Assembly: GCA_029062895.1 (NCBI GenBank)
Contig: JAIDPF010000067.1
Location: 1 to 64,000, forward strand
Source: Lachnospiraceae bacterium
Lineage (GTDB): Bacteria > Bacillota > Clostridia > Lachnospirales > Lachnospiraceae
Direction of reading: 5' to 3'
DNA: 64,000 nucleotides
This document shows, piece by piece, positions 1-64,000 of this stretch; positions within the stretch are counted from its first letter, which is position 1, and each line of letters opens with the position of its first letter. A program made the translations under genes and the position numbers. Under the pieces are notes generated by a model, which saw nothing but the letters and a program-made list of their open reading frames with translations, was not told where the DNA came from and ran no database searches.

Positions 1-90
1 AATCATCGGATTTATAGTGACAAGATTCGTTTGACTGTGTTAGACTTGACTCAGATAGACCTTGCAACCGGAAAGGAACAGGCAGATCAT
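1..90 (+). pseudogene. Truncated fragment of Rpn-family (PD-(D/E)XK) nuclease/putative transposase
   Basis: Frame 1 reads NHRIYSDKIRLTVLDLTQIDLAT, nearly identical to NHRIYSDKFRLSVLDLTQIDLAT in the intact minus-strand gene at 50227..51117; similarity stops after about nt 70. Confidence 0.75.
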
Positions 91-151
91 TCCCACAAGT
101 CTCAAAATTATTTGACAAACCTTAGGTTTTGGTACAGCATGGAGTCCAAAA

Positions 152-1942
152 ATGAAGAAAAAAGAAAAAAACTCATCTCTATCAAATGTAATGTATATGC
201 TGAATATTTTGTGGCATGGCAGCCGCGGATATGTTCTCTATACATTCATTAAAGAATTTACAGAAAACGTATTCTGGACCATTTTTTCGGTTTACCTGAC
301 AGAGTGGATCTACATAGCAATTGAAAATGAAACACCGTTTGCGGCGCTGGCTTCCTTTGTGGGAGCCATGTGTATTGGGCATATCTGCATTCATATCATG
401 GCGGCGATTCACCAGTTATGTGAAAAACAGTTCCTGCCGAAAATGTATCAGAATTTTTACAAACGAGTGATCCGCAAATCCATTTCTATGGAATATACCC
501 GTTTTGAACAGCCTGATTTTTACGATAAGTATACCCGCGCACTTAACGAGTGTCAGTGGCGCGGAAGCACGATCCTTTATTACTCCGCATACCTTGTTGC
601 GCGCATTGCTTCTGTAATTGTGGCAACGATCATCGTTGCTGATGTTGACCCTGTGCTGTTGGTTTTTATTGTTCCAATGGTTGTAGTTTCACTGTATTTC
701 GGAAAGAAAGAGGGTGATATCTACTATGCTCTCGATTTTTCCAACACTCGTGACGGGCGGATTGGCAGCTACACAAAGCGTGTATTCTATGAAAAGAAAT
801 ATGCCGGTGAACTACGTCTTTTTGGTATAGGAAAACTGCTTTTGACCCTTCACAAAAAAGCACATGATGAAATGCAGGAAAGAAATCGTAAAATGCGCAG
901 AAAGCTTATGGTGATCGAACCTGCTAAATGGGTCCTTTACAATCTTCTATCCACGATTCTGCCTTATCTTTATATAACTTTTGTGTTGAACACAAATGAG
1001 ACGCAGACGGCCGCTTATGTAGCAATGATACCTGCGCTGAGTACGCTTTCGTGGTGCACCTCAGACGCTGTTGAGTTTATTGTTTCGCTTGCAAAGGAAA
1101 GCGCATTTGTTGTAAATCTCCGGGAGTTTCTTTCCTATGAGCCCAAAACCGACAGCGCCGAGCTGATCAAGGCTGAAAACCTTTCTGACATCAGGATCAA
1201 AAATATGGGATTCACCTATGAGGGAGCCGAAAAGCCCACCCTTCATGATGTCAATATCAATATCCGCAAGGGTGAAAAAATTGCGATTGTCGGTCATAAC
1301 GGCGCGGGAAAAACAACGCTCGTAAAACTGATCATGGGTCTGTATCAAGCTACCGAGGGTGAGATCTCCATAAGCGGAGTGAATATTAACAGCTATGAGC
1401 CGAAATCCCTTCACAGATGTTTCGGTACGGTATTTCAAGACCTGCAGGTTTTCGCGCTGCCCCTTTCTCATAACGTACTTATGAGAAAGCCCGTGAATGA
1501 AGAGGAAAGAAAGCTTGTTGAAGATGCTCTCCGTAAGGCGCAGTTTGGGGACAAGCTGGATACTCTTGAAAAAGGGATCGATACCATGGTCACAAAAGAG
1601 TTTGACGAAAACGGCATGGGTCTTTCCGGCGGTGAGGCACAGAAAATAGCCATTGCAAGGGTATTTGCAAGAAAGCCCGATATTGTCATTCTTGATGAGC
1701 CGTCCTCGGCGCTTGATCCGATTGCAGAATATAATATGTATAAAAATATGCTTGACGCCGCCGAGAATGAAACGGTGATCTTCATTAGTCACAGGCTTTC
1801 CGCAACACGGGATGCGGACAGGATATATATGTTTGAAAACGGTACTGTCATCGAACAGGGCAGCCATGCGGAGCTGATGTCCCTAAAGGGCAAATATGCC
1901 GAGATGTGGAAGTTGCAGGCGCAAAACTATTTAGCGCAGTAA
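152..1942 (+). CDS. ABC transporter ATP-binding/permease protein (exporter type)
   Basis: N-terminal TM region, Walker A GHNGAGKTT, signature LSGGEAQ, Walker B IVILDEP. Confidence 0.9.
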   Translation: MKKKEKNSSLSNVMYMLNILWHGSRGYVLYTFIKEFTENVFWTIFSVYLTEWIYIAIENETPFAALASFVGAMCIGHICIHIMAAIHQLCEKQFLPKMYQNFYKRVIRKSISMEYTRFEQPDFYDKYTRALNECQWRGSTILYYSAYLVARIASVIVATIIVADVDPVLLVFIVPMVVVSLYFGKKEGDIYYALDFSNTRDGRIGSYTKRVFYEKKYAGELRLFGIGKLLLTLHKKAHDEMQERNRKMRRKLMVIEPAKWVLYNLLSTILPYLYITFVLNTNETQTAAYVAMIPALSTLSWCTSDAVEFIVSLAKESAFVVNLREFLSYEPKTDSAELIKAENLSDIRIKNMGFTYEGAEKPTLHDVNINIRKGEKIAIVGHNGAGKTTLVKLIMGLYQATEGEISISGVNINSYEPKSLHRCFGTVFQDLQVFALPLSHNVLMRKPVNEEERKLVEDALRKAQFGDKLDTLEKGIDTMVTKEFDENGMGLSGGEAQKIAIARVFARKPDIVILDEPSSALDPIAEYNMYKNMLDAAENETVIFISHRLSATRDADRIYMFENGTVIEQGSHAELMSLKGKYAEMWKLQAQNYLAQ

Positions 1943-1970
1943 AACTGCTCTGACAGGGAGGATTAACGTC

Positions 1971-3797
1971 GTGAGTGAAAAAAAAGAAGAAAAAATCGGA
2001 ATAAAGCGGCTTATTTCCAATGTGTTTTACGTTATGAAATATGCGTTACGTCATGACAAACAAATGGCGTTATCATACATTTTAGGCCGGTGCATTTTCT
2101 TTGGTTTGGGCACCTTTGCGAATACGTTCCTTTTAAAGAAGATCATCGACATTTTTACAACTACCGCAGACATGGGGAGTGTGATCAAAGTCCTTGCCGC
2201 TATGTTTGCTTTGGAGATTGTACGTTTCGCGATTTTCAGATTTGGTGAGAATTTTTTCTGGACAAGAATGGTAGGATTTTCGGGAGTGATTCAGCGTGAG
2301 CTTATGACTAAAGCGCAGTTGATGGATCTGAAATACTATGACATACCAGAGTATTATGACGACTACATTATTGCCGCCTCCCAATCGGAGGAAATGGCTA
2401 AAAAGGCAGTCATGAGCGTTGCGAATATTGCTTCAAGCCTCATCGCCATGCTTGTTGCGGGAACGATGATCATTACCGTAAATCCCATTATCATGATCTT
2501 CCCGGTAATAGGCTTCATCATTAACATTGTCACGCGTTTCATTATTACGAAACTGGAATATCAATATAATGTTGAAAAGCAGCGTATCGGCAGAAAAGCG
2601 GACTACTCCAAGCGTGTATTCTATCAACCTGAATATGCCAAGGAGATCAAACTGACGGGTATTGAAGATGCGCTGATGGAGCAGTATGATGAGGCGATCG
2701 AAGAGGAGCGTAAAATGGCGCTAAAATACTCGCTGAAAATTCTTCCGCCTACGCTTATCAACTGGATCTGTACTTTTACGGTATGTCAGTTTTTCGGCGT
2801 TCCCGTGTATCTTGCGTATCTTGCGCTCGAAAAGAAATCGATTCGTCTCGGGGACGTTGCTTCCTTAAAAAATGCTACTAATAACATCAAAAACCATCTT
2901 GATGGATTGAATTATGCATTAGTGGATTTTCAGCAAGTAGGTCAGTACGCGGAAAAATTCCGCCGCTTTATGGAATATGAGGTGAACATCGAAGGCTGTG
3001 AAGGAACGGAACCCATTCCCGAAAACGATAGTACGCTTGAGCTGAAAAATGTCAGCTTTAAGTATAAGGACAGCGAAGAGTATGTTCTTAAAGACGTCAA
3101 CATGACAATACGAAAAGGAGAAAAACTTGCGCTTGTGGGTGAAAACGGCGCAGGGAAAACCACGCTTATCAAGCTTATTATGCGTTTATATGACATTACC
3201 GAAGGCAGCATCACCTTCGGGGGCGTAGATATAAGAAAGCTGAATATAAGAGCATACCGTGAAAAGATCGGTGTGGTATTTCAGGATTTCCAGATTTACG
3301 GTGCGACCCTTGCGGAGAACGTCAAAATGGATTTTGTAAACGAAGACGATGAAAGAGAAAAAATACTGACCGTGCTGGAAAGAGCCGATTTAGGAAATAA
3401 GCTGAAAACGCTTTCCGACAACATTAATACGGAGCTTACAAAAGAATTTTCCGACAATGGGACAATGCTTTCGGGCGGCGAATCCCAAAAGGTGGCAATC
3501 GCAAGAATGTTTATGCGTGATATGCCGATTGCAATTCTCGACGAACCTTCCTCCGCCCTTGATCCTATTGCCGAGTACCGTCTAAACAAAAGCATGCTTG
3601 AAAATGCAGAAAATCAAGCGGTTATTTTGATCTCGCACCGTCTTTCCACCACAAAAGACGCCGATAGGATCATCCTTCTTGAAAATGGCAGTATTGCTGA
3701 AAGCGGTACTCACTCGGAGCTTATTTCCAGCGACGGGTTATATGCTAAAATGTGGAACGTCCAGGCAGAGAAATACTGTGCGGAGATTTATGCGTGA
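1971..3797 (+). CDS. ABC transporter ATP-binding/permease protein (exporter type), likely partner of upstream gene
   Basis: Walker A GENGAGKTT, LSGGESQ, AILDEP; GTG start; 28 nt after the preceding ABC gene. Confidence 0.9.
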   Translation: MSEKKEEKIGIKRLISNVFYVMKYALRHDKQMALSYILGRCIFFGLGTFANTFLLKKIIDIFTTTADMGSVIKVLAAMFALEIVRFAIFRFGENFFWTRMVGFSGVIQRELMTKAQLMDLKYYDIPEYYDDYIIAASQSEEMAKKAVMSVANIASSLIAMLVAGTMIITVNPIIMIFPVIGFIINIVTRFIITKLEYQYNVEKQRIGRKADYSKRVFYQPEYAKEIKLTGIEDALMEQYDEAIEEERKMALKYSLKILPPTLINWICTFTVCQFFGVPVYLAYLALEKKSIRLGDVASLKNATNNIKNHLDGLNYALVDFQQVGQYAEKFRRFMEYEVNIEGCEGTEPIPENDSTLELKNVSFKYKDSEEYVLKDVNMTIRKGEKLALVGENGAGKTTLIKLIMRLYDITEGSITFGGVDIRKLNIRAYREKIGVVFQDFQIYGATLAENVKMDFVNEDDEREKILTVLERADLGNKLKTLSDNINTELTKEFSDNGTMLSGGESQKVAIARMFMRDMPIAILDEPSSALDPIAEYRLNKSMLENAENQAVILISHRLSTTKDADRIILLENGSIAESGTHSELISSDGLYAKMWNVQAEKYCAEIYA

Positions 3798-3804
3798 TGT
3801 AACG

Positions 3805-4038
3805 GTTCTTATATTAATAGATATTTGCGAAACTCTCAATAACATAAATCTTAATGTGCTGCATTGACAAATTCATAAGCAGGCGCTGGGGAGCCGTCGG
3901 TACTTAGATGCCGTATTTTGGCATCTTATGTACCGCTACGTGCGACGCGCAGCGCAAGCGTGCCTGTGATGAATTGTCAATGTTGCACATTAGAAAAAAA
4001 CATGTCAGAGTTTCGCAATTACCTGTTCTTATGTTAAT
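3805..4038. repeat. Degenerate long inverted repeat bounded by 14-bp near-identical direct repeats
   Basis: ttgcgaaactct (3825..3836) pairs with agagtttcgcaa (4007..4018); cattgacaa-ttcat..caggc pairs with gcctg..atgaattgtcaatg; central agatgcc/ggcatct; flanked by gttcttatattaat (3805) and gttcttatgttaat (4025). Confidence 0.65.
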
Positions 4039-4053
4039 TTTTGGAGGTGGAAA

Positions 4054-4752
4054 ATGGATAATATCAAAAAGATTTCAGATCATTTCTGGATTTTTCAGGA
4101 AGATGGCGTCCGCTCTTTCTTATTTGAAGGGAAGGAAAGAGCAATGCTGATCGATACGGGATTTGGCACACTGCAGATTCGCGAAATGGCAGCAGGACTG
4201 ACGGACTTACCGGTATTTTTAGTGAACACCCACACAGATAAAGATCATACGGGATGCAATAGAGATTTTAAGCATGTATATATGCATCCGGCAGAAATGG
4301 ATCATTATCAAAATTCACTGCCGGAAGGATGCAGCATGGAATATGTGCTTCCGCTGTGGGAAGGGGATGTTATTGATTTAGGATATTGGAAGTTTGAAGT
4401 GATTTTAACATCTGGCCATACTCCGGGGAGCATAATGCTGTTGGAGCGTGAAAAACGTATGCTCATTTCGGGTGATACGATTCAGGATGGGGATATTTTT
4501 ATGTTTGGAGCGGGACGGAATATGCAGGCATTTCAACACAGTCTTAAAAAAATGATAGCAATGGAAGATGCATTTGATTCCATCTGGCCGTCTCATGGAA
4601 ATTATCCGCTGACAGCAGATATCATTCCGGGAATTTTAAAGGGAGCGCAGGATATGGTTGCAGGGAAATTGCAGGGGCAGGAACCGCCATGGCCTATGCC
4701 ATGTAAGAGATATGTCTGTGATATGGCAGCTTTTTTGTATCAGTTTGATTAA
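4054..4752 (+). CDS. MBL-fold metallo-hydrolase
   Basis: VNTHTDKDHTG (HxHxDH-like), SGHTPGSIML, SGDTIQDGD motifs. Confidence 0.85.
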   Translation: MDNIKKISDHFWIFQEDGVRSFLFEGKERAMLIDTGFGTLQIREMAAGLTDLPVFLVNTHTDKDHTGCNRDFKHVYMHPAEMDHYQNSLPEGCSMEYVLPLWEGDVIDLGYWKFEVILTSGHTPGSIMLLEREKRMLISGDTIQDGDIFMFGAGRNMQAFQHSLKKMIAMEDAFDSIWPSHGNYPLTADIIPGILKGAQDMVAGKLQGQEPPWPMPCKRYVCDMAAFLYQFD

Positions 4753-4806
4753 TGGGTGTAAATTGGCAGCTTGAAATATTAAATTAGATTTTGGAGAGGT
4801 GTGACT

Positions 4807-5370
4807 ATGATTTTACAAAATGAAATATGTCACATTGTAATTAATATTGATGAAACATATACTGTTGACTCGGTAGATAATCGCCACTACGATGTAACAT
4901 TGAATCCAGGACATTATCGGCACAACGATTTGTCAAAAACACTGTCAATTCATATTGGTTTATATGCAAGGGAATTTCAAGTAGCGCTGATTGGACCGTA
5001 TCATTCATATGATTTGGATTGTGCCGTTTTGCAAGATGACATTCTTACAGTTCTACAAGACAACATGATAACGCAGATAAGGATTACCGACGCCCATATA
5101 ATTCGCCATGTTGTGCTGGACTGTTTGAGTTGTAACTTTGCAATTTATAAAGTTGAAAAGGGATATATTATCTATGGAGAAATAGAAATAACGATGTTGG
5201 ACTTGGATTTTAAGAAACAATGGTCATTTTCTGGAAGAGATATATTTGTTTCTATTTCAAACAAAGAACCATTTACAATACGTGAAAACTTGATTTGCCT
5301 GTACGACTTTGAGAATAACTACTATGAAATAGATTTTAATGGAAAGCGGAGGAAGGTATTTTCCTCGTGA
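4807..5370 (+). CDS. Hypothetical protein
   Basis: ORF with upstream GGAGAGG RBS; no recognised family. Confidence 0.55.
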   Translation: MILQNEICHIVINIDETYTVDSVDNRHYDVTLNPGHYRHNDLSKTLSIHIGLYAREFQVALIGPYHSYDLDCAVLQDDILTVLQDNMITQIRITDAHIIRHVVLDCLSCNFAIYKVEKGYIIYGEIEITMLDLDFKKQWSFSGRDIFVSISNKEPFTIRENLICLYDFENNYYEIDFNGKRRKVFSS

Positions 5371-5599
5371 AAAATGGTTCAACAGGGATAATGAAAACCT
5401 TACCGCGGTAAGTTATGAATATATTGATGATAAGATTTCTTTCACAACGGTTGACCAGAATGGGACGGTAGATCATTGTGGGACAGTACAGCAAGATCAA
5501 CTGATATTAGATATACATTCTAATATAAACGGTTATGAAGAATCCAACAGAGAGTATGTGTTTTATCCATTTGAAGATATTCCGGGTTGGTATAATTAG
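5339..5599 (+). CDS. Hypothetical short ORF, possibly a fragment
   Basis: Overlaps end of previous ORF in another frame; may be a gene tail lacking its N-terminus. Confidence 0.3.
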   Translation: MESGGRYFPREKWFNRDNENLTAVSYEYIDDKISFTTVDQNGTVDHCGTVQQDQLILDIHSNINGYEESNREYVFYPFEDIPGWYN

Positions 5600-5640
5600 A
5601 TGTATATTTTTGATAGTTATTGCACCCCTATCCAGCGATT

Positions 5641-5670
5641 AACTGGCTATGCTCCAGGGCATAGCCAGTT
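5641..5670. terminator. Intergenic hairpin between convergent genes, likely terminator
   Basis: aactggctatg-ctccaggg-catagccagtt, perfect 11-bp stem. Confidence 0.6.
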
Positions 5671-5686
5671 ATATTCAGTCATGTTC

Positions 5687-6253
5687 TCAATCAACTCTGC
5701 CAAAGAGATCTAAGTCGGCTTTCTTTTTATCCACCATGATTTTTTTTAGGTCTCTACAATTCAAATTTACCAGTCCGTCGTAACCGCCGCGGCGCACCCA
5801 TCTTTGAACCCCCTCTTCACGAACAAAGGCTATTTCCATCACCCAGGCTTTATCTTTGTCATCATAATATCCCTTCCACTCCGAAAGCGTCCCCATAGGA
5901 GGCACGATCTTTAGATTCCACGCCTCTTTGCCCGAGTCAAACGCTGTCAGCACTTCCTCTATTTTAGAAAAGTCCTTGACCTCTTGTTCCATCCCCCTGA
6001 AGGTCAGAAAAAAATGATAGTCAAGATTGGGATCGATCCGCGACATTTTAGCGTCATAGCTTTTGTCCCAGCTGATGATCCTGATTCCCAGAAATGCAAT
6101 AAGAAGTCCCACTATTCCCACAATTATCCCAATCATTGACACATGGTTATCCTCAACACCAAGAAAAACCACCATGAAAATTGCGAAAATGCCTAATGTC
6201 ACTAATATTGAGCCAAATGTAGTCCAGCTTCTGCGTTTAGAAATAATATACAT
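5687..6253 (-). CDS. Hypothetical membrane protein
   Basis: Two N-terminal hydrophobic segments. Confidence 0.6.
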   Translation of the reverse strand: MYIISKRRSWTTFGSILVTLGIFAIFMVVFLGVEDNHVSMIGIIVGIVGLLIAFLGIRIISWDKSYDAKMSRIDPNLDYHFFLTFRGMEQEVKDFSKIEEVLTAFDSGKEAWNLKIVPPMGTLSEWKGYYDDKDKAWVMEIAFVREEGVQRWVRRGGYDGLVNLNCRDLKKIMVDKKKADLDLFGRVD

Positions 6254-6295
6254 CGTCGTCCTCCTTCATCATTGCTTGTGTTTTGCTTTCCCATA

Positions 6296-6862
6296 TCACA
6301 GTTTTCTTAATGTTTCATACAATGATATCATATCGGAAGCGGTATCTCCCTGCAATCTCCGACCGATGCGGTTATATACAAACGCGTTCGTTCCCTTGAT
6401 ATTCACTCCATATCCAAGATTGGAGCTGATGAATCCTCCTCCGATATTTTTCCAGACTACAACACTAAAGAATCCGGTTGCCTTTTTCAAAACATCATTG
6501 AACATTTCTTCACTGAGTTTCTTTTGCTGAAACGCCTGACTTAGCGCGTCCAAAATGCTTTCAAATGCCGGAACTACTCCCTCCTCAAAATCCAGTGTCA
6601 CATGAAAAACATGTTGCACAAAGTCGATAAAATCAAGCGCAAAGCCAAGCTGCATAAATTCTCCATTTAAATACTCTTTATCGCCCTGTGCAATCTTTAT
6701 TTTCTGCTCATCATAAAAAGCAATCAGTTCCTCAACTGACTTTGCATAATCGATCTTACAGGCCTCCACATCATTGATTTTCAGATCCAACTTCGTCGAA
6801 TCCGCCGGAGGAACATTATCCTTTTGTTCTTCCTTTTTCTGAAATTTATCAAACAATCCCAT
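6296..6862 (-). CDS. Hypothetical protein
   Basis: Start trimmed to MGLFDKF, preceded by AGAAGGAG RBS. Confidence 0.6.
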   Translation of the reverse strand: MGLFDKFQKKEEQKDNVPPADSTKLDLKINDVEACKIDYAKSVEELIAFYDEQKIKIAQGDKEYLNGEFMQLGFALDFIDFVQHVFHVTLDFEEGVVPAFESILDALSQAFQQKKLSEEMFNDVLKKATGFFSVVVWKNIGGGFISSNLGYGVNIKGTNAFVYNRIGRRLQGDTASDMISLYETLRKL

Positions 6863-6908
6863 CTTTTGTCTCCTTCTGTCAAAATAAACGGTTTCCAATT
6901 GGTTCAAA

Positions 6909-7436
6909 TTAATCCTCAACAACTTTTCCACCAACAGTGTGTTGGATATGCGGTCCATGTTTCTTTACAAATGCCACAAAACCATCGATCTTGCCTATGC
7001 CGATATAAAAATTAACAACAGCAGCGCTTGCTAAAAACTTCTTTTTGCTGGGGGTCAGATACTCACCGCGCATGACTTTATCATCCTTGCCGTAAACAGA
7101 AAATTCTCCCTTAAAGGTGGCAATATATGCAATATCACTTAAATTCCATTTTTTGTATCCCGGCAGCGTTCCGGAGCCAAAACGAAGCAATAATTCTCCT
7201 TTTTCCGTGACATAGAAATCACCAAATGCCTCCTTGACAGGATATTGTTCCGCTATTTCCTTAAGAAATTTTTTGCCGTTTTTCTTATCATATAGTATAG
7301 CAACGGTCAAAATAATAATAAATCCTGCAATAATAGCAATTCCTTGTGGTGTTATCTTTTCTTCTGAACTAAGTAAAATCATGTAGTTTTGTAACTGAAT
7401 GGCAATTCCTTGTGGTGTCATATTTTGTTCCTCCAT
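6909..7436 (-). CDS. Hypothetical membrane-anchored protein, paralog of 7497..7997
   Basis: Shares IGxIDGFVAFVKKHGPHI(Q/K)HTVGGKVV(E/D)D and YVTEKGELL with neighbour. Confidence 0.7.
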   Translation of the reverse strand: MEEQNMTPQGIAIQLQNYMILLSSEEKITPQGIAIIAGFIIILTVAILYDKKNGKKFLKEIAEQYPVKEAFGDFYVTEKGELLLRFGSGTLPGYKKWNLSDIAYIATFKGEFSVYGKDDKVMRGEYLTPSKKKFLASAAVVNFYIGIGKIDGFVAFVKKHGPHIQHTVGGKVVED

Positions 7437-7496
7437 CTAAGTAATTTTATTAAAAATGTCCCAATTCCCTTTTGTATTCCCGTCATTATATAGAAG

Positions 7497-7997
7497 TTAA
7501 TCATCAACCACTTTGCCACCGACAGTGTGTTTGATATGGGGTCCATGTTTCTTTACAAATGCCACAAAACCATCGATTTGGCCTATGCCGATATTAAAAT
7601 TAACATCCGCCTTTCCTTGCAGCATGGGCTTATCATACTTAGGGGCTACTAAATATTCTCCACGCATAATTTTTTCATCCTTGTCACAAATACCAAATTC
7701 TCCTTTAAAGGTAGCAATATACCCAATTTCTTTTAAGTTCCATTTTTTATATGCCGGCATCCATCCGGAGGGCCAAAGAAACAATAATTCCCCTTTTTCC
7801 GTGACATAAGCAGACCCATAAGCAGAATTAGCAGACTCAAATTTATCCTTGGGGGGATATTTTTCCTCTACTTCCTTAAGAAATTCATCAATGATTTTTT
7901 TACCAGCCGTCTTTGAATATATTACGGCGACGATGATAAAAATAAATAATCCTGCAACGATAGCAATTCCTTGTGGTGTCATATTTTTTTCCTCCAT
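7497..7997 (-). CDS. Hypothetical membrane-anchored protein, paralog of 6909..7436
   Basis: Tandem paralog; single N-terminal TM. Confidence 0.7.
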   Translation of the reverse strand: MEEKNMTPQGIAIVAGLFIFIIVAVIYSKTAGKKIIDEFLKEVEEKYPPKDKFESANSAYGSAYVTEKGELLFLWPSGWMPAYKKWNLKEIGYIATFKGEFGICDKDEKIMRGEYLVAPKYDKPMLQGKADVNFNIGIGQIDGFVAFVKKHGPHIKHTVGGKVVDD

Positions 7998-8036
7998 ATT
8001 AAATAATTTGATTTTTCTTAACCGATAACATATCTT

Positions 8037-8390
8037 TTAATCAAGCCAACAACATGATTGTTTTAAATTGGACAGTTTCTTGTATGAAATAGGCGATGTA
8101 GATAATACATATCCATAGGGATCACGGATTTTACTATATTCATTCTCAATCATACTATCTACATACTCTTTGATTTGGCTGCCATTAAGTACGCAATACT
8201 CCCATTCGTCTCCACCTCAGGGAGTTGAAAACGGAACAGGGGGTTCTTCCAGAGATATTTCAATGATTAAGTCGCCATCTTCTCTCATACTAAAATACTT
8301 GATCTGTTCCAAATCATCGGAAGTGATTTGCTCTTTTTTAAAATTTTTTTTCAATTCATCTTCCAGCCACTGCAATGAAAGTTTTTGCAT
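8037..8390 (-). pseudogene. Hypothetical gene interrupted by an in-frame TGA
   Basis: RBS GAAGGAGGG then MQKLSLQWLEDEL...FSTP-TGA-GGDEWEYCVLNGSQIKEYVDSMIENEYSKIRDPYG...WLD-TAA, same frame throughout. Confidence 0.55.
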
Positions 8391-8431
8391 TGTTTCTAAT
8401 AACCCTCCTTCACTTATTTTGAAATATATTT

Positions 8432-9595
8432 TTAATTCTTTTTCTCCGGCGTTATATCTATGATTGGAACTCTGCAATCTTCCAAGGCTTTCAGCGTCAG
8501 TCCTATATTATACCGGTCATTTACAGGCAGCATGATTTCTTTCCCGTTTTTCAGACGGAAATAAACTTTCTGCACGATAAACCGATACCTAAGAGTTGCC
8601 CAGGTATAGTACACGTAAGCGATTTCTCTGATTTGTTCTTTTGGAATAGCAATCGGATCTAATGCCATCGGATTAAGCGTCACACCTGTTAATGAACCAA
8701 TAATGTAACGATCTGAAATGATCAGGTTATGTTTTTTCATAAACGGCAAACCCTTATTTAAGTCTGCCTGTAGCTGTTCTAAAAAATCCTCCCCGACATT
8801 TGACAGATATGTATTTGCGTTCTTGATTATTTTATTCTTTTCATCCTTCTTTTTAGCCTTCTTTCGAACCAAAACAATGATGCCCAAAGGAATCATCACA
8901 AATATAATACAGATAATGACAATCCCTATACCCAAACCTAATCCTGTTATGCCCCCTGTCGAATAAATAGCAACAAGAGCAAATGAATAAATAATACCCA
9001 TCATTGTACAAATTAGGATAATAAGAAAATTCAATCCCCTAAATTCCCTCAACTGAAAGATGATTTCATTCAGTTCCAGCGCTCCCTTATCCTCCGGAGC
9101 ATACCGATACTGGCTCATATCAATCATCTTCTTACCTTTTTTAGTTTGAATAGATTTCATCATAACGATAAAAATATCGCCTATGAGCAATATCAATAAT
9201 CCATATCGAAACATTTTACTGTTATTGTAATACAGGGATAATATCGATTTACTGCTCTTCGTTACCCCTATGACCTTATGGGATCTTGTATTGATAAATA
9301 CATTTCTTGTAATAGAATCGCCATCGTATATGATATCTTTGATCTCATGTTCACTGTTTCTTCCAAACACAACAGAAACCGGCATCCAAAATGACTTTTG
9401 TTCATTATCTTCATACTCCAGCTTAATATACCTTGTTGCACCTCTGTATTCCAATTTAACAGGAACCAGATCCACACTCTTATCAACCCTGATATGTACT
9501 CCGAATTGTGCCAGCAATGTAATCACTATAAATCCAAGAAAAATAAAATTCACAATAAAAATTTCATAATTCTTTTTTATAAAATTCATTTCCAA
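8432..9595 (-). CDS. Hypothetical multi-pass membrane protein
   Basis: 387-aa ORF with several hydrophobic segments. Confidence 0.65.
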   Translation of the reverse strand: MEMNFIKKNYEIFIVNFIFLGFIVITLLAQFGVHIRVDKSVDLVPVKLEYRGATRYIKLEYEDNEQKSFWMPVSVVFGRNSEHEIKDIIYDGDSITRNVFINTRSHKVIGVTKSSKSILSLYYNNSKMFRYGLLILLIGDIFIVMMKSIQTKKGKKMIDMSQYRYAPEDKGALELNEIIFQLREFRGLNFLIILICTMMGIIYSFALVAIYSTGGITGLGLGIGIVIICIIFVMIPLGIIVLVRKKAKKKDEKNKIIKNANTYLSNVGEDFLEQLQADLNKGLPFMKKHNLIISDRYIIGSLTGVTLNPMALDPIAIPKEQIREIAYVYYTWATLRYRFIVQKVYFRLKNGKEIMLPVNDRYNIGLTLKALEDCRVPIIDITPEKKN

Positions 9596-9637
9596 ACAGA
9601 CTCCCTTGTAATTTTTTTGCTAACTTTGACCTGCATA

Positions 9638-9710
9638 TAAAATTTACCCCGGTGTCGTCTGTTTTCCAACCTGCATTGCACCAAATGACTATTTTTTTGC
9701 ACGAAATGAC
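9638..9710 (-). promoter_or_regulatory. Promoter with two direct repeats (candidate LytTR operator)
   Basis: GTCATTTCGTGCA (9698..9710) and GTCATTTGGTGCA (9677..9689), 21-bp period, followed by TTGGAA-N17-TAAATT on the minus strand. Confidence 0.7.
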
Positions 9711-9718
9711 CATAACAT

Positions 9719-11017
9719 TTATAAAATCACCACCGTCTGGAACTTTTCCTGGTCACAGGAAATAGCAAAGTCACCATCATATTTATCCACCACCGCTTTT
9801 ACATTTATAAGGCCCACACCGTGCATTTCTCCGTCAGAATCCAAAACAATACCGTTCTTGATCTGCACTTTTTCCGCCACGGGGTTCTTTACGGAAAAAA
9901 TCATCTTTTCGCCCTCCTGCACCAGCTTAATATTTATGACGGCTTTACGTCCCGCGCTTACGACCTTCACGCACTCATGGATGGCGTTGTCCAGCAGGTT
10001 GGAAAGCAGGATTACCGTTTCCTCCCCGTCCAGCCGTATCCCGCTCATGTCGCCTACCCTGAAAATCATGGACACCCCCTGCTCCCTTGCGACATGGAAC
10101 TTCTGGTTCAAGACTGCGTTCACGACAGGATGGTTCGTATTGACCGCCGACATCTCCACAGATATACTCTCCGTCAGCTTCTCTGCAAGCGCGGCAGCAG
10201 CCTGCGTGTTTCCTTCCTTTAACAGCACCTGTATCGTCCTTATCTGGTTCTTGTAATCATGCATCTTCCGTCCCTGCCGCTCATAGACCGCCTGCATATC
10301 CCGGTAATGCGCAAGCTGGCTTTCCTTCTTCTGGTTTGTCAGTGCGTTTTCCCTTAACAACTCCCCCTTATCACGGATGCTCTTCATCACCGCCATCACA
10401 AGGAAGTTTATCATGATCTGCCCCGTCGCAATAAAAAGATAGACTGCCTGCACCTTTTTTTCGCCGATGTAAAAAGAATACATAGGCAGCATGGATGCCA
10501 TGGTGAACAGCGGCACTACACAGAATTTCTGCCATTCCTTATAGGAAAGTTCCTTATTATTTTTCTTCCCTTTCCATATCCTCTGTAATATAAATAGGAG
10601 GAAAACCCAGATTAGTTTTGCGAGCAGTCCCAGAAAGATAATGCTGGGCGCATATTCTTCCTCCTTGGCTATCAGTATGTTTTCAACCTGTAGTGAAAAA
10701 AAGTCTATCAGATACAACAGCGGATAATACAGTACAAAAAAGAAAATACACTGCTTTAACTCCATCTTGTAAAACACCGCGCAGAATGCTGTGAATACCA
10801 GGACTACCAACGTAATCTTAATTCCTATTGGCCCCAGATACTCTCCCGGAAATGCAGCGACAAAGTTAGCAAGGTACAGAACAATATATCTGCACTTATC
10901 CTGCCATCCCCTCCTTTTCCTTTTCATAAACATATCAAAAAAGTATACAATCCCCCATGTCTCTATCGCTATGAGGCATAAAGAAAGTATCCACATCCCT
11001 ATTTCTTCTATTTCCAT
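9719..11017 (-). CDS. Sensor histidine kinase, GHKL domain (AgrC/VirS-like)
   Basis: Multi-TM N-terminus, HDYKNQIRTIQ H-box, LLSNLLDNAIHE N-box, GVGLINVKAVVDKYDG. Confidence 0.85.
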   Translation of the reverse strand: MEIEEIGMWILSLCLIAIETWGIVYFFDMFMKRKRRGWQDKCRYIVLYLANFVAAFPGEYLGPIGIKITLVVLVFTAFCAVFYKMELKQCIFFFVLYYPLLYLIDFFSLQVENILIAKEEEYAPSIIFLGLLAKLIWVFLLFILQRIWKGKKNNKELSYKEWQKFCVVPLFTMASMLPMYSFYIGEKKVQAVYLFIATGQIMINFLVMAVMKSIRDKGELLRENALTNQKKESQLAHYRDMQAVYERQGRKMHDYKNQIRTIQVLLKEGNTQAAAALAEKLTESISVEMSAVNTNHPVVNAVLNQKFHVAREQGVSMIFRVGDMSGIRLDGEETVILLSNLLDNAIHECVKVVSAGRKAVINIKLVQEGEKMIFSVKNPVAEKVQIKNGIVLDSDGEMHGVGLINVKAVVDKYDGDFAISCDQEKFQTVVIL

Positions 11018-11019
11018 GA

Positions 11020-11715
11020 TCACTCCGCCCCTTTAAACAATGTGTACTGCCGCTTCACTTCCTGATACCTTGATTTCGGCACGGATATCTCTTTCCCCGT
11101 GGTCAGGACCATGACGTAGCTGCTGATCTTCTCGACGTACTTCATGTTGATGAGGAAGCTCTGGTGTATCCGCACAAAGCCCATCCCCTTCAAGTCCTCT
11201 TCCAGCTCATCCATTTTTTTATAAATGTTGAATGTCCGTCCCTGTGTGTAGAACACATTCTTGTGTTTACTCGTTTCAATATAGATGATGTCGTCCACCT
11301 TAAGCCGAGTATTCCCCTCCACAAAGTCGAACTCCACCATCCGCTCCTCCTGCTGGATTTCCCAAAGGATATCATCCATACATTCCTGCAAAGTCTGATC
11401 CAGATCATCTTTTAAAAGGAAACGGCTCGCCTTCACCTTGTACCCATCCAGCGCATAATTCACATAAGCAGTGACCAGTACGATATGCACTTTCGGGTAT
11501 TTTGCCTTTATCTGTCTTGCCGTCTCCAAGCCATCCAAGTCATCCATGTTGATGTCGAGGAATACAATGCGGCATTTCCGTATATAATCCATATCCCCGC
11601 ACAGACTTTTCCCGGAACCGTATTCCTTTATTTCAAAATCCTGCCCGTGGGCTTCCAGCAGCGCCTTAAGTGCACTGCGGTCATCCTCCCTGTCATCGCA
11701 GATTGCTATCTTCAT
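11020..11715 (-). CDS. LytTR-family response regulator
   Basis: Receiver MKIAICDDREDD...VFLDINMDDLDGLE; C-terminal DIIYIETSKHKNVFYT...FVRIHQSFLINMKYVEKI. Confidence 0.9.
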   Translation of the reverse strand: MKIAICDDREDDRSALKALLEAHGQDFEIKEYGSGKSLCGDMDYIRKCRIVFLDINMDDLDGLETARQIKAKYPKVHIVLVTAYVNYALDGYKVKASRFLLKDDLDQTLQECMDDILWEIQQEERMVEFDFVEGNTRLKVDDIIYIETSKHKNVFYTQGRTFNIYKKMDELEEDLKGMGFVRIHQSFLINMKYVEKISSYVMVLTTGKEISVPKSRYQEVKRQYTLFKGAE

Positions 11716-12000
11716 CGCACCAACCTCCCATTGATTGTATCAAACCAACATTATTACCACTCATATATTATTTTCCAAGTCATTCCCATATCAGATCGCC
11801 ACATTTGTAATTTTAAAATCAAAAAAGTAAAAAGTCCAGAAAACTTTATTTTTTGCCAAACACGCAGTTTACTGCGATTGACTTTATATAAGGAAGTAGA
11901 TATATTAAAGTAAAATACATAACCACTGAATTTAACAATATCCCAAAACGCTCGTAGGAAAAATGACCTATCTAATTCTAAAGAAGAAAGGAAATAAAAA

Positions 12001-12789
12001 ATGCAGTTAAAATGGTACGGGACAGCCGCTCTGATTTTGAAGGAAAATGACATATCAATTGCGTTTGACCCGTTTTGCGGACTTCAGCCGCAGGAATCCT
12101 TGCGTTCAAAGAACCTATCTCCCGGCGAACAGGAATTCCGTAAGATAAAACATGTATTTATCACACATGGGCATTTTGACCATATTGCCCGAATTCCGGC
12201 TATTTATAATAAAGCCCCCTTAAAACTGTGGTGTACGCAGACTCCTTACAATACCTTGCTGCGGGAAGGTATGCGGTCGGAACAGATGCAGGTGATCCGA
12301 CCGGGAGAACAGATCCATGTGGGGTCGTTTACGGTTACGGCATATCAAAGCAGACACTGTAGATTTGATGTACCCCTCATTGTTAAAACGGTGTTTCGCC
12401 CTAAGGTTTTCTGCCATCCGGTCCATCTGTTTCATTTTCTGAAAATGCAATTGCAATATCCGGAAAATAAAGAGATCCTGTTTTATGAGGTTCTCAGTGG
12501 GGATAAAAGAATACAGATCATGGGAAGTTTGAACCTGTCTGTGGATGTGGAATATCCCACAGGAGCGGATATACTTATCCTGCCGTTTCAGGGGCGCAGC
12601 GATTTAGAAAAGTGCGGATTATCTATTGTCCGAAGACTAAAACCTAAAAAAGTTTTTTTGGATCATTACGATGACTCTTTTCCGCCGATTTCAGATAATA
12701 TCAGTACAAAAAAATTTGAAAAGATATTATGGGAGCAGGAAAAAATTCCTTGCCGGGCTTTAGAGATTGGAGAGGTTGTTTATGAGTAA
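12001..12789 (+). CDS. MBL-fold metallo-hydrolase (UlaG-like)
   Basis: MQLKWYGTAALIL, FITHGHFDHIARI. Confidence 0.75.
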   Translation: MQLKWYGTAALILKENDISIAFDPFCGLQPQESLRSKNLSPGEQEFRKIKHVFITHGHFDHIARIPAIYNKAPLKLWCTQTPYNTLLREGMRSEQMQVIRPGEQIHVGSFTVTAYQSRHCRFDVPLIVKTVFRPKVFCHPVHLFHFLKMQLQYPENKEILFYEVLSGDKRIQIMGSLNLSVDVEYPTGADILILPFQGRSDLEKCGLSIVRRLKPKKVFLDHYDDSFPPISDNISTKKFEKILWEQEKIPCRALEIGEVVYE

Positions 12790-13116
12790 GCAGAGAAGGA
12801 AATAAAATCCAGTTTATTTCTTCGCCAGCCAACCTTCATATAAATCCCCCATATCGCAGCTTTGTTGCGACTTAAATAGAAATGTAAAACGCTGCTTAAA
12901 AGCAAACAATTTCGCTTTGTGCTTTTCGGTAAAACTATAAAACAAACATTTGTTATATAACATAAATAACAATATTTAATTTGTCAAGTAAAGTTTTGCC
13001 AAGAAACAGTTCCATTGTTTTCTTGAAAAAGTTTGAAATGATAAAATTTAAGTGATATACTTAAAGCCACTAATTAAATAATAGGCAAAAGGCATAGTAT
13101 AAGGAGAAATAGCATA

Positions 13117-13992
13117 TTGACAACTGATAAAATGAAAATAGAAGTATTGACAGTATTTATGTTACTTTTGCTTATAACGGGCTGTTCGGCAGGTGGAAAT
13201 CAGGGTGAAGCAGAAAACGAAACATCTGGTACGGAAGTAAGTGAAAATCAAACGGAAGACCAAACATATACGGAACAGACTGAAACAGCAGAAACTGAAG
13301 ACAGAGAAGAAACCGAGACATCAGAGGATACTCGTATAGAGATAGATGACAATATTGCCTTAAATGACTTGTTTGTTCAATTTATTGAAGGAGATGCAAA
13401 TGCATATAGTTACGGCGAAGAAAAATATATATCTGACTATTATGAAGAATATTCGGCACGTGAAATAAATGTAGTGCATTTTATGGCAGAAGACCTAAAT
13501 GGGGACGGGGAAAATGAATTATTAATTAATATAAACTGGACGTATGATGATGGGATCATTCTGGCATTTCATTGTCAGGATGGAGATTTATTTGAGTGGG
13601 AATCAATCAGATATGGTATGCATAGTCCAAAAGTAACTCTGTATTCTGATGTTAATACTATTGAAATTACCGGAACCGGTTGGACAAGAATTTTTTTTAT
13701 ATATAATTCGCAAGGCGGGCAAGAGCGGATTTTTAGTTGTTCCTCTTGGGAAGATAATCTGGAAAATGGCAATTTTCGGAGACAATACCTTATCGTTGAG
13801 TATCAAGATGGCATAGAGTTAGAAGAATATTCAGTTGAAGAAATATTTGATAAAAATGATAATGTAGTGTTTGAAAGCAGTGAAGAAGAAACATTACTGT
13901 TTCATAATGTGTTAAATGATTTCTTAAGTACGTTGGGTGAAGGGAAAGAAATTAGTGCTACACCAGAGGAGAAGGATGATGAAAAAGAATAA
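13117..13992 (+). CDS. Hypothetical lipoprotein
   Basis: Lipobox LLLLITGCSAGG; acidic linker; DLNGDGENELL motif. Confidence 0.7.
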   Translation: MTTDKMKIEVLTVFMLLLLITGCSAGGNQGEAENETSGTEVSENQTEDQTYTEQTETAETEDREETETSEDTRIEIDDNIALNDLFVQFIEGDANAYSYGEEKYISDYYEEYSAREINVVHFMAEDLNGDGENELLININWTYDDGIILAFHCQDGDLFEWESIRYGMHSPKVTLYSDVNTIEITGTGWTRIFFIYNSQGGQERIFSCSSWEDNLENGNFRRQYLIVEYQDGIELEEYSVEEIFDKNDNVVFESSEEETLLFHNVLNDFLSTLGEGKEISATPEEKDDEKE

Positions 13993-14129
13993 AGTTGTAA
14001 CATTATTTGATGGATGCCTATGCAAATTAGCAGAGTGCGACGCAGTCAGGCATCAGGCTGCGGGAGAACAGCAGCTTCCCGCTTATGTGCAGAATCTGAT
14101 ACGGACTACAGGATGAGGAGAGTTATTTT

Positions 14130-14693
14130 ATGAGTGAAATATTGAAATTTGCTAACCGGGAAGAGTTCCGGGAATGGCTCCATGAACATTGCCTTTCTAG
14201 TGCTGGCGTATGGCTATTATTTGGCAAGACTGGTGGACCGAAAACGATTAAAGCAGGGGAAGCACTAGAAGAAGCTCTCTGCTTTGGCTGGATTGACGGA
14301 CAGATGGAAAAGATTGATGATAAAAGCTATAAGAAGTATTTTTCTCTGCGCAGAGAGAACAGTAAATGGTCAGAGAAAAATAAGGCATTGGCGAAAAGTC
14401 TTGAAGAACGAGGGCTTATGACTGACTTTGGCAGGAAAAAGATAGATGAGGCCAAGAAAAACGGCCAGTGGGACGCGGGGAACCCTCTGGCAATCATTAC
14501 AGAGGAACAGATTGCCTGCTTATCTGCATTGTTGGAAGGGTACGAACCCGCCTACACAAATTTTCAGGCCATGTCCCCATCTGTAAAGAAAACATATACG
14601 CGAGCATATCTTGACGCAAAGACAAATGCGGGGCGGGAAAAACGAATTGCCTGGATGGTAGATAGGCTCAATAAAAATCTGAAACCCATGTAA
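14130..14693 (+). CDS. YdeI/OmpD-associated family protein
   Basis: EALEEALCFGWIDGQMEKIDDKSYKKYFSLRRENSKWSEKN. Confidence 0.85.
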   Translation: MSEILKFANREEFREWLHEHCLSSAGVWLLFGKTGGPKTIKAGEALEEALCFGWIDGQMEKIDDKSYKKYFSLRRENSKWSEKNKALAKSLEERGLMTDFGRKKIDEAKKNGQWDAGNPLAIITEEQIACLSALLEGYEPAYTNFQAMSPSVKKTYTRAYLDAKTNAGREKRIAWMVDRLNKNLKPM

Positions 14694-15035
14694 TCCATAG
14701 GAAAGAAGTATTACTAAAGATACTGCAAAATCGACTGATGTAGGTGCAAGTTTTTACAGGCAAGCCCAAAGTTGAATGTGCCGTTTGTGCAGATGTTCCT
14801 AATCTGATGGATATAGATTCGGAAAATTGAAATAAGTGTTACAATGTATTATGATGATCATAATCCGCCACATTGCCGTCAAAACAGTTAAAACTGATTT
14901 TGGCATGGTGTGTATTACATCCGGATGGTTTGTGAGAAGAAACAAGTTATCATGATAGAAAAAGGCATGTAATATATATAAAATAAAAGTATAAAAAAAT
15001 CAAAATTAAAAATATCAAAAAAGGAGAGATGAGCA

Positions 15036-15653
15036 ATGAAAGTTTTATTAGTAAACGCGAGTCCGCACGCCAATGGCAATACCTTTATTGCACTGAATGA
15101 AATGCAGCAGATCTTTACATCCGAAGGAGTGGAATCAACGATCTTACATATCGGTAATCAGGATATCAGGGGCTGTATTGCCTGCCGATCTTGTGTAAAG
15201 AACGGCAAATGCTGTTTTGATGATGCAGTAAATGAATCGGCGCACCTGTTTGAGGAAGCAGATGGGTTGGTTGTGGGTACTCCTGTTTATTATGCATCCG
15301 CCAATGCTACATTGATTGCATACCTGGACAGATTGTTCTTCAGCACACATTTTGATAAGAGGATGAAAGTTGGAGCGGCAGTTGCTGCGGCGAGGCGGGG
15401 CGGTCTTACAGCGACCTTTGATGAGTTGAATAAATATTTTACAATCTGCGGTATGCCGGTTGCAAGCGGACAATACTGGAACGGAATCCATGGAAGGGAG
15501 CTAGGAGAAGCGCAGCAGGATGCAGAAGGCTTACAGCAGATGCGGACCTTGGCGCGCAACATGGTATTTCTGATGAAATCGATCCAGCTGGGTAAAGAAA
15601 AGTTTGGTCTTCCTGAAAAAGAACCGGCAGTAATGACAAATATGATAAGATAA
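15036..15653 (+). CDS. NADPH-dependent FMN reductase / flavodoxin-family protein
   Basis: MKVLLVNASPHANGNT, IRGCIACRSCVKNGKC, VVGTPVYYASANATLIAYLDRLF. Confidence 0.85.
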   Translation: MKVLLVNASPHANGNTFIALNEMQQIFTSEGVESTILHIGNQDIRGCIACRSCVKNGKCCFDDAVNESAHLFEEADGLVVGTPVYYASANATLIAYLDRLFFSTHFDKRMKVGAAVAAARRGGLTATFDELNKYFTICGMPVASGQYWNGIHGRELGEAQQDAEGLQQMRTLARNMVFLMKSIQLGKEKFGLPEKEPAVMTNMIR

Positions 15654-15712
15654 TCAGATAAAATATTATCCAATTAAGTGACTATATAAATTATAAAGAT
15701 AGCATAAATAAT

Positions 15713-15750
15713 AAAAGCAGGAACATCCATGATAGCATGTTCCTGCTTTT
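15713..15750. terminator. Bidirectional intrinsic terminator
   Basis: aaaagcaggaacat / atgttcctgctttt perfect 14-bp stem between convergent genes. Confidence 0.8.
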
Positions 15751-15770
15751 GCGGTTTTAGGGAAATGCTG

Positions 15771-18044
15771 TTACATATTATAATACTGTGCCGTTTCTTG
15801 CAAATCCTTCATAAATTTTCCGCCTGCCTTTTCGTATTTAACGAGTACGCCGGCATAGTGCTGCTGTTTACGTGCCAGCTCCGTTTCAAATCTCGTCATG
15901 GATAATTGATAGAACGGATTGTTTCTAATTCCATCACGAATGGATTTATTAAACGGAATGTGGCGGACCAGAATATCACGGGCAACCTTGTTCAGACGGT
16001 AACTGCCTCGTGCTTCAAATTTGATCCAGTTGATATAATCTCGTACAAATACCTCGCGATAATTATTTTTCACATTCTGCATGACGTTCTTTACCTTCTC
16101 TTTTGCATCCGGCGAAAGCTCGCTGTTCTTTTTATAAAACTGCAGATAGTTGCAATACTCCGCAGTCAGCGATTTTTCTCGCAGATCGTTCCAACGCATT
16201 CCTTCGATCTTCCTACAGATCTCCCAGTGGAAACGTCCCATGGCAATCATCATCAGATCTGAAAGATCTGCGGAAGTAAAGATTGGGAACATAAAACGAC
16301 CCGGTGTGTCGGTTTTTGTAGTGGCTGTTTCCTGCCACATCATAGATCGTATTCCCACATTAGGCATCAGGATGATGTCGGGTAGAATTTCTTTAACGAC
16401 CCTGTCATTGGCGATTCCATGATCCTTATCAGAGAAAGGAACTTCCCTGTAAAATATGGAATAGTCAATCATCCGGATCTCATTCATGGCATTTTCCAAT
16501 TTTTCCGCAGTAACGAGCATTTTGTCTATAGAGTTGATCAGGTCGCTACCGTTTAAGATAGGACAGAATGTTGTAATTCTGCCGTAAGTCAGTTTATTGA
16601 TCATGGAAAACATATTGTTGATCTCAAATTCCACACGCAGTCTCGGATCTTTTAGACGCTTCTCCATTTCTTCTTTTGTAATCGTTTTTTCCCTATACTG
16701 TTCCGCCAGAAAAGCAGGATAATTGGCATCATATTCATTTTTAGAAGTTTCTTTCTTTCCCTTATAGATCTGTTTCAGCCACTCATAGATTGTGTAGATA
16801 TGTCTGGAATGACAGATATCCAGATGGGCGCACAGATCATAAAGTTCTTTGACACGGTCTTCCCCTACAAAGGAGGTATCCATGAATCCAAAATTTAGAA
16901 ACATTTCCAGAACTGGTGTCAGCGTGCTTTCATCTTCCACCGCTTTGATAAATACCTTATAATATATCTCATAAAAATCAGCAGAGATCTTCTTTCGGAG
17001 CGCATAGGTTTCCTTGTCGGTAGATAACAAGTCAGGCAGGTTAAAATATTTTTTGATCCTCTCGCTAAGTTCATCAATTTCCGTATTCTGATAACCGGCA
17101 TATTCCAGAATATGGGAAAGACAGTCTTCTGCCAAAACGTCCATTTCTATCCGTTTAACTGACCCGTCTGAAGTAAGCGTGTTCCTGCTTTCTCCACTGT
17201 AATCATATTCCTCATATTCCTTAATGCGTCTGCGGATCAGGCGGTTATTGTAAATCTGGAATTTTTCCGCGGATTGTGTGATCCGGCCAAGAGCTTCCGT
17301 AATCGGTTCAATATCATATTTTTTTGCATACATTTCGATGGAAAGATCAAAATATAGCCTATAAAGATCCAGTTCGTTTTCACTAAGCAGAATATCCTTA
17401 TTGTAAGAAAGATAGCTTTCCAATTCGTTGATACCCAGTGAAAATCTTCGCATCTGTGCGGCGGCTTCCATAATTACGCCCACCGTAAGGCTGTCGTCCT
17501 TCTCCATAAGCTGCAGATACTCCTGCATATATTTCCGTACGATGCTGATGCTGTTATGGACTTCCCATTTTTCCGCCTTATGCTGCATCACCAGCGGTTT
17601 AAACAGTTCCATCTTGGAAAAATTCTGAGTTTCAATTTTATATTTGCCACATAAGATCTTATAATCGTAATATAGGTTTTCCACCAAAGTATGGAACTCG
17701 CTGGCTTTTTCAGAAAGCTCCGTATACAGTTTTAATAGATTGTGCCGCTGTATGACGGCGGCGCGTAGGAAGATATTGCGGATCTTTTCCTTTCCCGAAA
17801 GCGTCCGTTTGAGATTTTCGGAAGTTTCACAGTTTAAAGCAACCAGTGAAGTGTCTTCGATGGCAATATAATCGCACAGATAGATATCCCTTTCCAGAAA
17901 ACCGATAATGGAGTTCTTTTCCAGACGAATCTCCGAAAACTCCATTTTCTGTAATACGCTTCCCTGCTGAATCAGATACCAGCATTTTACCTTATCGTTT
18001 TTTCTTGCGATGACCATATCATGCTCAAATTCTAAGATTTCCAT
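15771..18044 (-). CDS. Large protein with N-terminal cNMP-binding-like (Crp-type) domain, C-terminus of unknown function
   Basis: N-terminus ...WYLIQQGSVLQKM...LEKNSIIGFLE...YIAIEDTSLVALNC resembles a cyclic-nucleotide-binding beta-roll; remainder not recognised. Confidence 0.65.
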   Translation of the reverse strand: MEILEFEHDMVIARKNDKVKCWYLIQQGSVLQKMEFSEIRLEKNSIIGFLERDIYLCDYIAIEDTSLVALNCETSENLKRTLSGKEKIRNIFLRAAVIQRHNLLKLYTELSEKASEFHTLVENLYYDYKILCGKYKIETQNFSKMELFKPLVMQHKAEKWEVHNSISIVRKYMQEYLQLMEKDDSLTVGVIMEAAAQMRRFSLGINELESYLSYNKDILLSENELDLYRLYFDLSIEMYAKKYDIEPITEALGRITQSAEKFQIYNNRLIRRRIKEYEEYDYSGESRNTLTSDGSVKRIEMDVLAEDCLSHILEYAGYQNTEIDELSERIKKYFNLPDLLSTDKETYALRKKISADFYEIYYKVFIKAVEDESTLTPVLEMFLNFGFMDTSFVGEDRVKELYDLCAHLDICHSRHIYTIYEWLKQIYKGKKETSKNEYDANYPAFLAEQYREKTITKEEMEKRLKDPRLRVEFEINNMFSMINKLTYGRITTFCPILNGSDLINSIDKMLVTAEKLENAMNEIRMIDYSIFYREVPFSDKDHGIANDRVVKEILPDIILMPNVGIRSMMWQETATTKTDTPGRFMFPIFTSADLSDLMMIAMGRFHWEICRKIEGMRWNDLREKSLTAEYCNYLQFYKKNSELSPDAKEKVKNVMQNVKNNYREVFVRDYINWIKFEARGSYRLNKVARDILVRHIPFNKSIRDGIRNNPFYQLSMTRFETELARKQQHYAGVLVKYEKAGGKFMKDLQETAQYYNM

Positions 18045-18166
18045 ATACACTCCTTGTACCTTTCCTATCATAATAGGTGATTATAAGCCGTGAAAGATTC
18101 CCTTTCTATATTAATGTATCACTATCCATACATTTTCACAAGCATTAAAAAGGTAAAGAGCCGGAT

Positions 18167-19561
18167 TTACTTATATTTATGTGATTGTTCTTTTGCTTTA
18201 CTGTCAACCCCTTTGCTTGTTTTGTTTATACCTTGTTTTACGCTGGATGAAAATTTGTGTCCAAGGGTGCCGATTCCGGAACCTGCCTTGTCTGCTGCCC
18301 ATCCGGCAGCGACAACCACTGTTTGACCCGCCTTTCCACCGATCCAATCAGCTGTTGCCTGTTCTGTTTGTCCGTTATGGGCATTGAGTAATGATGTGAT
18401 CATGGGACCGATCTTTAACATTGCCCAAGCGCCGCCTACTAAGAAAATCAATTTGATAAAATAAGTGGCATCTTTCGATGTAGCGGAACTTCCCCATTGT
18501 ATGGAATTGCCGATGATGATCGGGCAGAGCATCAGATACAGTTTCATGGAAAGTACGGAACCATACCCACTAAATACTTTTGCAATAAATAGTTCCCGCC
18601 ATTTTTTAAATTTTTCTCCATCGTCTAACGGCATGGTAGACACAAATAAAGGTGATACAAGATATAATGTCAGCAATTCAAATATTCTCCGAATAAAGGT
18701 AATACAACAGATCAATAAGATCACTGCAAGGAAGATACCCATGATGATCCCTACCAGATAATCAAATTTACTTAAATCAAAGTATTTTTTTACTTGCTCA
18801 ATATCCAAGTAGCTTATTTCTCCTCTATAAAAGCTTCCCCGTATTCTATAAGTCAGAAGATCCACATTGGATGCTGTACTGCTTAAATTAAGAGAAGAGT
18901 TATTAATCGCCGCATCTAGAGAAGTGATCCCAAACATAATACATCCAAGGGTTTGCTTATGACCGGCTGACGGATCGTATAGCGCAGTATCAAAGGCGGT
19001 TAAAATAATGCCGGAGAGTTGAAGAATAAATATAATAAAAAAGGGTATGGTCAAAAATTGAAAAAAACATTTTAACATGGAACGCATAACTGCACCTACC
19101 GGACGTTTATTTTCAAAATCAAAATCCAATGAGGATTTCATAACGGCATAAATACACAACAGCATCGCGATTCCGATGCCCAGCGCCGTAATGATCCAGA
19201 ATGCCTTAGATACAAGATCTACTGACATCATGGCATTTAACAGTGGCACTTTCTTCTCTCCATAGGAGACTTTAGAAGTACCGATAAAAATATCGAATGC
19301 AATATTCATATAATCAATCATTTTAAAGATCCACGACAAAAAACGATAGAGAATACCACTGAAAAGTTCCTTTAACGAATCTTTGAACCATGGCCATACA
19401 GTTTCTAGTACCTTCGTTAGAATGGGGAGCAGAATTGTATTAAAGATCCATCCAAACAGACGACCTAACAAATCAGCGACAAAATTTACTACTGGAGCTA
19501 GTATTTTTTTCCAGATCCATTCAAAGATTTGGCTGAATAAGCCAAGATATACCATTGTCAT
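18167..19561 (-). CDS. TrbL/VirB6-like multi-pass membrane protein
   Basis: Multi-TM; RRIFELLTLYLVSPLFVSTMPLDDG motif shared with 19589..20836. Confidence 0.65.
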   Translation of the reverse strand: MTMVYLGLFSQIFEWIWKKILAPVVNFVADLLGRLFGWIFNTILLPILTKVLETVWPWFKDSLKELFSGILYRFLSWIFKMIDYMNIAFDIFIGTSKVSYGEKKVPLLNAMMSVDLVSKAFWIITALGIGIAMLLCIYAVMKSSLDFDFENKRPVGAVMRSMLKCFFQFLTIPFFIIFILQLSGIILTAFDTALYDPSAGHKQTLGCIMFGITSLDAAINNSSLNLSSTASNVDLLTYRIRGSFYRGEISYLDIEQVKKYFDLSKFDYLVGIIMGIFLAVILLICCITFIRRIFELLTLYLVSPLFVSTMPLDDGEKFKKWRELFIAKVFSGYGSVLSMKLYLMLCPIIIGNSIQWGSSATSKDATYFIKLIFLVGGAWAMLKIGPMITSLLNAHNGQTEQATADWIGGKAGQTVVVAAGWAADKAGSGIGTLGHKFSSSVKQGINKTSKGVDSKAKEQSHKYK

Positions 19562-19588
19562 ATGTTTCGTCTCCTTATCTTAATCTTA

Positions 19589-20836
19589 TTAACGCATACG
19601 CATTTTTGCCGCTCTTTTTGCTTTGCCGGCAACTCCGGCTGCCATTCTGGCAGTAGAAAGCATGGTCCCCGCAGACTGTTCTGCCGCCGCTGCCGCCTGC
19701 GGATTCAGGATCATAAGGGGGATATGATGGGTTTTATAGACGGCATATGCGCCGCCGATCAGAAACAGTGTCAAAAGGAAATAAGATACTTCTGCATTTG
19801 TCGGATACAAATTTATCGTACCGTCTGCAAAAATCGGGATAAACATAACATATAAACGGATAGAAAATACGCAGCCAAAGGCTGAAAAAAATTTCGCTAT
19901 GAACAGATCTTTCCACTGACAGAACATACTGCCCCCGTCTAACGGCATTGTTGATACAAACAGGGGCGACGTCAGATACAGGATTACGATCTCAAAGAGT
20001 CTGCGGATAAATAATAAGATGGATGCCATCAGCATAATAATTAAAAATATGCAGGAAACAAAACCTATGCCATAATTAAATTTTTTATATTCAAAATTAT
20101 TTTCAACATCTTTGCTTCCATATTTCCAGCTACTGTTTCCATTATAGAAAGCAGAGCGTATGTAATCCTTAAAACTTGCCCTATCTGGGGCGCTGGAAAT
20201 ATTATATTCAGTGTTCTTCGCTGCGTTCATACTGGAAGAAAGCCACAAAATAGTTGCCAAACTGACATTATTACTGGTCATACTTTCATACGTTGACTGA
20301 GTCCGGACGCTTAACGCCGTTTCAATGCCGTCCAATACGATCGTAGAAATCTTTAACATAAAGATACATAGAAAAGGCACCAGCATAAAAGTAAAGCAGC
20401 ACTTTAATGCGCTTCCCAGAACTTTTCCGATGGGATTTTTATCCTCAAGCGCCATATCCGATGTGGACTTTGCAACAGCATAAATTGTAAAAATAAATGA
20501 CAATCCTACTGCCAGACAGGTAATTACCAGAAAAGCTTTCTGTATTCCGTTGATTTTGAAAAAAAGCTCCAGAACAGACAGAGCTTCTTCTTTTTTATTG
20601 GGTATCGTATAAACAACATCTTCGCTGCCGGAAAAAAAATCAAATATTTTCACCATAAAATCTACCATGCTTAACAAAGATGTAAATAACCAGTATAACA
20701 AAGCTGCCAATGCATTTTTTACGGCATCAGTCAAAGCGTCTAGAACGTTCTTTAAAAAAAATTCCAGAATTGGAATAAAAATGCCTTCAAATATTTCGGA
20801 TAGTACATCGGATATTACTTTTAAAAAATCGTCCAT
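19589..20836 (-). CDS. TrbL/VirB6-like multi-pass membrane protein (paralog)
   Basis: IRRLFEIVILYLTSPLFVSTMPLDGGSMF, same architecture as neighbour. Confidence 0.65.
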   Translation of the reverse strand: MDDFLKVISDVLSEIFEGIFIPILEFFLKNVLDALTDAVKNALAALLYWLFTSLLSMVDFMVKIFDFFSGSEDVVYTIPNKKEEALSVLELFFKINGIQKAFLVITCLAVGLSFIFTIYAVAKSTSDMALEDKNPIGKVLGSALKCCFTFMLVPFLCIFMLKISTIVLDGIETALSVRTQSTYESMTSNNVSLATILWLSSSMNAAKNTEYNISSAPDRASFKDYIRSAFYNGNSSWKYGSKDVENNFEYKKFNYGIGFVSCIFLIIMLMASILLFIRRLFEIVILYLTSPLFVSTMPLDGGSMFCQWKDLFIAKFFSAFGCVFSIRLYVMFIPIFADGTINLYPTNAEVSYFLLTLFLIGGAYAVYKTHHIPLMILNPQAAAAAEQSAGTMLSTARMAAGVAGKAKRAAKMRMR

Positions 20837-20869
20837 AATAGGTCTCCTCTTTTTCTGGTTTGGATGGAG

Positions 20870-21700
20870 TCAGATATTTTCATATTTTTTGTATTGTCTC
20901 CATAACAAAAGAACAATACATCCGGCAGTCATGCCATAACAGACAATTAAAAATTTATTTCCGTATAAGGAGTGATATAATCTTTCATTGTTCAAAATAA
21001 CATAATTAACTGCCGACGGCAGATTAAAACCAATGTGCATTGCAATGGAATAGAGAAGGTTATCCTGCCGTATGGATACCTTCGCAAGCAGATATCCCAT
21101 AACCAGTCCATACAATCCCCAGAATAGATTGATATGACACAGGGCAAATAAAATACTGACGACTGCTACCGCCTTTTTTTCTCCAAATACCGGCAGCAGT
21201 CGTCCTAACATATATCCCCGGAATACAATTTCTTCCAGAACCGGTGCTAATACCACCGCTGAAATGATAGCAAGCGTTACATCATAAGCCTTAAAGCTGC
21301 CGTATGACAGCTCTTCATAGGACTGCATCAGCGCTTTTGGAAGAAGGGTATATATCGAAGAAATACTGACTGCTGCCGCCGCTCCAAATAGGATCATTCC
21401 AAACAAATACGTTTTATTGAGATCCTGAAGAGATAAGGTAACCTCCTCCATGATGTATGACTGGCGCTTTTTAGCAGATTTCCAAAAGATCAAAATGACG
21501 AAGACCAATCCTAAAAAAGTATAAAAATTAGAAGCATACATATAATATTCTGCAGACACTTCGTAATTCCCGCGGTTTAACAATGGAGATAATACGGCCA
21601 GCAAAAATGGTGGTACGATCATATAGATCAGCACCGGTTTTATGGCGTGCAGGAAAGCGCCTCCGTATTTCCATATCTTTTGCTGCCAAGTCAGATTCAT
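20870..21700 (-). CDS. CPBP-family intramembrane metalloprotease
   Basis: APVLEEIVFRGYMLGRLLP (EExxxR) and FALCHINLFWGLYGLVMGYLLAK. Confidence 0.85.
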   Translation of the reverse strand: MNLTWQQKIWKYGGAFLHAIKPVLIYMIVPPFLLAVLSPLLNRGNYEVSAEYYMYASNFYTFLGLVFVILIFWKSAKKRQSYIMEEVTLSLQDLNKTYLFGMILFGAAAAVSISSIYTLLPKALMQSYEELSYGSFKAYDVTLAIISAVVLAPVLEEIVFRGYMLGRLLPVFGEKKAVAVVSILFALCHINLFWGLYGLVMGYLLAKVSIRQDNLLYSIAMHIGFNLPSAVNYVILNNERLYHSLYGNKFLIVCYGMTAGCIVLLLWRQYKKYENI

Positions 21701-21719
21701 GAGATTTTTGATCCTTTCC

Positions 21720-22004
21720 TTATTCCATTGTGAAAATGCCTGAAAAACCGGTTATCTCAAAGATCTCCATAATCTGGGGGTTTACGCCGGTAATGATCAT
21801 AGAGCCATCCTTTTGATGGAGTTTTTTTTGAGTTGCAAGTAATACTCGTAAACCAATAGAACAGATATAGACTGTATCCGTCATATCAATTACAATATGG
21901 GAATTCTGACCGTCCCCCATGGCTTCTTTTAGCAGTTCTTCAAATTTTGGCGCATTAATGGCGTCGATTCTTGACATTGCTCTTACAGTAATTTCCTCTG
22001 TCAT
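21720..22004 (-). CDS. STAS-domain protein (anti-sigma factor antagonist-like)
   Basis: IDAINAPKFEELLKEAM...HIVIDMTDTVYICSIGLRVLL; start trimmed to MTEEITV because the upstream part of the ORF is the repeated leader element. Confidence 0.8.
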   Translation of the reverse strand: MTEEITVRAMSRIDAINAPKFEELLKEAMGDGQNSHIVIDMTDTVYICSIGLRVLLATQKKLHQKDGSMIITGVNPQIMEIFEITGFSGIFTME

Positions 22005-22084
22005 ATTAATAACCATGCCTTTCCGTAACCTGCGAATTTGGGCCGCAGGCACAAATTTGCGTGTGAAAAATTTATTTTTCACAC
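22005..22084 (-). promoter_or_regulatory. Repeated leader element, copy A (upstream of STAS gene)
   Basis: GTGTGAAAAA-TAAA-TTTTTCACAC, GCAAATTTGTGCCTGCGGCCCAAATTCGC, AGGTTACGGAAAGGCATGGTTATTAATATG. Confidence 0.8.
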
Positions 22085-22148
22085 TATCCTCCATGCTACG
22101 ATTGTTTTTTATAGCTTTGCTTTGAGCAGACAATCTCTTTATACGGAC

Positions 22149-22871
22149 TCAGTACGTATATTTTTCGATATATTCGTCATACTGTATTTTCGCTTTATTG
22201 TGCAGCGTGCGGGAAATGGGATATATTTTTCCATTGACCAGTTCTACTTCCGTAGCCGAAATCCGCCTGATATAATTGCCGTTTACAATAGTAGATTTAT
22301 GGATTCTTACAAAACGATGGTCTTCCTGTATTTCCTCTTCAAACCAGTCCAGTTTCCCATATGCTTCGATACTGCTATGGTTTACCATATTCAGGATGAC
22401 TTTATGAGCCCGGCTTTCCAGATTAATAATGTTGCGCAGGCGTATATGGTACCAACCGTCTTTTCGCTTAAATCTTAAACATGCGCAATCATTTTCTTGA
22501 AAAAAGCTTTTACTATGTTCTAAGATTCTGATTAATTGATTCTTGTCAAAAGGAAACATTAAATAGGCGTCTGCCATATTTTCCCACGCCTGCAGGGCGT
22601 ATTTTTCTTCTCCGGAATATAAAACGCAGTACAAATTCTGCCTATAACTGCGGATGATATTCATGATTTCAATTCCGTTTAAACCTGACATATCCGACCG
22701 TATAAAACAGATGTCATGTCTTCCATTTTGTAAGATATCATCCACCATCTGCATACCGCTGCTGATTTCACGTATCTGATAAGGTTCTTTTGATGCCGAA
22801 ATGAGACTTTTTAACAAAGCAGCCAATTCTTTTCTTATCAATTGATTAGAATCACATATGGTATAATTCAT
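22149..22871 (-). CDS. LytTR-family response regulator
   Basis: Receiver-like N-terminus; C-terminal IRLRNIINLESRAHKVILNMVNHSSIEAYGKL...FVRIHKSTIVNGNYIRRI. Confidence 0.85.
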   Translation of the reverse strand: MNYTICDSNQLIRKELAALLKSLISASKEPYQIREISSGMQMVDDILQNGRHDICFIRSDMSGLNGIEIMNIIRSYRQNLYCVLYSGEEKYALQAWENMADAYLMFPFDKNQLIRILEHSKSFFQENDCACLRFKRKDGWYHIRLRNIINLESRAHKVILNMVNHSSIEAYGKLDWFEEEIQEDHRFVRIHKSTIVNGNYIRRISATEVELVNGKIYPISRTLHNKAKIQYDEYIEKYTY

Positions 22872-22902
22872 CTTTGCTCCATTATCCTGTCCTGCAGTTT
22901 AT

Positions 22903-22936
22903 AGAACTATAGTGCATCATAACTAAGAACTATAGT
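22903..22936 (-). promoter_or_regulatory. 11-bp direct repeat upstream of LytTR gene
   Basis: agaactatagt at 22903..22913 and 22926..22936, 23-bp period. Confidence 0.5.
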
Positions 22937-23092
22937 ACGTTGTAATAATAATTTACAATTCTTATCCTTCTGGTATTTGAAATTGAATGGTTTGCTATTT
23001 TTATTGAAATTATAACAAATAATTTTTTTATTCTTTTTAATTGACAAAAATAACATTGATATAGACAAAATATGTTTTCGGAAAAATAAAAA

Positions 23093-23124
23093 GGGGAACG
23101 CGCTGATAGACAGAGCGTTTCCCT
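23093..23124 (-). terminator. Terminator-like hairpin after carbonic anhydrase gene
   Basis: ggggaacgcgct...agagcgtttccct imperfect stem. Confidence 0.5.
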
Positions 23125-23158
23125 CTTATAGTGTAAGATATAAAATTAAAATCTATGG

Positions 23159-23722
23159 TTATTTATCCAGAAAATCTACATGACCGTCTTCAATATGATA
23201 AACGGCGCCCCTTGCTTGTAATCCCGGAATATTTAACTGATCGTCAATTTTTTTAACGCTGTTTTCAACATTCAGGCAGCAGGCTTTGTAATCATCTGCG
23301 ACATCTCCGATTGCAGATTTGATCTCGTCGGTAATGGATTTGATAAAACCGCCCGCGCCTCCACCGATGGCAGCGCCTACAGCGCCACAGTGCGTATGTC
23401 CAAGAACAACTACTAGCTTGCTTCCAAGGTGATCTGCTGCATATTCAACACTTCCAAGCTGGGTATCGCTTAAAACATTTCCGGCAACACGAATCACAAA
23501 CAGTTCACCGATCCCGGCTGAAAAGATACTTTCCGGTATTACGCGGGAATCGGAACAGGTAACAACGATTGCGTAGGGATGCTGTCCGTTTTCACAGGTA
23601 TCTTTACGAATTGCAGGTGAAATATCCCCTGAATTAGTAGATGCGTTTAAATATTGTTCATTTCCTTTCTGCAGTTTGCTCAAAGCTTCTTCTGCAGATA
23701 AATTCGTGGCATTTGACATCAT
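23159..23722 (-). CDS. Beta-class carbonic anhydrase
   Basis: VVTCSDSRVIPE, FVIRVAGNV, VVVLGHTHCGAVGAA. Confidence 0.95.
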   Translation of the reverse strand: MMSNATNLSAEEALSKLQKGNEQYLNASTNSGDISPAIRKDTCENGQHPYAIVVTCSDSRVIPESIFSAGIGELFVIRVAGNVLSDTQLGSVEYAADHLGSKLVVVLGHTHCGAVGAAIGGGAGGFIKSITDEIKSAIGDVADDYKACCLNVENSVKKIDDQLNIPGLQARGAVYHIEDGHVDFLDK

Positions 23723-23847
23723 ACGATCCTCCTTTTTTACTTTTCAAAAAGTATACCATAGTTTCCCGGAAATTGTAAGGGCTGCGCTAAATTTAAAATT
23801 TTCGATAAATATTTTTGTATTTCATGAAATATATGCTATACTGATTA

Positions 23848-23940
23848 GTGTGAGAAGAAGTTCTATTGCTCACAGCAAAGGCTGTTTCGCAAAGAACTTC
23901 TATATCTCACACAGAAAAACGCCAAAAGCAGGCGTTTTTC
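23848..23940 (+). ncRNA. Candidate small structured RNA or leader upstream of parB
   Basis: TTGTAT-N16-TATACT promoter (23815..23842), outer stem gtgtgaga/agaagttct with agaacttct/tctcacac, inner acagc-aaag-gctgt, terminator aaaaacgcc-aaaagca-ggcgttttt. Confidence 0.6.
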
Positions 23941-24075
23941 AATCTCATCGCGTGTCATTGCAGCAAGCGCTCTGACATGGAGGATTAGCATGAAAATCTA
24001 TTTGAGTCGTCAAAGGCGGAATGGGAATAGTAAAGTATTTCAAAAGCAGAAGCATGATTGGAGAAAGGGGCAGGC

Positions 24076-24969
24076 ATGGCAGCAAAAAGAGGATTAGGAC
24101 AGGGTTTAGACGGATTGATCAAAAATAAACCGGGGACAGTAGCAGCGCCGAAGGAATCTGCGGTCAAAGGCGCCGCGGTCATGATCGATATCAATAAGAT
24201 AGAGAGGAACAAGGAGCAGCCCAGAAAAAAATTTGACGAAGAGGCGCTGGAAGAACTTGCAGAATCCATTAAACAGCATGGCGTGCTGCAGCCGCTGCTT
24301 GTACAGGATCGGAAGGATCATTATGAGATTATCGCAGGCGAGCGCAGATGGCGTGCGTCGAAGAAGGCAGGACTGAAGGAAGTTCCTGTTATTATTAAGA
24401 ATATGACAGAGCAGGAGATCGTAGAGATCTCCCTGATTGAGAATATCCAGCGTGAAGATCTGGATCCCATCGAGGAGGCACTGGCATTCCGCCGCCTGAA
24501 GCAGGAATTTAAGATGACGGATGATGAGGTTGCAGGCAAGGTATCTAAGAGCCGTGCCGCAGTGACCAATTCCATGCGTCTGTTAAAGCTTTCTCCGAAG
24601 GTACAGCAGATGATCATGGATGATATGATTACAACCGGACATGCCCGCGCGCTTTTGGCGATTGCGGATCCGGACAAGCAGTATCAGTTGGCGATGGATG
24701 TATTTGATAAGAAGCTTTCCGTCCGGGAAGTAGAGAAGTTAGTCAAGAATCTGACAAAACCGGAGAAAGAAAAAAAGGGAAAGAAAAAGGAAGACTTAGA
24801 ACAGTATAAGGTTCACTTTGATGAATATGCTGACAGGCTTGCAGAAAAGCATGGAGTGAAGGTGGCAGTATCCTTAAAGGATAAGAATACCGGTAAGCTG
24901 GAGATTGATTTCTACAGCAATGAGGAATTTGAAAGGTTCTATGAGCTGTTGATGAAATCACCGGACTGA
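24076..24969 (+). CDS. parB: ParB/Spo0J-family partition protein
   Basis: MAAKRGLGQGLDGLI, HGVLQPLLV, IAGERRWRASKKAGL, LIENIQREDLDPIEEA, TTGHARALLAI. Confidence 0.93.
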   Translation: MAAKRGLGQGLDGLIKNKPGTVAAPKESAVKGAAVMIDINKIERNKEQPRKKFDEEALEELAESIKQHGVLQPLLVQDRKDHYEIIAGERRWRASKKAGLKEVPVIIKNMTEQEIVEISLIENIQREDLDPIEEALAFRRLKQEFKMTDDEVAGKVSKSRAAVTNSMRLLKLSPKVQQMIMDDMITTGHARALLAIADPDKQYQLAMDVFDKKLSVREVEKLVKNLTKPEKEKKGKKKEDLEQYKVHFDEYADRLAEKHGVKVAVSLKDKNTGKLEIDFYSNEEFERFYELLMKSPD

Positions 24970-25025
24970 CGCTTGAAAAATAGGTTGAAAAGGGCTGTTG
25001 ATGCAGCCCCTTAATAGGTATGGTA

Positions 25026-25089
25026 TCGCAAATATTGTGCCTGCGGCAGTATGTATTCGCAGGTTGTGAAAAGGTATGGTTTATTAATT
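25026..25089 (+). promoter_or_regulatory. Repeated leader element, copy B (upstream of lipoprotein gene)
   Basis: TCGCAAATATTGTGCCTGCGGCAGTATGTATTCGCAGGTTGTGAAAAGGTATGGTTTATTAATT then ATG. Confidence 0.7.
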
Positions 25090-26784
25090 ATGAAAAAATT
25101 AGTATTTATTATGGTTTTCATTTTTTTGTGCGGGTGTACGTTACAAGAAAATCATGAAGAAGATTATGACGGAAATTATGGAATAATCAGTGAAAATAAG
25201 CCGGATAACATGGTTTCAGAAAATGCGGCAGAAAATGTGGTATCAGAAGATGAAATTATACCGGAAACTGTGATGACGGATGATACGGAAGATATGGAAG
25301 ATATTTTTCCTAAAAGGTATTATGCAGTATTAGCAAGTCAGAAATCGACATGGTCATTAGACGAACGGTACGGGCAATATTATGAAGATCTGGGAGGCTC
25401 CTGGCTAAGTTATTATGATTCCTATATGAACGTACTTGACAGGGATTCTGAGATCATTGATTTCTCAGCATATGCAACCACGAGGAGAAACATGTTGTTG
25501 CAAAAATATGCTTCTCTGGCAGAAGCTCTGAGAGATCCGTCACTGAATGCGGAAATGGAAGCTGTCAGGACGGCATATGGTGTGGATGATGAAACCATAG
25601 GAAGTTATGTGGATAGTTACATGCAGCGTGCGGACACCTGTGTTTATAGTTTTGTCAGAAAATGCATGATAGGGGAATTGGAACAAGATAAGCCTTATAG
25701 GGATTTCTATTTGAAGACATGTCTTTATAATGGATATTTTGGCTACACTTTTGATTCGCAGACCGGGGAGAGGCTGGCGTTGACAGATATTGTAACGGAT
25801 CAGGAACAGCTGCCTGAGCTGATCATGCAATCTTTGGAAGAAACCTATCAGGAAACATTTCCGGAAGGAGTGGAGAGTATGATCACAGAACTGCTGCAGG
25901 ACGATGCACTTGCATGGTCTCTGGGATATCAGGGAATCACCTTCTATATACAGTCAGGACAGATCGGCATTGATGATATCCGTATTTATCAGGCGCTAAT
26001 TCTTTTTGCGGCAGAACCGGATCTCTTTGTGGAAAAATATTGTGATATTCCGGAATATTATGCAATGCAATATGACTTTATGGAAGGGGTAGTAGCGGAT
26101 ACTGATAATGATGGTAAAGCAGAGCGGATCGATATGGGAAATTGGGATAATGTTGCAGACAAATTTGATGAGTGGGTATGGCTTAACAATAATGAGTGTC
26201 TTACCCTGATATCCGGAAGAAACGGAGATATGTTCCTATACCTTACTGCAGATGGCCAGTTGGACTATACGGGAGAAGCAGCCATTTATGATCTTTCAGG
26301 GGAAGAACCTGCTTATATTTATACGGAAAGTGGATTGATTGAACGAAATAGGCTGATAGATCCTGCCTGTGTAATTAACAGGCTTTACGACGAGCATATG
26401 CTTATTGTAGGAGGTGGGTTTGCCGACGCATATCATATATCGGATATCAGCGAAACCGGTATTCCGGAAGAAAGTATCCATACATATACATGGTTTTACA
26501 GTAGATGGAATTTACTGTATCAGGTTGAGAATTCCATAGAAGGAAGAATTGTAAATGTGGATGGAGAGGATCAGGGAGAAAGCATTACTCTGACAGAAGG
26601 TATGTGGGTCATGGCTTTTAGGACAGATCTGCATTCGTATATTGATTTTATCTTAGAAGATGGGCGGCTTTGCCGGCTAACAGTAGAAGAAGAGGATGGT
26701 ATCTGTTATTATGAGGGTCAGTCATTGTCAAATTACTTTGATATTATGTACACAGATAGCTATCTAACATATGGCCAAGAATAA
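25090..26784 (+). CDS. Lipoprotein with DUF3298/RsiV-like region
   Basis: Lipobox FIFLCGCTL; YFGYTFDSQTGERLALTDIVTD...LPELIMQSLEETYQE. Confidence 0.65.
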   Translation: MKKLVFIMVFIFLCGCTLQENHEEDYDGNYGIISENKPDNMVSENAAENVVSEDEIIPETVMTDDTEDMEDIFPKRYYAVLASQKSTWSLDERYGQYYEDLGGSWLSYYDSYMNVLDRDSEIIDFSAYATTRRNMLLQKYASLAEALRDPSLNAEMEAVRTAYGVDDETIGSYVDSYMQRADTCVYSFVRKCMIGELEQDKPYRDFYLKTCLYNGYFGYTFDSQTGERLALTDIVTDQEQLPELIMQSLEETYQETFPEGVESMITELLQDDALAWSLGYQGITFYIQSGQIGIDDIRIYQALILFAAEPDLFVEKYCDIPEYYAMQYDFMEGVVADTDNDGKAERIDMGNWDNVADKFDEWVWLNNNECLTLISGRNGDMFLYLTADGQLDYTGEAAIYDLSGEEPAYIYTESGLIERNRLIDPACVINRLYDEHMLIVGGGFADAYHISDISETGIPEESIHTYTWFYSRWNLLYQVENSIEGRIVNVDGEDQGESITLTEGMWVMAFRTDLHSYIDFILEDGRLCRLTVEEEDGICYYEGQSLSNYFDIMYTDSYLTYGQE

Positions 26785-26830
26785 CGATTCCTGTAGTGAA
26801 AATAGGTTTCATTAAAGGAGGCATTACATT

Positions 26831-27967
26831 ATGAAAAGAACATTAGTGATTATTATGAGTTTCATACTTGCGGTGGGTTTACCAGCTTGCGGTCAGGATG
26901 CGGAAAGTACCAGCGAATTAGAACAGCAAACCGGGGAGGCAGGGGACAGGGACTTAACCCCGCAGATGGAGGAATCAGAGGCAGGGGACAGCGAATCAGA
27001 ACAACAGGGTGAAGAAGCAGAGACAGAGAATGACGGATTAGAACAGCAGGGCGATGAATCAGAAACAGAGAATGATGAATCAGAACAACTGATCGAAGAT
27101 GCAGAGATATCTGGGAAATGCGGAGATCATTTAATATGGTATTATAAAAATGAAGTTTTATACATTACAGGTACAGGAGAAATGCTTGACTATGATTTTC
27201 GCGGAGATACTGATGAAACGGACGGTTTCGTTTGTATATATGGCACCACTACACCATGGGACGATTTGCATGAGAAGATAGATGAGATCATCATTGATGA
27301 AGGTGTAACAAGCATAGGCAAGTGGGCATTTTATGATTGCAGTAATCTAACGGAAATCACCATACCTGAAGGCGTAACAAGCATAGGCGACAATGCATTT
27401 GATGATTGCAGTAATTTAACGGAAATCACCATACCTGAAGGCGTAACAAGCATAGGCGTCAATGCATTTTTGGGATGCAGTAGTTTAAGGGAGATCACCA
27501 TACCGAATTCCATGACAAGCATAGAAAACGGTGCATTTTGTGGTTGCAGCAGTTTAAGGGAGATCACGATACCTGAAGGCGTAACAAGCATAGAAGAGTA
27601 TGTATTTGGGAGTTGCAGTAGTTTAACGGAAATCACCATACCTGAAGGCGTAACAAGTATAGGTGACTGGGCATTTTCGAAATGCAGTAGTTTAACGGAG
27701 GTCACGATACCGGATTCTGTGACAAGCATAGGTTGCGGTGCATTTTCGGGATGCAGTAGTTTAAGGGAAATTACGATACCGGATTCCGTTACAAATATAG
27801 TTGATGAGGATCGTTATAGTTGGGCTAGAAACGGAAGCATAAATTTAAATATATTTGATTCTTGCAGTGATTTAACAGTTTATTATTCCGGCAATAACCT
27901 TGATGAATATATTAACAGTTATCAAGATGAGTGGAACAGCAATCATATAACATGGATCAAGCAATAA
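26831..27967 (+). CDS. BspA-like leucine-rich repeat lipoprotein
   Basis: Signal/lipobox FILAVGLPACGQ; tandem 23-aa EITIPEGVTSIGxxAFxxCSSLT repeats. Confidence 0.9.
   Translation: MKRTLVIIMSFILAVGLPACGQDAESTSELEQQTGEAGDRDLTPQMEESEAGDSESEQQGEEAETENDGLEQQGDESETENDESEQLIEDAEISGKCGDHLIWYYKNEVLYITGTGEMLDYDFRGDTDETDGFVCIYGTTTPWDDLHEKIDEIIIDEGVTSIGKWAFYDCSNLTEITIPEGVTSIGDNAFDDCSNLTEITIPEGVTSIGVNAFLGCSSLREITIPNSMTSIENGAFCGCSSLREITIPEGVTSIEEYVFGSCSSLTEITIPEGVTSIGDWAFSKCSSLTEVTIPDSVTSIGCGAFSGCSSLREITIPDSVTNIVDEDRYSWARNGSINLNIFDSCSDLTVYYSGNNLDEYINSYQDEWNSNHITWIKQ
27300..27790 (+). repeat. In-frame 69-bp tandem LRR coding repeats
   Basis: Recurring gaaatcaccatacctgaaggcgtaacaagcataggc units. Confidence 0.85.
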
Positions 27968-28003
27968 GTAATACATTCTTAATAAAGATATTTTTACACA
28001 AAC

Positions 28004-28038
28004 ACACCTGTCTGTTTAAAAAATGGGCAGGTGTTTTT
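28004..28038 (+). terminator. Intrinsic terminator
   Basis: acacctg...caggtgt followed by T-run. Confidence 0.75.
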
Positions 28039-28231
28039 TGTGAACCTTAACATCATGGCAGTGATCGAGACCGGATGCTATTTTAAGTAAAATTTATAAC
28101 CAGTTAAAGAAAAAAAGAATTATAAAAAATTTGATTTTTTAGATATAGTATGATATACTCCATTAACATACTAATATGATAGGTAAATAGGAAATACAAG
28201 GATAAATAATTAGGCTAATCAGGAGGAAATT

Positions 28232-29404
28232 ATGGCAAGAGAAATTGAAACAAAGTGCCTGCATCTGGAGGAAGAAGAGGGAGGAAGCCAAAATTATGGG
28301 GCAATCAGTTATCCCATTTTCCAGACGGCAACCTATGCGCATCCCGGCGTAGGGAAAAGCACCGGTTATGATTATAGCAGATTACAGAACCCTACAAGGG
28401 AACATTTGGAAAAAGTGGTAGCTTCATTGGAAAATGGAACAGACGTCTTGGCGCTTACAACAGGCATGGCGGCCATTTCTTTGATGATGGAGCTGTTCCG
28501 GCCGGGAGATCATCTGATTGTGGATGCGGATCTTTATGGGGGCAGCATCCGGCTTTTTAACAACGTATCGAAGAAAAACGGAATTACATTTTCAAGTATT
28601 AACTGTTATAAAGAGGATGTGGAAAGCTATATCAAGGAAAACACAAAGGCTGTTTATATAGAGACGCCGACGAATCCCATGATGAATGTGACGGATATAG
28701 AGAAGCTGGGAAAGTTAGCAAAAAAACATCATTTATTGCTGATCGTTGACAATACCTTCCTTTCCCCATATTTCCAGAACCCGTTGGATTTGGGAGCAGA
28801 TATTGTTGTACATAGCGGGACGAAATATCTTGGCGGCCACAATGACACACTGGCAGGTTTTTTGGTCACAAACAGGGAGGATATCGGTGAGAAGTTCCGG
28901 TTTCTCATTAAGACTACAGGAGCAGGGCTTGCACCTTTTGACAGCTGGCTGATTCTGCGCGGAATAAAAACACTGGGAATCCGTATGGAAAAATCACAGC
29001 AAAACGCCATAACGATTGCAAATTGGTTAAAGGAGCAAAAGGCGGTATCAAAGGTAATCTATCCGGGCCTTCCCACGCATCCGGGCCATGAAATTATGAA
29101 AAAACAGGCAAGAGGATTTGGGGCTATGATCACATTTCAGCTGGAAAGCAAAGAGTTTGCGCAGGCTGTTTTAGAAAAGGTCCGCATGATCAAGTTCGCG
29201 GAAAGCCTTGGAGGTGTTGAAACGCTGATCACTTATCCGACAACTCAGACACATGCAGATGTGCCGAAGGAAGTCCGTGAGAGAAATGGGATTACGGAAA
29301 GTACCTTGAGACTTTCTGTTGGAATCGAAGATGTAAAAGATTTACTGGATGAGCTGGAAGCAGTTTTTGAAGAGATAGAAGGGGACAGATTGAAAAATCT
29401 TTGA
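28232..29404 (+). CDS. Trans-sulfuration PLP enzyme (cystathionine gamma-synthase/lyase family)
   Basis: ALTTGMAAISLMMELF, YIETPTNPMMNVTD, VVHSGTKYLGGHND, RLSVGIEDVKDLL. Confidence 0.9.
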   Translation: MAREIETKCLHLEEEEGGSQNYGAISYPIFQTATYAHPGVGKSTGYDYSRLQNPTREHLEKVVASLENGTDVLALTTGMAAISLMMELFRPGDHLIVDADLYGGSIRLFNNVSKKNGITFSSINCYKEDVESYIKENTKAVYIETPTNPMMNVTDIEKLGKLAKKHHLLLIVDNTFLSPYFQNPLDLGADIVVHSGTKYLGGHNDTLAGFLVTNREDIGEKFRFLIKTTGAGLAPFDSWLILRGIKTLGIRMEKSQQNAITIANWLKEQKAVSKVIYPGLPTHPGHEIMKKQARGFGAMITFQLESKEFAQAVLEKVRMIKFAESLGGVETLITYPTTQTHADVPKEVRERNGITESTLRLSVGIEDVKDLLDELEAVFEEIEGDRLKNL

Positions 29405-29468
29405 TTTTTCAATCGCAATTTGGGCCTGCGGCCCAAATTGCAAGTTATAGAAAGGTATGGTAATTAAT
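29388..29468 (+). promoter_or_regulatory. Repeated leader element, copy C (upstream of MalY-like gene)
   Basis: GATTGAAAAATC-TTT-GATTTTTCAATC and GCAATTTGGGCC-TGC-GGCCCAAATTGC perfect hairpins, then AAGTTATAGAAAGGTATGGTAATTAAT ATG. Confidence 0.85.
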
Positions 29469-30650
29469 ATGGCTGAGAAAAATCTTGATTTTGATAAGAT
29501 CATAAACAGAAGGAATACAAGAAGCCTGAAATATGATTTCGCCGGGAAGCGCGGTATGCCGGAGGATGTGCTGCCGCTTTGGGTGGCTGATATGGATTTT
29601 GAGACATCCTCTTATATCGAGGATGCCCTGATAGAACGGGTTAAGCATGGGATCTTTGGCTATAGTGAGGTGCAGACCCCTTATTTTGAAATTGTCAGGG
29701 ACTGGATGAAGAAACGCCATAACTGGGAGACCCAGGAAAAATGGCTGGTGAAAACACCCGGAGTCGTCTTTGCACTGGCAATGGCGGTAAGGGCATATAC
29801 AGAGCCGGGAGATAGCGTGCTGCTCCAATTACCGGTATATTATCCTTTTTCAGAGGTGATTGAAGATAATGGAAGAAAGGTGGTAAGTAGCAACTTATAT
29901 CTGGGAGAGGATAACCGTTATCATATAGATTTTGAAGATTTTGAGCAAAAAATCGTAGAGGAACAGATCAAGCTGTTTTTCCTGTGCAATCCCCATAATC
30001 CGGTGGGAAGGGTATGGAGTGAAGAGGAACTGACGAAGTTAGGCGATATTTGCCTGAAATATCATGTCATTGTTGTAAGCGATGAAATTCATCAGGACTT
30101 TGTATTTAAAGGTAAACATTTGGTGTTTGCAAATTTGAAAAAGGAATATGAGGATATCAGCATCACCTGTACTTCGCCGAGTAAAACATTTAACCTGGCA
30201 AGTATGCTGTTGTCAAACATTTTTATTCCAAACCATGAATTAAAACATAAATTCCGCAGAGAAATGGATGCGGCGGGCATCAGTCAGCTTAGCGTTATGG
30301 GGCTTGTTGCCTGTGAGGCCGCCTATAGCAAAGGAGAAGAATGGTATCAGGCGATGCTTTCCTATGTGGCGGATAACATAGAATTTACAAGAATGTTTGT
30401 AGAAGAAAATTTGCAGGGCGTACGCATGATTGAACATGAGGGAACCTATCTTGTGTGGCTTGATTTCAGGGGAACCGGATTTGAAGTGGATGAAATTGAG
30501 AGACGGATCATACATAGGGCAGGATTATGGCTTGACAGTGGTAAAATCTTTGGGGAGTGCGGCAGGGGTTTCCAGAGAATTAATATAGCATGTCCAAGAA
30601 GTGTGCTGTCAGAGGCATTGGAGCGGATAAAAGAGGCATTTCAGGGATAG
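29469..30650 (+). CDS. PLP-dependent aminotransferase, MalY/PatB cystathionine beta-lyase family
   Basis: RNTRSLKYDFAGKRGMPEDVLPLWVADMDF, HNPVGRVWSEEEL, VVSDEIHQDF, SPSKTFNLA. Confidence 0.92.
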   Translation: MAEKNLDFDKIINRRNTRSLKYDFAGKRGMPEDVLPLWVADMDFETSSYIEDALIERVKHGIFGYSEVQTPYFEIVRDWMKKRHNWETQEKWLVKTPGVVFALAMAVRAYTEPGDSVLLQLPVYYPFSEVIEDNGRKVVSSNLYLGEDNRYHIDFEDFEQKIVEEQIKLFFLCNPHNPVGRVWSEEELTKLGDICLKYHVIVVSDEIHQDFVFKGKHLVFANLKKEYEDISITCTSPSKTFNLASMLLSNIFIPNHELKHKFRREMDAAGISQLSVMGLVACEAAYSKGEEWYQAMLSYVADNIEFTRMFVEENLQGVRMIEHEGTYLVWLDFRGTGFEVDEIERRIIHRAGLWLDSGKIFGECGRGFQRINIACPRSVLSEALERIKEAFQG

Positions 30651-30676
30651 AGAGATAGGGAAGGGTATGATAGAGA

Positions 30677-31945
30677 ATGTTACATATTGAAAGTGATGAA
30701 GTAAAAAATCATATATTGGATGGAAATTTTGGACTGGAGAAGGAAAGCTTAAGAATATTAAAGGATGGCACATTGTCCCATACCCTTCATCCATTTCCGG
30801 ATGATGAGCATATTGTAAAAGATTTTTGTGAAAACCAGACGGAAATCAATACTTCGGTGCATACCAGCGCGAAGGAAGCAATTGAGGAGCTGGAATTTCA
30901 TAACAGGCGTATCTATGAAAGATTAAAAGGACTGCCGGAAAGGGAATACCTGTGGCCCTTTTCCAATCCCCCTTATATTGAGAAGGAAAGCGACATACCG
31001 GTTGCGGTTTTTGGCGGTATCGAGGTATCAAAAACGGCATACAGGGAATATTTGTCTGCAAAATATGGGCGGTATAAAATGACATTTTCCGGCATCCATG
31101 TAAACTATTCTTTTTCTGAGGAATTGCTGAAAGCAGATTTTAAGCTGCAGACAGGGATGGATTATCAGGAATACAAGAACCGGTTTTATCTTATGCTTGC
31201 ACAAAAAATGGCGGCGTATGGCTGGGTGCTTGTAGCAGTGACTGCGGCAAGTCCGATTTTGGATAGTTCCTTCGTAGAAAAAGGCATTTGTGATGGAGAT
31301 GTGTTCACGGGGATGGCATCAGTCAGATGCGGTGAAATGGGATATTGGAACGAGTTTGCACCCATTTTTGATTATCATGATATTTCCTCATATGCAGATA
31401 GTATCCAGAAATATGTGGATATGAGATTATTGAAGGCTGCTTCTGAACTATATTACCCCATCCGGCTGAAACCGGCCGGGGAAAATACACTGGAATCCTT
31501 ACGGAAAACAGGAGTCAATCATATAGAACTGCGCATGTTTGACCTAAATCCCCTTGTAGATGCCGGTGTGGAAGAAAAGGATGTGATTTTTGCCCAGCTT
31601 TTAATGGTGTGGCTTGCATCAACGCCGAACCAGCCGTTTAGCGAGAAGGATCAGATCCAGGCGGTACAGAATTTTAAAAATGCCGCCCGTTATGATTTAA
31701 AGACAGTTAATATCCTGAGTCCGGATGGGAAAACCTATTCCGTAGCCCATGCGGCGCTAAAAGTAATTGACATGATGAAAGCGTTTTTTGACGAAATCGG
31801 GTTAAATGTAAATGAAGTCCTACAGTTTGAATATGAAAAATTCATGGATGCGGAAAATAGATACGCGTGGAAAATCAGAAAACAATTCGGAAACGGATTT
31901 GTGAAAAAAGCTCTGGAGCTTGTCAAGGAAAGGCAGGGGAAATAA
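30677..31945 (+). CDS. gshA: Glutamate--cysteine ligase
   Basis: NFGLEKESLRILKDGTLSHTLHPFPDDEHIVKDFCENQTEINT, ELRMFDLNPL. Confidence 0.85.
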   Translation: MLHIESDEVKNHILDGNFGLEKESLRILKDGTLSHTLHPFPDDEHIVKDFCENQTEINTSVHTSAKEAIEELEFHNRRIYERLKGLPEREYLWPFSNPPYIEKESDIPVAVFGGIEVSKTAYREYLSAKYGRYKMTFSGIHVNYSFSEELLKADFKLQTGMDYQEYKNRFYLMLAQKMAAYGWVLVAVTAASPILDSSFVEKGICDGDVFTGMASVRCGEMGYWNEFAPIFDYHDISSYADSIQKYVDMRLLKAASELYYPIRLKPAGENTLESLRKTGVNHIELRMFDLNPLVDAGVEEKDVIFAQLLMVWLASTPNQPFSEKDQIQAVQNFKNAARYDLKTVNILSPDGKTYSVAHAALKVIDMMKAFFDEIGLNVNEVLQFEYEKFMDAENRYAWKIRKQFGNGFVKKALELVKERQGK

Positions 31946-32716
31946 ATGTGTGAATTGTTTGGAGTAAGCTCCCAAAGAAAGCTGGAATTAAATGAACTGC
32001 TTTGGGAATTTTTCTCACACGGTGTCAATCATCCGAATGGATGGGGCATGGCATTTTTCTATGGGAACGCCGTATCTTTGGAAAAACAGCCCGAAAGCTC
32101 ACATAAAAGCGTTTATCTGAAACAGCGGCTGCAATCCAAGGTAGAAGCGGATAATATGATTGCACATATACGGCTTGCCACAAGAGGAAATATCACTTAT
32201 GAGAATTCCCATCCTTTTGTGATGAGAGACAATAGTGACAGGACATGGACATTGGCACATAATGGGACAATCTTTGACTGTGATCTGCTAAATCCCTTTG
32301 CACATGTTCAGCAGGGACAAACAGACAGCGAGAGGATTCTTTCCTATATTGTCAGCCAAGTGAATGAAGCAATAAAAAAGAAAAAAGAATTGTCACAGCA
32401 GGAGAGATTTGAACTGGTAGATAAAGTGATCTGCGAAATAACGCCGGAAAATAAAGTAAACCTTTTATTGTATGATGGAGACCTGATGTATGTGCATACG
32501 AATTATAAAAATAGTTTATACAGCCGTCAAAAAAGTGGGGCGATTATAATTTCTACTACACCACTTGACCATCATATATGGGAAAGCGTGCCGATGAACA
32601 CGCTGATTGCTTATCAGGATGGGAAACAGGTATTGACAGGTCAAAATCATAAAAATGAATTTTTTGAAACGGAAGAAAAAATGAGATTGTTGTTTTTGGA
32701 TTTTGCCAATTTATAG
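31946..32716 (+). CDS. Class II glutamine amidotransferase domain protein
   Basis: MCELFGVSS catalytic Cys2, HGVNHPNGWGMAFF, IAHIRLATRGNITYENSHPF, AHNGTIFD. Confidence 0.9.
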   Translation: MCELFGVSSQRKLELNELLWEFFSHGVNHPNGWGMAFFYGNAVSLEKQPESSHKSVYLKQRLQSKVEADNMIAHIRLATRGNITYENSHPFVMRDNSDRTWTLAHNGTIFDCDLLNPFAHVQQGQTDSERILSYIVSQVNEAIKKKKELSQQERFELVDKVICEITPENKVNLLLYDGDLMYVHTNYKNSLYSRQKSGAIIISTTPLDHHIWESVPMNTLIAYQDGKQVLTGQNHKNEFFETEEKMRLLFLDFANL

Positions 32717-32870
32717 TTTCAATTTACTGCCAAATAGAAAATCTTTTATTTTAACTATGAAAATCTATTGACAAGATAAATAGAAAAAAGTACAATATAA
32801 AAATAACCTATAAAACCGATTGGTAAATAGGAAAAATATCAGATCAATTATATGATAGGAGATAATTATT

Positions 32871-33809
32871 ATGAGTCAGATCAAAGAAAGTGCGCTGGAG
32901 TTAATCGGAGGAACTCCGATACTGAAACTGAATGGATATGCGAAGAAAGCAGGCGTAACAGACGCCACAATCCTTGCGAAACTGGAGTATTTCAATCCGG
33001 CAGGTTCCGTAAAGGACCGTATTGCATTGGCAATGATTGAAGATGCGGAAAAGAAAGGTCTTTTAAAAGAAGGCTCGACCATTATTGAGCCTACCAGCGG
33101 AAATACCGGAATCGGTCTTGCGGCTGTTGCAGCGGCAAAGGGATATAGGGCAATCCTTACCCTGCCGGATACCATGAGCGTTGAGAGAAGAAATCTCTTA
33201 AAGGCGTATGGTGCAGAGCTGGTGCTCACAGAAGGAGCCAAGGGAATGAAGGGAGCAATTGCAAAGGCAGAAGAACTTTCCAAAGAAATAGATGGAGCTG
33301 TTATCTTAGGGCAGTTTGTAAATCCGGCAAATCCGGCAGTACATAAGGCAACGACAGGTCCGGAAATCTGGGAGCAGACAGAAGGAAAGGTTGACATTTT
33401 TGTTGCCGGTGTAGGAACGGGCGGAACCATTACAGGTGTTGGCGAATACTTAAAGGAAAAGAATCCGAATGTGAAAATTGTGGCAGTTGAGCCGGCAGGA
33501 AGTCCCGTTTTGTCAAAGGGAACTCCGGGAGCACATAAGATTCAGGGAATCGGTGCAGGATTTGTTCCGGAAGTTCTCAACACGAAAGTATATGATGAAA
33601 TCATCACAATTGAGAATGAGGATGCCTTTACAGAGGGTAAGGCATTTGCAGTCAGCGAAGGAATCCTTGTGGGGATCTCTTCCGGTGCGGCACTTAAGGC
33701 AGCAGTGATATTGGCGAATAGACCGGAAAATAAAGGAAAGACAATTGTAGCATTGCTTCCTGACTCAGGAGACAGATATTTGTCTACTCCTTTGTTTAAC
33801 AATAATTAA
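32871..33809 (+). CDS. cysK: Cysteine synthase (O-acetylserine sulfhydrylase)
   Basis: [50 protein letters not shown]. Confidence 0.95.
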
Positions 33810-33836
33810 AAGATTAATAAACTGCTGGTTTTATAC

Positions 33837-33871
33837 AAGGCTGTCGCAATTCGCTCGCGTGACAGCCTTTT
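33837..33871 (+). terminator. Intrinsic terminator after cysK
   Basis: aaggctgtc...gacagcctt plus T-run. Confidence 0.75.
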
Positions 33872-33893
33872 CATCTTTCATTTGCAAAAGCAG

Positions 33894-33969
33894 CCGGAAA
33901 AATTGTGCCTGCGGCATAGCACTAAAGTGTATTAAAGTTTGCAGGTTACGGAAAGGCAAGGTAATTAAT
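33894..33969 (+). promoter_or_regulatory. Repeated leader element, copy D (upstream of mnmA)
   Basis: AAATTGTGCCTGCGGCATAGC...TTTGCAGGTTACGGAAAGGCAAGGTAATTAAT then ATG. Confidence 0.75.
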
Positions 33970-35058
33970 ATGAGCGGTAAGAAGACGGTGGTTGTTGGTA
34001 TGTCCGGTGGAGTGGATTCATCGGTGGCCGCTTATTTATTAAAGAAGCAGGGATATCGTGTCATCGGTGTGACAATGCAGATTTGGCAGGAAGGGCAGCA
34101 GGAGAATGAATCAGAAGGCGGATGCTGTGGATTAAGTGCCGTGGAAGACGCCAGAAGGGTGGCGCAGGTATTAGATATTCCCTATTATGTCATGAATTTT
34201 AAGCAGGACTTCAAACGATATGTGATTGACTATTTTATTAAGGAATATCAGACTGGACGCACCCCCAATCCTTGCATTGCCTGCAATCGTTATGTTAAAT
34301 GGGAATCGTTGTTAAAGCGCAGCATGGAAATCGGAGCGGATTACATTGCAACAGGTCATTATGCCAAAATACGTCGTGGAGTCAACGGACGTTATGCCAT
34401 TGAAAAATCCGCGACAAACAGGAAAGATCAGAGTTATGCCCTATATAACCTGACACAGGAACAGCTGGAAAGAACGCTGATGCCAATCGGAGAATATGAA
34501 AAGAACAGAGTACGGGAAATTGCAGAACAAGCAGGACTGCCGGTGGCACATAAACCGGATAGTATGGAGATCTGTTTTGTGCCGGATGGTGATTACGCAT
34601 CTTATATAGAGACAACTGCAGGAGTAAAATCCGAGCCGGGTAATTTTGTGGATATGGAGGGACATGTGCTGGGCAGACATCGGGGAATCATTCATTATAC
34701 GGTAGGACAACGTAAAGGATTGAACTTAGCATTAGGGTATCCGGCATATGTGGTCAGGATTAAACCGGAAACGAATGAAGTTGTAATCGGACGCCTGAAA
34801 GATAATCTGTCCGAAAAGGTATATATATCTCAGATAAACTATATGTCAGAGGCAAATTTCTCAGAACATAAGACATATCTTGGTAAGATACGCTATAACC
34901 ACAAAGGGGCTTGCTGTAGGGTGCGGCAGGTGGAAGAGGACATGTATGAGTGCATTTTTGCAGAGCCACAGAGAGGGGTAACACCGGGACAGGCACTGGT
35001 ATTGTATGACGGCAGTCTGGTGGCAGGAGGCGGAACGATCCTACATCATGTTGAATGA
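33970..35058 (+). CDS. mnmA: tRNA-specific 2-thiouridylase MnmA
   Basis: VVVGMSGGVDSSVAAYLLK, GRTPNPCIACNRYVKW, YIATGHYA, LYDGSLVAGGGTI. Confidence 0.95.
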   Translation: MSGKKTVVVGMSGGVDSSVAAYLLKKQGYRVIGVTMQIWQEGQQENESEGGCCGLSAVEDARRVAQVLDIPYYVMNFKQDFKRYVIDYFIKEYQTGRTPNPCIACNRYVKWESLLKRSMEIGADYIATGHYAKIRRGVNGRYAIEKSATNRKDQSYALYNLTQEQLERTLMPIGEYEKNRVREIAEQAGLPVAHKPDSMEICFVPDGDYASYIETTAGVKSEPGNFVDMEGHVLGRHRGIIHYTVGQRKGLNLALGYPAYVVRIKPETNEVVIGRLKDNLSEKVYISQINYMSEANFSEHKTYLGKIRYNHKGACCRVRQVEEDMYECIFAEPQRGVTPGQALVLYDGSLVAGGGTILHHVE

Positions 35059-35086
35059 TGAAATAAGAAGAAAGAGGAGTATCTTT

Positions 35087-36268
35087 ATGAAGAAATTAAT
35101 TTATCTGGATAATGCTGCAACTACGCAGGTAAGCGAAGAAGTGTTCAATGAAATGCTTCCTTTTTTCCGGCAGACCTACTGTAATCCATCTGCCATATAC
35201 AGCTTTGCAGGAGAGGGGAAGAAGGCAGTTGACCTCGCAAGAGAGAAGACAGCTGAGTTAATTGGCGCGAAAATGGAAGAAATCTATTTTACCGGCGGGG
35301 GAAGCGAGTCTGATAACTGGGCATTAAAAGCTGCCGCAGAGGCTTATTCTTCCAAGGGAAAACATATCATAACCAGCAAAATAGAGCATCATGCCATTTT
35401 GCATACCTGTGAGTATCTGGAAAAGCAGGGTTATGAGATCACTTATCTTGATGTAGATGAGGAAGGAAAAATATCACTGGAAGAATTAAAGACCGCTATT
35501 CGCTCGGATACCATTTTAATATCAGTCATGATGGCAAATAATGAGATAGGAACCATAGAGCCGATTGCGGAGATCGGAAAGATCGCACATGAGAACGGTG
35601 TACTCTTCCATACGGACGCGGTACAGGCTTATGGACATATTCCAATCCATGTGGATGACATGAATATAGATATGCTTTCTGCCAGCGGTCACAAATTCTA
35701 TGGTCCAAAAGGAGTCGGGATTCTGTATATCCGGAAAGGGGTAAAAATCCGTTCTTTTATCCATGGCGGTGCACAGGAACGAAACAGAAGGGCAGGGACT
35801 TTAAACGTACCGGGAATCGTAGGCTTCGGAAAGGCGGCAGAGATTGCCGGAAAAAAGATGGAAGAAAGAACTGCAAAGGAGATCGTATTGAGGGATCATC
35901 TGATAGAAAGGATTTTATCGGAAATTCCTTATGTCAGGCTGAACGGGCATAGAACCGACAGGCTGCCCAATAACGTGAACTTCTGTTTCCGATTCATAGA
36001 AGGGGAGTCTTTGCTGATTTTATTAGATCAGCTGGGAGTGTGCGCCTCCAGCGGTTCGGCATGTACTTCCGGTTCATTGGATCCTTCCCATGTGCTTCTT
36101 GCGATCGGGCTTCCCCATGAGATCGCCCATGGTTCCTTAAGGATTACCCTTTCGGAGGAAAACACATTAGGGGAGATCGATTTTGTGGCGGATGAGCTTA
36201 AAAAGATTGTAGAGAGGCTGCGGAGCATGTCTCCGTTATATGAAGATTATATAAAGAACCGAAAATAA
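35087..36268 (+). CDS. nifS: Cysteine desulfurase
   Basis: IYLDNAATTQVSEEV, GGGSESDNWALK, SASGHKFYGPKGVGILY, CASSGSACTSGS. Confidence 0.95.
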   Translation: MKKLIYLDNAATTQVSEEVFNEMLPFFRQTYCNPSAIYSFAGEGKKAVDLAREKTAELIGAKMEEIYFTGGGSESDNWALKAAAEAYSSKGKHIITSKIEHHAILHTCEYLEKQGYEITYLDVDEEGKISLEELKTAIRSDTILISVMMANNEIGTIEPIAEIGKIAHENGVLFHTDAVQAYGHIPIHVDDMNIDMLSASGHKFYGPKGVGILYIRKGVKIRSFIHGGAQERNRRAGTLNVPGIVGFGKAAEIAGKKMEERTAKEIVLRDHLIERILSEIPYVRLNGHRTDRLPNNVNFCFRFIEGESLLILLDQLGVCASSGSACTSGSLDPSHVLLAIGLPHEIAHGSLRITLSEENTLGEIDFVADELKKIVERLRSMSPLYEDYIKNRK

Positions 36269-36295
36269 TATAGAAAAAGAAGGAAGGGATAAGGA

Positions 36296-36733
36296 ATGTA
36301 TAGTGAAAAAGTAATGGATCATTTTAATCATCCAAGAAATGTAGGCGAAATAGAAAATCCCAGCGGTGTTGGCACTGTTGGAAATGCGAAGTGCGGCGAT
36401 ATTATGCGGATGTATCTTGATATCGATGAACAGGGAATTATCAGGGATGTTAAATTTAAGACATTTGGATGCGGTGCGGCAGTAGCAACCAGCAGTATGG
36501 CCACGGAACTGGTAAAAGGAAAAACCGTTCAGGAGGCCTTAACGGTTACAAATAAGGCGGTGATGGAAGCATTGGACGGACTTCCTCCTGTAAAGGTTCA
36601 TTGTTCGCTGCTGGCGGAGGAAGCAATTCATGCGGCGCTGTGGGATTATGCACAGAAAAACCATATTGTGATTGAGGGTCTGGAAGAACCGGTAAATGAT
36701 ATAGCGGAAAAAGCAGAGGATGAGGATTACTGA
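36296..36733 (+). CDS. nifU: Fe-S cluster scaffold protein, NifU/IscU N-terminal type
   Basis: HFNHPRNVGEIENPSGVGTVGNAKCGDIM, FKTFGCGAAVATSSMATE, KVHCSLLAEEAI. Confidence 0.95.
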   Translation: MYSEKVMDHFNHPRNVGEIENPSGVGTVGNAKCGDIMRMYLDIDEQGIIRDVKFKTFGCGAAVATSSMATELVKGKTVQEALTVTNKAVMEALDGLPPVKVHCSLLAEEAIHAALWDYAQKNHIVIEGLEEPVNDIAEKAEDEDY

Positions 36734-36739
36734 TATTAA

Positions 36740-37483
36740 TTATTCATAATCAAATGTTTTCAAAAATGCCTTTGCCCTATCCGTAACAGGTTGTTTGAAA
36801 AAGTCTTTGGGCTGATTGCTTTCCTCTACAATTTCTCCATTATCCAGAAATAGGATACGGTCTGCAATGGCTTTTGCAAATGCCATCTCGTGGGTTACGA
36901 TCAGCATGGTACTGCCTGCCCTGGCAAGTGAAAGGACAACTTCCAGCACCTCCCGTACCATTTCCGGATCCAGTGCGGCAGTAATTTCATCCAGAAGGAG
37001 GATTTCCGGATGCATGCACAGCGCCCGGACAATTGCAACACGCTGTTTCTGTCCTCCGGACAGCTGGCGGGGATAATCATCTCTTCGATCTGCAAGACCA
37101 ACTTTCGTCAAAAGTTCCAGCGCTTCTTTTTCTACCTCGGAGCGGTTTCTTTTCTGTACTTTTATCGGCGCCAAAAGAATGTTTTCCAGTATCGTTTTAT
37201 GGGGAAATAAATCATAACTCTGGAAAACCATTCCTATTTTCTGCCGCATTTTGGAGATGTTTTTATTCTCCTTCCGAACCGGTTCGTTGTCCAGCAGAAC
37301 CTCGCCGCCCTGAATATCTTCCAATGCATTGATACAACGGAGAAGCGTGCTTTTTCCACAACCGGAAGGACCGATAATAACGACGACTTCTCCCTTATTG
37401 ACTTCAAGATTAAAATCCTTCAGTATCACCTGATTGCCATATGTTTTATGAAGATGATTAATTTTCAAAAGCGCCTGTTCCAT
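36740..37483 (-). CDS. Polar amino-acid ABC transporter ATP-binding protein
   Basis: GPSGCGKSTLLRCINALE, LSGGQKQRVAIVRAL, EILLLDEITAALDPE. Confidence 0.93.
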   Translation of the reverse strand: MEQALLKINHLHKTYGNQVILKDFNLEVNKGEVVVIIGPSGCGKSTLLRCINALEDIQGGEVLLDNEPVRKENKNISKMRQKIGMVFQSYDLFPHKTILENILLAPIKVQKRNRSEVEKEALELLTKVGLADRRDDYPRQLSGGQKQRVAIVRALCMHPEILLLDEITAALDPEMVREVLEVVLSLARAGSTMLIVTHEMAFAKAIADRILFLDNGEIVEESNQPKDFFKQPVTDRAKAFLKTFDYE

Positions 37484-37485
37484 GT

Positions 37486-38160
37486 CTATGCCCACCTTTT
37501 CTCAAGATATCCGGCCAGCTTGCTGATTGGCCAGCAGATCAAAAAATATAGTAGAAAAACAACTGCAAATACACCAAATACCGCATTTGGGGAGGTCCTT
37601 CGATTTGCCTCAATAATCTGTTGCGCAACTTTTAATACTTCTACAATTCCGATCATCATAACAAGGCTTGTTGTCTTGATCATTCTTGTAATCAGATTGA
37701 TGGAAAGCGGGATCAATCGACGAACCGCCTGTGGCAGGATGACATACAGATAGGTCATGGGCTGCGTCATCCCCAGCGCCTGTGCGCTTTCATACTGAAT
37801 CTTCGGGATGCTGATGAGCGCGCCACGCACCAGATCACCCATTTCAGCCACGCCCCAAAAACTAAATACAATAATGGCGGAGTATTCTGCGGAAAGATTC
37901 CAGCCAAACACCCTTGTCGTACCAAAATAGACGACAAACAAAAGTACCATCTGCGGCATGATTCGGACAATTTCCAAATAGAGGCGCAAAATCATTTTCA
38001 GGATTTTGTTTTTTGATGTCATTAACATTCCCATCACAAGTCCCAGTGCAATACTGATGGCAACAGAGATCAGACTGATCCGGACAGCAACCCAGAGGCC
38101 TTCCAGCAGCCTCAGAAAGTTCGTTCCTTTGAAAAGAACATCAATTCCCAAATTCGGCAT
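37486..38160 (-). CDS. Polar amino-acid ABC transporter permease
   Basis: HisM/GlnP-type permease; EYSAIIVFSFWGVAEMGDLVRGALISIPKIQYESAQALGM. Confidence 0.9.
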   Translation of the reverse strand: MPNLGIDVLFKGTNFLRLLEGLWVAVRISLISVAISIALGLVMGMLMTSKNKILKMILRLYLEIVRIMPQMVLLFVVYFGTTRVFGWNLSAEYSAIIVFSFWGVAEMGDLVRGALISIPKIQYESAQALGMTQPMTYLYVILPQAVRRLIPLSINLITRMIKTTSLVMMIGIVEVLKVAQQIIEANRRTSPNAVFGVFAVVFLLYFLICWPISKLAGYLEKRWA

Positions 38161-38800
38161 GGCGCAGCCTCCTTTCTATAATGCTGCCCAATATGGACAC
38201 GGGAAGCAGCATAATCAGATAAAAGATGACAAGCAGAGTTAAACATTCGATGGTTTTCGCATACATACCGATAAGGTCTTTTGCGGTGAACATCAGATCC
38301 ATCAGGCTGATGGTGGAAAATACGCTGGTCTCTTTCAGCAGAAAAATTACATTGGCAAGAAGTCCCGGTACGCTGGAAGAAACTGCCTGGGGTAGGATGA
38401 CATAGCGGAAGGTTTGTAATTTATTCATGCCAAGACTTTGTGCGCTTGCCGACTGAATGGGCGCTATATTTTCCAGACCGCTTCGGAAGGTCTCTGTCAT
38501 ATAGGCGCCGCCCAAAAGACCGAGACCAAGGCTTCCGCAGAACTGTGCAGAAATGCGGATTCCGATTTTAGGGAGTGCAAAATATAAAAAGAATAATTGT
38601 ACCAAAAGGGGAGTGTTTCGGAACAACTCGATATAGATACCTGTTATCTGACGCAGAACCGGTACTTTCAGATGCGTGATTACTACACAAAGTACCCCGA
38701 TCATAAACGCCAGAAGAACGCCCTGCCACCCGGTTTTCAGTGTGAGCAGTAAGGCATCCTTATAAAGCGGCAGATATGATACCATTGTATCCCAATCCAT
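38141..38800 (-). CDS. Polar amino-acid ABC transporter permease
   Basis: YIELFRNTPLLVQLFFLYFALP, GGAYMTETFRSGLENI...SAQSLGM. Confidence 0.92.
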   Translation of the reverse strand: MDWDTMVSYLPLYKDALLLTLKTGWQGVLLAFMIGVLCVVITHLKVPVLRQITGIYIELFRNTPLLVQLFFLYFALPKIGIRISAQFCGSLGLGLLGGAYMTETFRSGLENIAPIQSASAQSLGMNKLQTFRYVILPQAVSSSVPGLLANVIFLLKETSVFSTISLMDLMFTAKDLIGMYAKTIECLTLLVIFYLIMLLPVSILGSIIERRLRHAEFGN

Positions 38801-38821
38801 TGTTTACCTCCCGTAATATTC

Positions 38822-39481
38822 CTATCTTCTGTGATCAAGTCTTTTTGCTGCAAGCATTCCCAGACCCTGCATCAATTGTACAATAACTACAATAAAAATT
38901 AAAGTAATTAACATAATTTTCGTATTGTAACGGTAATAACCGTAACGAATGGCAATATCACCAAGTCCGCCTCCGCCAACCACACCGGCCATAGCAGAAT
39001 ATCCTAGAACCGTTCCCAAAACAATTGTTATTCCCACAAGCAGGGATGTTCTCGCTTCTCCAATAAGCACCTTAAAAATGATCATTCTTTTTCTGGCTCC
39101 CATGCTGATTGCTGCTTCAATCACTCCTTGATTGACTTCTTTTAAAGAGGATTCTACCATGCGCCCGATCAGTGGAGCAGCGGCAAAGGTCAAAGGAACA
39201 ATGGTTGCCGTAGCGCCATAGCTTTTCCCTACGATCAATTTTGTAAGCGGAATTAGCAAAATCAAAAGAATTAAAAAGGGAATGCTTCTGGTAATATTGA
39301 TTATAATATCTAAAATACGGTAAATAATCTTATTTGGTGCAATTCCATCTTTATCTGTTAAAGTTAGTACAATCCCAAGCGGGAGACCGATGATATATCC
39401 GAAAAAAGTAGAAAGCAAAGTCATATATAGTGTATCACGTATTCCTTCTAAAAGCATTTCTAACATTGCCTTATCCAACAT
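38822..39481 (-). CDS. metI: Methionine-type ABC transporter permease (MetI-like)
   Basis: NITRSIPFLILLILLIPLTKLIVG, TIVPLTFAAAPLIGRMVESSLKEV, GYSAMAGVVGGGGLGDIAIRYGYYRY. Confidence 0.92.
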   Translation of the reverse strand: MLDKAMLEMLLEGIRDTLYMTLLSTFFGYIIGLPLGIVLTLTDKDGIAPNKIIYRILDIIINITRSIPFLILLILLIPLTKLIVGKSYGATATIVPLTFAAAPLIGRMVESSLKEVNQGVIEAAISMGARKRMIIFKVLIGEARTSLLVGITIVLGTVLGYSAMAGVVGGGGLGDIAIRYGYYRYNTKIMLITLIFIVVIVQLMQGLGMLAAKRLDHRR

Positions 39482-40247
39482 AATCAGTTTCCTCCTCTGT
39501 TTCATTGATCATAAGCAGGCGTTTTGCCGCTTTTGACTTGGGATTTTTTAAAATTTCCTCAGCGCTTCCGCATTCTTGCAGACTGCCTTTGTGGAGTACT
39601 GCCATCTGTGTACAAATTTCCTGAATAACTTTCATTTCATGGGTGATGATAACAATGGTAATTCCCATGGTATCATGAATTTCTTTCAGTAAATTCAGAA
39701 TGGTTTTTGTTGTCTCCGGATCAAGGGCGCTGGTGGCTTCATCACAAAGAAGAATATCAGGATCGTTTGCCAGCACTCTGGCGATAGCAACCCGCTGTTT
39801 TTGTCCTCCCGAAAGCTGGGAGGGATATGCTTTTGCTTTATCTTCCAACCCTACCTGTTTCAGCAGTTGCAGCGCCTTTTCCTTTCGTTGCTTTACAGGG
39901 ATTTCCCGGATCTCCAGTGGAAAACAGACATTCTCCAAGACAGTTTGCTGTTCCAGTAAGTTGAAATGTTGGAAGATCATACCAATTTTTTGTCGGCGGA
40001 TCCTTAGCTGTTCTTTGCTGAGGGTCAGAAGATCCTCGCCGTTTATAATGACGGTTCCTGAATCAGGCTTTTCCAATAGATTCAGACATCTGACCAAAGT
40101 ACTTTTTCCTGCACCGGATAAGCCGATGATACCGAAAATTTCATTTTGAGGTATCGAGAGAGATATTTCTTTTAATGCTTCCACAGTTCCGTTTTTTGCG
40201 GAATAGGTTTTAGAAAGTTTTTGAACTTCTATGTATGCCGTTTCCAT
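39471..40247 (-). CDS. metN: Methionine-type ABC transporter ATP-binding protein (MetN-like)
   Basis: IIGLSGAGKSTLVRCLNLLE, LSGGQKQRVAIARVLANDPDILLCDEATSALDP. Confidence 0.93.
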   Translation of the reverse strand: METAYIEVQKLSKTYSAKNGTVEALKEISLSIPQNEIFGIIGLSGAGKSTLVRCLNLLEKPDSGTVIINGEDLLTLSKEQLRIRRQKIGMIFQHFNLLEQQTVLENVCFPLEIREIPVKQRKEKALQLLKQVGLEDKAKAYPSQLSGGQKQRVAIARVLANDPDILLCDEATSALDPETTKTILNLLKEIHDTMGITIVIITHEMKVIQEICTQMAVLHKGSLQECGSAEEILKNPKSKAAKRLLMINETEEETDYVG

Positions 40248-40279
40248 AAGTTATTTTCCTTTTCGTTAATAAATAGAAA

Positions 40280-40310
40280 GCGGGCAGCGGCATATATATC
40301 CGCTACCCGC
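40280..40310 (-). terminator. Hairpin downstream of the binding-protein gene
   Basis: gcgggcagcgg / ccgctacccgc stem. Confidence 0.55.
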
Positions 40311-40327
40311 TGTTTCATTATGTTTCA

Positions 40328-41986
40328 TTAGTCTTCGAAGGGGACAACCGCTCCATCGTAGGTATCAATAATATATTGTTTGATTTCCTCAGAATTTAAA
40401 ACATCAACAAGAGCTTGAATGCCTTCGTTATTTTCGTTTCCTTCCTTGACAACCAAAACATTCACATATGTCTGGGCTGCGGCTGAATCGCTGGTTTCAT
40501 AGGCTACAGCGTCATGTGCAACGGAGAAACCGGCTGCCAGTGCATAATTTCCATTCAAAACAACGAATGCGACTTCATCTGTAACTCTGGAAACCTGAGC
40601 TGCTTCCAGTTCCTGAATCGTAATATTATAAGGATTATCTACGATATCCTTCACAGTGGCTGTAAGTCCAGCGCCATCGACAAGCGTGATGATTCCGTTA
40701 TCCTGTAACAGAAGAAGCGCTCTTGCCTCATTGGTGGTATCGTTAGGAACGGCAATTACATCGCCGTCAGCAATCTCGCTAAGCGTTGCTTTAGTTCCCG
40801 GGTAGATGCCGAAAGGTTCATAGTGAATTCCGCTTACTGCTACAAGGGAGGTGCCGTTTTCTGCATTAAAATCATCAAGATAAGGAACGTGCTGGAAGTA
40901 GTTTGCGTCAATTTCACCGCTATCGACTACCAGATTGGGCTGTATATAATCTTCAAACTCTGTAACATCCAGTGTCCAACCTTGTGAAGCCAGCAGTTTT
41001 GCAGCCTCAGCAAGAATTTCTGCATGGGGTGTGGGTGAAGCGGCGATCGTAATGATACCTTTTTCCGTTACATCTGTAATCACGTCTGTAGCTGCGCTTG
41101 CAGAGTTTACTACACCGCCTTCTACAACCAGAGTGTCTTCATAATCTTTACCGTAGGTATCCAACAGGGTTGCTTCATAATCTGCGTGGAAGAAATTTTC
41201 TTCACCAAGCGTCTTAATTTCATCATTCAGCCAGTTCAGCAGGCTTTCATTTCCTTTAGTAACTGCGGGAGCAATGGTGTCAGCGCTGCCAAGGGAAGGG
41301 ATTCCGACTACGAAACCGGGATTTTCAATGGCAAAGGCAATGACTTCCGTATTATCATTTGCCCAAGCTGCGCCATTGCCGTTCTCCAAAGCAGTTTTAG
41401 CTTCTGCGTAAGCATCGTATTTCTGCAGTCTGATATCAGGATAATTCTTTTCCAGATAGGTTTCTGCGGTAGTGCCGGAAATAACAATCACGGCATCTTC
41501 AGCACCAATGTCATCCAGACTGGTAATCACTGCATTTTCGGGAGAAACAATTCCCAGTGCCACATTCATGTAAGGCAGTGCAAAATCTACTTCTTGTGCG
41601 CGTTCTTCCGTTACTGTAAAGTTTGCCAGGATGATATCGACTTTGCCGGTCTGGAGATACTCAATACGATTGGCAGCTTCTGTGGAAACATAATTCACTT
41701 CAACTCCAAGATCCTCTCCGATACGGTTGGCAAAATAAACATCATAGCCTTGGTATTCACCATTTTCATCCACGTAACCGAAGGGGCTTTTGTCAGAGAA
41801 TACACCAATGTTGATTGTGCCGCTTTCTATAATCTCATCTACAGTTCTGTAAACCGTATCCGGATTACCTGTGGCATTGCCGCCTGCAGACTGATCGGAA
41901 GTGCAGCCTGCCAGTACAGATATCAAAAGTGTCAGTATCAGGACGGCGGTTCCTAACCGCTTAAATAAAGTGTTTTTCTTTTTCAT
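40328..41986 (-). CDS. Fused substrate-binding lipoprotein: N-terminal SBP family 3 domain plus C-terminal NlpA/MetQ-type domain
   Basis: Lipobox ISVLAGCTS; INIGVFSDKSPFGYVDENGEYQGYDVYFANRI then C-terminal EGKIITIAASPTPHAEIL-type NlpA region ...YIQPNLVVDSGEIDANYFQHVPYLDDFN. Confidence 0.88.
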   Translation of the reverse strand: MKKKNTLFKRLGTAVLILTLLISVLAGCTSDQSAGGNATGNPDTVYRTVDEIIESGTINIGVFSDKSPFGYVDENGEYQGYDVYFANRIGEDLGVEVNYVSTEAANRIEYLQTGKVDIILANFTVTEERAQEVDFALPYMNVALGIVSPENAVITSLDDIGAEDAVIVISGTTAETYLEKNYPDIRLQKYDAYAEAKTALENGNGAAWANDNTEVIAFAIENPGFVVGIPSLGSADTIAPAVTKGNESLLNWLNDEIKTLGEENFFHADYEATLLDTYGKDYEDTLVVEGGVVNSASAATDVITDVTEKGIITIAASPTPHAEILAEAAKLLASQGWTLDVTEFEDYIQPNLVVDSGEIDANYFQHVPYLDDFNAENGTSLVAVSGIHYEPFGIYPGTKATLSEIADGDVIAVPNDTTNEARALLLLQDNGIITLVDGAGLTATVKDIVDNPYNITIQELEAAQVSRVTDEVAFVVLNGNYALAAGFSVAHDAVAYETSDSAAAQTYVNVLVVKEGNENNEGIQALVDVLNSEEIKQYIIDTYDGAVVPFED

Positions 41987-42064
41987 AACATAGATCCTCT
42001 TCTTTCTTTTTATTTATTTTATTTCATAAGTAATTATTTGCTGCAAAATTTGAGCATAAAAAAA

Positions 42065-42330
42065 CGGGATTCTTATAAGCTCCCGGACAAATGACTATAT
42101 GGCGTTTCATGGTGAAATATCATGTATCGGTGCAACACAAGAAAGATGTATGCACCTGACCATATAAATATGCCCGGGAGGTTAACATTCGACAACAACA
42201 CAGGATAGCAGCAGTAGAATGATTTGTTCTATACATAGCATTTTCTCCTTTCCTTTAAGGATTGCTCAAATTCGATAAGCATATAATACACATATTTGCC
42301 TACCGTGTCAATAGGTTAAATAAAAAATAT
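42065..42330 (-). promoter_or_regulatory. Promoter and candidate cysteine attenuator
   Basis: TTGACA-N17-TATTAT; leader ORF at 42120..42236; antiterminator helix ctcccgg(42080..42086)/ccgggag(42174..42180) and tatatgg(42096..42102)/ccatata(42160..42166); terminator CGGGA-N11-TCCCG plus U-run. Confidence 0.7.
42120..42236 (-). CDS. Candidate cysteine leader peptide MYRTNHSTAAILCCCRMLTSRAYLYGQVHTSFLCCTDT
   Basis: RBS AAAGGAG 8 nt before ATG; three consecutive Cys codons TGT TGT TGT, later TGT TGC. Confidence 0.6.
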   Translation of the reverse strand: MYRTNHSTAAILCCCRMLTSRAYLYGQVHTSFLCCTDT

Positions 42331-42405
42331 TAAATTTATTTTTCTTTCTCATTGATTTATCCTATTACCTTGCAGTAAAATAGGAAAAAGACAGGGGGTG
42401 TTGGA

Positions 42406-42813
42406 ATGATTTCAACAAAAGGTCGATATGCCATTCGGTTTATGATGGATCTGGCGGAACAATCACAAGATAGGACCGTTCCGTTGGAGGAAACTGCTGC
42501 AAGGCAGGATATTTCCAAAAAATATCTGGAAATGATCGTAAAAATTCTTGTAAAAGGAAAACTTGTAAAGGGAATCAGCGGAAAAGGCGGCGGATACCGT
42601 TTGACGCGTAAGCCGGAAGAATATACCGTAGGTGAGATTCTGGAGCTGACGGAAGGAACGCTGGCTGTAGTTGCATGTCTAAATGAAGAGGCAGAACAGT
42701 GCCCAAGGGAATCTATTTGCAAAACATTACCCATGTGGAGAAAATTTGATCATCTCGTGCGTGATTATTTCTTCCATATAACAATAGTGGATCTCGTAAA
42801 CGGAAAGGTCTGA
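42406..42813 (+). CDS. Rrf2-family transcriptional regulator (CymR/IscR-like)
   Basis: MISTKGRYAIRFMMDLAEQSQ, ISKKYLEMIVKILVKGKLVKGISGKGGGYRL. Confidence 0.92.
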   Translation: MISTKGRYAIRFMMDLAEQSQDRTVPLEETAARQDISKKYLEMIVKILVKGKLVKGISGKGGGYRLTRKPEEYTVGEILELTEGTLAVVACLNEEAEQCPRESICKTLPMWRKFDHLVRDYFFHITIVDLVNGKV

Positions 42814-42818
42814 ATGTA

Positions 42819-43553
42819 TTATTTTAATGTATAAAGGTACGCATTACCTGTTTTTCCGATGCGGTCGATGAGTTTAAGGTCATAAAGAATATGTAATAAT
42901 GTACTGGCAGTCTGCGTAGGTATTTTACAGAGGGCAGAAATATCCTTGGATGTAAATTTTTCCGGCAGATCATCCGGCAGGAAATTCAGGAAATCTTCTT
43001 GAGAGTCAATCCGCCATTCTTCCACCAGCGACGTCGGTATCTTATCCGTTTTTGTAGAACCCTTTTTTTTATCTTTTGACCAGCCGTCTAAGATACGGTA
43101 TTCTTCCATATCAAGAAAAATCAAGATAAAGTGAAGATGTTCGTTGGAAAGATATGGTTTGATCCTATACAATTCCGGTATGATATCATAGATCTTTCCC
43201 TTTTTGGGGCATTTTCTCGGAGGACGGATTTCTCCTGTTTCAGGATCAACCCAGCGAAGATATTTGATATGGGGAATGGGATAAACAATGGTTACTTCAT
43301 AATCCTGTAAAAAATAATCCAGTTTTGCCCGCATCGTATAAAAATGCCTTGTCTGGATTTCTATAATTTCACCTTCCTTACAGATATCCGCTATAAAATT
43401 TCCTATCCTGATCTCGTGGTATCTTTCTTCGGGCGCATAATAATATTTTAAGACGGCATGAACCGTCTTTTCCCCTAATGTTCCGATTCCGTGCAAACCC
43501 TGCTGCCTGCCGATGATCTTATCACATGCTTCTTTAAATAATACTTCATCCAT
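42819..43553 (-). CDS. Hypothetical protein with nuclease-like N-terminus and winged-helix-like C-terminus
   Basis: GEKTVHAVLKYYY...FIADICKEGEIIEIQT resembles a PD-(D/E)XK core; C-terminal FTSKDISALCKIPTQTASTLLHILYDLKLIDRIGK. Confidence 0.5.
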   Translation of the reverse strand: MDEVLFKEACDKIIGRQQGLHGIGTLGEKTVHAVLKYYYAPEERYHEIRIGNFIADICKEGEIIEIQTRHFYTMRAKLDYFLQDYEVTIVYPIPHIKYLRWVDPETGEIRPPRKCPKKGKIYDIIPELYRIKPYLSNEHLHFILIFLDMEEYRILDGWSKDKKKGSTKTDKIPTSLVEEWRIDSQEDFLNFLPDDLPEKFTSKDISALCKIPTQTASTLLHILYDLKLIDRIGKTGNAYLYTLK

Positions 43554-43631
43554 AGAGATTCATATTTCCCCTGATCAATTTTCTTTTTTAAATATATCAA
43601 TTTCAGAGATTGATAGCAATAGAAATTAGAA

Positions 43632-43699
43632 ACTACTGTGGTAGTGTATTGACAAAAGAAAAGTGTAATGCTAACATGAAAATACACTACTACAGTAGT
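43632..43699 (+). promoter_or_regulatory. Promoter flanked by inverted BlaI/MecI-type operators
   Basis: actactgtggtagtgtatt (43632..43650) is an inverted copy of aatacactactacagtagt (43681..43699), 18/19; between them TTGACA-N17-TAACAT. Confidence 0.85.
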
Positions 43700-43716
43700 G
43701 CGAAGGGAGAAGCATT

Positions 43717-44076
43717 ATGGAAGTGAAACTTTTTGATTCGGAATTGAAAGTAATGGATGTTCTCTGGAGAGAAGGCGATGCGACGGCAAAGCATATTTCC
43801 GATGTATTGAAAGACGAAGTCGGATGGAATATGAACACTACATATACCTTGATTAAAAGGTGCATAAAAAAAGGAGCGATCGAACGTCGGGAACCTAATT
43901 TTATGTGTCATGCATTAATTCCAAAGGAGACTGTGCAGGAGGCGGAGACGAATGAACTGATCAATAAAATATATGATGGTTCGGCGGACAAGTTATTTGC
44001 CGCGCTGCTTGGACGCAAGAAGCTGACAGCGGAACAGATCGATAAATTAAGGCAGATCGTGGGGGAATTGGAATAA
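43717..44076 (+). CDS. BlaI/MecI/CopY-family transcriptional repressor
   Basis: LFDSELKVMDVLWREGDATAKHISDVLKDEVGWNMNTTYTLIKRCIKKGAIER. Confidence 0.93.
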   Translation: MEVKLFDSELKVMDVLWREGDATAKHISDVLKDEVGWNMNTTYTLIKRCIKKGAIERREPNFMCHALIPKETVQEAETNELINKIYDGSADKLFAALLGRKKLTAEQIDKLRQIVGELE

Positions 44077-44136
44077 ATCAGATTAAGGTATGAGAGATTT
44101 TATCAGTAGTTTATTTGGATAATACGGAGGATAGAT

Positions 44137-46992
44137 ATGAGTCTTTTACAAATGAGTTTTTCCGGAGCGGTGATGATCATAGCGATATTGCTTGTTCGGA
44201 TGGTGGCAATTAATAAGCTGCCTAAAATGGTGTTTGTAGTGCTTTGGGAAATAGCCTTCTTACGGCTGCTGATTCCGATATCCATTCCTTCCGTATTCAG
44301 CGCATATTCCATGATAAGAGAAAATCACATTACACAGGAGGTGTTTACGAAGGGCGGGGTCAGTTATCTGATTCCCGAAGCGCAGGAGATACAGTTTGCG
44401 GTACCTGATCTGATTCCGGAAACGCAGGAGGTACAGTCTGCGGTACCTGATCTGATTTCCGAAACCCAGGAAATTCAGTCTGCAGTATCTGCTAATATGA
44501 TAGAGGCGGTACAGCATGACATGTCTGCAACCCCGGCGGAGGCAATCCTTCCGGTGGAAGCATCCCTTCCGTTATGGACGGTTTTGCGGATAGCTGGGAT
44601 GGTCATATGCGCTCTTTTCTTCTTAATAACATATCTAAGATGTTATCGGGAATTTAGGATGTCTTTGCCTGTCAGCAATGCATTTGCGGAGAAATGGTTA
44701 AAAGAGCATCAGATAAAACGAGGTATCAGGATCAGGCAGTCTGACCGTATTTCCTCACCTTTGACTTATGGCATTTTCCGTCCGGTGATCCTGATGCCGA
44801 AGACGACGGACTGGGAAGATATCCAGCGGTTACAATACGTTCTGCAGCACGAATATGTACATATCCGCAGGTTTGACATGATCCGTAAGCTTGTAGCAGC
44901 GTTGGTATTATGTATCCATTGGTTTAACCCGGCGGTCTGGATCATGTATCTGGTATATAACAGGGATATCGAATTATCCTGCGATGAACGTGTGATACGG
45001 GAATTTGGGGAATCATCAAAACCATTGTATGCAAAAGCGTTGATTGCAATGGAAGAAAAGCGGAACAGCTTGCAGCCATTGAGCAATAGTTTCAGTAAAA
45101 ATGCCATAGAGGAGAGGATCAAAGCGGTAATGAAAACAAAAAAGGTCACGGTATGGGCTACAATCATAAGTGTAGCAGTGATTATTATTATAATTTTGGT
45201 ATTTGCCACTTCCGCCAATATAGCGGAACGTGATGAACAAGTAAGCGCGAATACAACCGGAGAAGATATGACGCTATCTGGTGATTTTGCTAATGATGTT
45301 AATAATGCAGACAACAATAGTCAAATTGGAGAGGACTCGGCGGAAGCGGTTTATCATATTGAAGATGATGATATCATCAATATGGAGGAAGCATTTGAAT
45401 CATACTGGTCAGTTCTTTCGGAGTTACAAAGGGAGAATACGATAGAAGGAGGTTATGTAGATAATGTCCCCATAGAGCTGCAGGATCTGCTGATATATCG
45501 TAATGATGGAATCAATGATGAAAAGGACGAATATTGGAAGGAATACTCGGTTGAGTGGGGAGAGCAAATCACAAAAATCACAGAGGAGAATATGGAAGAT
45601 TATCCCATTGAAGGGATAATGCATGTACAAGATGACGATTATCTTCGAGACGTTACAGATCTGTGGGTTATTGATATTGATGGTGATGGAGAAGATGAAT
45701 ACTTTCATTATGTAAGTTTTGGCACTAGTGCTGGGTACTCGTACTGTTTTCATAAGAATATAGAAGGCGTATGGTCATCAACAATGGTGAATATTTCGGG
45801 GGACGGCATTGATATACTATATTACAAAGATAGGTATTATTTATTTTCCGGCAGATATTTAACATGGTGGAATGAAGAGGTAGAATTACCATGGCAAGAG
45901 TCTGATAGAATAGGCAATGATCCATGTTGGAATAACCTGTGGATGGAGCATACACGGGTGAAGTACACTCCTTATGAAATATTTAGCAACGTACAGGATG
46001 AATCTATTGATTATCTGGAGGATATCAGCTTTGATTCTATGGAAATTATTTTTAATGATACAGAAAAAATCGATATTGCGCCAACTGGTTGGAATAAAAG
46101 TATTCTAACAAATCCTAATTTAGTTCCTATTTATGGTTGGGAAAGGTCATATGACGGCGAACAATATCTGTATGTTTTAACATCAGCTGATAACAGACGC
46201 ATCTATTTGGATGATTGGGACAAGCAACTGATCATTCTGCGTCAGACGGAAGATGGGGCATGGGAGGTCGTTAAAGTATATTATCTGATGACAAATTATA
46301 ATTGTTCGTTATACATGGCGAACAATGAGACACAGGATCCGGCAACCGCGGCAGATCCGATAGGAACAGAATATACAGAAGAAATTGATGGGATCAGTCT
46401 ATCGGAATATATAGAAAAATATGTCACACTGACGGATGATACAGAGATCGAAGGATGGGAAATGTTGAACCATAATGGGGAAAATATATTAAGGATACAG
46501 GTGGGATATAATCAAGATGATCTTCGCGGAACGATTCAGGGACATAAAGAGGATTATTTTATCTTTTTAAATGGAAATGGAGAAGCCAAATACATATTAC
46601 AAGTTGGGTATGAAGATAAGTATGTAGGTATGGCATGTGATTATAGCGCGCATTTTGAAGATGTTACATTTGATGGGAATGATGATCTTCTGATATGTTT
46701 GGGCGGCAGCAGAGCTCAGGGCTATTGTGCTTTTATATATGAGAATGGACAGTACAGGTATGAAAAATCATTTGAGAACATTCCCGATTATGAAGTAGAT
46801 GCACAAAATCATGTGATCAGGGGCAGTAATTTGGACTCTGCTACAGCGCAAACGTATTGGACTTTTGAATACCGAAATGGAAAGTTTGTTGAAGTTGAAG
46901 AAAAAACGATCCAATATGAATATAGAGATGAAAAGCTTGTTGAAGTTGAATACATAAATGGAGTTCCTGTAAGAATCGAAGAAGTTGAATAA
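44137..46992 (+). CDS. BlaR1/MecR1-like M56 family metallopeptidase with unusual long C-terminal region
   Basis: N-terminal TMs, LQHEYVHIRRFDMIRK (HExxH variant), IHWFNPAVWIMYLVYNRDIELSCDERV; C-terminus has WVIDIDGDGEDEYFHY. Confidence 0.85.
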   Translation: MSLLQMSFSGAVMIIAILLVRMVAINKLPKMVFVVLWEIAFLRLLIPISIPSVFSAYSMIRENHITQEVFTKGGVSYLIPEAQEIQFAVPDLIPETQEVQSAVPDLISETQEIQSAVSANMIEAVQHDMSATPAEAILPVEASLPLWTVLRIAGMVICALFFLITYLRCYREFRMSLPVSNAFAEKWLKEHQIKRGIRIRQSDRISSPLTYGIFRPVILMPKTTDWEDIQRLQYVLQHEYVHIRRFDMIRKLVAALVLCIHWFNPAVWIMYLVYNRDIELSCDERVIREFGESSKPLYAKALIAMEEKRNSLQPLSNSFSKNAIEERIKAVMKTKKVTVWATIISVAVIIIIILVFATSANIAERDEQVSANTTGEDMTLSGDFANDVNNADNNSQIGEDSAEAVYHIEDDDIINMEEAFESYWSVLSELQRENTIEGGYVDNVPIELQDLLIYRNDGINDEKDEYWKEYSVEWGEQITKITEENMEDYPIEGIMHVQDDDYLRDVTDLWVIDIDGDGEDEYFHYVSFGTSAGYSYCFHKNIEGVWSSTMVNISGDGIDILYYKDRYYLFSGRYLTWWNEEVELPWQESDRIGNDPCWNNLWMEHTRVKYTPYEIFSNVQDESIDYLEDISFDSMEIIFNDTEKIDIAPTGWNKSILTNPNLVPIYGWERSYDGEQYLYVLTSADNRRIYLDDWDKQLIILRQTEDGAWEVVKVYYLMTNYNCSLYMANNETQDPATAADPIGTEYTEEIDGISLSEYIEKYVTLTDDTEIEGWEMLNHNGENILRIQVGYNQDDLRGTIQGHKEDYFIFLNGNGEAKYILQVGYEDKYVGMACDYSAHFEDVTFDGNDDLLICLGGSRAQGYCAFIYENGQYRYEKSFENIPDYEVDAQNHVIRGSNLDSATAQTYWTFEYRNGKFVEVEEKTIQYEYRDEKLVEVEYINGVPVRIEEVE
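44363..44490 (+). repeat. Three imperfect 45-bp in-frame tandem repeats
   Basis: YLIPEAQEIQFAVP / DLIPETQEVQSAVP / DLISETQEIQSAVS. Confidence 0.85.
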
Positions 46993-47044
46993 ATTCAAAA
47001 AGAATTTCATTAAAAAATAATTTAAAACCGAAGGAAATAATCTT

Positions 47045-47080
47045 AAAAACTTGATGTCTTGCAAAAGATATCAAGTTTTT
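47045..47080 (+). terminator. Intrinsic terminator
   Basis: aaaaacttgat...atcaagttttt. Confidence 0.75.
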
Positions 47081-47137
47081 ATAAAATAAAAGATAGAAAA
47101 AAATAGTATAACACCAACACCAAAAAGGAGAACGATT

Positions 47138-47476
47138 ATGAGCGAAAGAAAAGGCAGCGGTCATATTCATAGCGCGGGTAATTTTCTATTTTGTTTGATA
47201 ATATCATTGGCGCTGAACTTACAGGGACTGATTCCCGCAGCGATCGCCTTGATCTTATATCTATGGCTTGGATTTCCGCCATTATGGATCGTTTTAACTT
47301 TGGCAGGTATATGGTTTTTTATCATATTAATACAGTTATTGGTCATCCGGTGGGCAGCATCCAGACCGTCAAAACCGTTGGGGAGCAATAAAAATCCATA
47401 TTCTTCCAACGGATATGTACCGGGCGGCAATAAAAATCCGTATTCTTCCGCCGGAAATCAAGCGGACGACAATTAG
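47138..47476 (+). CDS. Small hypothetical membrane protein
   Basis: Two hydrophobic segments; C-terminal NKNPYSSNGYVPGGNKNPYSSAG repeat. Confidence 0.6.
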   Translation: MSERKGSGHIHSAGNFLFCLIISLALNLQGLIPAAIALILYLWLGFPPLWIVLTLAGIWFFIILIQLLVIRWAASRPSKPLGSNKNPYSSNGYVPGGNKNPYSSAGNQADDN

Positions 47477-47722
47477 TTTTTTCCGTAAAATAAGAACCTT
47501 GTCAACGATAACTTCTTTTATTATAGGAAAATAATTACATTAGTAAATATTTTATAAAAGAACAGTTGAGGAAAAGATCAATTTATGTCATAATAGACAT
47601 GAGCGATTGTAAAATTATACAGCTATCTTTTACAATAGAGAACCAAAAAAAGTGATCTGTAACATATAATGATTTAAGATACAGTTGCTTAAATAAATAA
47701 AAAAGGGAAAGGAGTAAGAAAT

Positions 47723-49081
47723 ATGGGTTTGATTAAGGCCGTAGGCGGCGCTGTTGGTGGTGTGCTTGCCGATCAATGGAAAGAGTTCTTTTATTGTGAT
47801 GCAATTGATAAGAGCACTCTTGTAGTAAAGGGACAGAAAAGAACTACCAGCCGTTCCTCCAATACGAAAGGAAATGATAATATTATTTCCAGCGGTTCTG
47901 CAATTGCGGTTGCAGACGGACAATGTATGATCATCGTAGAACAGGGAAGGGTTGTAGAGGTCTGTGCAGAGCCCGGAGAATTTATTTTTGATTCCTCCAC
48001 TGAGCCCAGTATCTTTGCAGGCAATCTTGGAGAACAGATTGTAAATTCTTTTAAAACAGTGGGAAGACGTATTGCTTTTGGCGGCGACACAGGGAAGGAT
48101 CAGAGGGTCTATTACTTTAATACGAAAGAAATCCCGGAAAATATGTTTGGTACTTCTTCTCCGATCCCGTTCCGTATTGTAGATAATAATATCGGACTTG
48201 ATCTGGATGCTGAGATCCGCTGTAATGGTGTATACTCTTATAAACTTACAGATCCGATCCTGTTTTATACGAATGTCTGCGGTAATGTAGAAGAAGCATA
48301 TACCCGTTCACAGATCGATAAGCAGTTAAAGACGGAATTTGTCAGCGCGCTGGCGCCTGCATTTGGAGAAATCTCTAAATTGCAGATCCGTCCCAGCGAC
48401 ATTCCGGCGCATACGGAAGAGCTTTGTGATCTGATGAACAAGGCATTGACAGAGAAGTGGGCAAATCTTCGTGGTATCACTGTCGTATCGGTAGCGATGA
48501 ATCCGATCACGCTTCCGGACGAGATCGCACAGCAGATCAGAACGATCCAGATGACAGCTGTCAACAGAAATGCAAACATGGCAGCAGCTACCCTGGTTGG
48601 CGCACAGGCAGACGCTATGCGTGCAGCAGCAAGCAACGAAGGCAATGGCGGCGCTGTTATGGGTCTGATGGGTATGAATATGGCACAGAACGCAGGCGGT
48701 ATGAATGCAGCTAGTTTATTCCAGATGGGTCAGCAGCAGCAAGGAGCAGCACAGGGCGGAATGCAAGGTGCACCGGGTGGCGCACCGGCACCAGCTCCGG
48801 CAGGTGGTCCCAGTTGGACCTGTGAATGCGGTACAGTCAATACAAGTAAATTCTGTATGAACTGCGGTAAACCGCAGCCTCAGAGTGTGGCAGGATGGAC
48901 TTGTGAGTGCGGCGCTGTGAATAAAGGTAAGTTTTGTCAGGAATGCGGCAAACCAAAGCCGGCAGGCGCTCCGCTTTATAAGTGCGATAAGTGCGGATGG
49001 GAACCCGCGGATCCTCACAATCCGCCGAAGTTCTGTCCGGAGTGCGGAGATATCTTTGACGAAAAGGATATCAAGCAATAA
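47723..49081 (+). CDS. SPFH-domain protein with C-terminal zinc ribbons (YdjI-like)
   Basis: SPFH-like body; WTCECGTVNTSKFCMNCGKPQP, WTCECGAVNKGKFCQECGKPKP, YKCDKCGWEP...FCPECGD. Confidence 0.85.
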   Translation: MGLIKAVGGAVGGVLADQWKEFFYCDAIDKSTLVVKGQKRTTSRSSNTKGNDNIISSGSAIAVADGQCMIIVEQGRVVEVCAEPGEFIFDSSTEPSIFAGNLGEQIVNSFKTVGRRIAFGGDTGKDQRVYYFNTKEIPENMFGTSSPIPFRIVDNNIGLDLDAEIRCNGVYSYKLTDPILFYTNVCGNVEEAYTRSQIDKQLKTEFVSALAPAFGEISKLQIRPSDIPAHTEELCDLMNKALTEKWANLRGITVVSVAMNPITLPDEIAQQIRTIQMTAVNRNANMAAATLVGAQADAMRAAASNEGNGGAVMGLMGMNMAQNAGGMNAASLFQMGQQQQGAAQGGMQGAPGGAPAPAPAGGPSWTCECGTVNTSKFCMNCGKPQPQSVAGWTCECGAVNKGKFCQECGKPKPAGAPLYKCDKCGWEPADPHNPPKFCPECGDIFDEKDIKQ

Positions 49082-49138
49082 GAAAATCCCTTCGTATAGA
49101 GATATTTATTAAAACAGTAATGAAATAAAGCATAATTA

Positions 49139-49185
49139 AAAGATTTCTATACAGACGTTGTATAGCTCTGTATAGAAATCTTTTT
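49139..49185. terminator. Intrinsic terminator
   Basis: aaagatttctatacaga / tctgtatagaaatcttt perfect 17-bp stem then T-run. Confidence 0.85.
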
Positions 49186-49251
49186 TGTCAAAAAGGATGC
49201 AGTCAGGATAAACAAAATATAGATTGTAAAATATAAAATCAGGGTACGAAA

Positions 49252-50205
49252 ATGAATTATATTGTATTTGATTTAGAATGGAATCAACCGATGGATGGAA
49301 AAAAGAACTCCGAGAGAAAGCTTCTCTTCGAGATCATTGAGATCGGTGCAGTAAAATTAAATGAAGAAAAAAAGATCGTTGACAGCTTTTGTGAACTGGT
49401 GCGTCCTCAGGTTTATCAAGAGATCAATTGGCATACCAAAAAAATGCTTCGATTAAAAAAAGGCGAGTTGAAGCAGGGAGAAAAATTTAAAATTGTGATG
49501 AACCGTTTTTTAAAATGGTGTGGAACGGAAGACTACATCTTCTGCAGCTGGGGTCCGCAAGATTTGACGGAGCTGCAGCGTAATATGCAGTATTACAGGA
49601 TGAAGCCCCTTAGCAATAAGCCGATTCCATTTTATAATGTGCAGAAGCTGTTTGGTATTCAGATCGGGGAAGAGGAATCCGCCAAAAATCTGGAGGCGGC
49701 AGTAGAGCTTGCCGGATTAAAAAAGGATGTGCCGTTTCACCGGGCTTATGGCGACGCTTATTATACGGCAAAGCTGTTTATGCGTATGGATGAGGATCTG
49801 CTGAAGAATCATTATTCCTATGATCTGTATCATATTCCCCATTCGAAAAAGGAGGAAATACGGATCTGTAATGAAAAGGAGAATATATTAATCACCCATG
49901 GCGTGACGGAAAAGACGGATATCACCATGTCGAGACAGATGATGGCGATCAACTGTATGAAATGCGGTCAAAAACCGGTTCGTGCAAAGGTTCGTTGGTT
50001 TTCTTCCAATAATAAGATATATTATGCGGCCGGATATTGTCCAGAACATGGATATATCAAAGGAAAGTTGAAGATCCGGAAAAGTGAGCAGGGTGAATAC
50101 TATGCGGAAAAGGTGCTGACTTATACGACGGAAGAAGAAATTATAAAAATAAAAGAAAAGAAAAAGTTATTACAAAAAACAACGAAAAAAGCAATGGAAA
50201 AATAA
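49252..50205 (+). CDS. 3'-5' exonuclease, DEDD family
   Basis: YIVFDLEWNQP, FEIIEIGAVKLNEEKKIVDSFCELVRP, HRAYGDAYYTAKL. Confidence 0.85.
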   Translation: MNYIVFDLEWNQPMDGKKNSERKLLFEIIEIGAVKLNEEKKIVDSFCELVRPQVYQEINWHTKKMLRLKKGELKQGEKFKIVMNRFLKWCGTEDYIFCSWGPQDLTELQRNMQYYRMKPLSNKPIPFYNVQKLFGIQIGEEESAKNLEAAVELAGLKKDVPFHRAYGDAYYTAKLFMRMDEDLLKNHYSYDLYHIPHSKKEEIRICNEKENILITHGVTEKTDITMSRQMMAINCMKCGQKPVRAKVRWFSSNNKIYYAAGYCPEHGYIKGKLKIRKSEQGEYYAEKVLTYTTEEEIIKIKEKKKLLQKTTKKAMEK

Positions 50206-50226
50206 GAATAACAATTACTATGTTAG

Positions 50227-51117
50227 TCATTTAGCGAGCAGACTGCGGAGATGTTCAATTTCGGCGTCCTTCTTAGCGATATCGACGTCTTTCTTAGCGA
50301 TTTCAGCATCTTTTTGAGAAAGTTGTTCTTTCAGTTCATCACGTTCCATAGTTGTTTTTTTGAGAAGTTTTTCCCGACCTGCCGTGCGGCGGTAATAATC
50401 TTCGCGTGCTTCGCATTGCTGACGGATTTTTTCTTCCTGCGTCAGCTGGCGGACGGTTGTAACAGCATCTTCGATGGACTGATTGTTCTCTGCAAGCATT
50501 TTTAATTCCTCCCAGGTGGTGGCTTTAAACAGGGCGGCCCAGCGGTCAATCTGATAGGCGCGGTCTTCTTTGGTTGCAAGGTCTATCTGAGTCAAGTCTA
50601 ACACAGACAGACGAAATTTGTCACTATAAATCCGATGATTTTTTGAATTCATAAGATAGTAATTGGCAAAAAATTCCGGACTGTCCTCAAAGAGGGTGAA
50701 ATCCAGAAGTCCGATCTGGATAGCGGGATGGACATCTTCGTAATCTTCCCCACGGTTTAAGTTGTCGAAGACGCGGCACAGATAGCAGAGAGAGCGTTCC
50801 GGCCAGTTTCCTTCATTAATGACCTGCATTTCCAGATTGATGGTAGTATGTCCGTTTAATTCCACTTTGATGTCAAGGATATAATTTTTATCGTCAATGG
50901 TTTCACCCAGTTCGATAGGATTGAGGATAGTGACGGAAATTACATCATCAGGATCAAGATGGAGCAGAGAGCAGATCAGGGATTTTAAAACATTAGTGTT
51001 GCGCTGCATCAATGCCCGAAAAAGGTAATCATTGGTCATGCGGATCGGGATGACGCCGTGAAGATCATCCAGTTTAATTTTTTTTGTGCTTTTGGTAGTA
51101 ACACTGTTTTTTGCCAT
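50227..51117 (-). CDS. Rpn-family recombination-promoting nuclease/putative transposase
   Basis: PIRMTNDYLFRALMQRN, LDIKVELNGHTTINLEMQV, LCRVFDNLNRGEDY; coiled-coil C-terminus. Confidence 0.9.
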   Translation of the reverse strand: MAKNSVTTKSTKKIKLDDLHGVIPIRMTNDYLFRALMQRNTNVLKSLICSLLHLDPDDVISVTILNPIELGETIDDKNYILDIKVELNGHTTINLEMQVINEGNWPERSLCYLCRVFDNLNRGEDYEDVHPAIQIGLLDFTLFEDSPEFFANYYLMNSKNHRIYSDKFRLSVLDLTQIDLATKEDRAYQIDRWAALFKATTWEELKMLAENNQSIEDAVTTVRQLTQEEKIRQQCEAREDYYRRTAGREKLLKKTTMERDELKEQLSQKDAEIAKKDVDIAKKDAEIEHLRSLLAK

Positions 51118-51527
51118 AGGTAACTCCTTTCATTGGTGGTATAAGTTAGGGAATGAAGATACAAGTAGAGAATCTGTGATTCGGATACTGTGTTGAATAA
51201 TTATAGAACAAATAGATAATATATTTAACGAAAAAAATGTTTTAAGATATGCAAAGACAAAAATAAACAAATAGTAAGTCTGCATGGTTCATAGCTTTAT
51301 TAGTAACAACAAGGTATATATGGCGAACTGCCAATCGGATACCTGAAATTAGAAAGATATGAAATTGACATGATAGTATCGTAATTTGGATAAAAAGTCA
51401 ACCCTTTATAAAAAATCCAAATGTTTATTTGAGCGGAACAGTAATAGTATCTATAGAAAAATAATCTTTCGTATTGCAAATCTATTATATTAAAAATATA
51501 ATAGATTTTATTATTAGGAGAGCAAAC

Positions 51528-51950
51528 ATGTACCAAAGCGGACAATATTTTCAGATTGATGAATTATTAAAAAAAAGAGAATATGATATATACAATAATG
51601 ATCATATTCGTGATAAAGAAATTATGGAATTAGCAGAGGTTATTTCTGCGGATAAAAGTATTGATTTAAAAGAATATTTTGATTTTTTAAAGGCTTCGTC
51701 TAAATTTTGTTGGTTTAACTATCTAAAAATCATTGAAAAACTGCCCGAAGAGGATAAAATCAGGGGAATTTCCGTTTTATTTGAATTGTTACAAGATTAC
51801 AACTGGCCGACCTTTCAAAAAACAATGGAGATACTTGAAAAATTAGATAAAAATGTAGTTGAAACATATATAAATCAATATCTAGCACAGGCACAAGAGG
51901 AAGATGATGAGGAGTGGATTTCTAATATACAATTGCTGGCAAAAAATTAA
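51528..51950 (+). CDS. Hypothetical small protein
   Basis: ATG MYQSGQYFQIDELL with AGGAG RBS; acidic, helical. Confidence 0.6.
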   Translation: MYQSGQYFQIDELLKKREYDIYNNDHIRDKEIMELAEVISADKSIDLKEYFDFLKASSKFCWFNYLKIIEKLPEEDKIRGISVLFELLQDYNWPTFQKTMEILEKLDKNVVETYINQYLAQAQEEDDEEWISNIQLLAKN

Positions 51951-52023
51951 AATAAACTATAATGAGAAGTTGTAAAACTATAATGAAATTAAATTATAGA
52001 GAAGTATGTGGAGGAGTAGCGGG

Positions 52024-53232
52024 ATGACGGCTGATAAAAAGAAAATGAAAGTATTGTTAGTATTTATGTTGCTGTTGCTTTTAACAGGATGTTCGGCAGG
52101 TGGAAATCAGAGCGAAGCAGAAAACGATGTTTCTGATACGGAAGTAAGTGAAAATCAAACAGCAGACCAGACGGAAGAACAGCCAAATCCCTTATTGGAA
52201 AATCAAACTGCAGATCAGCCCGAAGACCAGCCGGATTCCGTATTAGAAGATATACCGGATGCGGAGATTACAGAAGAAGAAATACACAGTTTATTGGCTG
52301 AAAATTATTTTTGTATAACCAATATTTTTATGTATGGCAATTTGAATTCTGATGAAAGCAGAAGGCAGGGAGATATTGCGCCGGTAGCAGATGAAAGATT
52401 TACTTCTTATGATGATCTGGAAAACTATTTAAAAAGTATTTATGTGGATGAGGAAGTTGATAACCTTCTTATGAAAGAGAGTCCTTATTTTGAACAGCAG
52501 GACAAATTTTGGATGCGTACCGATAAAGAGACGGAGGAAATACCGGCTGAATGGACGAGTTATCAAGAGGGATATATTATTGAAGAAGTGGAAGTGGAAG
52601 GTAATCAGGGAAAAATCGTCATTCGGCTCGATAATCCTGAGAATGAGGAATGGGGATACAAACTTATTTTTCGGGCAACTTATGAAGATGGCTGGAGACT
52701 AAATAAAATGATTTCCCAGGCTACATTTTCTGGATACGTGGAACAAGGTGAGCATTTTACCTATAAAATATGGGAAGTTGGAGATGAAATTGGAGATGAA
52801 GATGTTATATGGGGTCATAATATCGCTGTGTATGATGGTGAAGATCTGATACAAGTCATTGGAATAGAAAGTTACGATATTTATTTCACCACACACGCCC
52901 GCATGGAAGAAATCATATGGGAAGTAGACGTAAACTTTGACGGAACATTAGATTTAATGCTGTTTTGCGGACATACTGGCAATCAATGGGCCGGAATATA
53001 TGATTGTTATGTATTTGATGAAGGACAGTTTTATGAATGTGATAAGTTTATGAATCCAAGCATTGATAAGGAGAATCAGCTTATTATCACCTATAGCCGC
53101 GGTAGTGCGGCTTCATATGGGGAAACTGCATATACGGTGGAGGGAATAGATTCAAAACGGGTATGGAACAAAGAATATGTTTATGATGATGCTGTAGGGG
53201 ACTATGTCATTCAATCGGAATATTATTATTAA
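52024..53232 (+). CDS. Hypothetical lipoprotein (N-terminus shared with 13117..13992)
   Basis: MTADKKKMKVLLVFMLLLLLTGCSAGGNQSEAEND lipobox; GGAGGAG RBS. Confidence 0.7.
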   Translation: MTADKKKMKVLLVFMLLLLLTGCSAGGNQSEAENDVSDTEVSENQTADQTEEQPNPLLENQTADQPEDQPDSVLEDIPDAEITEEEIHSLLAENYFCITNIFMYGNLNSDESRRQGDIAPVADERFTSYDDLENYLKSIYVDEEVDNLLMKESPYFEQQDKFWMRTDKETEEIPAEWTSYQEGYIIEEVEVEGNQGKIVIRLDNPENEEWGYKLIFRATYEDGWRLNKMISQATFSGYVEQGEHFTYKIWEVGDEIGDEDVIWGHNIAVYDGEDLIQVIGIESYDIYFTTHARMEEIIWEVDVNFDGTLDLMLFCGHTGNQWAGIYDCYVFDEGQFYECDKFMNPSIDKENQLIITYSRGSAASYGETAYTVEGIDSKRVWNKEYVYDDAVGDYVIQSEYYY

Positions 53233-53324
53233 ACAATTGAAATGAATACTTTTTTCAGATTGGAAAGGAAGTCAGAGACACAATAGTAACGGTTTATGAT
53301 TACGTCACCTATTGACAAGAGCAG

Positions 53325-53413
53325 TAAAGAAGTTGTATACTTGGAATGAAGTTAGCGGCTGCTAACTAAAAAGCAGCCGCATTAATTAAAATCATTGGTT
53401 AGTTATTCCTAAC
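53325..53413 (+). promoter_or_regulatory. Promoter plus two GTTAG-N6-CTAAC dyads (locus 1)
   Basis: TTGACA-N18-TATACT then GTTAGCGGCTGCTAAC (53351..53366) and GTTAGTTATTCCTAAC (53398..53413). Confidence 0.75.
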
Positions 53414-53506
53414 CTATTTTAAAAGATCAGGATCTATGGATGACTGACGTGAAAAGGAACAGCAAAACTGAAAAATATATGGAGAAAAATGGGAGGTATA
53501 TGCTCT

Positions 53507-54058
53507 ATGTCAGAAGATATCATTGTAAAGCACTGTTCGCCGACTCTGGCGGGAATGAAAACCGGGAATATGTTTTCCTGTCCCTTTATAGACGAAGATG
53601 AGATGAGGGATAGTGTGCGACATTGGAATCAGATGCTGGTAAAAAAAGGACTGCGGATGCTGCCGCTTAAATTTAAGGATAATCGTGCTTTGGTGTATGT
53701 ATACCGTGTCTCCAGCCTTTCTCACGATCTGAAAAACGATGCTGTCTGCCGCCTGTTGAAGGAAAGAGGGTATGAAACGGAAGTGCCGGAACGATGCATT
53801 GTCCAGCTCATCCAAAAGCTGGAAGGGTGCAGTGAATTCCCTCATGAGATGGGGCTCTTTTTGGGCTATCCGCTGGAGGATGTATGCGGATTTATAGAGA
53901 ATAAGGCGCAGGGATGCAAGCTCGTTGGATGTTGGAAAGTTTATGGCAATGAAGAGAAAGCGCGGATGACCTTTGCAAAATACAAAAAATGCACGGATGT
54001 CTATACTGCGCAGTTTGCCAAAGGAAGGTCTGTTGACCGGCTCACAGTTGCCGGATGA
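53507..54058 (+). CDS. DUF3793 family protein
   Basis: HCSPTLAGMKTGNMFSCPF, YVYRVSSLSHDL, FPHEMGLFLGYPLEDVCGFIENK. Confidence 0.85.
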   Translation: MSEDIIVKHCSPTLAGMKTGNMFSCPFIDEDEMRDSVRHWNQMLVKKGLRMLPLKFKDNRALVYVYRVSSLSHDLKNDAVCRLLKERGYETEVPERCIVQLIQKLEGCSEFPHEMGLFLGYPLEDVCGFIENKAQGCKLVGCWKVYGNEEKARMTFAKYKKCTDVYTAQFAKGRSVDRLTVAG

Positions 54059-54794
54059 TGTGCCATTGACGCATCTTCACGTCCTCCAGCGTAACCTCCG
54101 CATTACCGCCAATATAGAGTCCGCAATCAGCAGGCACTTCGAAGTCTATGTTACTTGGGGAAAAATCAAAAGTATACCCTTTGAGTGCAATATTGTCGGA
54201 TGGCTTGCGCGTATAATCAATATGACGTAACTCTACATCTCGGATATTTCCATTTGCGCCGTATACACCCATGGCATTTTCACCCATACAGGTTACATTT
54301 TCAATATATACATTACGAATGGCACACTCTGTTCTTATGTGCGGATGTTGTGTAACGGGAATATGATGATCATGCTTCACTGCCATCATAAAAATCGGTT
54401 CACCGTTGCCCCACCAATTACCGGCACGAATCTTGGTATCAATCAGCATATTATTAACACGAACATTCTCAACCAAGGAACTTTCGTCATTGCACATGAA
54501 ACACAACCCACGATTGCTTTCTTTAATAATACAATTGGAAATCAGCACATTGCGTACAGTACTGTAAATGTAGCCAATAACAATGGCTTTCGAACACGAA
54601 CGCAGTACACAGTTCGTGATAACAATGTCCTCACAGGGTTTTTCCCAATTTGTGATACTGGATAATGCAATGCAATCGTCACCACTGGAGATATGACAGT
54701 CTGAAATTATCACGCCTTTACAGGCGGAGATGTGAATCCCGTCATCGTTCGGGATATTCAAATCGGTATCAATTGTCAACCCTAGCAATTTCAC
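54042..54794 (-). pseudogene. GH28 (polygalacturonase-like) fragment, truncated at the N-terminus
   Basis: TIDTDLNIPNDDGIHISACKGVIISDCHISSGDDCIALSS...; no upstream catalytic N-terminus and no signal peptide in frame. Confidence 0.65.
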
Positions 54795-54883
54795 ATTTTC
54801 GTCTGTTTTTTGTATTTTATTCGGTCAGACTAATTAATGTTAATTTGATAATTCTATAGTTTTTATAGAGTCATAGATTATCA

Positions 54884-54983
54884 TTGACAAATGGATAGAA
54901 AAAGGAGTATATTTAATATGAGTTAGCGGTTACTAACTTCTGGTAACCGCATTTTTTGATAGCAATAGTTAGCATTCACTAAC
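54884..54983 (+). promoter_or_regulatory. Promoter plus two GTTAG-N6-CTAAC dyads (locus 2)
   Basis: TTGACA-N18-TATATT then GTTAGCGGTTACTAAC (54922..54937) and GTTAGCATTCACTAAC (54968..54983). Confidence 0.75.
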
Positions 54984-54996
54984 TATAAGTAGGGAG

Positions 54997-55167
54997 ATGA
55001 ATGAGAAAGTCATTCCACTTCTAGAGGAAGATTTCCGTGTGGTGTGCGTGTCGTATGACGGCTTTGACGAACTGCTGATCTGCTATCCGGAGAGATGGCA
55101 GAGGAAGTCAAAAAATGCTGCGAAATATAAAATAAATAAAATCGACAATGAGAGGAGGAGAAAATGA
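54997..55167 (+). pseudogene. Short ORF resembling an alpha/beta-hydrolase remnant
   Basis: MNEKVIPLLEEDFRVVCVSYDGFDELLICYPERWQRKSKN...; RBS AGGGAG; stop overlaps next start (ATGA). Confidence 0.4.
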
Positions 55168-55844
55168 ACAGACACGAAGAAATTAAAAACGCTTATAAAA
55201 ATTTGGGAGGGGATGCGACCTTCTATGATGGAATGATTACCTGTTCCACTTTATTGGGAAAAGCAGTGTGTAAGCTGGTGTGGAACATGGACAAGAGTAA
55301 GAATGATCATTATCTGGAATTGGCATTGTCCGGCATCCCAAAGAATTTCAGCGGCAAAATGCTGGAAGTGCCTGTGGGAACGGGAATCTTAAGCATGCCG
55401 GTGTATGAAACGATGCCGGGTGCAGACATCACCTGCCTTGACTATTCCGCGGATATGATGGAACGGGCAAAACGGCAGGCAGAGAAACGTGGCCTTAAGA
55501 ATGTCCGCTTTATGCAGGGGGACGTGGGGAAGCTGCCCTTTGAAGATGAGAGTTTTGATTTGGTTATGTCACTGAACGGTTTCCATGCTTTCCCTGACAA
55601 GGAAGCGGCATACCGTGAGATTTTCCGTGTCCTGAAGCCGGGCGGGATATTCTGCGGCTGCTTTTATGTAAAAGGTGAAAATAAACGGACGGATTTTCTG
55701 GTTGAAAAAATTTACACGCCAAAGAGATATTTTACGCCGCCCTATGAAACGGTGGGAAGCTTGAGAGAACGGCTGAAAGCCATGTATCGGAAAGCGGAAG
55801 TAAAGACCGTGGAGGGCATGGCGGCTTTCCGGTGCAGGAAGTGA
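55164..55844 (+). CDS. Class I SAM-dependent methyltransferase
   Basis: MLEVPVGTGILSMPVYE, ITCLDYSADMMERAK, FDLVMSLNGFHAFPDKEAAYREIFRVLKPGG. Confidence 0.9.
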   Translation: MNRHEEIKNAYKNLGGDATFYDGMITCSTLLGKAVCKLVWNMDKSKNDHYLELALSGIPKNFSGKMLEVPVGTGILSMPVYETMPGADITCLDYSADMMERAKRQAEKRGLKNVRFMQGDVGKLPFEDESFDLVMSLNGFHAFPDKEAAYREIFRVLKPGGIFCGCFYVKGENKRTDFLVEKIYTPKRYFTPPYETVGSLRERLKAMYRKAEVKTVEGMAAFRCRK

Positions 55845-55854
55845 GGTGGATTTT

Positions 55855-56352
55855 ATGATACTTTTGACAGAATGCGTTGCAGCGTGTATCTTGTTTACAC
55901 TGGTGGTCGTGGCAGTAAGTTTGAAAGACCCGCTGGCACAGGTGAATAACTGGCCTCCAGCCATCCAGCAAAGGGCGCGGGAATTGGGACTGATCAGGGA
56001 AGAACAGATGTCGGGTTCGAAGAAGGTCTATGCTAAAAAGCTGGCGGTGGCACTGGTCATTGCCATTGCCTTTGCTGCCCTGGTATTCTTCGCTAACGGC
56101 GCTCGGAGTTTTGTAGACGGATTTGGATACAGTTATCTCATCTGGACGGTAGTGAACTGGTATGACGCTCTGGTCATCGACTGCCTTTGGGTTTGCCATG
56201 ACCAACGTGTCCGTATTCCCGGCACAGAAAACATGAAAGAATACAGGGACTATTGGTTCCATATCCGAGGAAGCTTGGTGGGGCAGGTGCTGGGTCTGCC
56301 TGTTGCCCTGCTGGTGGGAGGTTTGACGGCGGTCATTGGGCTGTTGGTGTGA
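55855..56352 (+). CDS. Hypothetical membrane protein
   Basis: Several hydrophobic segments. Confidence 0.6.
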   Translation: MILLTECVAACILFTLVVVAVSLKDPLAQVNNWPPAIQQRARELGLIREEQMSGSKKVYAKKLAVALVIAIAFAALVFFANGARSFVDGFGYSYLIWTVVNWYDALVIDCLWVCHDQRVRIPGTENMKEYRDYWFHIRGSLVGQVLGLPVALLVGGLTAVIGLLV

Positions 56353-56364
56353 AAGGAGAAGTAT

Positions 56365-56862
56365 ATGGCAGATAAAAAGAAACATCTTCCGATGATGGGA
56401 GTGGGTCCAATTTATGGTGCAGTGATTATTGCCGTTACGGTAATCGCTGTTATTACAGGAAAAAGCACAACATTTCAAACGGGCAGGGTTACTTTCCTGA
56501 AAATTCCGCTGCTCATTATTGGGATACTGTTGATTATTTTGGGAGTGTATCTGTGGGCAGGAGCGCTGTTCCGGTCAAAGATAGACAGCCATATTGAGGA
56601 GAACAGGCTGGCAACTACCGGTGTTTATGCATTGGTGAGGAATCCGATTTACTCAGCTTTTATGTTCTTCTGCACGGGCGCGCTGTTTATTGCAGGAAAT
56701 ATATTTTTTCTTCCGTTGTTCTTTTTCTACTGGATTTTTATGACTGTGCTTATGAAATACACAGAGGAAAAGTGGTTGAAAAATTTATACGGCATGGAAT
56801 ATGAGGAATATTGCAGACGGGTAAATCGTTGTATCCCTTGGCTGCAGAGAAGCGGGAGGTAA
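56365..56862 (+). CDS. Isoprenylcysteine carboxyl methyltransferase-family membrane protein
   Basis: NRLATTGVYALVRNPIYSAFM, EEKWLKNLYGMEYEEYCRRVNRCIPW. Confidence 0.85.
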   Translation: MADKKKHLPMMGVGPIYGAVIIAVTVIAVITGKSTTFQTGRVTFLKIPLLIIGILLIILGVYLWAGALFRSKIDSHIEENRLATTGVYALVRNPIYSAFMFFCTGALFIAGNIFFLPLFFFYWIFMTVLMKYTEEKWLKNLYGMEYEEYCRRVNRCIPWLQRSGR

Positions 56863-56869
56863 TCTGTAT

Positions 56870-58135
56870 ATGAAATACATTGGAATGCCCATGGGGATGT
56901 GGGTGTTATTTAGAAAATCCTTTGAACAGAATCTGAATACAGAGTTTGGACTGGACAGGGAGGCGGCAAAAACAGTTGCTGTAAAAGCAAAACCACGGTA
57001 TAAAGAGATCATTGCCGGACTGCCGGAATTTGAAAAGGAAGACCGTTTCAAAATGAATATCGTCAACTGCGCCCTGCTTGCTGCTTTTGTGCTGAATATG
57101 CCGGAGCGGCCTGGTGTAAAACAGCTGACAGCATATTACGCAGATTCCATGATGATTCCTGCTATGAAGTGGTTTTGCCGTAAGAGCGGAAAATCCAAGT
57201 TTTCTGATAAGGATATCTCTTCCATGAAAGCTACGGAGCGGCTGAAGGCTGCAGACAGAAATCCTTATTCGTGGAACATGGAATTTTATCCTTATCCGGA
57301 CGGCAGTGGTTATGAAGCCCGCTTTAGCGCCTGCGGCATCTGCACTCTGATGCGGGAACTTGGGATGTACGACCTTGTTCCTGCCATGTGCCGACTGGAT
57401 TATACCATGAGCGAAGCTAGCGGAGTATCGGACTTTGTCAGGGAGTATACACTGGCTTCGGGCGGTCCGTACTGCGACTGCGGATACAAAAAGAAGCAGG
57501 ACAGAAACGACAATAAAGGCTTTTGGGACAGGTGGGCAAAACGCTATGACAGGACAATATCAATAGAAAAGAATACTTATGCACGGATTCTGCGCCGTAT
57601 GAAGGAAAAGCTGGACAGGGATATGTATGTATTGGAGCTTGCTTGCGGCACAGGAGTTTTGTCCGTGCAGCTTGCGGGGAATGTAAAAATGCTGGAAGCA
57701 ACGGACTTTTCAGAAAAGATGATAGAGCAGGCAAAGCAAAGAAAACATTCCTCCAGACTGCATTTTTCTGTGCAGGATGCAACAGCGCTTCCTTATGCGC
57801 CCGAAACATTTGACGCAGTAATCATTTCAAATGCCCTGCATATTATGCCGGCTCCGGAAAAGGCGCTGGCAGAAATCAGGCGTGTGTTAAAACCGGATGG
57901 GATCTTGATCGCGCCGACATTTACGGCGGCAGGAAGCGTATTTGGGCGTTTAAAGATACGGATGATGGAGCTTTCGGGATTTCAGGTATTTCATAAATGG
58001 AAACCACAGGAATATTTGAATTTTTTAAAGGCTAACGGTTTTACTGTAACAGACAGGGAGGTTTATGGAGGTGCGCTGGCGCTGACATATGCAGAGGCAA
58101 AGGTGAAAGGTAAAAGGAGAGTATGCGGATTATGA
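56870..58135 (+). CDS. Fusion of ATC-hydrolase-like domain with class I methyltransferase
   Basis: N-terminal cysteine-containing FSACGICTLMRELGMYDLVPAMCRLDY...GGPYCDCGYK; C-terminal VLELACGTGVLSVQLAG...NALHIMPAPEKALAEIRRVLKPDG. Confidence 0.8.
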   Translation: MKYIGMPMGMWVLFRKSFEQNLNTEFGLDREAAKTVAVKAKPRYKEIIAGLPEFEKEDRFKMNIVNCALLAAFVLNMPERPGVKQLTAYYADSMMIPAMKWFCRKSGKSKFSDKDISSMKATERLKAADRNPYSWNMEFYPYPDGSGYEARFSACGICTLMRELGMYDLVPAMCRLDYTMSEASGVSDFVREYTLASGGPYCDCGYKKKQDRNDNKGFWDRWAKRYDRTISIEKNTYARILRRMKEKLDRDMYVLELACGTGVLSVQLAGNVKMLEATDFSEKMIEQAKQRKHSSRLHFSVQDATALPYAPETFDAVIISNALHIMPAPEKALAEIRRVLKPDGILIAPTFTAAGSVFGRLKIRMMELSGFQVFHKWKPQEYLNFLKANGFTVTDREVYGGALALTYAEAKVKGKRRVCGL

Positions 58136-58458
58136 ATAGAGTACATTTTGAGGCGGAAACGGATGGCTTTTACGGAGCCTATTGAAAATGCAAAAACAAA
58201 AGTGATGCCGCGATAATCCTGATGCTTGGAGATGTCCCGGAAGATCATATGGCAAGAAGCGGTGTCAGGTGGCTTCATGAACTTGAGGTAAACATCATGT
58301 CAATGTCTCCGGGCAAAAAAGATTACGGGCATCATAATTATCCGCTTGAGAGAATAGAAACCGCAATTATGTGACTGAAAAAGAACGGCATCAGAAAGAT
58401 TGGCATTGCTGGTGCTTCCACTACAGGATCTTATGATAACTATGGGAAAAATTGGTAG
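58132..58458 (+). pseudogene. Acyl-CoA thioester hydrolase/BAAT-type alpha/beta-hydrolase remnant with two in-frame TGA codons
   Basis: MNRVHFEAETDGFYGAY-TGA-KCKNKSDAAIILMLGDVPEDHMARSGVRWLHELEVNIMSMSPGKKDYGHHNYPLERIETAIM-TGA-LKKNGIRKIGIAGASTTGSYDNYGKNW-TAG. Confidence 0.7.
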
Positions 58459-58550
58459 TGTATTGGCGAAAGACTTAAATAACAGGCTTACAGTTTACAA
58501 GTGGCAGGGAAGATAATATCCATATTGAAAATACAGGGAGGTTTTGTTTT

Positions 58551-59717
58551 ATGGAAATTCATTTCAAAAAAGGCGTATATAAGCTCAATGAGCAGAGTAA
58601 TTTTGATTTCCAACTGAACCGTGTCGTCATGTGGGACGGTGGCGATTTGGAAGAGATAAAGGCTGTGGGGCCGAAGATTAAGACAAGCGAGGACTGGAAG
58701 AGGGAACTGATTGCTCTGGGTGACAAGGCGGTATCGGAAGGTAGGACGGAAAATGCTATTGCTTATTACCGGATGAGTGAGTTTTTCATGTATGACGGCG
58801 ACCCGGATAAGAAAGCTTACTATGTGAAAGCAACGGAGATGTTCTACGATTATTACCGGTCTGTTTTTGACAGCGGTGAAGTAGTGCGCTATGAAGTGCC
58901 TTATGAGGATATCGTGCTGCCTGTCATGCTGGCAAAAGCAAAAGGTGAGGAAAAAGATGTGATACTGCTGCATGGCGGGAACGACAGCTATTTTGAGGAA
59001 TTTTTTATCCCTATGCTTTACCTTGCGGAACACGGTTTTTCCACTTATCTGTTTGAGGGACCGGGACAGGGCGGTGTGATGCGGGTGCAGGGAAAACATT
59101 TCACTCATGAGTGGGAGCGTTCGGTGAAGACAATTCTGGACTACTTTGGACTGGATGATGTGACAATCATCGGCGCTTCCCTCGGCGGTATGCTGGCTCC
59201 CCGTGCAGCGGCCTTTGAGAAAAGGATTAAGAGAGTGATCGCATGGAGCGTTTTCCCGAATTTCAGGGATGTCATCCTTTCTGCTTCCAGCCCTGCCGAT
59301 GGGCGGCGCATGAAGTTAGCGAAATGGCTGCTCGATCATAACTGCAGGGGAATCATTAATGCTGTATTCGGCAGACTGGCAAAGAAGGATGAGATGATCC
59401 GCTGGGGATTGGAGCATGGGAAATATGCATATGAGGCGGAGGATGCCTTTGGGTATGCGCAGAAGATGAACCAGTTCCAGATGATGGACATTGCGGATAA
59501 AATCACACAGGATGTCTTGATTGTGGGGGCAAACAGGGACCATTTCATTCCCTATACGATGGTCGGGGAAGAGATTAACGCCTTGAAAAATGTGCATTCA
59601 CTTACCTTCCGTTTATTTACGGATAAGGAAGATGCCTGCAACCATTGTAACTGCGGGAATGTAAAATTGACTTTTGATACTTTTATGAACTGGATTATGC
59701 AGATGAAAGAGTTTTAG
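58551..59717 (+). CDS. Alpha/beta hydrolase (FrsA-like)
   Basis: DVILLHGGNDSYFEEFF, YLFEGPGQGG, VTIIGASLGGMLAPRAAA. Confidence 0.85.
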   Translation: MEIHFKKGVYKLNEQSNFDFQLNRVVMWDGGDLEEIKAVGPKIKTSEDWKRELIALGDKAVSEGRTENAIAYYRMSEFFMYDGDPDKKAYYVKATEMFYDYYRSVFDSGEVVRYEVPYEDIVLPVMLAKAKGEEKDVILLHGGNDSYFEEFFIPMLYLAEHGFSTYLFEGPGQGGVMRVQGKHFTHEWERSVKTILDYFGLDDVTIIGASLGGMLAPRAAAFEKRIKRVIAWSVFPNFRDVILSASSPADGRRMKLAKWLLDHNCRGIINAVFGRLAKKDEMIRWGLEHGKYAYEAEDAFGYAQKMNQFQMMDIADKITQDVLIVGANRDHFIPYTMVGEEINALKNVHSLTFRLFTDKEDACNHCNCGNVKLTFDTFMNWIMQMKEF

Positions 59718-59786
59718 ATATAAGAAGATAGATCGGTCATGCTGCTTACTATACTGTTATCAATAATGATGATGGCTAAGCTGTGC

Positions 59787-60353
59787 CTATCGTAGATTCT
59801 TGATCCCTTGATTGATAAGTTTGGAAGAAAGCTGTATCAATTCCTCCAAGGGCATTTTCTTCCCATCCATGACCCATTGACGGTAGATACCAACGGTTGA
59901 AACCTGTACATACTGGAGGAGGATTCTCTGTGTATATTCATCAAAAGATTGAAACCAGCGTGATTCATGCCAACGGTCATTCATGGTCTGTTCCATGAGA
60001 TCTTTTTGGATAACTCCATAACTTCCGCTGCAGGTAATCCGGTCATAAACTTCACCTGCAGAGGCGGAAAAAGTGAAGAATGCCCGGTTAATCTTATCCA
60101 TGTCTTCGGGAATCCTGTAACCGGCTATCTGCTCCAGATAGCGTGATGAAAAATCAGTCTTCAATTCGCTGAGCAATTCATCCAGATTGTTATAATACTG
60201 ATAAAAGGTCTTTTTGTTGATCATGGCTTGGTCGGACAATTCCTTTACTGTAATGGAATCATATTCTTTCTCACAGATAAGTGCTTCAAAAGCACTTTTT
60301 ATATTGGTGATAGTTCTGCGGATGCGCAAATCCTCTGTTCCATTAAGTTTCAT
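59787..60353 (-). CDS. TetR/AcrR-family transcriptional regulator
   Basis: ITNIKSAFEALICEKEYDSITVKELSDQAMINKKTFYQYYNNLDELL. Confidence 0.93.
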   Translation of the reverse strand: MKLNGTEDLRIRRTITNIKSAFEALICEKEYDSITVKELSDQAMINKKTFYQYYNNLDELLSELKTDFSSRYLEQIAGYRIPEDMDKINRAFFTFSASAGEVYDRITCSGSYGVIQKDLMEQTMNDRWHESRWFQSFDEYTQRILLQYVQVSTVGIYRQWVMDGKKMPLEELIQLSSKLINQGIKNLR

Positions 60354-60447
60354 ATTAATAACTATGCCTTTCTCTCATCCTGCGATATTTGGACCATAGG
60401 CACAAATTCGCGATTGAAAAATAAGATATCAATCTTATTTTTCAATC
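60354..60447 (-). promoter_or_regulatory. Repeated leader element, copy E (upstream of TetR gene)
   Basis: GATTGAAAAATAAGAT-TGAT-ATCTTATTTTTCAATC, GCGAATTTGTGCCTATGGTCCAAATATCGC, AGGATGAGAGAAAGGCATAGTTATTAAT ATG. Confidence 0.8.
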
Positions 60448-60664
60448 TACTCTCCTAAAACTTTAAGTAACTTTTTTGGAGAAAGAGTTACTTATGTGCC
60501 TGATTACAAAAAAGAGTCCATTGATTTGTAACTGTAAAGCAAATATAATTATAATTAAGAAATATGTAACAGTAGTTACATGGTAACACATTAATAAAAT
60601 CAATTCAATAATTTTTTAGAATAAAGATTATTATTATCGGGTTTATGTGTAGGAGGTAAAAAGT

Positions 60665-61201
60665 ATGTCAGCAGAAATTCAACGTGTAAATATGGCAGAT
60701 GAGAGTTATCAGGAAACCTGGAAGGAGATTCAGCGTTCCAGCAGTATGTGTTTCAAGATCAATCATACAGACCCTATGGAACCTAAGTGCAGGGAACTGC
60801 TCCATGAATTGATTCCGAATATGCCCGACACTAGCAACATCATGGCACCCATGCAGATTGATATGGGAAAGAATATGAAGCTTGGAGAGCATGTATTTAT
60901 CAATCACAGTCTCACAGTCATGGCAAGAGGAGATGTGGAGATAGAGGACGGAGTAATGATAGGGCCAAACGCGTCTATTCTTACAGCCAATCATGATTTT
61001 GATGATCACATGGTCTTATTGGTAGGTAAGGTGCATATTAAGAAAAATGCATGGATCGGGGCGAACACTTCTATTCTGGCAGGAGTAACGGTAGGAGAAA
61101 ATGCGGTGGTAGCTGCAGGTGCGGTCGTCACCAAAGAAGTGCCACGGGATACAGTTGTGGGTGGAAACCCGGCAAGGGTTATTAAACAATTAGGAAATTA
61201 A
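60665..61201 (+). CDS. Left-handed beta-helix acyltransferase (sugar O-acetyltransferase-like)
   Basis: hexapeptide repeats [55 protein letters not shown]. Confidence 0.88.
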
Positions 61202-61218
61202 GAAAGAGGGCAGCAGAT

Positions 61219-62208
61219 ATGAAGATGCGGCAATTAGGCAGTCTTACTGTTTCTGAAATCGGCACGGGATGTATGGGGTTTTCGCACGGTTACGGTAAAA
61301 TTCCATCAGAGGATTACAGTATTGAAGCGATCCGTAAGGCTCTGGATTATGGCTGTAATTTCCTTGATACATCTGAGGCTTATGGTCCTTATATGATGCA
61401 GACCGGACATAACGAGAAAATTGTAGGTAAAGCGATTAAAGGACGCAGAAAAGATGTTGTACTGGCGACAAAAATGTTTATCGGTACAGGTGAAGTAAAG
61501 CGCGGCGGTTCTACCTATGATGCGCTTAGGAAGCATCTGGAGGCATCTATGAAACGGCTCCAGACAGATTATGTGGATCTCTATTATCTTCACAGGATCA
61601 ATACGGGTGTCCCCATTGAGTATGTTGCGGAAGGCATGGGGCGGCTGATTGAAGAAGGTCTGATCCGCGGTTGGGGGCTTTCCATGGTAACAACGGATTT
61701 TATTGACAGGGCACATCATGTGACACCCGTTTCGGCGGTTCAGAATATCTACTCCATGATGGAGCGGGATTACGAAAAGAAAGTCATTCCATACTGTCTT
61801 AAAAATAATATCGGATTTGTTTCTTTTTCACCCATTGCCAGCGGTTACCTTTCCGGCAAGGTGACGACAGAAACAAAGTTCTCTGGGGATGATGTGCGTA
61901 AATGGGTTCCGCAGCTTAGAAAAGATAATATCATTGCCAATCAGCCGTTCCTTGATCTGGTATCAGATATGGCAAAGAGAAAGCAGGCGACAAATGCGCA
62001 GATTTCCTTGGCGTGGATGTTACACAAGTATCCCCACGTTGTTCCGATTCCGGGTTCCAAAAATCAAGAGAGAATCCTTGAAAATTTAGGAGCGTGGAAA
62101 GTGGAACTGTCCGATGAAGAATTTCAGGAGTTGGAAAAGGCACTTTCCGGGATACAGGTTTACGGACAGCGCAAAGAAGTGAACATGGGAGCGGAATATA
62201 TAGATTAA
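61219..62208 (+). CDS. Aldo/keto reductase
   Basis: LGSLTVSEIGTGCMGFSHGYG, NFLDTSEAYG, LATKMFI, SLAWMLHKYPHVVPIPGSKNQERILEN. Confidence 0.93.
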   Translation: MKMRQLGSLTVSEIGTGCMGFSHGYGKIPSEDYSIEAIRKALDYGCNFLDTSEAYGPYMMQTGHNEKIVGKAIKGRRKDVVLATKMFIGTGEVKRGGSTYDALRKHLEASMKRLQTDYVDLYYLHRINTGVPIEYVAEGMGRLIEEGLIRGWGLSMVTTDFIDRAHHVTPVSAVQNIYSMMERDYEKKVIPYCLKNNIGFVSFSPIASGYLSGKVTTETKFSGDDVRKWVPQLRKDNIIANQPFLDLVSDMAKRKQATNAQISLAWMLHKYPHVVPIPGSKNQERILENLGAWKVELSDEEFQELEKALSGIQVYGQRKEVNMGAEYID

Positions 62209-62245
62209 AAAACAAAAATAAGTATTTTTTAAGGAGGAAAAAACA

Positions 62246-63364
62246 ATGTCGGATTATTTTGGAAAAGAAACACCAAAGTTGGGATTCGGATTGATGCGTC
62301 TACCCCAAGGGAAGTCGGGTACGGATATCGAACAGGTTAAAAAGATGGTAGATTTGTTTATGGAAGCAGGTTTTACCTACTTTGATACCGCTTTTGTCTA
62401 TGGAACTTCGGAACAGGATATCAAGAAAGTACTTGTTGACCGTTATCCGAGAGAATCCTATACATTGGCAACTAAATTGAATGCATTCATGATGGCACCG
62501 AATGAAAAAGCGGCAAAACAGCAATTTTATACCAGTCTTGAGCGGACAGGCGCAGGATATTTTGACTATTATCTGCTGCACGCTTTTATGGAGAACAATT
62601 ATACCAAGTACGATAAGTATCATCTTTGGGATTTCGTGAAAGATCGTAAGGCGGAGGGGCTTATTAAGTACTTTGGATTCTCGTATCATGCCGGGCCGGA
62701 ACTTCTTGACAGGATTCTCACAAAACACCCGGAGGTGGATTTCATTCAGCTTCAAATTAACTATGCGGATTGGGAAAATCCATCCGTGACTTCCAGAGCC
62801 AACTATGAAGTAGCGCGAAAACACGGTAAATCTATTGTTGTTATGGAGCCGGTAAAAGGAGGTACGCTTGCCAATCCTTCGGTAGAGGTGAAGAAGCTGT
62901 TCAAAGATTATCACCCGGATATGTCTTATGCTTCATGGGCGATCCGTTTTGTAGCATCATTAGACGGAATCATTACGGTACTGTCCGGTATGTCAAATAT
63001 AGAGCAGATGGAAGATAACCTCTCTTACATGAAGAATTTCCAACCATTGAATGAAGAAGAACAAAAAATCATTCAGCAGGCGCAGCGAATTATGGGCAAT
63101 TCCTCCACAATCCCCTGTACAGCATGCCATTACTGCACTGACGGCTGCCCGAAACAAATTAAAATTCCGGATATCTTCTCCGCAGTGAATAAGCAGCTTG
63201 GAAACGGTCAGATGACAGAGGCACTTCAAAGTTATCAAAATGTTGCAGCAGAGGGACACCGTGCTTCGGACTGCATTAACTGTAAACAATGCGAACGTGC
63301 TTGCCCGCAGCATCTTCCTATTACGGAGTACCTGAAACAGTGTGCCGGAATGATGGAAGGTTAA
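62246..63364 (+). CDS. Aldo/keto reductase with C-terminal 4Fe-4S motifs
   Basis: PKLGFGLMRLPQ, YFDTAFVYG; C-terminal CTACHYCTDGCP and CINCKQCERACPQ. Confidence 0.93.
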   Translation: MSDYFGKETPKLGFGLMRLPQGKSGTDIEQVKKMVDLFMEAGFTYFDTAFVYGTSEQDIKKVLVDRYPRESYTLATKLNAFMMAPNEKAAKQQFYTSLERTGAGYFDYYLLHAFMENNYTKYDKYHLWDFVKDRKAEGLIKYFGFSYHAGPELLDRILTKHPEVDFIQLQINYADWENPSVTSRANYEVARKHGKSIVVMEPVKGGTLANPSVEVKKLFKDYHPDMSYASWAIRFVASLDGIITVLSGMSNIEQMEDNLSYMKNFQPLNEEEQKIIQQAQRIMGNSSTIPCTACHYCTDGCPKQIKIPDIFSAVNKQLGNGQMTEALQSYQNVAAEGHRASDCINCKQCERACPQHLPITEYLKQCAGMMEG

Positions 63365-63462
63365 GGAGATCAAGCATGAACCAAACACGGAAACTTGTAT
63401 CCGAAGAATATGAAAAGCTGGAACAATGAGGGATATTTCATAACAGATAACAGGAGGTATTT

Positions 63463-63645
63463 ATGGCTAAGATATTGATTGCGTATTTTTCACACGCAGG
63501 ACAGAATTATTCTCACGGAGGAAGTGGCTTTTCCAATTCTTTAAACGACATCGCAAGGTTTTGCCCTAACGCAACGATAAAAGGGGGTCTGGCGATAAAT
63601 GGCGACGATGCAGCAAAAGTGATAAGATGCTTGAAAAATGGTTAA
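63463..63645 (+). pseudogene. Flavodoxin with large internal in-frame deletion
   Basis: MAKILIAYFSHAGQNYS joined to HGGSGFSNSLNDIARFCPNATIKGGLAINGDDA. Confidence 0.65.
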
Positions 63646-63681
63646 AGAGAATAAATATTTCATAATGAGGAGGAAATCAAG

Positions 63682-64000
63682 ATGACACAGACATATATCA
63701 CATTAAATAACGGAACAAAAATCCCGCAGTTTGGCATGGGAGTATTCATGGTGCCGGAAGGCGAAGAAACAAAGCAAGCGTGTCTTAGCGCTTTAAAATT
63801 AGGATATCGGCATATTGACACTGCTCATGCCTATCAAAATGAGCGCAGCGTAGGTGCAGCCGTCCGGGAAAGCGGTATCCCGCGAGATGAAATTTGGGTT
63901 ACTTCCAAACTGTGGCCGAGTGAGTACGGCGAGGGAAAGACAATGGCTGGTATTGACAAGATGTTAGAGCGTCTGGGCATCGGCTATATTGATCTGCTTT
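63682..64000 (+). CDS. Aldo/keto reductase (partial, runs off window)
   Basis: MTQTYITLNNGTKIPQFGMGVFMVPEGEET...LGYRHIDTAHAYQNERSVGAAVRESG. Confidence 0.9.
   Translation, partial: MTQTYITLNNGTKIPQFGMGVFMVPEGEETKQACLSALKLGYRHIDTAHAYQNERSVGAAVRESGIPRDEIWVTSKLWPSEYGEGKTMAGIDKMLERLGIGYIDLL

Follow-up and report, generated by a model that had tools for sequence, protein, structure and literature searches.

A palindromic cassette with its own Shine-Dalgarno-like site recurs between native Shine-Dalgarno sites and start codons in a Lachnospiraceae bacterium

The stretch of DNA analysed here (64,000 nt; hereafter the window) belongs to the genome of a gut bacterium of the Lachnospiraceae, an assembly of 3.07 Mb in 115 contigs (G000). 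A first-pass annotation of the window had placed five copies of a conserved leader element at 22005, 25026, 29388, 33894 and 60354, and all five were found there. We call this element F1; the window also contains a cassette of a second family, F2. The copies, together with the Shine-Dalgarno (SD) sites associated with them, are as follows.

22005..22084, minus strand: F1 copy 1, preceding a STAS anti-sigma-factor antagonist gene; GTGTG hairpin, GTGCCTGCGGC hairpin and ribosome-binding site (RBS) tail up to the ATG at 22004
22088..22094, minus strand: native-type SD ATGGAGG, directly 5' of copy 1 (from the sequence and from SD enrichment over copies)
22018..22023, minus strand: copy 1's own SD-like GAAAGG (from the sequence and the conservation of the site)
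23844..23988, plus strand: F2 cassette, with ATTAG-TGTGAGAAG hairpins, ending in GACATGGAGGATTAG
25026..25089, plus strand: F1 copy 2, preceding a lipoprotein gene; without an upstream hairpin of the element; start ATG at 25090
29380..29384, plus strand: native SD AGGGG, stranded 5' of copy 3 by insertion, as judged from the empty orthologous site AGGGGGAAACTTACATG in L239
29386..29468, plus strand: F1 copy 3, preceding a PatB/MalY-like C-S lyase gene; present in the related genome G008, absent from G016
29450..29455, plus strand: copy 3's own SD-like GAAAGG
33894..33969, plus strand: F1 copy 4, preceding mnmA; its second hairpin holds an insert; an F2-type cassette in its place in the G016 orthologue
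33951..33956, plus strand: copy 4's own SD-like site, listed as GAAAGG (the mnmA copy reads GGCAAGG)
60354..60447, minus strand: F1 copy 5, preceding a TetR-like gene; 16-bp hairpin, second hairpin and tail up to the ATG at 60353
60451..60456, minus strand: native-type SD AGGAGA, 5' of copy 5 (from the sequence and from SD enrichment over copies)

The STAS, MalY-like and TetR copies share one order of parts: a native-type SD, a perfect hairpin that opens at GTG or GATTG, the GTGCCTGCGGC hairpin, the tail GGAAAGGCATGGTTATTAAT or a near variant of it, and the ATG. The upstream hairpin, originally described as a part of every copy, belongs to the element in these three; the stem-loops near the other two, ahead of mnmA and the lipoprotein gene, seem to be the ends of upstream genes. 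Perfect stems of 10, 12 and 16 bp had been reported, of which the 12 bp (MalY-like) and 16 bp (TetR) hold, while the STAS stem is 11 bp long. Similarly, the tail directly adjoins the start ATG in four of the five copies, and the lipoprotein copy has one additional base in between. The insert in the second hairpin of the mnmA copy is ATAGCACTAAAGTGTATTAAAG. When up to 3 mismatches are allowed, the tail GGTTACGGAAAGGYATGGTWATTAAT matches the window three times, against none in 100 shuffles; the copies at 25026 and 60354 are more diverged, and lie outside these three matches. The STAS anti-sigma-factor antagonist, PatB-family C-S lyase and MnmA gene calls were borne out, the TetR call corresponds to a weak FabR match, and the lipoprotein has no NCBIfam family. 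In the MalY-like copy, hairpin 2 (29415-29441) forms a perfect 12-bp palindrome in G000 and carries two mismatches in G008 (L241), a difference explained by one change per arm, as in quasi-palindrome correction.

Copies beyond the window were located by plain pattern searches, and then fetched as stretches. The pattern GAAAGGYAWGGTWATTAATATG (tail plus start, with no more than 3 mismatches) gives 106 matches in the whole G000 genome, and its reversed version gives none. Leaving out the start codon reduces the matches to 73 (control, 0), and a pattern for the hairpin core gives 86 (control, 2). The copies are modular and roughly 78–150 bp long, consisting of (i) a 5' module, which is one of several hairpins (ATTGAAAAATC...GATTTTTCAAT, GTGTGAGAAGAACTTCT... 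or AACGAATAAATTCGTT), (ii) a core that can carry either of two inserts, and (iii) a terminus that reads GGAAAGG-CATGGTTATTARN-ATG into the gene, placing the SD-like GGAAAGG about 13 nt 5' of the start. The invariant portion is GCAGGTTAYGGAAAGGYATGGTTATTA, and tail-only copies without a hairpin exist. The common 5' hairpin modules, measured from the first TTG or GTG to the core in the 83 copies with a complete 5' end, are 24, 27, 36, 45 and 66 nt long, all multiples of three.

The F2 tail, GACATGGAGGATTAG, has 72 matches, compared with 7 in the control. F2 cassettes—such as the one in the window, and those in L209-L238—insert at the same place as F1, that is, at start codons. F1 and F2 can be stacked in a single leader, for example before pth (a gene confirmed by NCBIfam); their tails recombine, CATGG...ATTAG is common to both, and chained cassettes meet at the same TTAG/start junction.

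The position of F1 relative to genes is highly regular. An open reading frame of at least 60 codons begins where the cassette ends in 56 of the 67 fully tail-matched copies, 42 of them at an identical start-codon offset; the remaining 11 (~16%) are not directly at the start of a reading frame, and some of these run into an F2 cassette or precede a second SD. Orientation is nearly always sense to the downstream gene. Of the 83 copies whose 5' end can be recognised, 57% have an SD-like 4-mer no more than 17 nt upstream of it, compared with 13–18% for intervals further upstream. The downstream genes had been called functionally unrelated, and they are indeed diverse and often core or housekeeping genes: asnS, rpe, ackA, dapB, a FabG-like reductase gene, rimM, plsY, murG, argH, rpsR, purE, folP, xseA, and the genes for thymidylate synthase, MnmA, PatB lyase and SecE.

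The distribution of F1 across the family is patchy. Tail matches number 24–51 in each of four close relatives (G008, G012, G016 and G022), and there are none in 30 other congeners or in 63 genomes of other genera. A wider draw of Lachnospiraceae found the element in 8/397 genomes (8/334 genera), two of which carry 11 and 18 copies; the named carriers are mainly Lachnospiraceae metagenome-assembled genomes, plus the isolate bacterium C-53. A search of plasmids gave no match to the element, and the exact tail pattern has none in IMG/VR; two partial matches occur in phage records. One record, which comes from human faeces and bears the label 'Bacteriophage sp.' (GenBank MT838376.1, positions 1-420; our L302), has an F1 cassette before a YidC-like reading frame, as judged by eye; it looks like a bacterial contig.

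Comparison of orthologous leaders between G000 and the four relatives reveals the same genes with and without the cassette. At the MalY-like gene, G016 is empty and reads AGGGGGAAACTTAC-ATGGCTGAG (site AGGGGGAAACTTACATG), while in G000 and G008 the cassette sits between AAGGGGACA and the ATG, the two states differing by 78 nt. At L299:5766, G008 and G012 are empty (the latter reads GGAGAATATATTATG), and the G000 cassette lies between GAGAATA and TATTATG; at L228, G016 is empty and reads GGAGGCTAATATTAATATG. G008, G016 and G022 are all empty at L300:9662, where G000 is filled and a stop follows the first ATG after the cassette, so that G000 probably uses a later ATG. L299:1370 is empty in G008, a state that may equally be the product of a deletion. 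In the clean insertion cases, the native SD is retained at the left of the cassette and the native start codon at its right. An RBS-supplying mobile repeat, as proposed, is thus supported by presence and absence at orthologous genes, and by the conservation of GGAAAGG described below; the accompanying proposal that the repeat also supplies the start codon fails, because the start is native and unchanged at empty sites. No consistent target-site duplication was found: the BLAST alignments overlap by 2 and 4 nt at two L299 sites, and no duplication is evident at MalY or L228.

Other leaders have changed from one cassette state to another. mnmA has an F2 cassette in G016 and F1 in the others, secE has four different cassette arrangements in four genomes, and the FabG-like gene has an additional F2 cassette upstream in G012. 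At L010, G000 has only the tail where G012, G016 and G022 have the full cassette, as expected if the hairpins had been deleted and the tail spared.

No part of the cassette is better conserved than GGAAAGG. Between orthologous filled copies it shows 2/208 mismatches (1.0%), against 89/865 (10.3%, with many gaps) in hairpin 2 and 188/2907 (6.5%) in the first codons of the downstream genes of the same pairs, a contrast that is somewhat inflated because the 30 orthologous pairs are non-independent and because selecting copies on tail similarity introduces a mild bias. The gap between hairpin and SD stays large despite this bias, and suggests purifying selection on the new SD. GAAAGG presumably pairs with the 16S rRNA tail CCUUUC, and translation of the genes behind a cassette would now begin from the new SD.

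We consider it likely that F1 is a non-autonomous, modular, palindromic mobile cassette, which has repeatedly inserted between the native SD and the start codon and replaced the RBS that it disrupted. The cassette would enter the short spacer between the two, in the sense direction and time and again. Insertion at this place would normally sever translation; the gene presumably stays expressed from its native start because the cassette ends in its own putative SD-like site and spacer. The expected outcome is a swapped ribosome-binding site, an unchanged native start codon, and additional hairpins upstream. F2, a related family, appears to act alike, and the two can stack in one leader.

How such a cassette moves is a separate question. 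An enzyme acting in trans would mobilise F1, and the SD-start spacer would be a preferred target rather than merely the place where copies survive. One tentative possibility, which we hold with much less confidence than mobility itself, is that insertion is targeted to the translation-initiation region: the spacer would be recognised in the sense orientation, possibly through the mRNA or ribosome instead of the DNA sequence, with the element rendered harmless by its replacement RBS. Among the fetched copies of the TAGATTGAAAAAT end, which were searched for an autonomous parent, every one continues into a short hairpin or a cassette of F1 or F2, and none into a transposase. Derivation from an IS200/IS605 or REP element was considered and rejected, since the Y1 transposase family (PF01797) does not track F1: it was not found in G008 and G012 (assemblies 88% and 72% complete), and the single G000 copy has no cassette ends nearby.

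Spread could also proceed with no transposase, by short-homology copying or gene conversion among SD-spacer-ATG leaders, followed by retention of the copied piece as a useful RBS. The free swapping of modules, the recombining F1 and F2 tails with their common CATGG...ATTAG, the chaining at a single TTAG/start junction, the four cassette states of secE, and searches that found no mobilising enzyme would all fit such copying. It sits poorly with the clean insertions at MalY, L299:5766 and L228, which have only a few bases in common with the cassette ends. As a general account we judge it rather unlikely; it nonetheless deserves to be taken seriously as a rival, particularly where cassettes are chained. 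Plain convergence on a favoured RBS consensus, involving no repeat element, might explain some of the tail-only copies that have no hairpin. This reading is refuted by the empty and filled sites, and it fits neither the conserved hairpin sequences, nor the lack of matches in 30 congeners, nor the derivation of a tail-only copy by deletion; we give it practically no weight.

The remaining alternatives assign a function to the cassette as RNA or as coding sequence. A widespread cis-regulatory RNA, as entertained in the first-pass annotation, would use its two hairpins as a signal-responsive switch governing access to the downstream RBS, and the sense orientation, constant position, perfect hairpins and alternative CCTGCG/CGCAGG pairing beside the RBS would all suit it. 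That pairing, however, occurs in 686 cells against 684.7 in shuffles. A-C mismatches outnumber G-U pairs by 29 to 11 in hairpin 2, and G-U pairs are wholly lacking in hairpin 1. Selection for base pairing in the sense-strand RNA is therefore not apparent, and the palindromes may be young or maintained at the DNA level. Furthermore, the predicted openness of the SD (GGAAAGG) on folding is 0.55 with hairpins and 0.54 in tail-only copies, and close relatives lose or swap hairpins while keeping the tail and the genes, which have no pathway in common. The hairpins being interchangeable modules with neither covariation nor wobble bias, a regulatory RNA is not supported and appears improbable. The earlier statement that the element corresponds to no named motif stands: Rfam yields no hit for the window at the gathering threshold and nothing credible at E values up to 1, the best being a 25-bit antisense match to SpF01 (cut-off 55). 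A leader peptide or N-terminal extension, in which the native SD drives a start at the cassette's TTG or GTG and translation reads through in frame, strikes us as marginally less probable again. The cassette does begin with TTG or GTG at SD spacing, and its commonest 5' modules are multiples of three in length. Yet the frame is open into the gene in only 19–20 of 83 copies, unlike the open in-frame inserts of the Rickettsia palindromic element type; the other copies stop early, overrun in another frame or stop near the start, and such a reading does not predict GGAAAGG as the most conserved part.

Set against known repeats, the mobile-cassette reading places F1 among the small mobile palindromic repeats. 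F1 has several properties of a MITE, being short, non-autonomous, multi-copy and insertion-polymorphic; terminal inverted repeats were not found, the 5' end being a hairpin and the 3' end GGTTATTAG, which has no inverted partner there. REPs are not known to be restricted to SD-start spacers. F1 does resemble REP/RAYT and IS200/IS605 palindromes in having a short tag beside a hairpin (TTAG in F1; for REP tags, see PMC3733652), and differs from them in that no Y1 transposase tracks it. BOX elements of Streptococcus pneumoniae are likewise small, modular, interspersed repeats near genes, apparently mobile, transcribable and able to contribute the ends of reading frames; they are described as overlapping annotated genes mainly at the 3' end and stop codon, with BOX reading frames that lacked good SD candidates, whereas F1 lies between SD and start codon and brings the SD itself (PMC3049150). 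Rickettsia palindromic elements are also mobile palindromes at would-be disruptive sites where the gene still works, but they are in-frame fusions within reading frames (PMC2229807, PMC10969869), while F1 rescues its gene by a new RBS and does not keep the frame of the cassette. Correia/NEMIS and ERIC elements, both MITEs (PMC2229807), resemble F1 as short non-autonomous repeats that form RNA hairpins within mRNAs, and differ in that neither terminal inverted repeats nor a clear duplication of the target site was seen for F1; our literature search found no record, in the excerpts seen, of their supplying an SD at a start codon. More broadly, the open-access excerpts retrieved describe no SD-carrying repeat inserted in the SD-start spacer—BOX, RPE, Correia/NEMIS and ERIC being the nearest—and in them this landing place is described for no other member of the group.

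On this reading, a mobile repeat may invade essential operons by landing where translation should die and supplying the missing part. Sister species would recently, and independently of one another, have acquired new RBSs at dozens of genes, core ones included, providing a natural series for testing how expression is tuned by the RBS and leader structure. The near-exclusive landing site also poses a testable question: how does so small an element locate start codons? For annotation, there is a risk that an upstream ATG, TTG or GTG inside a cassette is called as the start of the gene.

Other repeat structures were seen near the cassettes. A further dispersed repeat, the third, spans roughly 200 nt at L300:2133-2337 behind an F2 cassette; its centre is palindromic, and partial matches to it number in the tens in G012 and G016. 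In the L048 leader, just 5' of the start, a hairpin unit (gccgtcaaaggcgggtat) has grown to several tandem copies.
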